Shown one piece after another: positions 1 through 38,575 of a stretch of DNA of 38,575 nt (the first letter of the stretch is position 1; the number at the start of each line of letters is the position of its first letter). Both the position numbers and the translations under genes were made by a program. The stretch comes from a virus, in the IMG/VR virus record IMGVR_UViG_3300042540_000959, positions 1 to 38,575 of that record. One strand, written 5' to 3'. The notes below the pieces were generated by a model. That model had not been told where the DNA came from, ran no database searches, and saw only the letters and a program-made list of their open reading frames with translations.

Positions 1-238
1 AGCAGTGCAGCGATTGGCCTGTCCAAGCTCGCCACCGGTGCATTGCCATCTGGTGTCACCGTGGCGTCTGCAAACATCGTGGACGGTACGATTGTTGATG
101 CTGACATCAGCAGCAGTGCAGCGATTGGCCTGTCCAAGCTCGCCACCGGTGCATTGCCATCTGGTGTCACCGTGGCGTCTGCAAACATCGTGGACGGTAC
201 GATTGTTGATGCTGACATCAGCAGCAGTGCAGCGATTG
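1..238 (+). repeat. Perfect 111-bp tandem repeat in the fibre gene
   Basis: Bases 1-111 and 112-222 are identical, and a third copy begins at 223 and diverges after about 16 bases. The unit is 37 codons, so changes in copy number keep the reading frame. The array probably continues to the left of the window. Confidence 0.95.
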
Positions 239-2088
239 ATTCGAGTAAACTTGGCTTTTCCCAAGCCGGCGGCAGTGCAGTTGCGCAGACTGTGCAGGCC
301 AAGCTGCGTGACCTTGTATCTGTCAAGGACTTTGGTGCTGGCACTACAGCTAACGACGCGCCAGCGTTTGCCGCAGCATCCAATGTAAGCGGCAATCCTG
401 CAGTTTTCGTCCCCGCCGGAACATACCAGTTTGCATCAACTCCTTCGCTGGCGGAGGATAGTGTTTTTATTTTCGACAATGGAGCGAGCTTCACGGGCAC
501 ATGGCCCACGTCGGCCAAAAGGATTCACCTGGGCGACGCAAACTCGTGGGTCTCAACAATTGCGGGCGGGATCTACACCTATCTTGATTTCAACCCGGTT
601 CTGAATATCCGGCCGTCGATTACATCGGTTGGTATTTCCTGCGCACAACAAACGTCAGAGATCACATACGGTTTTGGCACCGGCAGCGGGGCATTGTCGT
701 TTTCCAGCTTCATCCACAACAACAACCCAACAGCTGACACCACCGCCTGGCCCTTCTATTCCACAGTGCTGCACGATACCCCGCTGGGGATTTCGCACTG
801 CATGGAGGTGGACATCTTCAACAGAAGCGCCGTAGTTGAAGTGACACCCCACCGCATTGCGAAGGCGGGGATGACAAATGGCCTGTGGATTGGGGCAGGC
901 GGCGAGTACACCCAGCAGCCAACGGTCCAACCCGAAGCCGGTATCGCGTCGGTAGCCATCGCTATTGTCAGGAACGATTCGCGCCCCGTCAAGGCCGCCT
1001 GTTGGGACAAGGGGATCCTGTTCCACAGCACTGCAATACGAGGTGTTGACGGCTTTGAGGGCACCGGCGGAAACGGTTGCGCGATTGGCTTTGCGAATCG
1101 CCATTTTATGAAATGGTTTCGCAATACCGATGATGCGGTTATTGGTGAGATTGGCTCTACATCAAATGGCGTTCAGCCTACGCGGGTCACATTTACCGAC
1201 CTCGGGTTTCTAATTTCGTCGATTACCAACAACAACATAGCGCTTCAAGTTGAGAACCCCGCCACTGCCACAACCGGCATTCAGATCGCCCCCAACGCCA
1301 ATGCCGGATCCGCTCCGCTGATCTTGGCGCGAGGTAATGCGGCCAACATTGATCTGATGCTCTCTGGCAAGGGCACCGGAGGCCTCGGCTTCAACGGCGG
1401 CACCAGGCTGAAATGGATCAACCCAGGCGACGGCCAGCTGCTGGCGGATATCATCCATTCCGGCGTGGGCAGTATGCGGCCCCAGCTCAACCTGTCAAAT
1501 GGCTTCGGTTTTCTGGCTAGCTCGGCAGTTAATGGCAACGTTTCCCTGCAAGTCGAAATACCCTCTGACGCTACGACGGGGGTTCAGATCATCCCCAACG
1601 CCAATGGCGGCCCCTCACCACTGATTCAAGCTAGAGGGAACGCCACAGACATTGACCTGTTTCTTGCTGCCAAGGGAACTGGGGTTATCGGCTTTGGCGA
1701 TGGCGCTTACATGAGGTGGCACAAGGCGTCAGACAACAGCGCTCTGGCAGAAATCGGCCAGACATCCACAGGCGCCATGAGGACCAGGCTGTCATTCACC
1801 GACTTGGGACTGCTTGTCAACTCGCTCGTCAACAACAACACAGCCTTCCAGGTCGAAAACCCTTCTACCGCAACAACCGGAGTTCAGATCGCGCCGAACG
1901 CCAACGGCGGCGTGACACCTCTCATTCTTGCCAGGGGAGACAACGCCGATGTTGACCTATGGCTTGCGCCAAAAGGGACTGGGCATCTTAGATTTGGTAT
2001 TGTTACGGCGACTCCGGTAACCAATAACGGATACATCACGATCCGAGACAACGCCGGCAACCTTGTAAAACTCATGACCGCTGCTTAA
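1..2088 (+). CDS. Tail fibre/tailspike protein, C-terminal part (5' end outside window)
   Basis: The frame is open from base 1, so the true start lies upstream. In-window ATGs such as the one at 43 sit inside a repeat and are unlikely starts. The N-terminal visible part is a 37-residue repeat (two exact copies, start of a third) rich in small residues. It leads into a segment with SVKDFGAG followed by VFVPAGTYQF, which resembles the pectate-lyase-like beta-helix entry domain of many tailspikes. The C-terminal half holds three related units of about 100 residues, with QVENPATATTG-like motifs starting near bases 1246, 1549 and 1849. The end, ITIRDNAGNLVKLMTA, is a common close of siphophage fibre proteins. 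Role inferred: receptor binding or depolymerase at the tail tip. G+C is visibly lower than in the neighbours. No catalytic residues can be assigned. Confidence 0.85.
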   Translation, partial: SSAAIGLSKLATGALPSGVTVASANIVDGTIVDADISSSAAIGLSKLATGALPSGVTVASANIVDGTIVDADISSSAAIDSSKLGFSQAGGSAVAQTVQAKLRDLVSVKDFGAGTTANDAPAFAAASNVSGNPAVFVPAGTYQFASTPSLAEDSVFIFDNGASFTGTWPTSAKRIHLGDANSWVSTIAGGIYTYLDFNPVLNIRPSITSVGISCAQQTSEITYGFGTGSGALSFSSFIHNNNPTADTTAWPFYSTVLHDTPLGISHCMEVDIFNRSAVVEVTPHRIAKAGMTNGLWIGAGGEYTQQPTVQPEAGIASVAIAIVRNDSRPVKAACWDKGILFHSTAIRGVDGFEGTGGNGCAIGFANRHFMKWFRNTDDAVIGEIGSTSNGVQPTRVTFTDLGFLISSITNNNIALQVENPATATTGIQIAPNANAGSAPLILARGNAANIDLMLSGKGTGGLGFNGGTRLKWINPGDGQLLADIIHSGVGSMRPQLNLSNGFGFLASSAVNGNVSLQVEIPSDATTGVQIIPNANGGPSPLIQARGNATDIDLFLAAKGTGVIGFGDGAYMRWHKASDNSALAEIGQTSTGAMRTRLSFTDLGLLVNSLVNNNTAFQVENPSTATTGVQIAPNANGGVTPLILARGDNADVDLWLAPKGTGHLRFGIVTATPVTNNGYITIRDNAGNLVKLMTAA

Positions 2089-2090
2089 TT

Positions 2091-2258
2091 ATGGATCCAA
2101 CAAAAGAACTTTCTGCAATCATTGGCGATCTTGGTGTCCAGGTCGCATACCTGCAAGCGCAAGTGCGGATTCTGACGGAAGAAAATGCAGCGCTGAAACA
2201 GGCTGCGAGCGCCACGACTCCTGCCCACGGAATCGGTAGGCCCAGCTCTGCAGACTGA
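2091..2258 (+). CDS. Small coiled-coil protein (55 aa)
   Basis: Starts two bases after the fibre stop codon, so it is almost certainly co-transcribed with it. Residues 5-40 form an amphipathic heptad-like stretch (LSAIIGDLGVQVAYLQAQ and on), and the tail is short and polar. Phages often place a small protein of this kind directly after the fibre gene, for example a fibre chaperone or trimerisation factor. That role is inference from position only. No family recognised. Confidence 0.6.
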   Translation: MDPTKELSAIIGDLGVQVAYLQAQVRILTEENAALKQAASATTPAHGIGRPSSAD

Positions 2259-2277
2259 GGCAGCAACCGCAGCATCC

Positions 2278-2469
2278 GTGGGTCCAGAGTTCGTCGTTGC
2301 CGCCCTTGGCTTGTGCGGCGCAGGTGTCACAGCCCTCTGGAAGATCGCCAATGGGCTAGGCAGATTTGAGGCCCGCACCACCACCATCCTTGGGGGGATT
2401 CAGGAAATGCTCAGGGACCACGAAGAGCGGCTGAGGGACGTGGAGCGCCGGGCGGAGGGCGGCCGATGA
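2278..2469 (+). CDS. Small membrane protein with coiled-coil tail (63 aa)
   Basis: GTG start. One hydrophobic segment (about residues 4-23) is followed by a charged helix rich in R, E and D (residues 40-63). The gene lies in a run of three small membrane proteins just upstream of the endolysin and overlaps the next start (ATGA). The shape, one N-terminal membrane helix plus a soluble helix, fits a spanin-like or holin-accessory protein, but no diagnostic motif is present. Confidence 0.6.
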   Translation: MGPEFVVAALGLCGAGVTALWKIANGLGRFEARTTTILGGIQEMLRDHEERLRDVERRAEGGR

Positions 2470-2753
2470 AACCCGATGTGACCCGCCAAGCCCCCGCATG
2501 GTTAGGAGGCGTGACAGCCGGACTGGCGATCGCTGGCGGCGTTGGCTACATCATTGATTGCCGCGTGTCTGGCAAGGATCTGGACAGCTGCTGGATGACC
2601 GGCCACAGCATGATTACCCGCGCCTCTGACCTAGCACTTGGTGGCGCCGTTGGCGGAGTTGTGGGGTACTGGACCAAAAACCCGGCACTACACCGCAAAG
2701 AGAACGGCGCCTCTCACTCCCCCCGCCGCCGCCCTGGCGACCCTGACGCATGA
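2466..2753 (+). CDS. Small membrane protein, holin candidate (95 aa)
   Basis: Two hydrophobic stretches rich in Gly and Ala are seen, about residues 13-30 (LGGVTAGLAIAGGVGYII) and 54-68 (ASDLALGGAVGGVVG). A basic, Pro/Arg-rich C-terminus follows. Size, topology and position ahead of the endolysin are what is expected of a holin, but the assignment rests on context. Start and stop overlap both neighbours by four bases, so translation is probably coupled. Confidence 0.6.
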   Translation: MKPDVTRQAPAWLGGVTAGLAIAGGVGYIIDCRVSGKDLDSCWMTGHSMITRASDLALGGAVGGVVGYWTKNPALHRKENGASHSPRRRPGDPDA

Positions 2754-2905
2754 CTGACCTCCACCCGACCGCTGATCTGCTGCTGGGCTTGCTGGCCTGG
2801 CTGGCCACCACTGCCCTGGTGGAGCTGGTGATCAAACCGGCCATGTTCCGGCTGTATCACCGCGCTGACAAGGCTACCGGCGACCGCCTGCCCGATCTGA
2901 AATGA
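2750..2905 (+). CDS. Single-pass membrane protein in the lysis block (51 aa)
   Basis: One strong transmembrane helix (residues 9-30, LLLGLLAWLATTALVELVI) is followed by a basic cytosolic or periplasmic tail. It overlaps the gene before and the gene after by ATGA junctions. It could be a second holin, an antiholin or a spanin part. Nothing in the sequence decides between these. Confidence 0.6.
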   Translation: MTDLHPTADLLLGLLAWLATTALVELVIKPAMFRLYHRADKATGDRLPDLK

Positions 2906-3780
2906 TCACTATCAAGGGCGACCGGTTCCTGATCAACGGCAAGGCCCGGCGGCTGGCCGGCAACCACACATGGGACGTGGTGCAGGAGATCAACGGGAAC
3001 CGCACGCCGATCGACAAGCTGACCGGAAACTTCACCCGGTTGTGGACGGTGGAGACAAAGGCGTTCGTCAACAATCGCCCGCCGTTCGTTGGCGCCGACC
3101 CTGGCCTGATCCGCGTCAAGGGTGGGCCGTGGCGCAAGGATCTGAGCCTCAATGGCCGGTTCTACCGGCGCATGGAGCAGTCCGTTGCGCAGGCCGACCG
3201 GCGGGACATCCTGACCGACGTAGTGCTGTTTGAGGGCAGCCTGCCAGATCTGTTCCCCCGTGCCTGGGAGTTCCACCCGTTCAACGGCGGGGGCCCCAAG
3301 ACCCACCACGACGTACACACGAAGGGGCCCTGGAACCGCTACCAGCTGGCGCACATCCGCCGGATGGTGAAGACGCTGAAGCCCTACAACAACGTGATCT
3401 ATGAGGTCGGCAACGAGCTGACCAAGCCTTCCACCGTCTGGTTCCAGAGCTGGGTGGTGAAACAGGTGCAGAAGCTCACCGACAAGCCCGTGGGCGTTTC
3501 CTATGCCCGTGGCGTGCACCCCTCCGGCGGCCAGCAGTGGATGCGCCGCACCGGAGCCGATTGGCTCGCCCCTGGCGGGCCTGCCCCGGTCGCCGGGTTC
3601 AAGGGGCCGCAGGTGCTCGACACGGACCACTCCTGGGCGCTCAGGTCGAACGTGCCAGGCCTGCAGACTGCAGCTAGGGCCGGCCGCCCCATCTGGCTGA
3701 TGGACGGGTTCCGGGGCTCAATGCTGCGGAACATCGACAACCTCGCACCTGACCGCGCTTTCATTTCCTCTCTGCTATGA
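2902..3780 (+). CDS. Clan GH-A-like glycoside hydrolase fold protein (292 aa)
   Basis: The sequence has the look of a TIM-barrel glycosidase (GH5/GH42 style). NNVIYEVGNEL around residues 163-173 matches the strand-4 Asn-Glu signature (N171, E172), which carries the acid/base. The usual strand-7 nucleophile region reads PIWLMDGF near residue 263, with Asp268 where clan-A enzymes carry Glu. Activity is therefore uncertain, and it may bind glycan without cleaving it. No signal peptide. It lies between small membrane proteins and the endolysin, with overlapping stop and start codons on both sides, so it belongs to the lysis or host-surface module. Possible roles are breakdown of host exopolysaccharide or of the wall layer. 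Confidence 0.65.
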   Translation: MITIKGDRFLINGKARRLAGNHTWDVVQEINGNRTPIDKLTGNFTRLWTVETKAFVNNRPPFVGADPGLIRVKGGPWRKDLSLNGRFYRRMEQSVAQADRRDILTDVVLFEGSLPDLFPRAWEFHPFNGGGPKTHHDVHTKGPWNRYQLAHIRRMVKTLKPYNNVIYEVGNELTKPSTVWFQSWVVKQVQKLTDKPVGVSYARGVHPSGGQQWMRRTGADWLAPGGPAPVAGFKGPQVLDTDHSWALRSNVPGLQTAARAGRPIWLMDGFRGSMLRNIDNLAPDRAFISSLL

Positions 3781-5057
3781 CCTACGCCACCTTCCGCGCA
3801 GCTGCTGAGCACGTCGCCCGCGCCGGCACCATCACCCCTCACCAGCTGGCCGCATGGGAGGCCGCATGGGAGGCCGCCAGCGATGAGCAGCGCCGGGAGT
3901 TCACCGAGTTGTGGCGGGCGCAGGGCAGCCCTGCAGCGCCAGTGCCGGCGGCTGAGCTGGTGACGATGGCCCAGGCCACGGCGGTGTTCACCAGATCGCC
4001 CAGCGCGTCGCAGCTGGCGGATCTCAACTCCTGCCTGCGGAGATTCGCGATCAACACCCCGGCGAGGATCCGGCACTTCCTGGCCCAGGTCGGTCACGAA
4101 TCCGGCGGCCTGCGGTGGATGCTGGAGCTCGCCAGCGGCGACGCCTACGAAGGCCGGCAGGACCTGGGGAACACCCGCACCGGTGACGGTCGCCGGTTTA
4201 AGGGCTCCGGGGCGATTCAGCTCACGGGCCGCTACAACTACCAGCGCTTCGCCGACTACATCAAAGACCCCGACGTGATGGACGGGGCGGCCTATGTGTC
4301 GGCCAGGTATCCGTTTACCAGCGCCGGATTCTGGTGGCACCTGAACGCGATCAATGCGTTCGTGGATCAGGGCGCCAGCTGCCGGCAGGTCTCGGCGAAG
4401 GTGAACGGCAGGGATCCGGCCAACGGCCTAGCGGATCGGGAGGCCTACTTCGCTCGGGCAGTGGCGGCGATTCCGCAGGCGGGGGCGGCGGCGGTGGAGC
4501 TGCAGCAGCAGACCGGCTACGGCAACCCGCTGCAGGTGCCCTGGTATTCGCAGATGGACAGCGCCGACCGGGCCCAGGCGGCTCGAATGTGTTTCAGCTC
4601 CAGCTGCGCCATGCTGCTGCAGTACCTCAAGCCTGGGACCCTCGCCGGCCCGAACAGCGACGATCAGTATCTGAAGCGGGTCCAGCAGTACGGCGACACG
4701 ACCGACCCGACCGCGCAGATTCGGGCGCTGTCGAGCTTTGGGATCCGGGCGAAGTTCACCAAGGTGGCCGGGTTCGCCGATCTGGAGCAGCAGCTCAACT
4801 GCGGCGTGCCCGTGCCGGTCGGGTTCCTGCACCGCGGCCCAGTATCGGCACCCTCCGGCGGTGGCCACTGGCTGATCGTGGTGGGCTACGACCGAGACCA
4901 TCTGATCGTTCACGATCCCTTCGGTGAAGCCGATCTAGTAAACGGCACCACCCTGGGCGGCGTGGCCCGGTTTGCCAGATACAGCCGGCGAAACTTCGGC
5001 CCGCGGTGGATGGTGGAAGGTGCGAATACGGGATGGGCAGTCATTGCTGAGCGCTGA
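3777..5057 (+). CDS. Endolysin: GH19 chitinase-like domain plus C39-like peptidase domain (426 aa)
   Basis: Residues 60-230 carry the GH19/lysozyme-like pattern: GHESGG with Glu108, then AYEGR.DLGNT..GDG.RFKG.G.IQLTGR.NY. This domain would cut the glycan strands of peptidoglycan. Residues 245-426 look like a C39-family papain-like peptidase: LQVPWYSQMDSA, then CFSSSCAM (Cys277 as likely nucleophile), GGHWLIVVGYD (His364) and VHDPFG (Asp380). Two catalytic heads on one polypeptide would attack both sugar and peptide bonds. The first 50 residues form a helical Ala/Glu-rich lead with no signal peptide, so export should need a holin. ATGA overlap with the upstream gene. Confidence 0.85.
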   Translation: MTYATFRAAAEHVARAGTITPHQLAAWEAAWEAASDEQRREFTELWRAQGSPAAPVPAAELVTMAQATAVFTRSPSASQLADLNSCLRRFAINTPARIRHFLAQVGHESGGLRWMLELASGDAYEGRQDLGNTRTGDGRRFKGSGAIQLTGRYNYQRFADYIKDPDVMDGAAYVSARYPFTSAGFWWHLNAINAFVDQGASCRQVSAKVNGRDPANGLADREAYFARAVAAIPQAGAAAVELQQQTGYGNPLQVPWYSQMDSADRAQAARMCFSSSCAMLLQYLKPGTLAGPNSDDQYLKRVQQYGDTTDPTAQIRALSSFGIRAKFTKVAGFADLEQQLNCGVPVPVGFLHRGPVSAPSGGGHWLIVVGYDRDHLIVHDPFGEADLVNGTTLGGVARFARYSRRNFGPRWMVEGANTGWAVIAER

Positions 5058-5401
5058 TGCCCTTCGATCACCAGATCGACCAGACCGAACTCCAGCCCAA
5101 GAAAGCCACCAAAGCCCGATTCAGGCGGCGAATCTTCGCCGAGTGGAACCACCAGTGCGCCTACTGCACCGACCCAGCCGACACCCTTGACCACGTGCTG
5201 CCGCGCTCCCGTGGCGGCCTGACGGTGGCTGAGAACCTGGTGCCAGCATGCCGCCGGTGCAACGGGGCGAAGTCTTCGACGGACTGGCGGGAGTGGTTCA
5301 GGGCCCAGGCCTGGCACTGCATCGAGCGGGAGGGCAGGATTGATGGCTGGCTAGGGGGTGGTCTGCACACTGAAGGCATAGCCCAGGATCCCCCGTCGTG
5401 A
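5057..5401 (+). CDS. HNH endonuclease (114 aa)
   Basis: The ATG shares a base with the preceding stop. The core reads CAYC, then LDHVLPRSRGG, then LVPACRRCNGAKSS. These are the two Cys pairs that hold zinc, the catalytic His and the Asn/His of the beta-beta-alpha metal fold typical of small phage HNH enzymes. The domain takes up most of the protein. It may be a free-standing homing nuclease or a DNA-processing enzyme. Its base composition matches the neighbours, so there is no sign of very recent arrival. Confidence 0.85.
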   Translation: MPFDHQIDQTELQPKKATKARFRRRIFAEWNHQCAYCTDPADTLDHVLPRSRGGLTVAENLVPACRRCNGAKSSTDWREWFRAQAWHCIEREGRIDGWLGGGLHTEGIAQDPPS

Positions 5402-5416
5402 TAGCTATCTGAAGCG

Positions 5417-6568
5417 ATGACGACTGAACGCCCTTATCAGTGTCGCCGGTCAAAGGTTTGCAGGGCCTGGATTCCTGAATCGTCCGTTGAGTGGGTTGAA
5501 CAGTCAGGCCAGCGGCGCCCTTTATGCAAGCCGGGGTGCTGCCCAAACGGCAAGCGCAGCGATACAGCTGATGATGTGCTGGCACTACAGCTAGAGGCGC
5601 GTCGGCTGCGGGCAGAGACACGGGACGCCAAGGCCAGCGCAGAGCGTGCTCTAGCCAAGCTGGAGGCGGTGCAGGATGCGCTGACGGTGGCGCTTGAGAT
5701 CAAGGACATTTTTGATCAGGGCGTCATCACCCCGCCAGAGGATCCGCAGAAAGATGAGGCGGTGCCGATTCTGCTGCTGTCTGATCTGCACTGCGGGCAG
5801 ATCGTCAAACCGTCATCCGTCAACGGGCTCAATGAGTTCAACCCCGAGATCTTTGACGACCGGCTAGATGCCGTGTTCCGCAATGCGCTGAAAGTGATCA
5901 ACGGACAACGGAGCACGGCAACAATTCGGGAGGCAGTGATCTGGCTGGGCGGCGATCTGATCGAAGGCGAGCTGCACGGCGACGCGGTGCAGAATCAGAC
6001 GCTCACCACAACGCAACAGATCGTCAGGTGTGAGCGGGCGATCGTGCGAGGCCTGGATTACCTGCTGCAGCATTCCGACCTGGAGAGGATCCTGATCCCC
6101 TGTAACGTGGGCAACCACGGCCGGAACACGAAGAAGCAGCAGAGCAACGCCACCGAGAACAGCTATGAGCATCTGGCGTACTGCTCAATGCGCCGGCACT
6201 ACCGGGATGAGCCGCGGCTGGAGTGGTTCATCGCTGATGCTGACTGCCTCTATCTGGACGTGTACGGCAAGCGCCTGCGATTCTTCCATGGCGATTCGGT
6301 GAAATACAACGGCGGTGCGGCGGGGCCATTGTGGAACGTCGACAAGCACGCCAAGAACCTGGACCAGTCGGTGCCGGCCGATCACACCTTCCACGGCCAC
6401 TTCCACACGCTGGGATTCGGGTCCAGGGCCACCAGCAACGGCAGCCTGCCGGGGTGTGCGCCGTACGGACTGCAGAGCGGCTACCGAATCGAGCGGCCAC
6501 AGCAGGGGATGCGATTCCTGCACAGCCACAAGGGATTTGCCGGCTCGTTCCCGATCTTCACCGAGTGA
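5417..6568 (+). CDS. Calcineurin-like metallophosphoesterase with N-terminal zinc motif (383 aa)
   Basis: The metal-binding motifs of the family occur in order: LSDLHCG (D123, H125), WLGGDLIEG (D180), CNVGNHG (N233, H234), FFHGDS (H291) and FHGHFH (H326, H328). Ahead of them are a Cys cluster (C9, C15, C37, C41, C42) that could bind zinc and a coiled coil at about 50-98. Phage members of this family are often annotated as DNA exonucleases or phosphatases, and Mre11 is a distant relative. The usual final acidic residue of the GNH(E/D) motif is Gly here (GNHGR), which makes the substrate hard to guess. Last gene of the rightward lysis-side operon. Confidence 0.8.
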   Translation: MTTERPYQCRRSKVCRAWIPESSVEWVEQSGQRRPLCKPGCCPNGKRSDTADDVLALQLEARRLRAETRDAKASAERALAKLEAVQDALTVALEIKDIFDQGVITPPEDPQKDEAVPILLLSDLHCGQIVKPSSVNGLNEFNPEIFDDRLDAVFRNALKVINGQRSTATIREAVIWLGGDLIEGELHGDAVQNQTLTTTQQIVRCERAIVRGLDYLLQHSDLERILIPCNVGNHGRNTKKQQSNATENSYEHLAYCSMRRHYRDEPRLEWFIADADCLYLDVYGKRLRFFHGDSVKYNGGAAGPLWNVDKHAKNLDQSVPADHTFHGHFHTLGFGSRATSNGSLPGCAPYGLQSGYRIERPQQGMRFLHSHKGFAGSFPIFTE

Positions 6569-6572
6569 CCGC

Positions 6573-6764
6573 CTAAGGCGTCGGGATCCCGCGAGAGGCG
6601 CACATCATCTCCAGCATCGCCACCGCCCGCTGGCCGCAGTAGCAGCGCACCTCAGTGCCCAGGCCAACCACAACCCAGCAGGCGCCGCCACGGGCGTCAC
6701 GCTCCACGGTGATGTAGGGCGGGGGTTCGCACTGCTCAGACTGAGCCAACTGCTGCGCGGACAT
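6573..6764 (-). CDS. Small Cys-containing protein (63 aa)
   Basis: The start chosen is MSAQQLAQSEQ. The longer frame upstream is antisense to the next gene. The body (PPPYITVERDARGGACW, then RCYCGQRAVAMLEMM) looks like a genuine small protein with a CxC pair. It converges on the phosphoesterase with four bases between stops, and its start codon overlaps the start of the next gene on the other strand. Function unknown. Confidence 0.55.
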   Translation of the reverse strand: MSAQQLAQSEQCEPPPYITVERDARGGACWVVVGLGTEVRCYCGQRAVAMLEMMCASRGIPTP

Positions 6765-7035
6765 GCTGGACCTGAATCTCACCCTCAGCCTGTCGAGCTG
6801 TTTTGAGATGGAGCGCGACCGCCGCGCCGCCGCGCACATGAGCCGGGACCAGCTGGCGGAGCGCTGCGATGAGCTGATCCAGGCCTGGTACCAGCAGCAG
6901 CACCTGATCATTGAGCTGCAGCGCAAGGCGGCCAACCTGCAGGTGGAGCTGGCGCTAAAGGGGGCGCCGCCGCTGGGTGGGCCGAAGGATGAGCACCACC
7001 AGTGGGCGCGGGAGCTGGGGAAGCGGCTGCCGTAG
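6763..7035 (+). CDS. Helical coiled-coil protein (90 aa)
   Basis: From residue 26 on (MSRDQLAERCDELIQ, then IIELQRKAANLQVELAL) the sequence is a regular long helix. The first 25 residues look less convincing, so translation may begin at 6838. No known domain. The annotated ATG overlaps the ATG of the leftward gene, which leaves no space for a promoter between them, so each would be promoted from within the other. Confidence 0.55.
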   Translation: MLDLNLTLSLSSCFEMERDRRAAAHMSRDQLAERCDELIQAWYQQQHLIIELQRKAANLQVELALKGAPPLGGPKDEHHQWARELGKRLP

Positions 7036-7142
7036 CGGTGACGTGTCGGCGGATCAGCTGTTTCGCTGACGGGTTTGGTGGACGTGTTAAGAGGGTTGGG
7101 GTGGTGAGTGGGTGACGGATTGTGAACTGACCCGGTGCTGGG

Positions 7143-7171
7143 TTGCCAGGTGGTGCCCCACGGGTTACAGT
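7143..7171 (+). promoter_or_regulatory. Sigma-70-type promoter, twin A
   Basis: TTGCCA at 7143-7148, a 17-base spacer and TACAGT at 7166-7171. The spacer end and -10 share TGCCCCACGGGTTACA exactly with the promoter at 7913. About 40 bases separate it from the start at 7211, with the CACCACTCGCCA leader motif at 7196-7207 between. Confidence 0.65.
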
Positions 7172-7210
7172 GAGGGGACCGAGCCGGGAACGGTTCACCA
7201 CTCGCCAGCC

Positions 7211-7414
7211 ATGACCGCCACGCTCCCCACCGTCACGATCGACAACATCACCTACCAGATCATCAAGGAAAAAGACTTCACCGTCACACCCGACATGGTG
7301 GGCTGGTGTCAAACACCTGTTACGCGGCAGAACCTGACCCTTAAGCGGCCTCGCGGCAAGCGCTTCTATCACGCTGTCCGCTATGAGTCGGGCCGGTACA
7401 GCTCAGCCATCTAA
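7211..7414 (+). CDS. Small hypothetical protein (67 aa)
   Basis: The start MTATLPTVTIDNITYQI is preferred over the frame's earlier ATG because that one would overlap the promoter and leader. A beta-rich beginning is followed by a basic middle (TLKRPRGKRFYHAVRY). Expressed from its own promoter, it looks like a phage early accessory protein. No family recognised. Confidence 0.6.
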   Translation: MTATLPTVTIDNITYQIIKEKDFTVTPDMVGWCQTPVTRQNLTLKRPRGKRFYHAVRYESGRYSSAI

Positions 7415-7470
7415 CCCACCCCACGGCCCGCCGGAGCCTATCCGGCGCCTATCCACTCGCTATCACTGCC

Positions 7471-7686
7471 ATGCCCATGCCCACCCGCGCCGAGCTCCGC
7501 GCATCGTTTGCTTATGCGATAGAGCGTGCCGGCTATGGCCTGGTCCTGCCATCGCATGCCCTCGCCATCCGCGCCGCCGTGGAGGTGGTGCTGGGCGATC
7601 CGTCCCGTGACGCCACCCGCCCCACCACAGCCCGCCACCGCGCCCAGCTCCTGGCGCTGGCCGATGCGATCGAAGGCTGCGATTGA
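7471..7686 (+). CDS. Small helical protein (71 aa)
   Basis: MPMPTRAELRASFAYAIERAG begins an all-helical Ala-rich protein. The CCACTCGCTA leader motif lies at 7453-7462, about ten bases before the ATG, as in several other genes of the window. The stop overlaps the next ATG. Function unknown. Confidence 0.55.
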   Translation: MPMPTRAELRASFAYAIERAGYGLVLPSHALAIRAAVEVVLGDPSRDATRPTTARHRAQLLALADAIEGCD

Positions 7687-7895
7687 TGCCCCTAACCCCC
7701 GCCGACAAAACCGCCCGCCATCGCCTCCGCCTGGCGGGCGACATCCCCGCCCTGCCCACCTGCCCCCAGTGCGGCCGCACCGTGATCAGCACCCGCACCG
7801 CGCCCCTGTGCTCCCGGTGCTGGAAACGATCGCCAGCCGGGCGGGAATGGAACCGAGAGAGGGTGGCGAGGCAGCGAAAACGTGACGATCTGTAA
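7686..7895 (+). CDS. Zinc-ribbon protein (69 aa)
   Basis: CPQCGR and CSRCW supply four Cys in a treble-clef or zinc-ribbon arrangement, followed by a basic RERVARQRKRDD tail. A nucleic-acid-binding or assembly role is plausible. The ATG overlaps the upstream stop (TGATG). Confidence 0.6.
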   Translation: MPLTPADKTARHRLRLAGDIPALPTCPQCGRTVISTRTAPLCSRCWKRSPAGREWNRERVARQRKRDDL

Positions 7896-7912
7896 ACCGT
7901 CCGCCCTGGTGG

Positions 7913-7941
7913 TCGCCAGGGTGTGCCCCACGGGTTACAAT
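7913..7941 (+). promoter_or_regulatory. Sigma-70-type promoter, twin B
   Basis: TCGCCA at 7913-7918, a 17-base spacer and TACAAT at 7936-7941. It carries the same 16-base spacer and -10 core as the promoter at 7143. A leader motif variant, CCCCACTCGGCA, lies at 7970-7981, ahead of the gene at 7992. Confidence 0.65.
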
Positions 7942-7991
7942 TCAGAGCACAGGGGGAGACCCCACTCGGCAGCCCAGAGGCTGCGCTGAAC

Positions 7992-8249
7992 ATGACCACC
8001 GTCACCTCGGTGCCCACCGTCTGCGGCGAAGACGCCATCCATCTCGGCGACGAGGTGTGGGTCAACAACCTGGCCCCCATGGCTGGCCGCTTCGGGCTTG
8101 TTGACTGCATGCCCGGGGTGGTGGTCGGGTTCCTGCGTGACGGGAAGGACTGGCTGGTGTCGGTCAAGCAAAAGGGCACCCTGGCCCTGCCCATCACCGG
8201 AGAGGCGTGGATCCATCACGCCGATGTCAAGCAGATCACCCTCCGGTGA
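7992..8249 (+). CDS. Small beta-rich protein (85 aa)
   Basis: MTTVTSVPTVCGEDAIHLG is the preferred start, because the upstream part of the frame covers promoter and leader. HLGDEVWVNN and GVVVGFLRDGKDWLVSV suggest a small SH3-like or KOW-like barrel. That is a guess from the hydrophobic pattern only. A G+C-rich hairpin without a T run follows at 8259-8276. Confidence 0.6.
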   Translation: MTTVTSVPTVCGEDAIHLGDEVWVNNLAPMAGRFGLVDCMPGVVVGFLRDGKDWLVSVKQKGTLALPITGEAWIHHADVKQITLR

Positions 8250-8312
8250 TCCACCCCGCCCGGCCCCAGCGCCGGGCAATCGTTTATCCACCCAACGCCA
8301 ACATTAAAGCAA

Positions 8313-8525
8313 ATGACAAAGTTCTTTCTGTTTTACGATTACGACTATTACGAAAATGGCGGAGTCGGGTTTAAGGAGTTTGATAGCAAGCAAGAGGCAC
8401 TGCAGTTCATCAACGATGTGCTGAAGGTCACTAAAGATGATGTGCCGCTTAGTGCTTGGCAACTGATCGAAGGCCGAGAGCTAAGCCTGCGAACGGTTGA
8501 GCGCATCACTGAAATCACGGCCTGA
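8313..8525 (+). CDS. Small acidic/aromatic protein (70 aa)
   Basis: Starts MTKFFLFYDYDYYENGG and continues as an alpha/beta fold with an amphipathic helix (SKQEALQFINDVLKV). The A+T content is higher than in its neighbours. Followed by an intrinsic terminator at 8560. No family recognised. Confidence 0.6.
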   Translation: MTKFFLFYDYDYYENGGVGFKEFDSKQEALQFINDVLKVTKDDVPLSAWQLIEGRELSLRTVERITEITA

Positions 8526-8544
8526 TCTGCCAGCAATCCCTACG

Positions 8545-8606
8545 CTGACCCCAGCAACACCCGGCCTCAGCGCCGGGCTTTTCTGTAGTCTGACCCCAGC
8601 AACACC
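8545..8606 (+). repeat. 17-bp direct repeat flanking the terminator
   Basis: CTGACCCCAGCAACACC occurs at 8545-8561 and again at 8590-8606, with the terminator hairpin between the copies. Confidence 0.85.
8560..8584 (+). terminator. Intrinsic terminator
   Basis: A six-bp G+C stem CCCGGC/GCCGGG with a six-base loop is followed by CTTTTCT. It lies 34 bases after the stop of the gene ending at 8525. Confidence 0.65.
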
Positions 8607-8657
8607 TCTGCGCCCGCCGGGCCGGCCCAGAGCGGGAGTCACTCTTTTCTGACGACG

Positions 8658-8858
8658 ATGACCAAGTTCCGCCAGTGCGCGTGTGGCGTCATCCCAGATC
8701 GACTGGGAATCGCCGAAGGCGACTGCAGTAAGTGGGCATGGGCCACCTGCGGATCCTGCGGAGAGTGGTCGATTGAGTTCCGCACTCAGTACAGCCAGGA
8801 TCCCGACGAGCTCAACAGGCTGGCGGCAGAGGCCTGGAACGGCGCTGCACGCGGCTGA
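8658..8858 (+). CDS. Lar-like zinc-finger protein (66 aa)
   Basis: The pattern CACG, CGSCG, a Glu-rich middle and a final A.EAWN matches the small Lar (restriction alleviation) and related phage zinc-finger proteins in spacing and in the closing AWN. In lambdoid phages Lar lessens type I restriction. Whether this protein does so is unknown. It has a leader of over 50 bases after the terminator. Confidence 0.6.
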   Translation: MTKFRQCACGVIPDRLGIAEGDCSKWAWATCGSCGEWSIEFRTQYSQDPDELNRLAAEAWNGAARG

Positions 8859-8862
8859 TCAT

Positions 8863-8936
8863 CACCCAGTCCGAGCCAACGGACAGGACGGCTCCGCTAC
8901 TGCGGGGCGATGCAGGTTCAAATCCTGCCTGGGTGC
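8863..8936 (+). ncRNA. tRNA-like element (acceptor stem and T arm intact, middle non-canonical)
   Basis: CACCCAG (8863-8869) pairs perfectly with CTGGGTG (8929-8935). Just inside lies a perfect T arm, GCAGG-TTCAAAT-CCTGC (8912-8928), with the universal GGTTCAAATCC. The total span of 74 bases fits a tRNA. The region between does not fold into a standard D arm and seven-base anticodon loop (the best I find is GAGCC/GGCTC plus a short stem), so this may be a degenerate phage tRNA, a tRNA mimic or the remains of an attachment site. It ends directly at the stop codon of the leftward sigma gene. Confidence 0.4.
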
Positions 8937-9995
8937 TCACCAACCCCCCCCAGCAGCAGCGACCCGCAGCCGATCGCCGAGACAGACCCAGTTCCGAGGG
9001 AATCCCCCAACCCTGCGCAGCGCCGGGGACGTGGGCTTCACCCTTTCAACCGGCACCAGCACCAGCTGATCAGGCCGCTCGCGGCGCCGCCTGCTCCGAT
9101 CCCTCGGCTCCACCGTCCCCCGTTCCACCGCCACCAGCACCAGCTGCACCGACTGCGACGCCAGTGCCGCCTGCAGCCGCTCCAGTCGCACCTCCAGCGC
9201 CCGTGTCGAAAGCCCCTCCTGCTGGGCCAGCTCAGGCCGCGGCACCTCCACCCCGTCAAGGCCCCAGGCCAGGGACAACAACCTGCGATCCTGCGGCGCC
9301 AACCTGGCGATCAGCCCCCGCAGCTGCTCCGCCTGCCGCCACCGTTCGCGCTGCTCTTCCTCATCCTCTGGCGTGCGGTCGTAGGTGGCGCACAGGCTGC
9401 CCAGCTCTAGCCCGTCGTCCGTCACCACCTGGTCGAGGCTGGCGACCGATCGGCCGTTCTCAACCACCTGCTCCAGCACCTTCACGCTGACGCCCAGCTC
9501 TGCGGCGATTTCCGCCTGCGTTGGCGTGCGGTTCAGCTCCAGCTCAAGCCGCCGGGTGATCGCCTGCAGCTTCGCTAGATGCTGGCAGTGGCTGCCGGGG
9601 ATGGCGATCGCCCTGCTGTACTGGTCAATGTGCCGGTTCACCCCCTGGCGAATCCACCACCAGGCGTACGTGGAGAACCGATAGCCCTTGGCCGGATCGA
9701 ACCGCTCTGCTGCCGTCAGCAAAGCCATGTTCCCCGCCTGGATCAGATCCTCGCGATCCTGCCCGGCGAACAGGCGAGAGCGGCGACTGATGAACGCCAC
9801 CACCAGCCGCAGATTCGCTGAGACGAAGCGATCCCGCGCTCGCATGCCCCGGCGCCTGATCCCTGGCGGGCACGGGTCGGGATGGGTCTGCCACCGCTGG
9901 ATGGCCGTGCCCAGCTCGATCTCTTCGGCTGGCGTGAGCAAAGGTATGCGCCCGATGCTGTCAAGCCACCAGGACTGGTTGGAGCTGGCTGGCAC
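8937..9995 (-). CDS. Sigma-70 family RNA polymerase sigma factor (352 aa)
   Basis: GTG start. Region 1.2-like LTPAEEIELGTAIQRW (20-35) leads to region 2 (about 54-123). Region 2 has RFVSANLRLVV, DLIQAGNMALLTAAERFDP and the near-invariant GYRFSTYAWWWIRQGVNR that melts and reads the -10 element. Region 3 spans about 140-195 (LNRTPTQAEIAAELGVS). Region 4 spans 222-279 and has a recognisable helix-turn-helix (ELAQQEGLSTRALEVRLERL), but it is worn compared with housekeeping sigma. An Arg-rich tail of some 70 residues follows that ordinary sigma factors lack. The set matches cyanobacterial group 1/2-type factors. It would redirect host RNA polymerase. A phage-borne full region 1.2-4 sigma is unusual. 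The gene diverges from the operon at 10086 through a shared promoter region. Confidence 0.85.
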   Translation of the reverse strand: MPASSNQSWWLDSIGRIPLLTPAEEIELGTAIQRWQTHPDPCPPGIRRRGMRARDRFVSANLRLVVAFISRRSRLFAGQDREDLIQAGNMALLTAAERFDPAKGYRFSTYAWWWIRQGVNRHIDQYSRAIAIPGSHCQHLAKLQAITRRLELELNRTPTQAEIAAELGVSVKVLEQVVENGRSVASLDQVVTDDGLELGSLCATYDRTPEDEEEQRERWRQAEQLRGLIARLAPQDRRLLSLAWGLDGVEVPRPELAQQEGLSTRALEVRLERLQAALASQSVQLVLVAVERGTVEPRDRSRRRRERPDQLVLVPVERVKPTSPALRRVGGFPRNWVCLGDRLRVAAAGGGW

Positions 9996-10027
9996 CGGGT
10001 CGAGTGTGACGATTTGCCCCCATCATA

Positions 10028-10058
10028 GGGTGCGAAAGGGGTTCCGATCCGGTATGGT
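10028..10058 (+). promoter_or_regulatory. Class II promoter motif (GGGTGC-N19-TATGGT), shared with the sigma gene on the other strand
   Basis: GGGTGC at 10028-10033 and TATGGT at 10053-10058 have the same 19-base gap as four other sites in the window. On the minus strand the same DNA carries TATGAT (10026-10021) facing the sigma gene, so the two promoters overlap. The leader motif CACCACTCGCT (10070-10080) precedes the gene at 10086. Confidence 0.55.
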
Positions 10059-10085
10059 GTGGGGGCGTTCACCACTCGCTACGCC

Positions 10086-10295
10086 ATGGACGATTTCAAA
10101 ACTCCACTCGCAATACTGGCCGTCACAGTTCAAATCTGCTTTGCATTGGTCGTACTGGGAACGATCATCGCGGCTCCCTTTGCCTTCCTTCGAGCCAGCC
10201 AGGAAGCCGCCGCCTTCAACCGCTTCACCACCGGTCCCAGGGCCACCACCTGGGACGCCATCTGGGTCGAGCTGCGCGTGGAGGCTGACCGATGA
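10086..10295 (+). CDS. Small membrane protein (69 aa)
   Basis: The ATG at 10086 follows the promoter and leader motif. An earlier GTG in the frame overlaps them. One long hydrophobic helix (about residues 8-35) is followed by RASQEAAAFNRFT and TTWDAIWVELRVE. This combination, a membrane helix plus an NRFTG..TTWDA-like stretch, is seen in many small phage proteins of unknown role. Overlaps the next start. Confidence 0.65.
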   Translation: MDDFKTPLAILAVTVQICFALVVLGTIIAAPFAFLRASQEAAAFNRFTTGPRATTWDAIWVELRVEADR

Positions 10296-10591
10296 GCAAC
10301 GCCAACAAATGGATCACAGACCGTCTGCCGACAGAGGCGGATGGGGATATGGATGGGGATGTGCGGATGGTTCCAGCCCCGCACGCGGACCCTGATGATT
10401 ACCTGCTAGTCCACTGGAGCTACGTGGGCGATGCCGCTCCATGGCAGCGCACTGACTGCTGGAAGCCACCCACCGAGCCCACCCCCACCGAGTCCGACCG
10501 CATCGCCGCGCTGGAGCGGCGGGTGGCGGGGCTGGAGGCGTTCAAGAAGGCGCTAATGCAGCCATCCGTCAGCTACTCCCTGGGGAATTGA
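10292..10591 (+). CDS. DUF551-like small protein (99 aa)
   Basis: WITDRLPTEADGDMDGDVR near the N-terminus resembles the W-x-RLP-E opening of DUF551 and related phage proteins. The C-terminal third is a leucine-zipper-like helix (ESDRIAALERRVAGLEAF). Role unknown. Confidence 0.5.
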   Translation: MSNANKWITDRLPTEADGDMDGDVRMVPAPHADPDDYLLVHWSYVGDAAPWQRTDCWKPPTEPTPTESDRIAALERRVAGLEAFKKALMQPSVSYSLGN

Positions 10592-10594
10592 CCG

Positions 10595-11140
10595 ATGACC
10601 GCCACCCTTTACGCCCTAACCGGCGACGCTCTCAGGCTCCAAAACCAGATCGACGAGGCCGCCGCCGATCTGTTCTCTGATGACCCCGCCGTGGTGGCCG
10701 CGGCCACCGCCACCCTGGAAGGCCTGATCAGCGCCGAGTCCGACAACAAACAGGCCATCCTCGCCAAGGCCGACGCCTGGTGCTGGGTGATTGACAGCCT
10801 CAGGGCCCGCTGTGACGCTCGCAAAGCCAGGGCCGATGCGCTGCGGGAGCTGGCCGCTGCTGATGAGCAGCAGTCTGATGCGCTGCAGGATCGGCTAATT
10901 CAGGCGCTGCAGAAGGTTGACCCCGAGGCCACGAAATACGACCTGCCGGAGCACAAGATCACCAGCCGGAAGGTCACCGCTGTGGACCTCGCCGCCGAAG
11001 TGGCCGACCTGCCGGAGCAGTTCCAGCGGGTCAAGACCACCTACAGCGCCGATAAGACGGCCATCGCTGCAGCCCTGAAGCAGGGCCAGCCGATCTACGG
11101 CTGCACCCTGGTCGAGCGCCGCAGCTGGAAGATCGCCTAA
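10595..11140 (+). CDS. Siphovirus Gp157-like protein (181 aa)
   Basis: Long helices rich in Ala/Gln/Glu fill residues 1-105. A C-terminal beta region follows (EATKYDLPEHKITSRKV, then VKTTYSADKTAIAAALKQG and IYGCTLVERRSWKI). This layout and the D-K-x-A-I-x-x-A-L-K-x-G stretch match the Gp157 family, linked in Streptococcus thermophilus phages to phage resistance when cloned and found near replication and recombination genes. Molecular function is not established. Confidence 0.65.
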   Translation: MTATLYALTGDALRLQNQIDEAAADLFSDDPAVVAAATATLEGLISAESDNKQAILAKADAWCWVIDSLRARCDARKARADALRELAAADEQQSDALQDRLIQALQKVDPEATKYDLPEHKITSRKVTAVDLAAEVADLPEQFQRVKTTYSADKTAIAAALKQGQPIYGCTLVERRSWKIA

Positions 11141-11145
11141 CACCC

Positions 11146-11454
11146 ATGCAAACCCTCAACCCCACCCCCCTCCCCTGTGACGGCGCCCTGTCGGACCTGA
11201 TCCTTCAGGCCGCCCGCCAGGCGCTGCCGGCCAACCCGCAGCAGCTGATTCGCCTCCCCGACTGCGGCGAGCGCAACCGCCCCCTCATGCCCCTGCTGGT
11301 GGGGCTGATCGATGCGGCGAAGGTCACGGCCAGCGCGGTCAACGACAACGCCTGGGATGCTGGCCCGGCGCTGCCCACGGGCATGGCAGACAGCCTGCTC
11401 GCTGAGCTGGAGATTGTCCGCCAGCTCATCGCCTCTGCCTGTCAAGCCTTTTGA
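11146..11454 (+). CDS. Hypothetical protein (102 aa)
   Basis: Five bases after the Gp157-like gene and in the same operon. Alpha-helical with a Pro-rich start. LIRLPDCGERNRPLMPLLVGLIDAAK is the most distinctive part. No family recognised. Confidence 0.55.
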   Translation: MQTLNPTPLPCDGALSDLILQAARQALPANPQQLIRLPDCGERNRPLMPLLVGLIDAAKVTASAVNDNAWDAGPALPTGMADSLLAELEIVRQLIASACQAF

Positions 11455-11457
11455 TCC

Positions 11458-11640
11458 ATGTCCACACTCACCGGAATCACCCACAAAATCACTTACCGGA
11501 GACTCACTGATGACACGATCCACAAGCTCGAATGGACCTGCCCCAAGGGGTGGAGTCGTACTGCCGTTCGAGAGGCCTTCTACGCTCAGTTCCCTGCTGC
11601 CGAAATCATCGAAATCACGGAGGCCCCATGCTCGCTCTGA
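11458..11640 (+). CDS. Small hypothetical protein (60 aa)
   Basis: MSTLTGITHKITYRRLTDD followed by IHKLEWTCPKGWSRTAVREAF reads as a compact beta-alpha protein. It is four bases from the preceding stop. Its 3' half overlaps two other open frames (see 11510-11821). Confidence 0.5.
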   Translation: MSTLTGITHKITYRRLTDDTIHKLEWTCPKGWSRTAVREAFYAQFPAAEIIEITEAPCSL

Positions 11641-11821
11641 TCGTCAACTGGCTGCGCAGCTGCGCAACGACCAACACCGCCGCGCTGCAGCTGCTGCCCA
11701 GGCCGCTGCCGGTCGCCGAGCCGTGATTGCCGCCGCGCTGGCCCTGCTCGGCATGGTGGCCGGCGCCGTGGTGCTGGCTCAGGAGGTGGGGATTCAGCAG
11801 GTGGAGGTGCGCCGTGGCTGA
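11510..11821 (+). CDS. Possible small membrane protein, start uncertain (up to 103 aa)
   Basis: The last 35 residues form a clear membrane helix (IAAALALLGMVAGAVVLAQ) and end just inside the next gene, so a real product probably uses this frame. The upstream part overlaps the 60-residue gene in another frame. A third frame has a 32-codon ORF at 11628-11726. The true start may be an internal GTG or CTG. It could be a one-helix membrane peptide. Confidence 0.35.
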   Translation: MTRSTSSNGPAPRGGVVLPFERPSTLSSLLPKSSKSRRPHARSDRQLAAQLRNDQHRRAAAAAQAAAGRRAVIAAALALLGMVAGAVVLAQEVGIQQVEVRRG

Positions 11822-12113
11822 TCATCCTGTGAAGGCGCCGCGGGAGTTGGTCGAGAAGGTTTCACTGGAGGCGATGACCGCGATTCCAGATGACGAAGGG
11901 GCTGTTGAAATTGACGAAGCTCGCGACGAGTACATCGCCCAGTTCTTTGCCCAGTGGGGCGCAGATCAGGAGCTGGAGGCGTGCTGTGAGTGGCTCAGAT
12001 CAAAAGACATTCTTGAGCCCGCCATTGATGCCCTTCGCGCCACCCGCCGCCCATCTCATAAGCCGCCCGACACGGTCGAAATCGACGGGTTTACATATAG
12101 GCTCGTTAAATGA
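11814..12113 (+). CDS. Acidic hypothetical protein (99 aa)
   Basis: GTG start inside the end of the previous frame. PDDEGAVEIDEARDEYIAQF and QWGADQELEACCEWL indicate an acidic helical core. The C-terminus PDTVEIDGFTYRLVK resembles short beta caps seen in other small phage proteins here. The stop overlaps the HNH start (ATGA). Confidence 0.55.
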   Translation: MADHPVKAPRELVEKVSLEAMTAIPDDEGAVEIDEARDEYIAQFFAQWGADQELEACCEWLRSKDILEPAIDALRATRRPSHKPPDTVEIDGFTYRLVK

Positions 12114-12601
12114 TTATCGCAAAAGAAAAACTCAGTCTATGGCGGGAGCGTTTTCAAGTTGATCCGTCTCAGCCATCAGGGTTGTCATGGCGTCAACTAG
12201 TGCCGTACCAAAACCATCAAAAAATGGCAGGTCATTTAGTCGATGGCTATTACAGGGTTAAGACAAAGGGCAAGACTTACGCTTGTTCTCATATTGTCTT
12301 GGCGCTTTCTGGCATCATGCCTGAGTCGCACCATAAAGAAGTTGATCACATGGACTGCAATCCACTCAACAACCACGTTAGCAACTTGCGATGGTGCTGT
12401 CGATCCACTAACGAGCAAAACAAACGCAAACGCGGTAAATCTGGCTGGCGTTACGTGCGAGCAACTCCAGAAGGCCGCTGGTACGCCAGCTATCAAGTGA
12501 TCGGGCAAGGCAGGAAGCAGTATGTAGGCACCTACGACACTCCCTACCAAGCCCATTTATCGGCCGTTATTCATCGACTGCATCACCATTGGAACCCATG
12601 A
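12110..12601 (+). CDS. HNH homing-type endonuclease with AP2-like C-terminus (163 aa)
   Basis: EVDHMDCNPLNNHVSNLRW (residues 77-95) is the HNH_3 signature of free-standing homing nucleases. The C-terminal GWRYVRATPEGRWYASYQV to VGTYDTPYQAHLSAV looks like an AP2-type DNA-binding domain, a usual partner. G+C is clearly lower than in the genes on both sides, which suggests recent arrival. Both its ends sit on ATGATTATC (12110-12118 and 12598-12606), so the gene is bounded by a nine-base direct repeat that also supplies overlapping start and stop codons. Confidence 0.8.
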   Translation: MIIAKEKLSLWRERFQVDPSQPSGLSWRQLVPYQNHQKMAGHLVDGYYRVKTKGKTYACSHIVLALSGIMPESHHKEVDHMDCNPLNNHVSNLRWCCRSTNEQNKRKRGKSGWRYVRATPEGRWYASYQVIGQGRKQYVGTYDTPYQAHLSAVIHRLHHHWNP

Positions 12602-12651
12602 TTATCCGCGCCGCCCTCACCCGTCTCGCCGAACTGGAGGCCCAGCAATGA
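12598..12651 (+). CDS. Possible 17-codon ORF or gene remnant after the HNH gene
   Basis: MIIRAALTRLAELEAQQ is linked by ATGA overlaps to the HNH gene before and the gene after. It could be a leader peptide or the stump of a gene disturbed by the HNH insertion. Too short to assign. Confidence 0.25.
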   Translation: MIIRAALTRLAELEAQQ

Positions 12652-12881
12652 CCTTCCTCCCCGACGACGACCCCTGCCTGTCCGCTGGCGAGGGCATCAC
12701 CCGGACCAGCGAGCCGGGCGCCAGGTTCTGGCCGGTGCAGATCCACTGGCCCGGCTGCCGGCCGATGCGCTGCACCATCCGCGCCACCTGCAAACAGCAG
12801 GCCTACCAGTTCGCTGAGCGCCGGCATCCTGATGCCAGCTCGATTAAAATTCTCTCTCGGAAATCCACGCCATGGCTCTAA
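12648..12881 (+). CDS. Hypothetical protein (77 aa)
   Basis: MTFLPDDDPCLSAGEGI opens a small protein with a WPGC.PMRC.IRATC cysteine pattern that might bind metal. Overlaps the upstream and downstream genes. No family recognised. Confidence 0.5.
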   Translation: MTFLPDDDPCLSAGEGITRTSEPGARFWPVQIHWPGCRPMRCTIRATCKQQAYQFAERRHPDASSIKILSRKSTPWL

Positions 12882-13084
12882 CCGCAACCCGCACCGCCAA
12901 CCCCTGGCGATTCAGCCCAGGGGATCACGTCTACATCGCCGGTCGCCCTCAGGAACCGGCGATCCTCACCGGCAAGGTCCGGCGTAGCCGCGCCAACTGG
13001 CCTCACTACTTCGTAGTGGATGCCGATGGCCACGAATGGCTTGTGCCGCAGATTCACCTTTCATCCTCACCGATTCAGGCATGA
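12872..13084 (+). CDS. Small beta-barrel-like protein (70 aa)
   Basis: PWRFSPGDHVYIAGR, then TGKVRRSRANWPHYFVV and WLVPQIHLS suggest a small SH3/Tudor-like barrel. The start overlaps the previous gene by ten bases and the stop overlaps the deaminase ATG. Confidence 0.55.
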   Translation: MALTATRTANPWRFSPGDHVYIAGRPQEPAILTGKVRRSRANWPHYFVVDADGHEWLVPQIHLSSSPIQA

Positions 13085-13593
13085 TTATTTCTGACTGGCA
13101 AATCGCCGAGCGTTGCAGGGCCGGCATGGTTGCGGGATGGGACCCGGCGCTGGTTAATCCGGCGTCGCTCGATGTGCGGCTAGGGGATACCCTGCTGATC
13201 GAATCGGCGCAGTCGCCGGAGCTGGTGCCGTACCCGCTGCACCGGCACAGCCAGGATGATCCCTATGAGTTGCGGCCGGGGCAGTTTGTCTTGGCGCAGA
13301 CGGTGGAAGTGTTCAACCTGCCGGATGACATCGCCGCGCAGTTCATGTTGAAGTCAAGCCGGGCCCGCGAGGGACTGGAGCACCTTATGGCGGGATACTG
13401 TGACCCCGGCTGGCATGGATCTGTACTCACCCTGGAGCTGCACAACTCCCGCCAGCTGTGGCCCGTGTGGTTGTGGCCGGGAATGAAGATCGGGCAGATC
13501 GTGTTCCATCTGATGGCTGAGCGGCCGATCAACAGCTACGCCGTGACTGGCCGCTACAACGGCGACACCACTGTTCACGCCAGCAAGGGCTGA
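13081..13593 (+). CDS. dcd: dCTP deaminase (170 aa)
   Basis: Converts dCTP to dUTP, the precursor route to dTTP. Family marks are in order: NPASLDVRLGD (26-36), the LAQTVEVFNLP strand (71-81), KSSRAREGL (91-99), CDPGWHGSVLTLEL with the catalytic Glu119, and GQIVFH near the C-terminus. Length is close to bacterial Dcd (about 190), slightly short. The chosen start, MIISDWQIAE, is the usual N-terminus. An earlier in-frame ATG at 13036 is rejected because it would overlap the previous gene. It likely tunes nucleotide pools for phage DNA synthesis. Whether it also cleaves dUTP (bifunctional type) cannot be told. Confidence 0.85.
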   Translation: MIISDWQIAERCRAGMVAGWDPALVNPASLDVRLGDTLLIESAQSPELVPYPLHRHSQDDPYELRPGQFVLAQTVEVFNLPDDIAAQFMLKSSRAREGLEHLMAGYCDPGWHGSVLTLELHNSRQLWPVWLWPGMKIGQIVFHLMAERPINSYAVTGRYNGDTTVHASKG

Positions 13594-13946
13594 TGCTCCC
13601 CTGCCAGTGGTGCAATGGGACCACCCGCGTAATTAACACCGAGCTGCACTCTGAAGGCCAGCGCCGCTGGCTGCGGTGCCAAGACTGCGGCCAGCTCACC
13701 CGATCAATCGAAACCTATGAAAGCGGCCGCCGGATTCCGGGGCCGCTTCCTGGTGTCAGGCGCCGGCGGCCGGCCCGACAAGGGGCCAGCAACGGGCGAT
13801 CGGTGCTCACCGATGCCGACATTCGCCGGCTCAGGGAGCAGGCCGCAGCAGGGACGCCCAGAGCCGTGCTGGCTAAGCGGTATGGGGTGACGCCCAACCA
13901 CGTCACTCGGATCGTGCGGCGGCGGGCCTGGCGGCACGTAGCCTGA
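13593..13946 (+). CDS. Zinc-ribbon plus helix-turn-helix DNA-binding protein (117 aa)
   Basis: The N-terminal ribbon has CQWCN and CQDCG. A basic linker (RRRRPARQ) follows, then a helix-turn-helix at about residues 71-115 (LTDADIRRLREQAAAG, LAKRYGVTPNHVTRIVRR) of the resolvase/Trp-repressor style. A phage transcription regulator is the natural reading. Target sites are unknown. Confidence 0.65.
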   Translation: MLPCQWCNGTTRVINTELHSEGQRRWLRCQDCGQLTRSIETYESGRRIPGPLPGVRRRRPARQGASNGRSVLTDADIRRLREQAAAGTPRAVLAKRYGVTPNHVTRIVRRRAWRHVA

Positions 13947-13949
13947 GCC

Positions 13950-14159
13950 ATGGAGCACCTCTTCACTACCGAACTGGTCATCCGCGACGGGATCCCCGTT
14001 TGGCTGATCCAAGGGTGGGGAGTCGAGACCGTTAGTGCCAGCCGTCACGCGGCGCTGCGGGCGTTTCGCTGGAAATGCCAACGCCGCGGACTGCATCTCC
14101 CAGCAGGGAGTGAGCAGCCGCGGCGCGGGCCTTCGGAGTGTGATGAGCCGGGGGTGTGA
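13950..14159 (+). CDS. Hypothetical protein (69 aa)
   Basis: Three bases after the previous stop and the last gene of the rightward operon. The N-terminal TELVIRDGIPVWLIQGWG is beta-like, with a basic middle. It converges with the leftward gene ending at 14160 with no gap. Confidence 0.45.
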   Translation: MEHLFTTELVIRDGIPVWLIQGWGVETVSASRHAALRAFRWKCQRRGLHLPAGSEQPRRGPSECDEPGV

Positions 14160-14558
14160 TCAGTAGGCGATGCCAGCGTCGATCGCCTTTTGCCGTGCAA
14201 ACTTTTCAGCTGCAATCTTGATAGCGTGATCTTCGTTGCGGGCCCAGAGAAGGACGGCGTAGCTTTTGTCGCCAAACGTAAGCTTAACTGCCCCCACGTT
14301 TTTGCTTTCGGCCATTTCGTGTGGGGTTTTGGCGACTGCAAACACGTCGCCGCTAATTCCCGTGCTGCAGTAAAACCCCGCCATCCCGGCCGGCGGCGCT
14401 GGCACTTCGGGATCAAACGGGAACTCTTCGACTGTAACCGGGTATCGTGCCGTGCCGTACTTAGGCAGTTCCCTCTCCGCCAATTCTTTTGTGCTAAATA
14501 CCGCGAGCACTTTGTAATCGGAATACTCGTCTTCAGTGATTGCGTAACAGGTGGCCAT
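14160..14558 (-). CDS. Hypothetical protein (132 aa)
   Basis: CYAITEDEYSDYKVLAVFSTKELAERELP begins a well-formed alpha/beta protein. The later part, AVLLWARNEDHAIKIAAEKFARQ, resembles the helix of small phage proteins that follow display of a tool-like beta sheet. A+T is higher than in the neighbours. A CCACTCA leader variant lies just upstream of the start (14572-14578). No family recognised. Confidence 0.6.
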   Translation of the reverse strand: MATCYAITEDEYSDYKVLAVFSTKELAERELPKYGTARYPVTVEEFPFDPEVPAPPAGMAGFYCSTGISGDVFAVAKTPHEMAESKNVGAVKLTFGDKSYAVLLWARNEDHAIKIAAEKFARQKAIDAGIAY

Positions 14559-14605
14559 CGTGAATCGGGGTGAGTGGATAGAATGAACAGAGCAGCACTA
14601 AGATC

Positions 14606-14680
14606 ATGCCCAAAGGCGGCAAGCCCTACAACACAGGCAAGGGCGACGGGAAGAAAAAGCGGGGTGACTGGGAGATCTGA
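14606..14680 (+). CDS. Possible 24-aa basic peptide
   Basis: MPKGGKPYNTGKGDGKKKRG followed by DWEI. It sits alone on the plus strand between two leftward genes, behind a TAGAAT hexamer at 14579-14584. Lys/Gly-rich, so it may bind nucleic acid. It could also be chance. Confidence 0.3.
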   Translation: MPKGGKPYNTGKGDGKKKRGDWEI

Positions 14681-14683
14681 ACG

Positions 14684-14827
14684 TCACCACTCCCCCTCTC
14701 GCCACACCTTGAGCACCCTGGCGCCATGACCAGCCAGCTCTAGGGCAGATGCAATGGCCTGGGCCTGGGTGACGGCGTAGATCTCGATGGGGCCGGTGGT
14801 TAGCTGGACGTGGTAGAGGCGGGGCAT
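14684..14827 (-). CDS. Small hypothetical protein (47 aa)
   Basis: MPRLYHVQLTTGPIEIYAVT then AQAIASALELAGHGARVLKV reads as a neat beta-alpha-beta mini-protein that ends KVWREGEW. Its ATG shares a base with the upstream stop (TGATG). Similar very short proteins are common in phage accessory operons. Role unknown. Confidence 0.5.
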   Translation of the reverse strand: MPRLYHVQLTTGPIEIYAVTQAQAIASALELAGHGARVLKVWREGEW

Positions 14828-14988
14828 CACCGACCCCCCAAGCGCTCAGCCTCACGCCACGGGCTGCCCAGCAGGTGGGCGGCGGAGGCCAGTTCGCGCC
14901 AGTACGGGGGGCAGTGGCCGGTGGCGCCGATGAGCTGGGCCCTGACGGTGGCGTTACGGGCTAGGGCGGTGAACAGGGGTGTGGTCAT
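14827..14988 (-). CDS. Small hypothetical protein (53 aa)
   Basis: MTTPLFTALARNATVRAQLI then WRELASAAHLLGSPWREAER. Overlaps both neighbours by one to four bases in the leftward operon. Helical, unknown. Confidence 0.5.
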   Translation of the reverse strand: MTTPLFTALARNATVRAQLIGATGHCPPYWRELASAAHLLGSPWREAERLGGR

Positions 14989-15188
14989 GGGGTTGCCTCG
15001 TTATGTTTTTTGGCATGTTGCTTGCAATACAAGCCATCAGGCCCGTGCCCTCGCTTGCGGCAGCATTGATCAGGGATCCATGCGCTCGGCCAGACTTCTT
15101 CGATGCACCTAGTTGCATCTTCTGCAGTTCCGTTTGGGCAGCCACTCCAGCAGCCGTAGCGACGTTCTCCATTGATGGTGCGTGTCAT
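14985..15188 (-). CDS. Cys-rich small protein (67 aa)
   Basis: Six Cys and one Cys-x2-His-like ending (CWSGC, RCIEE, QCCRKRGHG, LYCKQHAKKH) suggest a small zinc-binding domain. ATGA overlap with both neighbouring genes. G+C is a little lower than in the operon. Unknown role. Confidence 0.55.
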   Translation of the reverse strand: MTRTINGERRYGCWSGCPNGTAEDATRCIEEVWPSAWIPDQCCRKRGHGPDGLYCKQHAKKHNEATP

Positions 15189-15436
15189 GGGGTTGGGTCG
15201 AGTTCGTTGGCGATGGCGAGAAGTTCGGAGCGGATCGAATCATGCTTATCCCACCAGTCCGTGCTAGGGACAGCGGCGCGCATGTAGTCGGGCTCGTCCG
15301 GCACCACCTGATCCGCTGCAGCTCGCAGGGCGGCGGCGGCAATGTCATATGCGGCTGGGCCTGAATACCCGCGCTCAAGTGCGGCGGCCACAGCATCTAA
15401 CACCGCTTGAGCTGCCGGGGAGAGTGGTGTGGTCAT
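15185..15436 (-). CDS. Hypothetical protein (83 aa)
   Basis: Start at MTTPLSPAAQAVLDAVAAAL, chosen over the longer frame because it overlaps the upstream stop by four bases. Helical and Ala-rich, with VPSTDWWDKHDSIRSELLAI near the end. Seen as a recurring type of small phage protein. Role unknown. Confidence 0.55.
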   Translation of the reverse strand: MTTPLSPAAQAVLDAVAAALERGYSGPAAYDIAAAALRAAADQVVPDEPDYMRAAVPSTDWWDKHDSIRSELLAIANELDPTP

Positions 15437-15747
15437 TGGCTGGCCTCCAGTTTGGGCGAAACGATCCTCCAATACTTGCATTGCTCTTTTCTCATGCCTG
15501 GTTTTGCGTAGACACAGTTATGAAAATTGCCATCGTCAATTACGCACCCGTCTGGCTCTTGATGTGGCTCTAGGTCTACATGGCAGCCATACTTTAGCTG
15601 CGGTATATTTCCGCTCATTTGCTTAACAGCATCAGCGGCGTCATACAAGCCCAGCCGATTGGCTATAAGCACAAGGCTGGCCAGTTGGTCTGTCACTGAC
15701 TCTTGGCTTTGAGGCCAGGCAGGCAGATTGTGTAGGTCAAGGCTCAT
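15433..15747 (-). CDS. Hypothetical protein (104 aa)
   Basis: A helical first half (DQLASLVLIANRLGLYDAAD) is followed by a Cys/His-containing second half (YGCHVDLEPHQEPDGC, FHNCVYAKPG) that may bind a metal. In the tightly overlapping leftward operon. No family recognised. Confidence 0.55.
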   Translation of the reverse strand: MSLDLHNLPAWPQSQESVTDQLASLVLIANRLGLYDAADAVKQMSGNIPQLKYGCHVDLEPHQEPDGCVIDDGNFHNCVYAKPGMRKEQCKYWRIVSPKLEASQ

Positions 15748-16163
15748 TGCCCCACCTCCTGCCGCAGCACCTTGGCCGCCTGCGCATACTCGCCGGAGCC
15801 GTGGAGGGCGAACCGGTCGAGCCAGGTGGCGACCTCACGGATTGCGGCGCGGGCGATGCCTTCCGGGTCCTGGTTGGCATCAATGCCGAACTCAATCCGG
15901 GCCGCCACCCTCTCCACCAACCCCCCAGGCTGAGCCTCGGCACTGGCGGCGCGGAGTTCGGGCATGGCGGGATCGGGAGTCGGATCCTCGCGGTCCAGCG
16001 CTATGAGCCGGTCGAGCTTGTCTGGCTGGGGCGAATGGGCTGCCTCCAGCGCTGCGATGCGGTCGCGGAGTTCGAGGATGCAGTTGAGCGCGCCAGACCA
16101 AAGACGGGCATCTTCTTCGCATTTGGCCCACTGCTCAGGCGTGGCGCGACGTGGCGTGCTCAT
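15744..16163 (-). CDS. Hypothetical coiled-coil protein (139 aa)
   Basis: Start MSTPRRATPEQWAKCEEDAR. A central leucine-rich helix (CILELRDRIAALEAAH) is followed by a helical C-terminal half (VERVAARIEFGIDANQDPEG, AAIREVATWLDRFA). The ATG overlaps the stop of the membrane-HTH gene. Unknown. Confidence 0.55.
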   Translation of the reverse strand: MSTPRRATPEQWAKCEEDARLWSGALNCILELRDRIAALEAAHSPQPDKLDRLIALDREDPTPDPAMPELRAASAEAQPGGLVERVAARIEFGIDANQDPEGIARAAIREVATWLDRFALHGSGEYAQAAKVLRQEVGQ

Positions 16164-16348
16164 GCCCCCACCCCCACCAACCGGCGAGCGGTGGTCTGTG
16201 AGCAGCCCAACCGCTCCGCAATCACCCGATAGGTGAGCCCATCGCGGCGCCAGCGGCGGGCGCGTTGCTGGCGGGATTCCGTCAGCCACAACAGGAACAG
16301 CGCGGGCAATAACAGCAGCACCAAGACGGTGCAGAGAATTGTGGTCAT
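16160..16348 (-). CDS. Membrane-anchored helix-turn-helix protein (62 aa)
   Basis: A strong N-terminal membrane helix (residues 3-23, ILCTVLVLLLLPALFLLWL) is joined to RQQRARRWRRDGLTYRVIAE and RLGCSQTTARRLVG, a compact resolvase-type helix-turn-helix. A DNA-binding motif tethered directly to the membrane is uncommon at this size. It has its own class II promoter (16389-16419) and CCACTCGCCA leader (16358-16367), and heads the operon that runs to 14684. It may be a membrane-bound regulator. Chance similarity of the HTH cannot be ruled out. Confidence 0.6.
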   Translation of the reverse strand: MTTILCTVLVLLLLPALFLLWLTESRQQRARRWRRDGLTYRVIAERLGCSQTTARRLVGVGA

Positions 16349-16388
16349 GGCAATCAGTGGCGAGTGGCGGGCCTGTGCCCGTGGTGGA

Positions 16389-16419
16389 ATCATACCGCAG
16401 CGGTTCCGGTTCCGCACCC
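16389..16419 (-). promoter_or_regulatory. Class II promoter motif (GGGTGC-N19-TATGAT)
   Basis: Read on the minus strand: GGGTGC at 16419-16414 and TATGAT at 16394-16389. The spacer contains GGAACCG, as in the sites at 20450 and 21147. It lies between the stop of the glycosyltransferase and the membrane-HTH gene. Confidence 0.6.
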
Positions 16420-16424
16420 CCCGG

Positions 16425-18797
16425 TCAGTAGTGGAACCAGTCCATCACCGACTCCAGGCGACTGGCCCAGCTGTGGCGGCGGATGATCTCAAGGATCTCG
16501 TCAGCCTCCATCTCAGCTCCCGAATCCAGCGCCTTGCGGACGTTCTTCGTAAACCCGCCCTGACTGCGCGTCACTTTCAGCTGCGGCAGATCCTCCGGCA
16601 GGTTGGGGATGTCGGTGCTGATGATCGGGATCCCCAGCGTGGCGTACACCCAGCATTTCAGCGGGTTCATCGCCGCCGTGAGATTCGTTTTCAGGTGCGG
16701 GATGATCGCCACATCAAACGTCGCCAGGTAGGCGCGCAGCTCGTCATAGGGCACTGGGCCCACGTAGCGGATGTTCCGCCGCTGTGGCAGCTGGGTGGCC
16801 ACGTGCGTGCTGCCGATCATCAGCACCAGGTCGTCAGGGTTTTTGGCTGCCACGTGCTCCACCAATGGCCAGTCCAGTTTCGACTCCAGGTTTCCGGCAT
16901 AGCCGATGATCCCCCGGAAATTGCCAGGCGCTACCAACTGCTCCCGCAGGTCGGCCACCTCTGCCGCATCCGGTGCGCCGGTAAAATCCACGCCATTGGC
17001 CACCACCTGCGCCTTCGTGGGGCTGAGTCTGCCGATGCTCTGCAGCGTGTGCCGGCAGTTGTAAAGGCCCATGTCGGCCAGATCCAGGATGGCGCGGTAG
17101 TGCTCCGTAAGTTCTGTTTTCCGCTCGGCGGATGTGTTGGGCCATGCCCTGTGATCGTCTACCACGTCGGCGATCACGTAGTCCGTGGGCAGGGCTGCGG
17201 CGATCCGCTCGGCGTGGCGGTAGTGCGGGTAAATCCAAAGGCCCACCTTGGCGCCGGGGAAACGCGCCAGGGCCTGCGCCACCAGCCCTTGGCAGTACCG
17301 CTCAATGAAGTCGCCCTGTTCAGCCACGCTGAGCCCTGCAGGCATCACCGGCGTTTTGATGGCCAGCTTGCCTTTGTCCAGCAGCCCTACCTTTTTCCGC
17401 TGCGCGTAACGGTGCAGCAACCTGTGGTGACGGTTCTGGCTCTGTTCCAGCTTGCGCAGGTCCAGCGTGCTAAGCGGTTTTTCCACCAACAGCACCTGGT
17501 CCACGTCATTTCGGCTGGCCAGGTACTTTGCCACCATGTCCACCCGCCGACCGAACACTCCAGCGTCGTTCTGTTTCCAGAGCATCAGGATGATCCGCCG
17601 GCCAGGCTCAGGCAGCCCGATCAATGATCTGGCGGCGTAACTGATCGCCCGGCGGCTGGGATGGGACAGGAGGTGGCGCATGGTGGTAGCTCCAGAGGAA
17701 TAGGACAGGTGCTGGTGCGCGAGGCGCTGATTCACCTCCCGATCGGCAGCGCTCAGTGGCTGCAGCTGGCGGATCGCGTCGGGCAGTTCGGCGGGCGACT
17801 CCACAAACGAAATCCCCCGAAACCCCCAGTCCGCCAGCATCTGCAGCGGCGGGGTAGGCGTGGCGATCAACCTGATGCCGGCCGCCAGCGCGTCGCAGGC
17901 CTTGGCCGGCAGCTGATACCGGCTGGCCTCGCGGGACTGGTCCTGCAGCAGCACCGCCGCATCAGCTAGCGCGAGGCAGGCGGGCATAGCCGCGAATGGC
18001 ACGCTGTCGATCATTGCGGCCTGATCGCCGGCTGCGCGGGTGATGTCGTTCACAATCCCTCGGTCGGGAATGCGGCCGATGAATGCCGCGCCAGCACCTG
18101 GCACCTGGGCCACGGCCTGGGCGATGACGTCGAGGCCCTTGTGCCGCTGCGGCGTGCCTAGGAACATCACCAGCGGGGTGCAGCGGCGGCGGATCTCCAG
18201 CAGCTCAGCGGGCGGATCAGCCTGCGGCGATTGAAACGCATCCAGGTCGCGCAGGTGGGCGATGATCTCCCCGCCGTGCAGCGCCTGCAGCTCGGAGTTG
18301 CAGGTGATGATGTGATCAGCGGCCTTAGTGAGCTGCTGCGCCGCCAGCGTCCAGAACGGTGAGTAAGGGGCCTCGCCAAGCCGTTCGGGGAATTGCTGCT
18401 GCAGCGCCAGCGGCGAGAGCGGGGCATCGTTCGGATCGATGAACGCCAACTCGTGATCATCGATGTCAACGATCAGCCGGGCGCCGTTGCGCTCAGCGAT
18501 GGCGATACCCAGCAGCACTGACGGCAGCCGGGCTTTGCAAGCGATCACCACGTCTGCGTCGGTGGCCGCGGCGACGCGGCGGCAGCGATCAATTAGCGCT
18601 GAGACGGTTTTGGACTCAGGGATGACGGTGATCGGCTCACCCCGCAACGGCGCCCACACCTCACGGCCTAGATGGGTGAACCCGAAGGCGATCAGCTGGA
18701 CCTCAGAGAATGCCAGCGCGGCGGCACGGGCGATCAGATGGGCCCGGCCGATGCAGTTGTGGTGGGCGTCCCACCCAATGACGATGCAGCGAGTCAT
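16425..18797 (-). CDS. Tandem glycosyltransferase, two GT-B (GT4-like) domains (790 aa)
   Basis: Start MTRCIVIGWDAHHN is preferred over an earlier frame start because it overlaps the upstream stop (ATGA). Residues 1-370 resemble a family-4 glycosyltransferase: a Rossmann-like opening, VDIDDHELAF, then VMFLGTPQRHKGLDVIAQAV as the start of the second Rossmann half and DQSREASRYQLPAKACDALA as the donor-binding region. A second GT-B-like unit spans about 390-790: YVIADVVDDHRAWPN, ANGVDFTGAPD, IIGYAGNLESKLDWPLVEHV and LTAAMNPLKCWVYATLGIPI. The double enzyme probably adds sugars to host surface glycans, altering receptors or O-antigen. Glycosylation of DNA or virion protein is also possible. It is far larger than its neighbours. 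Confidence 0.8.
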   Translation of the reverse strand: MTRCIVIGWDAHHNCIGRAHLIARAAALAFSEVQLIAFGFTHLGREVWAPLRGEPITVIPESKTVSALIDRCRRVAAATDADVVIACKARLPSVLLGIAIAERNGARLIVDIDDHELAFIDPNDAPLSPLALQQQFPERLGEAPYSPFWTLAAQQLTKAADHIITCNSELQALHGGEIIAHLRDLDAFQSPQADPPAELLEIRRRCTPLVMFLGTPQRHKGLDVIAQAVAQVPGAGAAFIGRIPDRGIVNDITRAAGDQAAMIDSVPFAAMPACLALADAAVLLQDQSREASRYQLPAKACDALAAGIRLIATPTPPLQMLADWGFRGISFVESPAELPDAIRQLQPLSAADREVNQRLAHQHLSYSSGATTMRHLLSHPSRRAISYAARSLIGLPEPGRRIILMLWKQNDAGVFGRRVDMVAKYLASRNDVDQVLLVEKPLSTLDLRKLEQSQNRHHRLLHRYAQRKKVGLLDKGKLAIKTPVMPAGLSVAEQGDFIERYCQGLVAQALARFPGAKVGLWIYPHYRHAERIAAALPTDYVIADVVDDHRAWPNTSAERKTELTEHYRAILDLADMGLYNCRHTLQSIGRLSPTKAQVVANGVDFTGAPDAAEVADLREQLVAPGNFRGIIGYAGNLESKLDWPLVEHVAAKNPDDLVLMIGSTHVATQLPQRRNIRYVGPVPYDELRAYLATFDVAIIPHLKTNLTAAMNPLKCWVYATLGIPIISTDIPNLPEDLPQLKVTRSQGGFTKNVRKALDSGAEMEADEILEIIRRHSWASRLESVMDWFHY

Positions 18798-19246
18798 GAT
18801 GTTGGGGTGGGTAGTGGCAGGGCGTGGGGGGGGAGCAGCCAGCCGCCGTAGACCATTGCTGGGTTGGCCATCTGCCAGTAGGGCGGGCCGTCTGGTGGGC
18901 ACCACCAGCATTCGCCATCAAGATCACGCCACCCTTTCTCGCGCTCCCAAGGCCGCTCAGCCACGGGCACCGGCTCGATGGTGGGGCGGGCGTAGCGGGT
19001 GCGATCTGCGGCGATAACGGCTCGGGCATAAGCGCGCCAGCCTTCGCAGTTCCAGTCCAACATCTCATTGGCTAAGTCGTCCAAGTCCTGATCACTCAGC
19101 CCCTCCGGCTCGGGCTGGGCCAGGGCGGCGCGGGCGGCTTTAACGGCATTGTGCAGGGCCTGTACGTCCTCGTCGGGCCACCTTCCACCATGCTCGTCAT
19201 ACGCCTTCACTAGGCGTTGCAGTTCGGCGCGGTAATCAGTGCTCAT
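18794..19246 (-). CDS. Hypothetical protein (150 aa)
   Basis: MSTDYRAELQRLVKAYDEHG opens a helical domain of the kind common in small phage accessory proteins. The middle has LSDQDLDDLANEMLDW, and the C-terminus has a Trp/Pro-rich ECWWCPPDGPPYW segment. ATGA overlaps at both ends tie it to the glycosyltransferase operon. Confidence 0.6.
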   Translation of the reverse strand: MSTDYRAELQRLVKAYDEHGGRWPDEDVQALHNAVKAARAALAQPEPEGLSDQDLDDLANEMLDWNCEGWRAYARAVIAADRTRYARPTIEPVPVAERPWEREKGWRDLDGECWWCPPDGPPYWQMANPAMVYGGWLLPPHALPLPTPTS

Positions 19247-19521
19247 CGTTCATCTCCAGAGTGTGTGAATCCAGCCAGCCAGTCCGCCACTGAACTGGAC
19301 CCGCCGTGGCGCTCCCGAAGGATCTGCCCCAGCTCAGCAGCCACGCTGCGGGCGACGGCGGTGCAGGTCTCGCATGGCTTAGAGCACCGGGCCGGCATGG
19401 GGCAGGCGGCCAGGGATAGCCGGGTGGATGGTGTTGGCGTGGGCCGGGCCTGATCGCTGGTAACAGGCGCGGTGGCAATGCGGGCCATGGCCTGCAGGGT
19501 GGGGGTGGTGTAGGTGATCAT
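19243..19521 (-). CDS. Hypothetical protein (92 aa)
   Basis: An N-terminal Thr/Ala-rich segment is followed by a CPMPARCSKPCETC cluster, which may bind metal, and a helix (VARSVAAELGQILRERH). Overlaps neighbours by ATGA. Unknown. Confidence 0.5.
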   Translation of the reverse strand: MITYTTPTLQAMARIATAPVTSDQARPTPTPSTRLSLAACPMPARCSKPCETCTAVARSVAAELGQILRERHGGSSSVADWLAGFTHSGDER

Positions 19522-19892
19522 GGCTGCGCTCCGTCGAACTTCTGGAACTGTTCCTGATCCGGCCCACGGAAGCGGTCATCCGTGCCCCAGCCGTTGCGCT
19601 GGTACTCCATCAGGAACAGCAGGCAGCAGCCGGCGTGCGCCAAGTGGCTCATGCCGGTTTCAGGGTCACGATCCTCGCCGCGCCACCAGGCGAAGACATG
19701 TCGCAGCAGGGCCGCAAAGTACCGGCCCCAGCGGGCGCCACGGCACCAGTTGTTGGCCTCGTACTTTGCAGCGCCGTAGGTGAGCACCTCGGCGATCTGC
19801 TCCAGTGCTGCGCTGGGCAGGAGCTCTAGGCGGGGCTTGGTGGCCGATTCGGCAGACTTGCGGCACTCGCCGGTGGGTTCGTCGTAGTTCAT
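19518..19892 (-). CDS. dATP/dGTP diphosphohydrolase-like (MazG-type) protein (124 aa)
   Basis: KPRLELLPSAALEQIAEVLTYG, AAKYEANNW, RYFAALLRHVFAWWRGED, DPETGMSHLAHAGCCLLFLM. These blocks match the all-alpha phage family called dATP/dGTP diphosphohydrolase, N-terminal (formerly DUF5664). Acidic residues at the helix ends (E in the first helix, GED, DPETG) would hold Mg2+. The related MazZ of cyanophage S-2L makes dGMP for 2-aminoadenine synthesis. No purZ- or datZ-like gene is in this window, so simple pool control is as likely here. Confidence 0.7.
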   Translation of the reverse strand: MNYDEPTGECRKSAESATKPRLELLPSAALEQIAEVLTYGAAKYEANNWCRGARWGRYFAALLRHVFAWWRGEDRDPETGMSHLAHAGCCLLFLMEYQRNGWGTDDRFRGPDQEQFQKFDGAQP

Positions 19893-20119
19893 GGCAGGGT
19901 GATATCAGGGTTGATCAGCTCCCGCAGCAGCTGCGCTGCGTCGTGCGCCGACAGCCGGCCCTCATTGCGCTGGTGCATCACCAGCAGCTCAGCGGCCAGG
20001 TGCTCGATTACGGCAGCCACGCCACGGCGGCGGGCGGAGGCGTCGGGCCAGGCCTGCAGTGCATCGTTGAAGGCCTCTTCATAGGCCACGGTGCAGCGGC
20101 CTAAGAGTTCGGCGCTCAC
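19889..20119 (-). CDS. Small helical protein (76 aa)
   Basis: MSAELLGRCTVAYEEAFNDA followed by further helices (VAAVIEHLAAELLVMHQRN). ATGA overlaps on both sides place it in the operon from the class II promoter at 20450. Unknown. Confidence 0.5.
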   Translation of the reverse strand: MSAELLGRCTVAYEEAFNDALQAWPDASARRRGVAAVIEHLAAELLVMHQRNEGRLSAHDAAQLLRELINPDITLP

Positions 20120-20424
20120 TGGGACACCTCCCGCACCTGCTGCCGCAGCGCCCGCAGCAGCACCGCCGTGGGCGATTCCCTGAGCATCCCCAGCTGGTGA
20201 TCGATCAGCATCAGCACCCGGCCGCGCATCAGCTCCTGGCCCTGCGCCAAGGCGGCCTGCAGCGCCGGGGATTCGTGCAGCGCCTCGGTGGCACGGGCTA
20301 CGGCGGCCTGCTCGGCGGCGAGGGCCTGTTGGTCGGTTTCGATTCGGGCTAGCAGGGTGTCGAGCTGCTGGCGGATGGTGTCGAGTGACGGGGGCGGCGC
20401 GCAGGGCGCCTGATGGTGGCCCAT
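20116..20424 (-). CDS. Coiled-coil protein (102 aa)
   Basis: Start MGHHQAPCAPPPSLDTIRQ. The longer frame would cover the promoter. Residues 15-65 form a long Ala/Gln/Glu helix (LARIETDQQALAAEQAAVA). First gene of the leftward operon that ends with the glycosyltransferase. Role unknown. Confidence 0.55.
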   Translation of the reverse strand: MGHHQAPCAPPPSLDTIRQQLDTLLARIETDQQALAAEQAAVARATEALHESPALQAALAQGQELMRGRVLMLIDHQLGMLRESPTAVLLRALRQQVREVSQ

Positions 20425-20449
20425 TGGTGCATGGCGAGTGGTCTCCACC

Positions 20450-20480
20450 ACCCTACCGCAACGGTTCCCCATTTGCACCC
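20450..20480 (-). promoter_or_regulatory. Class II promoter motif (GGGTGC-N19-TAGGGT)
   Basis: Minus strand: GGGTGC at 20480-20475 and TAGGGT at 20455-20450. The spacer has GGGGAACCG. The leader ACCACTCGCC lies at 20442-20433 and the start codon at 20424. Confidence 0.65.
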
Positions 20481-20481
20481 A

Positions 20482-20949
20482 TCAGCAGCCAGATTCGTCA
20501 TCCCATGGACTGCCTGCCACCTGCCAGCGGCCTTTCATGGTGCGCTGGTGGCCGCCAAGAAAGCTCTGCATCGTTGCCCGAGGGATTCCCTGGCGCTCCG
20601 CCCATTGCCACCTGCCGCGGATCGTGACGCGAATGACTCTTCCGCGCTGAAGATCGCGCAGCCTCCACGCCGGCTCGGCGTCTGGACACGGCTGGTCATC
20701 CTCGCAACGCTTGACCCACCAAACCCAGTTCCCGCCGGTGTTGCTGATCCGCTCGCGCCTGATCAATCCCATCGCCTCCAGCTTGGTCAGCGACCGATTC
20801 AGGGATGCGCGATCGGTGCCTAGCTGCTGGGCCATCTCGCTGAGGTCAGCCCACCAACCAGGGCACAGCTGCTCTAGCTGCACCATCGTCAGCAGCAGTT
20901 CACAGCGCACCTGATGACGCAGTGCTGCCAGGTAGGCGGGTTCAATCAT
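20482..20949 (-). CDS. Winged-helix DNA-binding protein (155 aa)
   Basis: WADLSEMAQQLGTDRASLNR followed by SLTKLEAMGLIRRERI is a MarR/GntR-type winged helix. A Cys/Trp-containing middle and a basic second region follow (RGRVIRVTIRGRWQWAERQG, IPRATMQSFLGG). Probably a phage transcription or replication regulator. Its ATG overlaps the stop of the small gene upstream. Confidence 0.65.
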   Translation of the reverse strand: MIEPAYLAALRHQVRCELLLTMVQLEQLCPGWWADLSEMAQQLGTDRASLNRSLTKLEAMGLIRRERISNTGGNWVWWVKRCEDDQPCPDAEPAWRLRDLQRGRVIRVTIRGRWQWAERQGIPRATMQSFLGGHQRTMKGRWQVAGSPWDDESGC

Positions 20950-21119
20950 GGCGCAGAATAGGAGCCACCCAGTCGCTGCTTGCTGCCGCCCTGAGCCTTA
21001 CAAAGCCGGAACCAGCGGCAGACCTCGATGGGTCCAGTGACAGGCGAGAGGCCGAGCTCTGCGGCTTCTACTCCGCAAGGCACCCACCGCCTGGCCCGGG
21101 CAGTGGTCGGCATCGCCAT
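20946..21119 (-). CDS. Small DNA-binding-like protein (57 aa)
   Basis: MAMPTTARARRWVPCGVEAA then ELGLSPVTGPIEVCRWFRLC resembles the excisionase-type mini winged helix of MerR/Xis fold in its A-A-E-L-G-L-S opening and final G-G-S. It starts about 28 bases from a class II -10 element and is translationally coupled to the winged-helix gene. Together they may form a control pair opposite the RHH gene. Confidence 0.55.
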   Translation of the reverse strand: MAMPTTARARRWVPCGVEAAELGLSPVTGPIEVCRWFRLCKAQGGSKQRLGGSYSAP

Positions 21120-21146
21120 GGAGCAGCGTGTGCGGATGGCCCCAGT

Positions 21147-21177
21147 ACCCTACCTCATAGGTTCCCATCCGGTACCC
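21147..21177 (-). promoter_or_regulatory. Class II promoter motif (GGGTAC-N19-TAGGGT) in a divergent control region
   Basis: Minus strand: GGGTAC at 21177-21172 and TAGGGT at 21152-21147, with GGGAACC in the spacer. On the plus strand the two ends read as direct GTACCCT repeats. The region lies between the divergent genes at 21119 (-) and 21207 (+), so a repressor could bind both ends. Confidence 0.55.
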
Positions 21178-21206
21178 TCTAAAGTGGATTCACTGAACAG
21201 AGCGCG

Positions 21207-21398
21207 ATGCCCAGCTGGCCCCTGAAACCCGGACACCGGCAAATCTCCGTCGAACTGCCCGCCGAGCAGGTGGAGCACCTTGACCGCGAGGCCGAACTGC
21301 GGGGGCTCGGCAGGGTCGGATACCTGCGGCAGCTGCTTTTCGAGGACATGCGCCGGCAGGCTCGCGCTCAGCGTCAAGCCGCACGCAAGGCGGGGTGA
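21207..21398 (+). CDS. Ribbon-helix-helix protein (63 aa)
   Basis: HRQISVELPAEQVEHLDREA gives the beta strand and first helix. LRGLGRVGYLRQLLFEDM is the second helix of an Arc/CopG-type RHH dimer. The C-terminus is basic. Likely an autoregulating repressor. It stands alone on the plus strand, divergent from the small DNA-binding gene, and its 3' end overlaps the exonuclease gene by 25 bases. Confidence 0.65.
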   Translation: MPSWPLKPGHRQISVELPAEQVEHLDREAELRGLGRVGYLRQLLFEDMRRQARAQRQAARKAG

Positions 21399-22246
21399 TC
21401 GCTGCCCAGCAGCTGCGCCACCGTCCACGCCCCATGGCCTGATGGTGGTGTGGCCAGCTCCAGCGCTCCAGGGTGGAGCTGTAACACATGCGCCAGCGCA
21501 CCGGCGGCAGCAGTATCACCGCGCACCCCCTTGACGGCATGAGCCCAGGCGACGTGGCCGATGTAGCGGCGCCGCAGCTCGGCCATCTTCTCTGGCGGCC
21601 AGAACACTTCCTCGCAGCCGCCTGGCCACACCATCAGATTCATTGCCCCATCCAAGCGGATGCCATAGCGCTCCTGGGCCAGCAGGTCGTAGCCCGCCAG
21701 CTGCAGCGGCCATGCCTGATCGGGCTTCGCCTTTTCTTGGCTGACCTTGCTCTTCCAATCCACGATCAGCCATTGCCCGGCGACGCGGGCGATCAGATCC
21801 GGTGTGCCGGTGTAGAACAACTGCAGCGAGGCCAGCGGCGACTCGCAGGCAATGACCTCCTCGATCTGCGGCAGGAACAGTCGCCGCCAGGTGGCCAGCA
21901 GCATCAGCGACTCGGCAAACTGCACCGGCGGCGCAGCGATGCCCAGCAGCTCCTGCCTGATCAGGGCGTGAAGCTCGGTGCCGATGTCGGCGCGTCCGTT
22001 GCGGTGGAGCTCCATGTAGGCCTCGGCCTCATCCGGCCGCATGCCTTCCTTGTTGATCAGCTTGCGGCGCCAGTGCTCGGGGTTGAAACCCTTGGCGCCA
22101 GAGAGGCCGAGCACCTGCGAGCAGCTGGGCGGCTGCAGCCACCGCCCACGGCGCTGCGACCACACCCAGTAGCGATGGCTGGGCTCATCAAATGAAATGC
22201 CCCCCTGCTGCGGCAGGAGGGCGATCCGTGGGCGATCGATGCTCAA
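21374..22246 (-). CDS. PD-(D/E)XK exonuclease, RecB/Cas4-like (290 aa)
   Basis: TTG start, directly after the stop of the previous gene. Motifs: GTELHALI (conserved His), LFYTGTPDLIARV (catalytic Asp) and WLIVDWKSK (D-x-K in place of E-x-K), then LQLAGYDLL (Q-x3-Y motif). This is the standard set of the phage exonuclease / Cas4-like fold that chews DNA ends for recombination. With the ERF protein two genes upstream it forms a phage recombination pair. No Cys cluster of true Cas4 is seen. Confidence 0.8.
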   Translation of the reverse strand: MSIDRPRIALLPQQGGISFDEPSHRYWVWSQRRGRWLQPPSCSQVLGLSGAKGFNPEHWRRKLINKEGMRPDEAEAYMELHRNGRADIGTELHALIRQELLGIAAPPVQFAESLMLLATWRRLFLPQIEEVIACESPLASLQLFYTGTPDLIARVAGQWLIVDWKSKVSQEKAKPDQAWPLQLAGYDLLAQERYGIRLDGAMNLMVWPGGCEEVFWPPEKMAELRRRYIGHVAWAHAVKGVRGDTAAAGALAHVLQLHPGALELATPPSGHGAWTVAQLLGSDHPALRAA

Positions 22247-22753
22247 TCAGCCGCCCCATCCGCCGGCGGCAGGCTGTCCCCACTGCGGCGGTGCTGCTGC
22301 TGGCGGAGCAGCTGCCGGAGGCGCCGCAGGGTAGCCCGCTGGCGGCCCGGCAGGTTGCGGCGCTGCTGCTGGCGGATACCCAGCAGGCGCAGGCTGTTGG
22401 GCGGGCTGCCCATAGGCGGGCGTTTGGGATGGGGCTGCGGCAGGAGATCCCCACTGCCCGCCGCCCTGCTGCTGTGCCTTTTGCGCCAGGTACTGGGCCC
22501 GCTCGGAGGGGCTTTCGATCTGGCCGTTCAACACCGGAGCATTGTTCTCGCCGGTGCCGCGCCAGACGCTGAGGCGCAGCTTGAAGAACTGCTCCCCGGT
22601 CTGTTGGTTGGTCTCCAGCCCTTGGCCCTGCTGCATCGCCTGGGACAGCTCCCAGATCAGCTGGGCGGGAAGCTCGACAGCACCGTTCAGGATCGGGGCC
22701 TTGGGGTTCTGGGACGGCTGGGCGTTCCAGAGATTGACACGTGCGCTTTTCAT
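22247..22753 (-). CDS. Possible single-strand-binding or recombination accessory protein (168 aa)
   Basis: Residues 1-90 form a compact beta/alpha domain (KSARVNLWNAQPSQNPKAP, PVLNGQIESPSERAQYLAQ). A Pro/Ala/Gln/Gly-rich disordered tail follows and ends GGWGG. The tail recalls single-strand DNA-binding proteins, and the gene lies between ERF and the exonuclease, where phages often keep an SSB. The core shows no clear OB-fold motif, so this is inference. Confidence 0.5.
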   Translation of the reverse strand: MKSARVNLWNAQPSQNPKAPILNGAVELPAQLIWELSQAMQQGQGLETNQQTGEQFFKLRLSVWRGTGENNAPVLNGQIESPSERAQYLAQKAQQQGGGQWGSPAAAPSQTPAYGQPAQQPAPAGYPPAAAPQPAGPPAGYPAAPPAAAPPAAAPPQWGQPAAGGWGG

Positions 22754-23334
22754 CAGACGTAGGCGGAAGGGTCGGGTTGAGACTGTGAAGCAGGGGCGGC
22801 CCAGGGCTGCTGCTGGGGCGGTGCTGCCGGCAGCTGTGAGTAGGGAGGTGCGGGAGGTTCCCATGGGGCGGATGCTGCGGCAGGCGCCGCGTCATGCCCA
22901 GAATCCTCATCGGAGGCGCAGATGCCCAAGAGGAGCTGCAGGCCGACCCTAAAGCCGCTAGTGGACGCGGCCGAGATCGCACTGGAGCTGGTCAGGCTCA
23001 GCACCGGGAACTGAGACAGCCGCCAGCCGCCGCCGCTGTGCCGCAGCATGGTGGACACCACGAACCCACCTGGCACGATGCTGATGGTGTTGGCGATGAT
23101 CACCTGCTGCGCCATCAGGGCAGGGCGAACGGCCTCCAGCAGCCCTGGCAGGTTCAGGTAGGCGTGGCGCCGACCTTTGATGTCGGCTGCGTCGTTCGGA
23201 GCCAGGCTGCCGAACGCAGGGAAGGCGGCGGCTACGGCCGCATCGAGCGCGGCCAGTTGCTGGCCAGTGGGGCCGCAGTTGGGCGGCAGCAATTCATCAA
23301 TCGGGGCGGCATCCGCCCCGCGTGCTGTGGGCAT
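22753..23334 (-). CDS. erf: ERF-family single-strand annealing protein (193 aa)
   Basis: The core, residues about 45-148, carries the ERF pattern: GRRHAYLNLPGLLEAVRPAL, VSTMLRHSGGGWRLSQFPVL, and a last block ISAASTSGFRVGLQLLLGI with ASDEDSGHDA. The C-terminal 50 residues are a Pro/Gln/Ala-rich tail. ERF proteins anneal complementary single strands and circularise or recombine phage DNA. They pair with exonucleases such as the one at 21374. Stop and start overlap the next gene (TGATG). Confidence 0.75.
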   Translation of the reverse strand: MPTARGADAAPIDELLPPNCGPTGQQLAALDAAVAAAFPAFGSLAPNDAADIKGRRHAYLNLPGLLEAVRPALMAQQVIIANTISIVPGGFVVSTMLRHSGGGWRLSQFPVLSLTSSSAISAASTSGFRVGLQLLLGICASDEDSGHDAAPAAASAPWEPPAPPYSQLPAAPPQQQPWAAPASQSQPDPSAYV

Positions 23335-23388
23335 GGTCAGAATCGAGCGGTAGGACGGCCAGATTGGGCACGGCTCTGGCGGGCCGGG

Positions 23389-23544
23389 TCAGCTGCGGCG
23401 ATCAAGCTCAGCCTCCAGCAGCAACGCTGCCATGCTGTTCATTGATCGCCGGTCATCAGCTGCCGCCGCCCGTAAGCGGTCAAACAGTGGAACAGGCAGC
23501 CGCAGCGTAATGCTGCGCGCCTCAGTGGTTGCTGCTGGCATCAT
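23389..23544 (-). CDS. Arc-like ribbon-helix-helix protein (51 aa)
   Basis: ARSITLRLPVPLFDRLRAAA then DRRSMNSMAALLLEAELDR is a complete Arc/MetJ-type RHH (strand, helix, turn, helix). Two adjacent ATGs (23544, 23541) are possible starts. The first overlaps the upstream stop (ATGA). It sits inside the recombination operon ahead of ERF, with 54 bases between. Probably a transcription regulator. Confidence 0.65.
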   Translation of the reverse strand: MMPAATTEARSITLRLPVPLFDRLRAAAADDRRSMNSMAALLLEAELDRRS

Positions 23545-23738
23545 CGCGGGCGCAGTTGGGGGCATTGTAGGGCATCGGAAGAATCAACGCCAAGCAAGTC
23601 CAGCGCCTGCAACTCTCGATCGTCACAAGATCGCCTCGACTGCAGAATGTACTGCTTGAGAAATGCCCTCTTCCGACGCGAAAGAGGATCGCCGGATAGC
23701 AATTTGGAAATCAGCTCATCGGGTTTTACGTTGGCCAT
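23541..23738 (-). CDS. Small hypothetical protein (65 aa)
   Basis: MANVKPDELISKLLSGDPLS is followed by a basic helix RRKRAFLKQYILQSRR and an acidic end. Overlaps both neighbours (ATGA and TGATG). Helical and possibly DNA-binding, but no family is recognised. Confidence 0.5.
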   Translation of the reverse strand: MANVKPDELISKLLSGDPLSRRKRAFLKQYILQSRRSCDDRELQALDLLGVDSSDALQCPQLRPR

Positions 23739-24247
23739 CACCCCTTCAGGATGACGCTTTCCGCCTGCCCCAGCAGCCGCTCCGCCTGCTGGTAACGATC
23801 AGCTTCAGGGCGACGCTCACGGCGGGCCACCTGTTGCAATTCGGCGAGGGCGCGCTTAGCACCGGCCACCCTGGCGCAGGCCTGGCCAAAGGCGATCTCG
23901 AACATGTCCGGGGTGTTCACCACTTTCGTCATCGGCTCATACGCCGAATCCTTGGTGCTGACGTTGACGTACACCGGCTCAGGCTCTGGCTCGTCGTTGC
24001 GGATCACTTGGACGGTCTTGATCAGGCTCCGTGCCTGCTCGCGCCGGTACAACTCGGCGGCCACAGGATCATTCCACTCAAAAGCAGGATGCAAAGGCGC
24101 CTCGTCAGGCCTTGCCTCGTCTACTACGGTCTCAGCCTTCAGCGTGCCGTGCTCTTCATGGATCCGAGCAAGCTCTTTGCCGGCAGTTTCAGGCGTGATC
24201 GCCCGATCATTGAACCGGCGGAATGAATCACGAAAGGAATAAGTCAT
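23738..24247 (-). CDS. Conserved phage protein of unknown function (169 aa)
   Basis: VVDEARPDEAPLHPAFEWND then AAELYRREQARSLIKTV is a block found in many phage proteins near recombination genes. An acidic linker and a coiled-coil C-terminus follow (ACARVAGAKRALAELQQVAR). The family is widespread but has no known activity. First gene after the pentamer-repeat tract. Confidence 0.65.
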   Translation of the reverse strand: MTYSFRDSFRRFNDRAITPETAGKELARIHEEHGTLKAETVVDEARPDEAPLHPAFEWNDPVAAELYRREQARSLIKTVQVIRNDEPEPEPVYVNVSTKDSAYEPMTKVVNTPDMFEIAFGQACARVAGAKRALAELQQVARRERRPEADRYQQAERLLGQAESVILKG

Positions 24248-24281
24248 CAGAGGAAAAGTGTTAGTTGAAAGAGGGGTGATT

Positions 24282-24632
24282 GCTCACCCCCTGTTACCAC
24301 GTCGAGGCTTGCTGCAGCTCGCCCTGCCGGACTCCGACTTGCCTAGCCGGACCTGCCGGGCCCTGCCGTAGCTAGCCGCGACTCGCCTTGGGATGCCTGC
24401 CATGCCAAGCCCTGCCGGGCCGCTCCGATCCTGGGCCTGCGCGGCCAAGCCTGCCGATCCCGTCCCTGCCAGGCCGTGCCGTGCCCCGCCCCACCACGCC
24501 TCGCCAGGCCTGCCAGGCCTCGCCGGGCCGCTCCCCGCCTAACCTATCCACGCCATGCCTGCCTCGCCCATCCCTGCCGCAACCCGCCGCGCGGAGCCAC
24601 GCCTCGCCTGCCAATCCGTGCCTAATTCTCTC
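24282..24632 (-). repeat. Degenerate pentanucleotide (NGGCN) repeat tract
   Basis: No convincing gene lies here. On the minus strand the DNA is a long run of five-base units built on GGC (such as TGGCA, AGGCG, CGGCC, GGGAT), with the phase kept over many units and slips in places. On the plus strand it reads as GCC-rich words like GCCTGCC. Any ORF across it translates as a meaningless Arg/Gly/His/Trp-rich string. It separates the gene at 24635 from that at 24247 in one leftward operon. G+C is very high. Confidence 0.8.
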
Positions 24633-24634
24633 CA

Positions 24635-25264
24635 TCACACGATCTCAAACAGGCCGAAACCCAAACCAGCCGACTGCTTCGAGTCGGGCCGCCCTTCGCC
24701 AACGCCAACCTGCAAGCCAACGCGGGAGATCAGGTTCACGATGTCGTCAGCAGTCAGCATCCCGGCGTCGTAGCGGATCCGCAGCGCGGCGGACCACTCC
24801 CGATACATCGGGCGAACGCGCAGATCAACAACGCCGGTAGCGTTTCGCGTGGTGGCAACCCAAGGCTCTGCAGTGCCCTCAGTCAGCTTCACCAGTGGAG
24901 CGCCGTCCACCTTGTCGAAGCCGTCCTGCATCACCATGAAAGCGAGCTTGGCGTGGGTCATCTTGAATCCGCAAGCACGGCAGGCGCTGATAGCAGCGTT
25001 CCTGAATGCCGCAGCGTGGATGCCCTCCCATCCTTCGTCGCTGACGTGCTTGGCGTTTTCGTAGAGCGCGTCAAAGTCCTTTGCCTCGCGCACCTTCTTA
25101 GAGCTGGACGTGCTGCCGGCCTCTTGCTTTTGCCGCATCTGCTCCATAGCCTTGGCGCTGAATCGGTTGATCACCAAAGGCGCCGTGCCCTTGATGTTGA
25201 TCTGAAGGTGCCGGAAATCGGGCGGAGTGATGTTCACCGCCTTGGTCGCTGTAGTGGTAGCCAT
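24635..25264 (-). CDS. Conserved phage protein in the replication/recombination block (209 aa)
   Basis: Start MATTTATKAVN, chosen from the promoter at 25325. LQINIKGTAPLVINRFSAKA at the front, AAAFRNAAISACRACGFKMT in the middle and VGVGEGRPDSKQSAGLGFGL at the end are the strongest blocks. The glycine-rich close recalls RAMP-type nucleic-acid-binding proteins such as Cas7, and single-strand-binding is a reasonable guess. I do not recognise a named family. It lies between the helicase and the pentamer tract. Confidence 0.6.
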   Translation of the reverse strand: MATTTATKAVNITPPDFRHLQINIKGTAPLVINRFSAKAMEQMRQKQEAGSTSSSKKVREAKDFDALYENAKHVSDEGWEGIHAAAFRNAAISACRACGFKMTHAKLAFMVMQDGFDKVDGAPLVKLTEGTAEPWVATTRNATGVVDLRVRPMYREWSAALRIRYDAGMLTADDIVNLISRVGLQVGVGEGRPDSKQSAGLGFGLFEIV

Positions 25265-25324
25265 AGCCCGTATCGAGTGGGAATGCCGCCGATGGATGGC
25301 CCGGCTGGGCCCGGCGACCTCCAC

Positions 25325-25353
25325 ACAATACCCCACAATGGGGGCAACTGCAA
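25325..25353 (-). promoter_or_regulatory. Sigma-70-type promoter
   Basis: Minus strand: TTGCAG at 25353-25348, a 17-base spacer and TATTGT at 25330-25325. It lies between the helicase stop and the gene starting at 25264. A CCCACTCG leader motif is at 25281-25274. Confidence 0.65.
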
Positions 25354-25363
25354 CCACTCCCCA

Positions 25364-26836
25364 TCAGATCGCTCCACCCCACGACCGCTGCAGCCGCTTC
25401 GTCGCTGCCAGCCGTTGCGCAGGGCTCAGCAACATCCTCAGCATCATCTGCCCTTGGGCCCAGCCGGGCTGCAGCCCTAGCGCTGGCTCCAGCACCTTCA
25501 GGGTTTCGTCCTCCAGCACGTCAAGGTAGTTGAGCCAGCGGCGCAGGTCCGGGGCACGCTGCTCCACCTCCAAGCGGCACCGCTCGTTCAGCAGCCGCCG
25601 CGCGACCACAGGATGCGCCTGGGCCAGCAGGTCGGGGGTGATCTCCACCAGCTTGGCGCCGGTCTCCTGCACCTCCGTATCGATCGGTTCGCCCTCGGTG
25701 ACCTCGCCGGTGTCCGGGTCAATCACTGCCTCGCGCTTCTCGCGGGGCTCCTGCACCTCTGCCTTCAGTGTCCACGCGATCTCTGCGTCGGGTGGGGGGA
25801 GCATCTTCCATGTGGGCGTGTGGTCGATGATCAGCGCTTCGGATCCGTCGGGCTTGGGGCGCAGCACGCGACCGATTAGCTGCCTGTAGAGCCGCAATGA
25901 GGCCGTGGGCCTCAGTAGCTGCAGACACGTGGCGGATGGGGTATCGAGGCCTTCATCCACGACCTGGCAGGCGCACAGCACCGTGATGCGACCGGCCTTG
26001 AAGTCGCTGAAGATCTTGGCCCGTTCCGCCGCCGGGGTGGTCCCATCTACGGCGGCAGCCGTCACACCTTCGCTGCAGTACATGGCCGCGACCTCGTGGC
26101 AGTGATCCACCGAAACGCCGACGCTGATCGTTGACAACTCCTTCGGGTTGAAGCGGCGCCAATCGGAAACGATGCTGCCGTTGATCGCCACCACCCGCTT
26201 CTCAAGGTCACTGACCGCATAATCACCGCAGCGCTTCTTCAGTCCGTCAACGCTGACAGCGTGGGGCGCAGCAAACATCCGGTAGCGAGCCAGTGCGCCG
26301 GCCTCCATCAGCTCTGCTGGCTCAGGCCCCAGGATCAGGCGGTGAAACAGCCCTGAGTCGCCCAGTCCTTTGCCGTCTGGCCTGACCGGCGTAGCGGTGA
26401 GCCCCAACATTCGCCGGGGGCTGATCGCCTGGATCGTCTTGGTCCACGTGGTCGAGGGGCTGTGATGGCATTCATCCGCCAGCAGCGTGCAGCCATGCAG
26501 CTGCTCCAGCATCTTGAGCCGGCGGCACATTGTGGGCACCATTCCGACCACCACCTTTCTGTCCAGCCTCGGGCGGCTGCCGGCAGTGATCTGGGAGATC
26601 ACGACCTTCTGGCCAAGGTGGCGATGCAGGCTGGCAACGATCTGGCTGAGGATCTCGATTCGATGGCAGATGACTACCACCTGCTCACCACGCGCAAGCG
26701 CTCTACGGGCAAGCTCAGCGAGGATGACAGTCTTGCCCGATCCTGTGCTACTGACCAGGCACGGCACCTCGCCGTTCATCATCGCGGCCTCGCCCTGCTC
26801 GACCAGCTTGGTTTGATAGTCGCGGAGGGTGAACAT
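25364..26836 (-). CDS. SF2 DNA helicase, DEAD/DEAH type (490 aa)
   Basis: Start MFTLRDYQTKLVEQG includes the Q-like motif. SSTGSGKTVILAEL (Walker A, 29-42), LLADECHH (motif II, 118-125), GLTATPVRPDG (motif III, 145-155), VVDEGLDTPSA (motif V, about 292) and RQLIGRVLRPKPDG (motif VI, 318-331). The layout and the DECH box match the Ssl2/XPB-like and phage UvsW-like helicases, which act in recombination, fork repair and the switch from early to late replication. The stop of the GIY-YIG gene overlaps its ATG. Confidence 0.85.
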   Translation of the reverse strand: MFTLRDYQTKLVEQGEAAMMNGEVPCLVSSTGSGKTVILAELARRALARGEQVVVICHRIEILSQIVASLHRHLGQKVVISQITAGSRPRLDRKVVVGMVPTMCRRLKMLEQLHGCTLLADECHHSPSTTWTKTIQAISPRRMLGLTATPVRPDGKGLGDSGLFHRLILGPEPAELMEAGALARYRMFAAPHAVSVDGLKKRCGDYAVSDLEKRVVAINGSIVSDWRRFNPKELSTISVGVSVDHCHEVAAMYCSEGVTAAAVDGTTPAAERAKIFSDFKAGRITVLCACQVVDEGLDTPSATCLQLLRPTASLRLYRQLIGRVLRPKPDGSEALIIDHTPTWKMLPPPDAEIAWTLKAEVQEPREKREAVIDPDTGEVTEGEPIDTEVQETGAKLVEITPDLLAQAHPVVARRLLNERCRLEVEQRAPDLRRWLNYLDVLEDETLKVLEPALGLQPGWAQGQMMLRMLLSPAQRLAATKRLQRSWGGAI

Positions 26837-27474
26837 CAGGCGGCCTCCGATTTTTGCGCGCGTCTTCTTTCCCAAGCCGCAATCATGGATGCTCTGACTT
26901 TGGCTCGATGTTCGGGGTCTTTCCATTTTTCTCTCATTTTTTTGGCACGCTTTTCAATAGTCTCTTGGCTTTGTTTTACCCCAGAATGCACTGCTTTAAG
27001 TTTTGCTATGTGCTCAGGAGTTAGTTTCTTCCCTGTCTTGGTTGCGCTAATTTTTGCCTTTGCCTCTGGAGTGTGAAGCCGTCCTGTCGTGACCTCGCGG
27101 ATCCTTTGCCTTGCCGCCTCACTTCTCGGCTTCCCTATTTTAGCGGCGCTCATTTTTGCCTTGGATTCTTCGCTAAAAACGTTGCCACTTGTTCCATCTC
27201 CACCGTCCGTTAAATTGCAAAGAATGCCAGCGCCCAAATCTTTCCGACCGTAAACAGCGATTAGCAACTTTTCCCATGCAAAGGCATCCTCCTCTGTCAT
27301 CTGATCAAGTATCCTTAGATTTCTGTTTAGGTCTTTCGGCATATTGATGCGCCGAGACCCTTCCCACTGCCTGCGGCCGGTCCCCTTGCCCACGTAGTAG
27401 GGCGTACCATCGTGGCGCAGAAACAGGTACACGTAGAAGCGGTTGGCGGGCTTGGCTGCTGCGCTGGCTGCCAT
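26836..27474 (-). CDS. GIY-YIG homing-type endonuclease with NUMOD3 motifs (212 aa)
   Basis: FYVYLFLRHDGTPYYVGKGT (residues 13-32) is the GIY-YIG core with its Arg in the following GRRQWEG. NUMOD3-like repeats (SEESKAKMSAAKIGKPRSE, TPEAKAKISATKTGKKLTPE) run to about residue 180. The G+C is much lower than in the flanking genes. A free-standing mobile endonuclease, probably a recent insert directly in front of the helicase start. Its start codon lies inside an inverted repeat shared with the opposite RHH gene. Confidence 0.85.
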   Translation of the reverse strand: MAASAAAKPANRFYVYLFLRHDGTPYYVGKGTGRRQWEGSRRINMPKDLNRNLRILDQMTEEDAFAWEKLLIAVYGRKDLGAGILCNLTDGGDGTSGNVFSEESKAKMSAAKIGKPRSEAARQRIREVTTGRLHTPEAKAKISATKTGKKLTPEHIAKLKAVHSGVKQSQETIEKRAKKMREKWKDPEHRAKVRASMIAAWERRRAQKSEAA

Positions 27475-27511
27475 GTAGTATTCTGTAGAGACCTCCCCAA
27501 CCTACTACATG
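27472..27511. promoter_or_regulatory. Inverted-repeat operator candidate between divergent genes
   Basis: CATGTAGTA (27472-27480) and TACTACATG (27503-27511) are perfect inverted copies with 22 bases between. Each arm contains the start codon of one of the divergent genes (GIY-YIG on minus, RHH on plus). Inside are more GTAG/CTAC words. RHH dimers often bind this kind of tandem half-site. Confidence 0.6.
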
Positions 27512-27676
27512 CCTCAACCCTCTGCGCTGAGCGTCCCACTGAATGTCATGGTGCGGCCCTGCCACATCCAAGCCCTAGACCGGGTGGTGGCCGGCACCCC
27601 AGGCGTGGGCAACCGCTCCCAGGCCGTCCGCATGCTGATTGAGCAGGCAGACAAGGCCCTCGCCGCCAAGGCGTGA
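27509..27676 (+). CDS. Ribbon-helix-helix protein (55 aa)
   Basis: SALSVPLNVMVRPCHIQALD then VGNRSQAVRMLIEQADKAL follow the RHH pattern (strand, helix, turn, helix). It is three bases from the next ORF and so probably co-transcribed with the primase-helicase. Likely binds the inverted repeat that overlaps its own start codon. Confidence 0.65.
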   Translation: MPQPSALSVPLNVMVRPCHIQALDRVVAGTPGVGNRSQAVRMLIEQADKALAAKA

Positions 27677-27679
27677 ACC

Positions 27680-30217
27680 GTGCAGACACCTCAAGCCGCC
27701 GCTGCAGCAGGCCCCTATGGGCCCGATCGCTGGCGCCTGGAACGCCTGCCGATGCTCGCCAGTTTCGGGCCGTTGCTCCCTGGCGCGCCTGACAAACGGC
27801 CACTCGTTGGTGACGGCTGGGAGTCCCATGCCGGCGTGCCCGTGGCCGAGCTACAGACCACGGCGCCTGAATGCGTTTGCTGGCACATCGGCGCCGCCCC
27901 TGGCCACATCGCCATCGACATTGACGGGCCGAGGGCCGCAACGTTCTGCCAACAGCATGGCTGCGAGCCGTACACAGCCGACACCTGGCGCATCGTGCGC
28001 ACCGGCAACAGCGACCGGCTGAAGCTGGTCTACACCGTCACAGCTGAGCAGAAGGCCATCCTTGCCGCCGGCGGTAAGACCGTGAAGGTCGGCATTGGCG
28101 AAGGTGGGCCCGATGACAAGGGCGAGGAGTTTGCCGTCTTTGCCAAGCACGGCACTCAGGTGGTGGTGCTGGGCCAGCACTACACCAAGGAATCTCACTT
28201 CACCGACAACGACGATCAGTACGCCTGGGCTGGCCGGCCACCTGCCGATGCGCAGCCGCTGCCGGCTGAATGGTTCGCGCTGCTGCAGGGCGTCTTTTGC
28301 GGCGATCGACCACTGCGGCCGAAAACACGACGCTCAATCTCGCCTCAGTCCACACGCGGGCCGCGCAGCTACAGCAACGCATCCGGCACCTGGCGCAACA
28401 GCAGCCAGCGGCAACCGTGCCCGATGTGCGGCCGCAACCACTCCGGCGCCTGCAGCATCCATCAGGACGGCGATTCGGTCTGGTGTTGCCACGGCGAGAC
28501 GAAATCAGCCCCTGATTGCAGCAAAAAGGGCGAGACGGTCACCGGCCACGATGGCCGCACCTGGGGTTATGTCCGCACCGAGGATCACGACAGCTTCGGC
28601 GAGCGCTCGCTGTTCGTGATCGACAAGCCCAAGCCGAAGCCTGACCCGCCAACCCCACCCCTCAACGGCGAGCAGTTCATCCCGCCTGATGCGCCGGTGG
28701 AGCTGCCGCCGTGGCAGTTGGAGCCGGATGAGGAGGGCGATGACATCGAGCGCCAAGAGCTCGCGGTTGAAATCCGCAACTACCGCGACGTGGCCGCGGC
28801 CGCTGAGCTGGCATCGATCGATCTGGCATTTCCGCCTGGCCTGGCCAGCTTCATCAACACTTACGCCAAGGAGCAGACCCTCAAGCCCTGCGGTTTCCTG
28901 CTGCCGATCCTCTGCAGCGTGTGCTCTGTCATCGGCAATCGGGTCAGGGTGGCCATGACGCCCACCCACGCATGGAAGGAGGCCTGTGTGCTATGGGGTG
29001 CCAACATCGCTACCGCCAGCTCGGGCAAGTCGCCAACCTCCGGCCCGACCACCATGCAGGCGTTCAAGCCGTGGCAGGCGCAAGAACGCAAGCGGCACGC
29101 TGATGCCCTCTCGGACTGGAAGCATCGCCGGGCCCAGGCGGAGCGCGAAGCGAAGGCTGCGGCCTCTGAGTCAGGTGGCGCCGGTGGTGATCCCATCGCC
29201 CAGTTCCTGGCAGAGAACCCTCAACCCGAGCTGCGGCACCTGCTGGTCAGCGATGCCACCTTCGAGCGGATTGAGATGATCCTCAGCAACGGATCCAATC
29301 CAGGCCTACTGGCCGTGCACGATGAGCTCGCCGGGTGGTTCTCTCAGCTGTGCCGCGCACCGAACCGCAGCGATCGGGCGAAGTGGCTCAGCCTTTACCC
29401 CGGGGAGCAGATCATCACCGACCGGGTGGGGCGCGATTCGATCTTCGTGCCTAACCCTGCCGTCTCCCTGTTCGGCAGCTTGCAGCCGGCACGACTCGAA
29501 GGCCTGTGGAAAGCGGACGCTGAGGCCAACGAAGGCATGGCGGACGCCGATGGCCTGTGGAGCCGCTTCCTGATGTTCGACCTAGGCGAGTGGGCCTACG
29601 ACTATCAGGACTCGACCGTGCTGATCGCCCCCGCGATCACCAACCTCTACAAGCAGGTGGACGCGGCCGCATCAAAGCTGCCCATCGGTGAAGACGGCGA
29701 GCCGATCATCATCACCGTGGCCGAGGATGCTAAGGCCACGATGGTGCAGTGGGTCAGACAGGCGGAGTCGTTCAAGTTCGCTGCCAGCGACCCTTCCGAC
29801 CGGCAGTACTGGGGCAAACAGCGCGGCGCCACCCTCCGCATCGCCCTAGCCATCCACGCAATCAGGCAGGCCTCTGCAGGGCTGAGCCTGAACACCCCCA
29901 TCCCTGAAGACGTGATCCGCGCCGCGATCATTTTCACGGCCCTCTTCGCCCGTGAGCGGGACAAGGTGCTCGGCCCGGTGCGAACAGGCGCAGGTGGGGC
30001 GATCAAGAGGCTGCTCGACAAGGGCCGTGAGTGGCGCCGTGGCCATGGCAGCCGCCCTGTGCCTCAGGCGCAAATCAGAGCATGGTGCCTGCCGGCGCGG
30101 CGCACCCCTGCCGCTGAGGTGCGCACCTGGCTGCTGTCCGTCGTGGCCGAGACGCCCGACTGCGGGCAGGTGATCCGCAAGGGCAAGGCCGTGGAGTGGG
30201 TGCCACCTGGCGACTGA
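27680..30217 (+). CDS. Primase-polymerase/helicase replication protein (845 aa)
   Basis: GTG start three bases after the RHH gene. Residues 1-200 look like a bifunctional prim-pol (AEP) domain, with GHIAIDIDGP giving the D-x-D pair (D80, D82) and VKVGIGEGGPDDKGEEFAV. A zinc motif is at 247-270 (CPMC, GACSIH, VWCC). The C-terminal half is a DUF3987-type P-loop ATPase: ATASSGKS (Walker A, 444-451) and LLAVHDELAG (Walker B, 543-552), followed by ISFVPNP-like and SRFLMFDLGEW regions. Such proteins synthesise primers and unwind DNA. Next to it lies a repeat array suited to origin binding. Confidence 0.8.
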   Translation: MQTPQAAAAAGPYGPDRWRLERLPMLASFGPLLPGAPDKRPLVGDGWESHAGVPVAELQTTAPECVCWHIGAAPGHIAIDIDGPRAATFCQQHGCEPYTADTWRIVRTGNSDRLKLVYTVTAEQKAILAAGGKTVKVGIGEGGPDDKGEEFAVFAKHGTQVVVLGQHYTKESHFTDNDDQYAWAGRPPADAQPLPAEWFALLQGVFCGDRPLRPKTRRSISPQSTRGPRSYSNASGTWRNSSQRQPCPMCGRNHSGACSIHQDGDSVWCCHGETKSAPDCSKKGETVTGHDGRTWGYVRTEDHDSFGERSLFVIDKPKPKPDPPTPPLNGEQFIPPDAPVELPPWQLEPDEEGDDIERQELAVEIRNYRDVAAAAELASIDLAFPPGLASFINTYAKEQTLKPCGFLLPILCSVCSVIGNRVRVAMTPTHAWKEACVLWGANIATASSGKSPTSGPTTMQAFKPWQAQERKRHADALSDWKHRRAQAEREAKAAASESGGAGGDPIAQFLAENPQPELRHLLVSDATFERIEMILSNGSNPGLLAVHDELAGWFSQLCRAPNRSDRAKWLSLYPGEQIITDRVGRDSIFVPNPAVSLFGSLQPARLEGLWKADAEANEGMADADGLWSRFLMFDLGEWAYDYQDSTVLIAPAITNLYKQVDAAASKLPIGEDGEPIIITVAEDAKATMVQWVRQAESFKFAASDPSDRQYWGKQRGATLRIALAIHAIRQASAGLSLNTPIPEDVIRAAIIFTALFARERDKVLGPVRTGAGGAIKRLLDKGREWRRGHGSRPVPQAQIRAWCLPARRTPAAEVRTWLLSVVAETPDCGQVIRKGKAVEWVPPGD

Positions 30218-30251
30218 GCCGCACTGCTGCACCGTGGCCGCAAATCCCGGC

Positions 30252-30288
30252 CACCCTCATTTCAACTGAGGGTGTGAGCTGAGCTCAC
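30252..30288 (+). terminator. Tandem hairpins after the primase-helicase gene
   Basis: CACCCTCA/TGAGGGTG (30252-30259/30267-30274) has an eight-bp stem with a seven-base loop. A second hairpin, GTGAGC/GCTCAC (30274-30288), follows, and the bases after it are GCCCTTTT. Probable terminator. Confidence 0.5.
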
Positions 30289-30292
30289 GCCC

Positions 30293-30675
30293 TTTTGGGA
30301 CACGTCCCAAAGCTGCTGCCCGGCTGTCCCATGTAGCGGCAAGCCTGTCCCTGACTGCAGTTTCAGGCGCTGGGGAGGGTGCCCACATGGGCCAGGCTGC
30401 AGCGTTTTGGGACTTTTGGGACAGTTTGGGACAGAAGTGTCCCAGAGCAAATCGACTGCGGCGCAACGGATCTGGGCAGGTTTTGGGACTTTGGGACAGC
30501 CCCTAAGAAAATACCTTTTCTATTATTTATTTAAGTATTAGTACCTAGTCCTATGGGTATGGATGGAAATGTCCCTAGAGGCGTCCCAATGTCCCCAAAC
30601 ACAGCCAACCTGCTAGCGCTGGTGCGGTTTCTGCTTTGGGACAGCGCTGTCCCAAATGTCCCAAATGTCCCAAAA
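30293..30675. other. Candidate replication origin: GGGACA iterons plus A+T-rich stretch
   Basis: No gene in 30218-30756. At least fifteen copies of TTTGGGACA or its complement TGTCCCAAA (cores at 30297, 30304, 30325, 30346, 30409, 30418, 30428, 30438, 30485, 30494, 30570, 30583, 30639, 30648, 30657 and 30666) occur in both orientations. Some are paired head to head (30293-30310 and the exact 22-base palindrome 30635-30656). An A+T-rich run lies in the middle at about 30505-30541. The layout, repeats flanking an easily melted segment next to a replication gene, fits an origin. Confidence 0.65.
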
Positions 30676-30704
30676 CCACTTCAACCCTCCGAAATCCGGT
30701 TGTT

Positions 30705-30735
30705 TGGTGCTGATGGGTGCAACTGGCGGTAGGAT
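30705..30735 (+). promoter_or_regulatory. Class II promoter motif (TGGTGC-N19-TAGGAT)
   Basis: TGGTGC at 30705-30710 and TAGGAT at 30730-30735 keep the 19-base gap. A second GGGTGC lies at 30715. The gene start is at 30757, about 22 bases downstream of the -10. Confidence 0.5.
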
Positions 30736-30756
30736 GCCCCTACCCGCCGCCATGCC

Positions 30757-31143
30757 ATGAACGTCCTGCAGCAGCTGCGCGCCGCCGTGGCCCAGGAAGG
30801 CGCCTCAACCCCTCCGCCGGTGCCCACACCCACCCCATCGCTTGCAGCCCCCGCAGCGGCGCCCCTGCGGCCCTGCCCGTTCACGTTCGGCGACTGGCTG
30901 CCCCGCACCGACCCGCAGGCCCACCCTGGAGAGGCTCAGCGCGCCGTGCTGCTGAGTGGGTTCGTGGTGGCCTGGTGGCGCCGCGAGTGGGTGCCGCCGC
31001 TGCCTATCCCTAGCTACAGCCCGCCCATCACGCTGGAGCCATACCAGCGCAACGCGATCTACCTGCCCGACGGCAGCGAGGGGGAGAGCAGCTGCTGCCC
31101 TCAGACTGCTCTGCAGCGACTCGCCGCACGTCTCGGCGCTTGA
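30757..31143 (+). CDS. Hypothetical protein (128 aa)
   Basis: MNVLQQLRAAVAQEGASTPP begins with a helix and a Pro-rich linker. The middle (CPFTFGDWLPRTDPQAHPGE) and AVLLSGFVVAWWRREWVPP look folded, followed by a C-terminus with paired Cys. First gene after the origin-like array. No family recognised. Confidence 0.55.
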   Translation: MNVLQQLRAAVAQEGASTPPPVPTPTPSLAAPAAAPLRPCPFTFGDWLPRTDPQAHPGEAQRAVLLSGFVVAWWRREWVPPLPIPSYSPPITLEPYQRNAIYLPDGSEGESSCCPQTALQRLAARLGA

Positions 31144-31146
31144 TCC

Positions 31147-31470
31147 ATGGCTAACCCCCAGAAACGCAAGGGCTCGGCCTTTGAGCGGCTGATCGCTGAC
31201 TACCTGGCCGAGCGCATCCCCTGCGAGCGCATCCCTGCCGGTGCCACCCTCGACCGCGGCGATCTTTGGACACCTAGCTGTGCAATTCAGGCGAAGTGCT
31301 GCCGCACCCTGAGCCTCGGCGCCTGGCTGCGCGATGCGATGGAGCAGCAGGTCAACGCCGGCAAGCGCCTCCACGCCCTGGTGGTGAAGCGCAAGGGCAC
31401 CACGGACCCGGCCGAGCAGTTCGTGGTGATGAGCCTGGAGCAGTTCCGCGAGCTGCTGGGCGAAGTGTGA
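31147..31470 (+). CDS. Holliday-junction-resolvase-like PD-(D/E)XK nuclease (107 aa)
   Basis: NPQKRKGSAFERLIADYLAE with Glu14, then RGDLWTP with the catalytic Asp and AIQAK in place of E-x-K, then VVKRKGTTDPAEQFVVM. The order E, G-D, (Q/E)-x-K is that of small Hjc-type resolvases and their phage relatives. Would cut branched DNA before packaging. The Gln in the third motif is unusual and may lower activity, though other phage members show variation there. Confidence 0.7.
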   Translation: MANPQKRKGSAFERLIADYLAERIPCERIPAGATLDRGDLWTPSCAIQAKCCRTLSLGAWLRDAMEQQVNAGKRLHALVVKRKGTTDPAEQFVVMSLEQFRELLGEV

Positions 31471-31579
31471 CGATCGGTTAACTGGCTGCCTGTTTGGGTG
31501 CATTTGCGCTCACTTGCGCTCGGAGTGGTGTAGGATATTTGCATCGGAGGCAAGCCCCTCCACCACTCGCCAGCCAGCT

Positions 31580-31930
31580 ATGACCGCCACCTTCAAGTTT
31601 TTCTGGAACGGCATCAAGGTCAACAACGGACCTCTGCAGAAAGCCAGTTTCAGCATCGGCAACACCCTGAATCACCCCCAAGGCACGATCACCATCTACG
31701 CCAAGAACTACCGCCGTTTTTCTGCTGAGGTGTGGCAAGCCTTCGACGTTCAGAACGACTCCGACAGCATGACCGATTACTTCGAGTCGGATCGGATTCG
31801 CGTCCGCCCTGATCACCCCTTCTACGCTCAGGCGCTCAAGGCAGTGCATGCCTCTAATGCCCACCACTCCAAGATGCAAGCCAAGCGGGAAGAGCGCTGG
31901 GCCCAGCGCCGCCAGCTGGCCGCCGCCTGA
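31580..31930 (+). CDS. Conserved small phage protein (116 aa)
   Basis: MTATFKFFWNGIKVNNGPLQ then PQGTITIYAKNYRRFSAEV and DSMTDYFESDRIRVRPDHP. A beta-rich conserved type seen in several phages with no known role. A TTGCGC/TATTTG promoter-like pair lies at 31514-31541 and the CACCACTCGCCAG leader motif at 31561-31571. The rest of the upstream frame is ignored for this reason. Confidence 0.6.
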   Translation: MTATFKFFWNGIKVNNGPLQKASFSIGNTLNHPQGTITIYAKNYRRFSAEVWQAFDVQNDSDSMTDYFESDRIRVRPDHPFYAQALKAVHASNAHHSKMQAKREERWAQRRQLAAA

Positions 31931-31949
31931 CGGCCATCCTGTAGCCTGC

Positions 31950-32006
31950 TCTCGGACATGGCGTCCGAGTGGACCGCAACCCTCGCCCTGGCAGGCGGGG
32001 GTTTTT
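31950..32006 (+). terminator. Hairpin plus intrinsic terminator
   Basis: CTCGGAC/GTCCGAG around 31950-31968 forms a seven-bp stem. Then CCCTCGCC/GGCGGGGG (31980-31987/31994-32001) is followed by TTTTT (32002-32006). The second is a standard rho-independent terminator, and the first may be a regulatory hairpin. Confidence 0.7.
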
Positions 32007-32045
32007 CATGCCTGCTGGCAGACTGTGCGCAGATGCCCTGCCACT

Positions 32046-32276
32046 GTGAAGCGCGCCGCCACCCCTTGGCACCTGCTAGACCGCTCGACACCGTGGCTGG
32101 CCTGGTGGCAGGAGCTGATCCTTAACTGGGTGTCGTCGTGGAATTCCATTGGCTGCCTAACCGTTGTCAGCGCTGCTGACCCTGAAGAGTTCGCCGCATG
32201 GGATCTGCCGACTGACCTGGAGCTGCAGCGGATGGAGCTAGAGGAGCTGCTGGCCGTGGGAGAGGACGACGGGTGA
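32046..32276 (+). CDS. Small hypothetical protein (76 aa)
   Basis: GTG start VKRAATPWHLLDRSTPWLAW. A Trp-rich helical front is followed by an acidic C-terminus (DPEEFAAWDLPTDLELQRME). Stop overlaps the next start. Since it precedes morphogenesis genes it may be a head or tail accessory, but nothing shows it. Confidence 0.45.
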   Translation: MKRAATPWHLLDRSTPWLAWWQELILNWVSSWNSIGCLTVVSAADPEEFAAWDLPTDLELQRMELEELLAVGEDDG

Positions 32277-33013
32277 TGTTGGAGCTCAGCCTGACCATCG
32301 ACACCAAGGCGATTGACCGGTTCGCCCTGCTCACCGAGAAGAACATCCGCTACGCCACAGGCCGCGCCATGGCGGCCACCGTGCGGGCTGCTGAGAAGCA
32401 GCTGAAGCAAGACTTGGCCAAGAGCTCAGGCGGCCCCATTGAGGGCGGCGCCACACGCTGGACCATCGGCGGCACATACAACCGCAGACCATCGCCGAAC
32501 AACCTGGTGGCCGAGGTCGGCCTGCGGTCGGATCAGAGCAGGGCAGCCGGTCGCTACATCTCGGTGCTGACCCGTGGTGGGCCGCCGCGTCGCAAGGCCG
32601 TGGACAGCAAGGCTGCTGGTGTGGTGGATGGAAGCGGCCTCACCATCGTGCCAACCCGAAGGCAGCGGGTGGACGCTAAGGGCAACGTCACCCTGGCGGC
32701 CTACAAGAAGGCGCTGGCATCGGCCTCCTACATCCGCAACGGTCAGCAGTTCAACCGCACGACCGGGGGGCGGTTCTTCATAATCCCGATCAAGGGCCCG
32801 GCTGGCCGGATGGGATTGTTCGAGCGCACCGGCAGAGGCCGCTACGGCAGCCTCCGAGGCGCTCAGATGCGCTTCACGCTGGAGCCCACCCCTGCGCCGC
32901 GCCGCAGCACCTACGACCTCACGGGCGACCTGCAGCGGTCGGCTCAGCGCGTCTGGCCTGGGGAGATCACGGCGCAGCTGAGGACGGAGCTGGCCAGGGC
33001 AGGGTTCGGGTGA
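32276..33013 (+). CDS. Tail/connector protein, minor-tail-protein-Z-like (245 aa)
   Basis: MLELSLTIDTKAIDRFALLT then YATGRAMAATVRAAEKQLKQ is the helical start seen in lambda gpZ-like and related head-tail connector proteins. FFIIPIKGPAGRMGLFERTG and the basic core follow. A GTG at 32273 could also be the start. It lies before the terminase genes, unlike lambda where Z is after them, so order differs or the family call is wrong. Moderate confidence in the tail-module assignment. Confidence 0.45.
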   Translation: MLELSLTIDTKAIDRFALLTEKNIRYATGRAMAATVRAAEKQLKQDLAKSSGGPIEGGATRWTIGGTYNRRPSPNNLVAEVGLRSDQSRAAGRYISVLTRGGPPRRKAVDSKAAGVVDGSGLTIVPTRRQRVDAKGNVTLAAYKKALASASYIRNGQQFNRTTGGRFFIIPIKGPAGRMGLFERTGRGRYGSLRGAQMRFTLEPTPAPRRSTYDLTGDLQRSAQRVWPGEITAQLRTELARAGFG

Positions 33014-33019
33014 GGCGCT

Positions 33020-33055
33020 GTTGAGAATCAACCGGGCGTCCAGTTGATTCTCAAC
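33020..33055. repeat. 13-bp perfect inverted repeat
   Basis: GTTGAGAATCAAC (33020-33032) and GTTGATTCTCAAC (33043-33055) are exact inverse copies, each itself semi-palindromic. Directly after the stop of the gene before it. No T run follows, so it may be a factor-dependent terminator or a binding site. Confidence 0.8.
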
Positions 33056-33171
33056 AAGGGCTGAATGAGTGAGAACCCTTGCGGCGCAAGGGATTGCGGG
33101 TCCTGGCTGGGACTAGGGAGACAAGGATCTTTCGCGCCCGCCTTTGTTTGGCGATATCGTTTTCTCAATAA

Positions 33172-34316
33172 GGTTGCACGGTTGCAAAAACCATGCTCCA
33201 TAGATTGAGGTGGGCCAGCGTGGTGGAACACCTGACCCGTGACCAACCTGCGGACACAGGCTGATGAACGGATTGTACGAGCTGCTGCCAGGGCGGCCGG
33301 ATTACGATGAAAGCAAGCACCGGCTCGGCCGCCTGTGCAAGCGTGGCCACGACTGGATGGGCACAGGCCAAAGCCTGCGACGGATAAAAGGAAGTCAGTG
33401 CACTGAATGCCATAAGGTAAATAAATCTACTCCCGAAGCAAAAACTAGAATGCAAAAATGGAGGGAAGATAATGCCGACGATCAAAGGCAAAAAGCGCGC
33501 GAGAGAATGGCAAAATTGCGCCAAAACCCTGAATATGCAGAAATCTGCAGGGAAAGAAATTGCAAGTCCATGAAAAAAAATCGCGCCACAAATGGTCGCG
33601 TGCGCAACGGCTTACACGTTCCACCCAACCTGCTAGGGCACTCCCTGCAGGCCCGCGACCTTCAGGCCTTCGCCGATGCTGGCTGGGACCTGGCGGCAAT
33701 GCTCCCTGCGACCGTCTTCGAGTCGCGCAAGCTCTGGTTTTACCTGAAAAACAACCAGTCGGCACCAACGGTTGCGGAGTTGGTGGAAAGACAGGCCCTG
33801 GATATTGTTGGCGCGGAAAAGGCAGAGTTTATAGAATCCGGCGGCACAGAAGAGGAGTGGAGAAAGGAATACGCCAGGCGTCAGCATCACATCAAAATGG
33901 CAACCGACCCGGATTACGTTGCCTACATGCGGCAGAAGTCCAAGCGCCGCAAGGCACAAATGCGTGACAGCGTGGCGATTCAAGTCAAGGGCCGAGAGAT
34001 CCGCGCCAGGTTCGCCCAGTTTGACCACCGCTGCGCATACTGCGGAGCCGATGGCGACCTGCACATTGAGCACGTCGTGCCGATCAGCAAGGGCGGGCCG
34101 CATTCAATCGGCAACATCATCCCTGCGTGCGAATCCTGCAACTACAGCAAGCGCGACAGCGAGGTTGAGAGCTGGTACCGCTCACAGCCGTTCTTTAGCG
34201 AGCTGCGCTGGCGGAAGATCTGCCGGGTGCTGGGCTGGCAGCGCTCCAGTGTCGGGCAGCTGGCGCTGCTGTAGCCCGCAACCACGGCTTACGCTGGTTG
34301 CATGACGGTTGCAACC
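33172..34316 (+). other. GGTTGC words on both sides of the HNH gene (possible split cos/terminase-binding region)
   Basis: GGTTGC occurs at 33172, 33180, 34296 and 34307, and GCAACC at 34278 and 34311. The last two overlap as the ten-base palindrome GGTTGCAACC. They lie just before the HNH gene and again around the start of the small terminase gene, where lambda-type phages keep terminase binding sites. Weak evidence. Confidence 0.35.
33264..34274 (+). CDS. HNH endonuclease next to the terminase genes (336 aa)
   Basis: The N-terminus has a Cys/His pair motif, RLCKRGHDWMGTGQSLRR with CTECHK, seen in several phage HNH proteins. The basic helical middle is long. The C-terminal HNH (CAYCGADGDLHIEHVVPISK, then IIPACESCNYSKRD) has both Cys pairs and the catalytic His. 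Phage HNH enzymes beside terminase can be needed for packaging, or the gene may be a mobile insert. The first half is visibly lower in G+C, which favours a mosaic origin. Bases 33014-33263 upstream hold the inverted repeat, a CCCTTGC/GCAAGGG hairpin (33076-33092) and two GGTTGC words, and no gene. Confidence 0.8.
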   Translation: MNGLYELLPGRPDYDESKHRLGRLCKRGHDWMGTGQSLRRIKGSQCTECHKVNKSTPEAKTRMQKWREDNADDQRQKARERMAKLRQNPEYAEICRERNCKSMKKNRATNGRVRNGLHVPPNLLGHSLQARDLQAFADAGWDLAAMLPATVFESRKLWFYLKNNQSAPTVAELVERQALDIVGAEKAEFIESGGTEEEWRKEYARRQHHIKMATDPDYVAYMRQKSKRRKAQMRDSVAIQVKGREIRARFAQFDHRCAYCGADGDLHIEHVVPISKGGPHSIGNIIPACESCNYSKRDSEVESWYRSQPFFSELRWRKICRVLGWQRSSVGQLALL

Positions 34317-34910
34317 AACCAAAGCCTCAGCGCCGAGAAGGGGGCTGAGCTGATCCATCGCGAAACCGGCCGCAGCTGCTCAAGGCAGAACCTGGAGAAG
34401 CTGTGCCGGAAGGGCGCGCTGAAGGAAAGCCCCTGCGTGCTGAGCGCCTATCCGCTGCGCGTGGATGCGGGCCTGCTGGTGGCCGAGTACCTGGCCAAGG
34501 TCGCCCCGTATCAGATCGAAGCGCAGCAGCCTGCGGCCAAGGCCAAGACCGTCATCCCCAGTTCAGCGCCGCGCACCCCCAGTCGCCCGTCCAGTGATTC
34601 CGACGCTGGCGACCCTGGCGAGGTTCCCAACTACAACGAAGAGCGCGCCTGGCATGAACGCGAAAAACGATTAACCGCTGAGTTGGTTCGGCGAGAAAAA
34701 GCCGGCGAGCTGGTCTACAAGGCCGACGTGGAGCAGGCGCAGATGGCCACCGCCCTGACCCTGAAGAATCAGCTGGAGGCGCTGCCGAAGCAGATCAAAC
34801 AGCAGCTACCGCACCTGTCGATCAGCGATGAGGAAATGATCGAGCGGCTGGTGGCCAAGGTGCTCACCGCCGTGGCGGACTGGCGGATGGATCAGGAGGA
34901 AGAGGAATGA
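34302..34910 (+). CDS. Terminase small subunit, Nu1/DUF1441-like (202 aa)
   Basis: An N-terminal winged-helix/HTH (SAEKGAELIHRETGRSCSRQ, NLEKLCRKGAL) is joined to a linker rich in Pro/Ser. A coiled coil follows (HEREKRLTAELVRREKAGEL, VYKADVEQAQMATALTLKNQ) with an acidic tail. This is the arrangement of Nu1-type small subunits that bind cos DNA and hold TerL. It is directly followed by TerL with an ATGA overlap. Confidence 0.75.
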   Translation: MTVATNQSLSAEKGAELIHRETGRSCSRQNLEKLCRKGALKESPCVLSAYPLRVDAGLLVAEYLAKVAPYQIEAQQPAAKAKTVIPSSAPRTPSRPSSDSDAGDPGEVPNYNEERAWHEREKRLTAELVRREKAGELVYKADVEQAQMATALTLKNQLEALPKQIKQQLPHLSISDEEMIERLVAKVLTAVADWRMDQEEEE

Positions 34911-36829
34911 TTACGCGGGACGTGCCAGCGCTCGCGGCGGGCATCGCCGAGTGCTTCAGGCCCAGGCCGCTGCTCAGTGGCGTGGAGTATGCCGACACCT
35001 ACGGCCACGTGACGGGCAACGCGGCCAGCAAGGGCCCATGGATCACCCGGCCTTATCAGGCGTACTGGTTCTATGCCTTCGCCTCGCGGCGGGTGCCGAT
35101 CTTCGTGTGCATGAAGTCTGCCCGCGTCGGCTGGTCGGAGTCGGTGAAGATCGGCGCGGTGCAGTATTACGCGCACTGGAAGCCATCCAAGGTGATGGTG
35201 GTGCAGCCGATCGAGAAGGACGCCGAGGAGTACAGCAAGGAAGACATCAGCGACCTGTTCGCCGATACGCCTTGCTTGGGTGGGTTGCTGTCGGAGTCGA
35301 AATCTCGGGGCACGGCGACCAACACCATCCTGCTGAAGAAGCTCACGAATGGCGCGCTGATCGACATCGTGAACGCCAAGAGCGGCAAGTCATTCCGGCG
35401 CAAGGAACGGCCGGTGGTGATCTTTGAGGAACCGTCTGCCTACGACCGGATTAACGAGGGCTGTCAGATCAAGCTGGGCATCCGGCGTACTGAAACATCC
35501 TGGAATCCAAAGGTGATCATCGGCGGTACGCCGATCTTCCCGAACGACAAGACCCATCAGTGGTTCCTGCGCGGTGATCAGCAATACCGCTACCTGCCGT
35601 GTCCGCACTGCAGCCACTATCAGCCGCTGCGGTGGGAGGCGATGGCCAAGGATGGCCCGGACGCTGGCACCTTCGAGTGCGAGAACTGCAAGAAGCCGAT
35701 CCGCTACACCTCCCTGCGGGAGATGGACGCCCACGGCGGCTGGGCCTGCCCATTGGGCCTGGACCGCTCACAGCAGTCGCTGACGGCCGACGGTGAGCCG
35801 GCAGTTGAGAGCCAGTACATCTGGGCGGCGTACAGCTACCACGCCGGGGCGGTGTGGTCGAAGCTGATCAGCGAGTATCAGGAAGCACTGGAGGCGATGC
35901 GCCGAGGCGACACCGACCCGATGCAGACCTACCACAACACGGTGCTAGGGATCCCGTGGGAGGACAGCATCGCCGGCAAGCTCACCTGCGATGGCCTGGC
36001 CGAGCGGCGCAAGAACATCGAGGCCGGCAACGGCTACCCGATGGGCACCGTGCCCAATGGCGTCCTGATGGTAACAATCGGGGTTGACGTGCAGGGCGGC
36101 GGCGGGTCGGTTGATGAGCGGGTGGTGGTGACGGTGTGGGGCTGGGGCCGCGGCGAGGAAGGCTGGCACCTAGGCCACTGGGAGATCGACGGCGACCCGC
36201 AGCAGAAGGAAACGTTGCAGCAGTTGGAGCAGATCGCGGCGACGAAATGGCGGCGGGAAGACGGGGCTGAAGTGCCGCTGGCGATGGGCGCGATCGATGA
36301 AGGCGGCCACTCGACCCAAGAGATCAGGGACTGGTGCCGAAAGCAGGGCGGCCTATGGGTGCCGGTGCGTGGTGATGGCGCCAAGGGCAAGCCGCTGGTG
36401 GGCCGTGGCTCGCCGGTGGACATCAACCGGAAGAATCAGGCGGTGCAGAAAAAAGGCCTGTTGCTGTATCGGGTGGGGTACGAAACGAGCGTCTCGCACC
36501 TACAGGGCCGGTTGCGGAATGAGATCCCCGGTCCTGGGTATCTTCACCTGGGCGAGGCGTCTACAGATCAGTTCCTGGCGGAGTTGTTCCCGTGGAAACG
36601 GATGCCGAAGAAGGGCAGCCATGGCCGCGAATATCACTGGGACTGCCCGACCGGAATGCGCGATGAGGCGGGCGACTGCACACGGTACGCCTACGCCGCA
36701 CTGCAGCTGGTGAGCCGCCGCTACAACCGGGCGACGATGTGGGACCAGTTGGCGGCACAACTGGCGGCCTCCGTAGCCTCTAAGGGAGAGCCCGCGCCGC
36801 GCCGGGCCCGATCCTTCAGCGTGATATGA
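34907..36829 (+). CDS. terL: Terminase large subunit, lambda GpA family (640 aa)
   Basis: ATPase: VCMKSARVGWSES at about 68-79 (adenine-binding and Walker A region) and RPVVIFEEPS at 168-176 (Walker B and catalytic Glu). A zinc motif CPHC/CENC (C232, C235, C258, C261) marks the GpA family. Nuclease: IGVDVQGGG with Asp394, then LAMGAIDEGGHSTQ and a late Asp near DCPTGMRDEAGD. It pumps DNA into the prohead and cuts it. Length is typical of GpA (about 640). Overlaps the next gene by four bases. Confidence 0.9.
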   Translation: MITRDVPALAAGIAECFRPRPLLSGVEYADTYGHVTGNAASKGPWITRPYQAYWFYAFASRRVPIFVCMKSARVGWSESVKIGAVQYYAHWKPSKVMVVQPIEKDAEEYSKEDISDLFADTPCLGGLLSESKSRGTATNTILLKKLTNGALIDIVNAKSGKSFRRKERPVVIFEEPSAYDRINEGCQIKLGIRRTETSWNPKVIIGGTPIFPNDKTHQWFLRGDQQYRYLPCPHCSHYQPLRWEAMAKDGPDAGTFECENCKKPIRYTSLREMDAHGGWACPLGLDRSQQSLTADGEPAVESQYIWAAYSYHAGAVWSKLISEYQEALEAMRRGDTDPMQTYHNTVLGIPWEDSIAGKLTCDGLAERRKNIEAGNGYPMGTVPNGVLMVTIGVDVQGGGGSVDERVVVTVWGWGRGEEGWHLGHWEIDGDPQQKETLQQLEQIAATKWRREDGAEVPLAMGAIDEGGHSTQEIRDWCRKQGGLWVPVRGDGAKGKPLVGRGSPVDINRKNQAVQKKGLLLYRVGYETSVSHLQGRLRNEIPGPGYLHLGEASTDQFLAELFPWKRMPKKGSHGREYHWDCPTGMRDEAGDCTRYAYAALQLVSRRYNRATMWDQLAAQLAASVASKGEPAPRRARSFSVI

Positions 36830-37392
36830 CCCAGCCGGCCGAGCTCTACCAAGGCGATCTAACCAGCTGGATCGAATCCCGCATCGCCCCAGACGCCACC
36901 GCCGTGACCGTGTGGCTGCGCGCTGCAGCAGCTGGCGCCGGTATCGAGGCAGTGGCCACCGACACTGACGACGGCTGGAAGGTGGAGCTGAGCGCCGCCA
37001 CTACGGCCACCATGGCAGCCGGCAGCTGGGAGCTGCAGATTGTCAGCACCGTCAACGGCGCCCCGCTCACTACTGGCCGCGGCAGCCTGACCGTCCGCAA
37101 GAGCCTGGCCTTCAGTGGCACCCCGGGCGCGTTCGATGATCGCAGCCAGGCGCAAAAGGATCTAGAGGCCGTTGAAGAGGCGATCCGCGCCCTGGCCACG
37201 GGTGCGGTTGAGTATCAGATCGGCTCTTTAGGTTCCGGCGGCAGGAAAGTTCGCCGGGTGGACCTGCCGGATCTGATCATGTGGCGCGACCGCCTCAAGG
37301 CCGAGGTCGCCCGTGAGAAGCGCGCCGAGATGATCGCGCAGGGCCTCGGCGATCCGCGCCGGCTTTATGTGCGGTTTCAGGGGGTGAGCTGA
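36826..37392 (+). CDS. Head-tail adaptor: Ig-like beta domain plus gpW-like region (188 aa)
   Basis: Residues 1-95 form a beta-sandwich-like domain (LYQGDLTSWIESRIAPDATA, then WKVELSAATTATMAAGSWEL). From about 105 on the sequence is helical with AVEYQIGSLGSGGRKVRRVD and LPDLIMWRDRLKAEV, the signature of lambda gpW and related head-completion proteins. Fusion of the two in one chain is uncommon. In lambda the gene between terA and portal is W, which supports the call. Overlaps the portal start (TGATG). Confidence 0.65.
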   Translation: MTQPAELYQGDLTSWIESRIAPDATAVTVWLRAAAAGAGIEAVATDTDDGWKVELSAATTATMAAGSWELQIVSTVNGAPLTTGRGSLTVRKSLAFSGTPGAFDDRSQAQKDLEAVEEAIRALATGAVEYQIGSLGSGGRKVRRVDLPDLIMWRDRLKAEVAREKRAEMIAQGLGDPRRLYVRFQGVS

Positions 37393-38575
37393 TGGGTGTT
37401 CGATCTTGGCTGCAGCGGCAGATCCTGACCACTCGCCACGGCCGACAGCAGGGCCAGCGGATGTTCGAGGGTGCCAGGCGCAACCGGCTGCTCCACGACC
37501 TGGTGGCGCCGACCACCTCCGCTGATGCCGAGCTGCGCGTCAGCCTGGCGGTGCTGCGCGACCGCTGCCATCAGCTGGTCAGGGACAACCCCTATGCCCG
37601 CCAGGCCAAGCGGACCACGCAAATCAACGTGGTGGGGCCTCGCGGGATCCAGATGCAGGGGCAGATCATGAAGGCCAACGGCACGGAAAAGGACGTGCGC
37701 CGCAACCGGCTGCTGGGGGAAGCATGGCGCCGCTGGTGCCGGCCGGATACCTGCGACGTGGCGGGCCGGCTGTCGTTCCACGGCTTCGAGATGATGGCTG
37801 CCGGCAGCCTGCCGGAGTCGGGCGAATGCCTGATCAGGATCGTGCGGCAGCCGATGGGGCAGGGCCGCACCCCGCTGGCGCTGGAGCTGATCGAGGCGCA
37901 CCAGCTCGATGAGGACAAGAGCGGGGTATCAGATCGCGCTGGCCACGAATGGCGGCTAGGCGTTGAGATCAACCAATGGGGCAGGCCCACCCGGTACGCC
38001 ATCCTGACCCGCCACCCTGGTGATGTGGAGCTGGGCCTGAACCGTCGTGGCGTAGAGCGGAAGCACGTCCTGGTGCCGGCGGCGGACATGATCCATGTGT
38101 TCATGCCGGAGCGGATCGGGCAGAACCGTGGCGTGCCGTGGTTGGCGTCGGTGATCACAACTGTCCATGGGCTTTCTGAATACGAAAAGGCTCACCTGGT
38201 ACGGAAGCGCGTCCAGGCGGCATCGCTGGGGTGGATTCAGACGCCCGATGCCGGGCTGACCGGTGATGCGGTGGAGGATGGCAAACGGCTATTCAACACT
38301 GAGCCCGGCGCCTACAACATCCTTGAGCCCGGCGAGGTTCCGGTACCGCCGAACTTCGGACCTGACGACGGCCAGTACAGTCATGTAGTAAAGAACCTGA
38401 CGAGGCGGTTTGCGGCTGGGTTCGGGTGTAGTTACGCGACCATTAGCAAGGATTTCGGCGACACGAACTACAGCAGCATGCGCACCAGCGTGCTGGAGGA
38501 TCGCGACCACTGGCGGGTGGTGCAAAGCGCGATCATTGAGGTGTTCCACCAGCGCGTATTTGAAGAGTGGCTACG
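37392..38575 (+). CDS. Portal protein, lambda family (3' end outside window)
   Basis: The frame runs to the window edge with no stop and gives 394 residues. MGVRSWLQRQILTTRHGRQQ at the start, NPYARQAKRTTQINVVGPRG, PESGECLIRIVRQPM, LELIEAHQLDEDK, IHVFMPERIGQNRGVPWLAS, and FGDTNYSSMRTSVLEDRDHW are the sequential blocks of lambda gpB-type portals. The dodecameric portal is the DNA entry gate at one capsid vertex. The remaining 100-150 residues should lie beyond base 38575, followed by head genes. Confidence 0.9.
   Translation, partial: MGVRSWLQRQILTTRHGRQQGQRMFEGARRNRLLHDLVAPTTSADAELRVSLAVLRDRCHQLVRDNPYARQAKRTTQINVVGPRGIQMQGQIMKANGTEKDVRRNRLLGEAWRRWCRPDTCDVAGRLSFHGFEMMAAGSLPESGECLIRIVRQPMGQGRTPLALELIEAHQLDEDKSGVSDRAGHEWRLGVEINQWGRPTRYAILTRHPGDVELGLNRRGVERKHVLVPAADMIHVFMPERIGQNRGVPWLASVITTVHGLSEYEKAHLVRKRVQAASLGWIQTPDAGLTGDAVEDGKRLFNTEPGAYNILEPGEVPVPPNFGPDDGQYSHVVKNLTRRFAAGFGCSYATISKDFGDTNYSSMRTSVLEDRDHWRVVQSAIIEVFHQRVFEEWL

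Follow-up and report, generated by a model that had tools for sequence, protein, structure and literature searches.

What is the tract of period 5 at 24282-24632 of this phage DNA, and what might it be used for? From the letters of the window (the whole 38,575-base virus record) the original prediction had described a run of degenerate NGGCN pentamers with no believable gene, lying inside a recombination operon, and had offered a recombination hotspot or Chi-like strand-exchange signal, an RNA structure or a pentamer-copying process as explanations. The tract itself is confirmed as real: identity at lag 5 is 0.486 across 24282-24632, against 0.323 ± 0.022 in dinucleotide shuffles of that stretch (reached by 0 of 1000, z 7.3) and an average of 0.271 ± 0.032 over 350-base segments of the whole record. 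This excess is confined to the tract, with each of the top 20 350-base segments of the record starting within 24221-24411. The surroundings were also fairly described, as no believable gene overlaps the tract and its strand also encodes a helicase, an Erf-like annealing protein and a PD-(D/E)XK exonuclease.

Read on the minus strand, the tract takes the form NN-GGC, and 62 units can be parsed at 24321-24622. Their motif is GGC in 42 units, GGA in eight and GGT in three, and its third base is C in 48, A in eight and T in six; the 55 dinucleotides (NN) include all 16 types, and adjacent units do not have their NN in common. At six sites (24355, 24399, 24453, 24512, 24561 and 24610) one unit is a tetramer (AGGC or AGGT, usually AGGC) rather than a pentamer, which sets the phase back by a base, and these tetramers divide the array into blocks of 9, 9, 11, 10 and 8 NN with partial blocks at both ends. 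On the 3' side, a more degenerate stretch that is conserved in close relatives runs to ~24300 and is followed by a hairpin at 24273-24290. No tail separates the blocks; the single hairpin comes after the whole array and is conserved in relatives.

Such alternation of a constant trinucleotide with a variable dinucleotide has a published counterpart in VIPR (Viral Interference Programmable Repeat), first described in a 2026 preprint (PMC13142463). The system comprises Vipr, which is a RAMP protein encoded by the phage, the accessory gene vap (vap1-6), and vrRNAs of alternating GGY and NN, each with 9-16 repeats and a structured, invariable 3' tail; the NN pairs of a vrRNA read double-stranded DNA with one base skipped, and the skipped bases lie on the wobble position (PMC13142463). 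VIPR is mostly found in phages and prophages, with targets in other mobile elements (PMC13142463). We consider it most likely, at a probability of roughly 0.93, that the window's tract is an array of guide RNAs (vrRNAs) belonging to a VIPR system carried by the phage, because the neighbouring gene is assigned to Vipr by PHROG, profile and predicted fold, gene and tract occur together across loci, and GGC is constant while NN varies. The predicted features, in window coordinates, are as follows.

24635 to 25264, minus strand: putative vipr gene, 209 aa, ATG at 25264; RAMP/Cas7-like, putative guide-RNA-binding protein (phrog_4652, 36pp_D, fold)
24300 to 24622, minus strand: predicted vrRNA array of NN-GGC units with tetramer punctuation; clear part 24321-24622, the rest a degenerate 3' continuation
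24561 to 24605, minus strand: putative guide block 1 (9 NN), from the parse
24512 to 24556, minus strand: putative guide block 2 (9 NN), from the parse
24453 to 24507, minus strand: putative guide block 3 (11 NN), from the parse
24399 to 24448, minus strand: putative guide block 4 (10 NN), from the parse
24355 to 24394, minus strand: block 5 (8 NN), from the parse; retained in part by close relatives and hence either a guide or a piece of the constant array end
24273 to 24290, minus strand: hairpin that follows the array and probably forms the 3' end of its RNA; the same in the close relatives L007, L008 and L009
23738 to 24247, minus strand: probable vap (vipr accessory protein), 169 aa; phrog_15946

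Along the minus strand, from high to low coordinates, the order is the gene at 24635-25264, the tract, the hairpin and the gene at 23738-24247. In a fourth close relative, L010, the hairpin differs in sequence, with pairing still possible; a consensus scan raised no terminator flag for the window's hairpin.

Several more familiar identities were set aside. A CRISPR array is out, as the units are three constant and two variable bases, not identical repeats with unique spacers of similar length, and the list of tandem repeats in the window holds no CRISPR repeat/spacer array. A tRNA or known structured RNA is likewise out as the identity of the tract: ARAGORN found no tRNA in 14 loci, and Rfam returned nothing at the gathering threshold in the same number of loci and only sub-threshold matches in 22000-27000 of the window. 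No hammerhead ribozyme is seen, since Rfam gave nothing above threshold. The earlier suggestion of an RNA structure held in its direction towards RNA, most likely in the form of a guide array, and finds no support as a self-folded RNA, since two pieces of the array did not surpass shuffled sequences in folding (z 0.40 and -0.67). In two other loci of the set, a tRNA T-arm-like element, GGTTCGATTC, lies inside the array or at its end (L036:3440-3600 and L023:6170-6217); ARAGORN calls no tRNA there.

The identification of the neighbouring gene draws on three lines of evidence. The product of 24635-25264 matches phrog_4652 (E 2e-18), to which the Vipr of Escherichia phage SUSP1 likewise belongs; its family profile has one significant match among PDB sequences, 36pp chain D, "SUSP1 Vipr protein" (E 6.5e-6); and an AlphaFold2 model built from a 37-sequence alignment (pLDDT 85.2) places type III CRISPR complex subunits, including Csm3/Cas7, on top in both Foldseek (E 4.8e-5) and VIA-align (Z 12.3, rmsd 3.4 over 134 residues). 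Nearly all of the VIA-align matches listed are CRISPR RAMP subunits, with 36pp absent among them. Because of the phrog_4652 membership in common with SUSP1 Vipr, the profile match to 36pp and the Csm3/Cas7-like predicted fold, we identify this gene as vipr and its product, by homology and modelling, as a RAMP related to Cas7. In direct comparison the two proteins are remote (BLASTP, 46 aligned residues at 28%). Vipr proteins are single-RRM RAMPs that carry a G-loop and a thumb; in the family alignment a G-rich C-terminal segment is visible, and we infer that the thumb is present. A weak Pfam match to CTP_transf_3 fell below the cut-off, and two analogies, immunoglobulin switch regions and RecT filaments, were dropped on the Vipr match.

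The gene at 23738-24247 is the second partner, its product matching phrog_15946 (E 2.7e-25). Of 102 loci, 89 have a relative of it no more than 2.5 kb from vipr; among the other 13, the contig ends too early in 11, while L121 and L133 truly lack it. Its AF2 model (pLDDT 93.6) finds no good match among solved folds, and no similarity was found to the corresponding partner in SUSP1 (phrog_5926). This gene is probably the accessory gene vap, of another family than that of SUSP1. Judged by this gene, the window's system lies outside the SUSP1 clade (type II), since the partner is a phrog_15946 protein without detectable similarity to phrog_5926.

Gene and tract also keep company far beyond this phage. 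We scanned 102 loci with relatives of the protein (80 kept of 429 from viral contigs, 17 from bacterial genome contigs and five from other searches), a set in which some loci are near-identical and one contig occurs twice. In 97 of them, from several bacterial phyla, the vipr relative has a period-5 tract no more than 1 kb away. Four of the five loci without a tract end less than 140 bases from the gene; L129 has room and holds a short remnant only. The tract is usually downstream on the strand of the gene, with L031, L118, L122 and L133 having it upstream, and the relatives of vipr are found in phages and viral contigs. Searching the same collection of phage records with the Vipr protein (33 found: 27 Mycobacterium, five Gordonia and one cyanophage) or with the tract alone (30 found: 26 Mycobacterium, three Gordonia and one cyanophage) recovers almost the same set of organisms. 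Furthermore, a period-5 scan of the SUSP1 locus places its four strongest peaks between genes, one on the upstream side of the gene pair and three on its downstream side, as reported for the vrRNAs (PMC13142463).

It might be asked whether the tract acts as DNA, as an array of binding sites (a replication origin, a Chi-like signal or a nucleation site) occupied by the neighbouring protein. Its seat among replication and recombination genes would suit this, as would a protein family that always accompanies it; the fold of that protein, however, is that of RNA-binding Cas7 subunits, and the GGC strand is the vipr strand in the scanned loci, as expected of a transcript. Its SUSP1 relatives, moreover, bind RNA (PMC13142463). 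We judge a role as DNA very unlikely. A Chi-like signal is a short motif scattered over a genome and read by a recombination enzyme. The periodicity here is confined to one place within the window and tracks a Cas7-like family, not a recombinase, which argues against the proposed strand-exchange signal or hotspot.

Elsewhere the window holds other features of note. Eight exact copies of TTTGGGACA (0.19 by chance), five on one strand and three in tandem on the other, lie at 30294-30674, a non-coding region with an A+T-rich middle; they look like iterons or operators, and the region may be an origin of replication or a repressor site. The record also has three genes (26836-27474, 33264-34274 and 12110-12601) that probably encode homing-type endonucleases, one of NUMOD3 type and two HNH. 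An exact 111-base tandem repeat at 1-238, at the start of a probable tail gene, and a sigma-factor gene at 8937-9995 (phrog_351, E 1.2e-49) were also seen.

To return to the predicted vrRNA array, short units like its own also occur in the parsed set of tracts. The method that bounded these tracts is biased towards steps of 5 and 4; distances recounted free of that bias give GGC-to-GGC steps of 5 in 1292 cases, of 4 in 171 and of 6 in two. In 157 of 170 short units the single base is A, and GCAGGC recurs at spacings that peak at 44, 49 and 54 nt (35, 32 and 22 cases) and mostly fall at 39-64 nt. The unit before a tetramer is CGC in 270/1356 cases, against 235/7663 elsewhere (redundant loci included). 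At L131:3714-5591, in a locus labelled Gemmatales, the units read NNGTC instead of NNGGC and the tetramers AGTC, with 365 GTC over 1.9 kb; this array may show the extent of possible drift in the code.

These regularities bear on a further conceivable origin, neutral slippage in a simple degenerate microsatellite. Period 5 and length variation among relatives are what slippage might leave, but neighbouring units do not have their NN in common, the short unit has its preferred base and its spacing of mostly 39-64 nt, the tract is tied to one gene family across phyla, and L131 retains both period and tetramers with GTC replacing GGC. We regard slippage as extremely unlikely.

The guide array appears instead to change by whole blocks. 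Four relatives carry Vipr proteins 95-100% identical to that of the window, and the arrays of the window, L007, L008, L009 and L010 measure 302, 302, 361, 586 and 550 nt, which bears out the anticipated variation in tract length. Among these near relatives the ends of the array are kept and interior blocks replaced, and an identical block can be found at other positions in other arrays. In divergent arrays, the ends of shared runs fall on a tetramer in both arrays in 33/110 cases against 55/455 for junctions within runs (odds ratio 3.1, p 1.4e-5; runs not fully independent). We infer from these patterns that each tetramer-bounded block is one guide. The proposed pentamer-copying process finds no support, as relatives swap whole tetramer-bounded blocks with different dinucleotides and show no added copies of one unit.

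A guide array could also have decayed or fallen out of use in this phage, a prospect that we consider improbable, if somewhat less so than a role as DNA. Its exact GGC in only 42 of 62 motifs might be read as decay, as might the lack of targets found below; GGA and GGT, however, are frequent variants in the whole set of arrays, vipr and vap are intact in the window, and interior blocks that differ beside near-identical Vipr proteins in four relatives suggest ongoing use.

Among known systems, the window's resembles SUSP1 VIPR (type II), which has a phrog_4652 Vipr, GGY/NN repeats beside the gene and a small second gene on the same strand, and which differs in its vap family (phrog_5926 there, phrog_15946 here). 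The arrays differ as well: SUSP1 has four separate vrRNAs of ~100 nt with their own tails, whereas the window's units form a single unbroken array punctuated by tetramers. The nearest published architecture is probably that of VIPR types in which overlapping vrRNAs make up staggered arrays (PMC13142463). The Cas7/Csm3 backbone of type III CRISPR effectors has the fold predicted for the window's Vipr; class 1 CRISPR has its disruption at every sixth position (PMC13142463), and the repeats here are of 5 nt. In Pseudomonas phage LESphi2 (L035:3184-3497), three guide-like pieces, set apart by hairpin-like inserts, lie near a weak vipr relative.

Taken as a mechanism, array, vipr and vap would be transcribed together on the minus strand, with vap playing a presumed part in the system. 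Vipr would coat the guide with perhaps one subunit per five nucleotides, gripping GGC and exposing NN. The guides would lie head to tail rather than as separate RNAs, the one-base-short AGGC unit presumably marking each boundary, and the NN pairs of one block (about 8-11) would jointly read the target DNA as NN-x-NN-x with one base skipped, so that a coding target would be read at codon positions 1 and 2. Such binding would silence genes of competing phages or prophages. In this scheme RNA binding, DNA binding, the skip of one base and repression come from the preprint (PMC13142463), and the choice of targets is our own suggestion.

The composition of the guides fits such a reading. Over 497 blocks, NN composition is nearest to that of sense-strand codon positions 1-2 (KL 0.092 bits, with five other readings at 0.212 to 0.535), which agrees with the remark on the skipped wobble base in the preprint (PMC13142463), although a binding preference of Vipr could mimic it. 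Searches for individual targets gave little. With the exact one-skip pattern, block 2 and the first nine pairs of block 3 had no matches in viral contigs, nor had the exact guides of L121, Gorge and Quico; block 3 was absent from 5 records, block 1 from 36 virus records and block 2 from the window itself, and the best matches of the five full blocks to their own record carry 4-8 mismatches whatever the skip. When at most 2 or 3 mismatches were allowed, blocks 1-4 showed no clear excess over a reversed control in 221 genomes from the family to which L117, a Synechococcaceae contig, belongs (genomes matched versus control: 15/14, 5/2, 0/3 and 12/10 for blocks 1 to 4). A Bradyrhizobium guide had one match with one mismatch in 117 genomes, about chance by estimate. 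When 404 unique local blocks were compared with both strands of about 3 Mb, matches at one skip did not generally outnumber those at other skips, and the extra matches at skip 3 arise because that skip reproduces the tracts themselves.

One guide stands apart from these searches. A tetramer-bounded guide of L121 fits the vipr genes of cyanophages at 19/20 positions in the coding frame, and L121's own vipr differs at six. This match is one among 273 guides of at least nine pairs, ten shuffled sets of 273 together also yield one, and the closer relatives of L121 match more poorly (3-5 mismatches). Targeting of a rival vipr is only suggestive here, and the case stands alone.

It is possible that the window represents a VIPR subtype in which guides run head to tail in one RNA, delimited by the AGGC slip and measured off by a ruler some nine pentamers long, and in which the guides are exchangeable cassettes, the ends of the array staying in place and the interior being replaced or moved between phages. 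The NN would then bear the imprint of sense codon positions 1-2, and the arrays would record the coding genes of rivals, their own vipr genes included. We hold this fuller reading tentatively, at somewhat short of even odds; if it were true, phages would need some as yet undescribed way of acquiring guides. Literature searches listed no paper on such tracts, and those that listed the VIPR preprint had no second paper on VIPR among their results. Relative to the main text of the preprint (PMC13142463), the phage group, the punctuated array and the exchange of guides as blocks may be new.

VIPR has been put forward, very recently, as the ancestor of CRISPR guide systems. That the array could be spotted from raw sequence without the system being named supports the notion that the gene travels with its repeat code, and the hundred or so loci gathered for this analysis offer a test set. 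The tetramer delimiter, together with the wholesale replacement of blocks beside near-identical vipr genes, makes guide acquisition without known adaptation genes testable.

Follow-up and report, generated by a model that had tools for sequence, protein, structure and literature searches.

The window analyzed here, i.e., the whole stretch of DNA, is a viral contig (38,575 bases) that harbors genes for both terminase subunits, head-tail joining, a tail fibre, an endolysin, an exonuclease, an annealing protein, and RusA. The large terminase subunit shares 60% identity with its counterpart in S-LBS1, a Synechococcus phage from Lake Bourget and the nearest isolate by terminase; therefore, the host is probably a freshwater picocyanobacterium. 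Probing a collection of phage DNA did not retrieve any nucleotide relative of the window. With terminase, head-tail joining, tail fibre, and endolysin genes of its own, the record does not have the gene content of a PICI satellite. The locus studied comprises the following features:

27680–30217, plus strand: 845-aa primase-helicase with a GTG start, the proposed initiator (PF13148; PHROG DNA helicase, phrog_2373)
27680–28702, plus strand: N-terminal module, residues 1–341, exchangeable (relatives L013 and L007)
28646–28702, plus strand: linker PPTPPLNGEQFIPPDAP, left breakpoint of the exchange (DNA alignment of the window, L013, L034, and L035)
28901–29974, plus strand: DUF3987 helicase/ATPase domain (PF13148)
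29987–30217, plus strand: C-terminal domain, approximately residues 770–845, candidate iteron reader (AF2 models)
30293–30499, no strand: left half of the array (counts and site list)
GGGAC cores at 30297 (plus strand) and at 30304, 30326, 30347, and 30439 (minus strand): left scattered sites
GGGAC cores at 30409, 30418, and 30428, plus strand: left outer tandem cluster
GGGAC cores at 30485 and 30493, plus strand: left inner pair
30500–30556, no strand: A+T-rich core, where the DNA probably unwinds (highest A+T content in the record)
30566–30675, no strand: right half of the array, mirror of the left one (inverted arms of 26 nt, 88%)
GGGAC cores at 30571, 30583, and 30591 (minus strand) and at 30638 (plus strand): right inner sites
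GGGAC cores at 30649, 30658, and 30667, minus strand: right outer tandem cluster
30680–30747, no strand: 68-bp right flank, marking the right-hand breakpoint (100% identity with phages of the other array type)
30757–31143, plus strand: downstream 128-aa ORF (MNVLQQL...), with no family match
31147–31470, plus strand: RusA-like Holliday junction resolvase, the next gene of the replication/recombination module (phrog_244)

Elsewhere in the window, a NUMOD3-containing, homing-endonuclease-like ORF (26836–27474, minus strand) lies between the DEAD helicase and the DUF3987 genes; since this stretch is missing in L013 and L007, it represents an optional insertion. Moreover, two long ORFs of 464 aa (16233–17627, plus strand) and 828 aa (16425–18911, minus strand) overlap on opposite strands, and the PHROG search did not retrieve a match for either of them.

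The DUF3987 profile (PF13148) matches residues 408–765 of the 845-aa protein with 162.7 bits, versus a Pfam cut-off of 27. The N-terminal module possibly comprises a primase-like part, with a Cys/His-rich segment (residues 247–280) after it; because no Pfam family matched it, the primase assignment comes from motif inspection only. The prim-pol family PF09250 had no match in the window, nor any for residues 1–347 at E ≤ 1, while it does match the relative L034 (39.4 bits). Concerning the C-terminal domain, two AF2 models of low confidence (pLDDT of 40 for the full-length protein and 48 for the domain) present the same helix-helix-helix-strand-strand order, and the domain is perhaps a winged helix. 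A PDB sequence search with a profile of the C-half matched no solved structure, the only hit being a chance one (E = 1.1), and the comparison of the C-terminal domain with P4 alpha by hhalign did not reveal any similarity.

The array starts 76 bp past the stop codon of this gene (which ends at 30217), that is, after the primase-helicase gene, where the earlier note had located it. Seventeen GGGAC cores, counted on both strands, are present between 30294 and 30674; they include 14 TGGGAC, 11 TTTGGGAC, and eight exact TTTGGGACA sequences. In 500 dinucleotide shuffles of the region 30250–30720, with both strands counted, the mean number of GGGAC cores was 1.26 (maximum of five in the 500), and the means for TGGGAC, TTTGGGAC, and TTTGGGACA were 0.33, 0.03, and 0.002, respectively; this bears out the claim of a repeat array at 30293–30675 with a density far beyond chance. 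The figure of about sixteen TTTGGGACA/TGTCCCAAA copies given in the same note is right for the GGGAC core (16–17) and imprecise for the 9-mer, of which eight copies are exact. According to a scan of the whole 38.6-kb window, neither TTTGGGAC nor TTTGGGACA occurs beyond the array. Inside the clusters the copies are spaced by 8–10 bp, mostly 9, and the clusters on the left of the A+T core are oriented oppositely to those on the right, which results in a mirrored layout.

The strongly A+T-rich stretch that the array was said to flank is indeed there: positions 30505–30554 are 78% A+T, and this is the richest 50-bp and 100-bp A+T segment of the whole record. The sequence TTATTTATTTAAGTATT within the core is kept among the A-type relatives. 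The 22-base palindrome described at 30635–30656 (TTTGGGACAGCGCTGTCCCAAA) is exact in the window record; it does not hold as a separate element, not being conserved in L005, L006, L007, and L014, and it corresponds to two convergent iterons. The GC skew, proposed as a check of the origin, turned out to be uninformative: its cumulative minimum falls at 32,092, about 1.4 kb from the array, which is thus not pinpointed, and gene orientation confounds it.

The array is retained in place in 14 A-type IMG/VR relatives (83–100% protein identity). In an alignment of 14 distinct A-type arrays, 77 out of 84 iteron-core columns (92%) are invariant, versus 138 out of 250 spacer columns (55%); the corresponding Fisher p = 1.8e-10 is indicative only, because the aligned sequences are related, and the definition of the cores on the window sequence slightly biases the comparison in their favour. 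The A+T core is largely retained in the same alignment. On the evidence of these columns, the iteron cores are under constraint.

A second type of array was found in L010, L011, and L013, whose residues 1–341 are 98% identical to those of the window and whose remainder (helicase and C-terminal domain) is 44% identical. Their B array, ATTCCACCC/GGGTGGAAT, is mirrored around a distinct A+T/purine-rich core, and no TGGGAC was found in the array region of these three phages; the 68 bp directly after it are identical to the window flank. Furthermore, L013 shares 97% identity with the window across 3.2 kb further upstream. The 98% identity of the N-part, the 44% identity of the rest, the new array, and the identical flank imply that the C-half and the array were exchanged as one block. 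On the left side, the PPTPPLNGEQFIPPDAP linker consists of about 50 bp of near-identical DNA common to genes with unrelated N-modules, even that of L035. In L010, L011, and L013 (in the latter at about 7934–8206), an extra short ORF (MESADTSRLITW...) separates the B array from the downstream gene; it is absent in L035.

The array type tracks the C-half in five natural domain combinations. The B-type C-half is joined to three unrelated N-modules, i.e., the window-like one of L013, that of L034 (Prim-Pol plus PriCT-2), and that of L035 and L036 (without Pfam match), and it is accompanied by the B array every time; the A-type C-half is joined to N-modules 98% and 76% identical to that of the window, with the A array every time. 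The N-module is not predictive, since it is 98% identical in L013, which has a B array, and 76% identical in L007, which has an A array. The simplest reading of the exchange is that the C-half would read the array, and the case for it from these comparisons is strong, not final: C-half and array could also co-travel merely owing to their physical adjacency, in line with the fact that the exchange is a single observed block event within one phage group.

Other possible determinants of the repeat were also considered. The downstream 128-aa ORF is unlikely to determine it because it is kept with either array type, the same gene lying beside a B array in L035. The upstream DEAD helicase is disfavoured as well, since L007 carries an A array and a DEAD helicase gene of only 68% DNA identity. 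The earlier note suggested checking the 845-aa protein or its neighbours for binding; the neighbours are disfavoured, and the likely binder is narrowed to the C-terminal half of the 845-aa protein.

The same layout was then looked for behind other helicase genes, a locus being scored as positive when the 300 bp past the stop codon contained three or more self-matches of 6-mers offset by 9 bp (lag 9). The loci were the 47 best-scoring DUF3987 matches of one phylum, Pseudomonadota, and 30 phage integrase genes served as the control. Lag-9 repeats were present at 28 out of 47 DUF3987 loci and at none of the 30 integrase loci (p = 1.3e-8); after clustering at 60% identity, 19 out of 33 DUF3987 loci were still positive (p = 1.4e-7). 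The first 30 DUF3987 loci, on sight of which the lag-9 test and its threshold of three were set, yielded 177 lag-9 and 55 lag-18 matches, versus 7 and 0–1 in their own control segments. Ten out of 17 further DUF3987 loci, unused for the choice of the threshold, had three or more matches. The VapE, DUF927, and DUF5906 families were likewise unused for choosing test and threshold, and any lag-9 match was found at 10 out of 15, 15 out of 26, and 19 out of 30 of their loci, respectively, some of the DUF5906 and VapE loci being the same genes. The repeat sequence varies between loci (e.g., CTGCTATTC, ATTCGCATA, ACGCTACAA, AACCATCAA, and CTGACAGAA). For about 40% of the surveyed DUF3987 loci, a clear 9-bp signal was not found within 300 bp, and no array was found in four out of five cyanobacterial plasmids examined.

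A period of 9 bp corresponds to three codons, and a coding origin of it is partly possible: 19 out of the 28 DUF3987 survey arrays overlap a long open forward frame. As a general cause, this is opposed by the remaining nine, which do not, by 13 arrays lying outside such frames behind VapE, DUF927, and DUF5906 genes, and by the 8–10-bp spacing in the window. At several chromosomal DUF3987 loci (L072–L075 and L079), the next frame begins at a TGATG stop overlap and crosses the iterons, which would encode tripeptide repeats.

Repeats were also observed at three further loci. In the Rhodovastum plasmid RHOAph (10.7 kb; L055, 4037–4147), an inverted repeat of about 25 bp (TGTCGACATTGTCGCTTGCGCGCG) with a pyrimidine-rich core in between directly follows the DUF3987 stop codon and is a candidate origin of a similar kind. 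A Bartonella tribocorum plasmid (L057, 3920–4420) has a long A+T-rich core between GGTTTTGAAGG repeats, located 3' of a YfjI/DUF3987 gene and again a candidate origin. 3' of its DUF3987-like primase/helicase, the Streptococcus phage Javan191 (L064, 4450–4620) harbors TTTTGTCACGCTG/CGTCCCA and TGGGACAAAA repeats, mirrored on the two sides of an A+T core, with a partial resemblance to the window iteron.

Our main reading is that the array is a replication origin and that the 845-aa DUF3987 protein binds its TTTGGGACA iterons via the C-terminal half; we give it a probability of roughly 0.87. The array, with its mirror symmetry, spacing, constraint, position, and co-exchange with the C-half, can be read from the compared sequences. 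The initiator-binding origin proposed in the earlier note is supported by position, core constraint, and co-exchange, and also by a layout that agrees with that of known origins. By analogy with P4, SaPI, Cch2, and Sfi21, the C-terminal half would bind TTTGGGACA, probably through the putative winged-helix domain (about residues 770–845), and the protein sitting on both mirrored clusters would load helicase rings at the A+T core. The core would then melt and DNA synthesis would begin there, with primers made by the N-terminal module or by a partner.

The array might instead be an operator, through which a phage regulator controls the promoter of the downstream operon, from 30757 onward. A co-directional operon does follow the array, the right flank (68 bp) is conserved and resembles a leader/promoter stretch, and initiators commonly autoregulate at their own origins. 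Nevertheless, the array occupies several hundred bp and has sites to the left as well as to the right of the A+T core, its right flank and the downstream gene stay constant when the array and the helicase C-half change together, and genes of four helicase families have this layout at their 3' side. An operator function in place of an origin is, in our opinion, unlikely; a regulatory role (autoregulation) could exist alongside the origin. A packaging site (pac/cos) read by the terminase small subunit would find some support in S-LBS1, whose array adjoins terS in the circularised map, but terS of the window starts 3.6 kb from the array. Moreover, TerS does not track the array type (identity to the window TerS of only 42% and 34% in two A-array records, and of 65% in a B-array record), which disfavours it as the determinant of the repeat and leaves the packaging function highly improbable.

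Short-repeat arrays act as centromeres in some plasmids, and the array of the window might serve partition (centromere-like) or incompatibility without any part in initiation; however, the array type follows the helicase, and no ParA/ParB-like gene was recognised among the tested ORFs, a subset of those of the window, so that we attach almost no credence to this explanation. The single strand of 30400–30680 can form a long stem (folding z = -8.9), which would be compatible with a stem-loop origin recognised by its shape, as proposed for the archaeal plasmid pRN1, where, according to PMC4234260, the origin is a stem-loop of about 100 nt 3' of orf904. Yet the fold arises because the clusters mirror each other and taken alone is no evidence for such an origin; the iteron cores are conserved as sequence, and a stem has no need of tandem repetition every 8–10 bp. 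Recognition by shape is, accordingly, very unlikely in our judgment.

A wider proposal can be made, to which we assign slightly better than even odds: an origin design shared by at least four families, with mirrored iterons spaced by about 9 bp behind DUF3987, VapE, DUF927, and DUF5906 genes, combined with an exchangeable lock-and-key cassette of C-half and array that is flanked by two short homology handles and is swapped by phages as a whole, whatever the primase module. This, in turn, would imply that origin specificity is changed by a single recombination step and that a phage could escape interference from related replicons. DUF3987 bears the name of a domain of unknown function and is, according to PMC5862659, a helicase of mobile elements by prediction only; this locus supplies it with a probable origin and points to the half of the protein that probably reads the DNA. 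The pairs of A- and B-type phages represent a natural domain swap suited to a binding experiment, and the survey suggests that many prophage, island, and plasmid origins may be found via 9-bp-spaced repeats directly behind such genes.

Like the origins of the P4/SaPI/Sfi21 type, the array of the window lies immediately 3' of a primase-helicase gene, also in all the A- and B-type relatives, and its two sets of short iterons flank an A+T-rich region. The array of S-LBS1 (CTGCCTAACCT/AGGTTAGGCAG), similarly, is located directly 3' of a prim-pol/VapE gene with a spacing of about 9 bp, and all 11 AGGTTAG copies of the genome fall within 405 bp; unlike in the window, the helicase is VapE-like (PF05272) and unrelated, and the iteron is CTGCCTAACCT. 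A term search of the paper on this phage (PMC6157547) found no mention of the array. At 34237–34641 of the S-LBS1 record (L040), about 114 bp of the array recur at the record end, either as a real duplication or as an assembly/circularisation artefact.

In P4, the crr region (cis-required for replication, according to the record annotation) immediately follows the alpha gene. As in the window, this is a position 3' of the primase-helicase gene, and the type-1 repeats, spaced by 9 bp, face opposite ways around an A+T-rich segment; P4 differs in its helicase family and in an additional ori1 about 4.5 kb away. The Sfi21 origin was reportedly described by Foley et al. in 1998. The Sfi21 ori annotated in NC_000872 is non-coding and lies directly 3' of a putative primase gene; it shares with the window the mirrored repeats (TTAGTTAC) around an A+T core, whereas it has an 8-bp spacing, another repeat sequence, and a phage of a Gram-positive host (Streptococcus) as its carrier.

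According to PMC6092414, PICI origins (SaPIbov1 and EcCICFT073) consist of two iteron sets around an A+T-rich region 3' of rep, pri-rep-ori sustains plasmid replication in PICI tests, and the layout is unique to PICIs among known bacterial replicons. According to PMC7581432, SaPI Rep binds its iterons by the C-terminal domain (Ubeda 2007, cited therein), and the isolated C-terminal domain of SCCmec Cch2 binds direct repeats just downstream of its gene. The PICI/SaPI origins thus resemble the window in having iteron sets that flank an A+T region 3' of a self-loading helicase, with a sequence that varies by element; they differ from it in the helicase, DUF3987 versus the SaPI Rep families (DUF927 or D5-type Primase_Cterm), and in the carrier, a tailed cyanophage versus a satellite island. 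SCCmec Cch2 differs from the window in having three iterons only, a D5-type helicase, and a chromosomal cassette as its setting. Finally, pRN1 has its origin 3' of a prim-pol/helicase gene as well, and the ORF904 product ends in a winged helix, but its stem-loop origin lacks iterons.

In the open-licence papers searched, no origin assigned to DUF3987 was found, and earlier descriptions may exist. The kind of origin is, in itself, already known, and its setting is new: the assignment of an origin to DUF3987, its occurrence in a cyanophage, and the clear natural exchange of C-half and array together, delimited by short homology handles, appear to be novel, and so does the indication that several helicase families have the 9-bp layout in common. 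The window locus, together with the survey, suggests that the view of this layout as exclusive to PICIs (PMC6092414) is too narrow.
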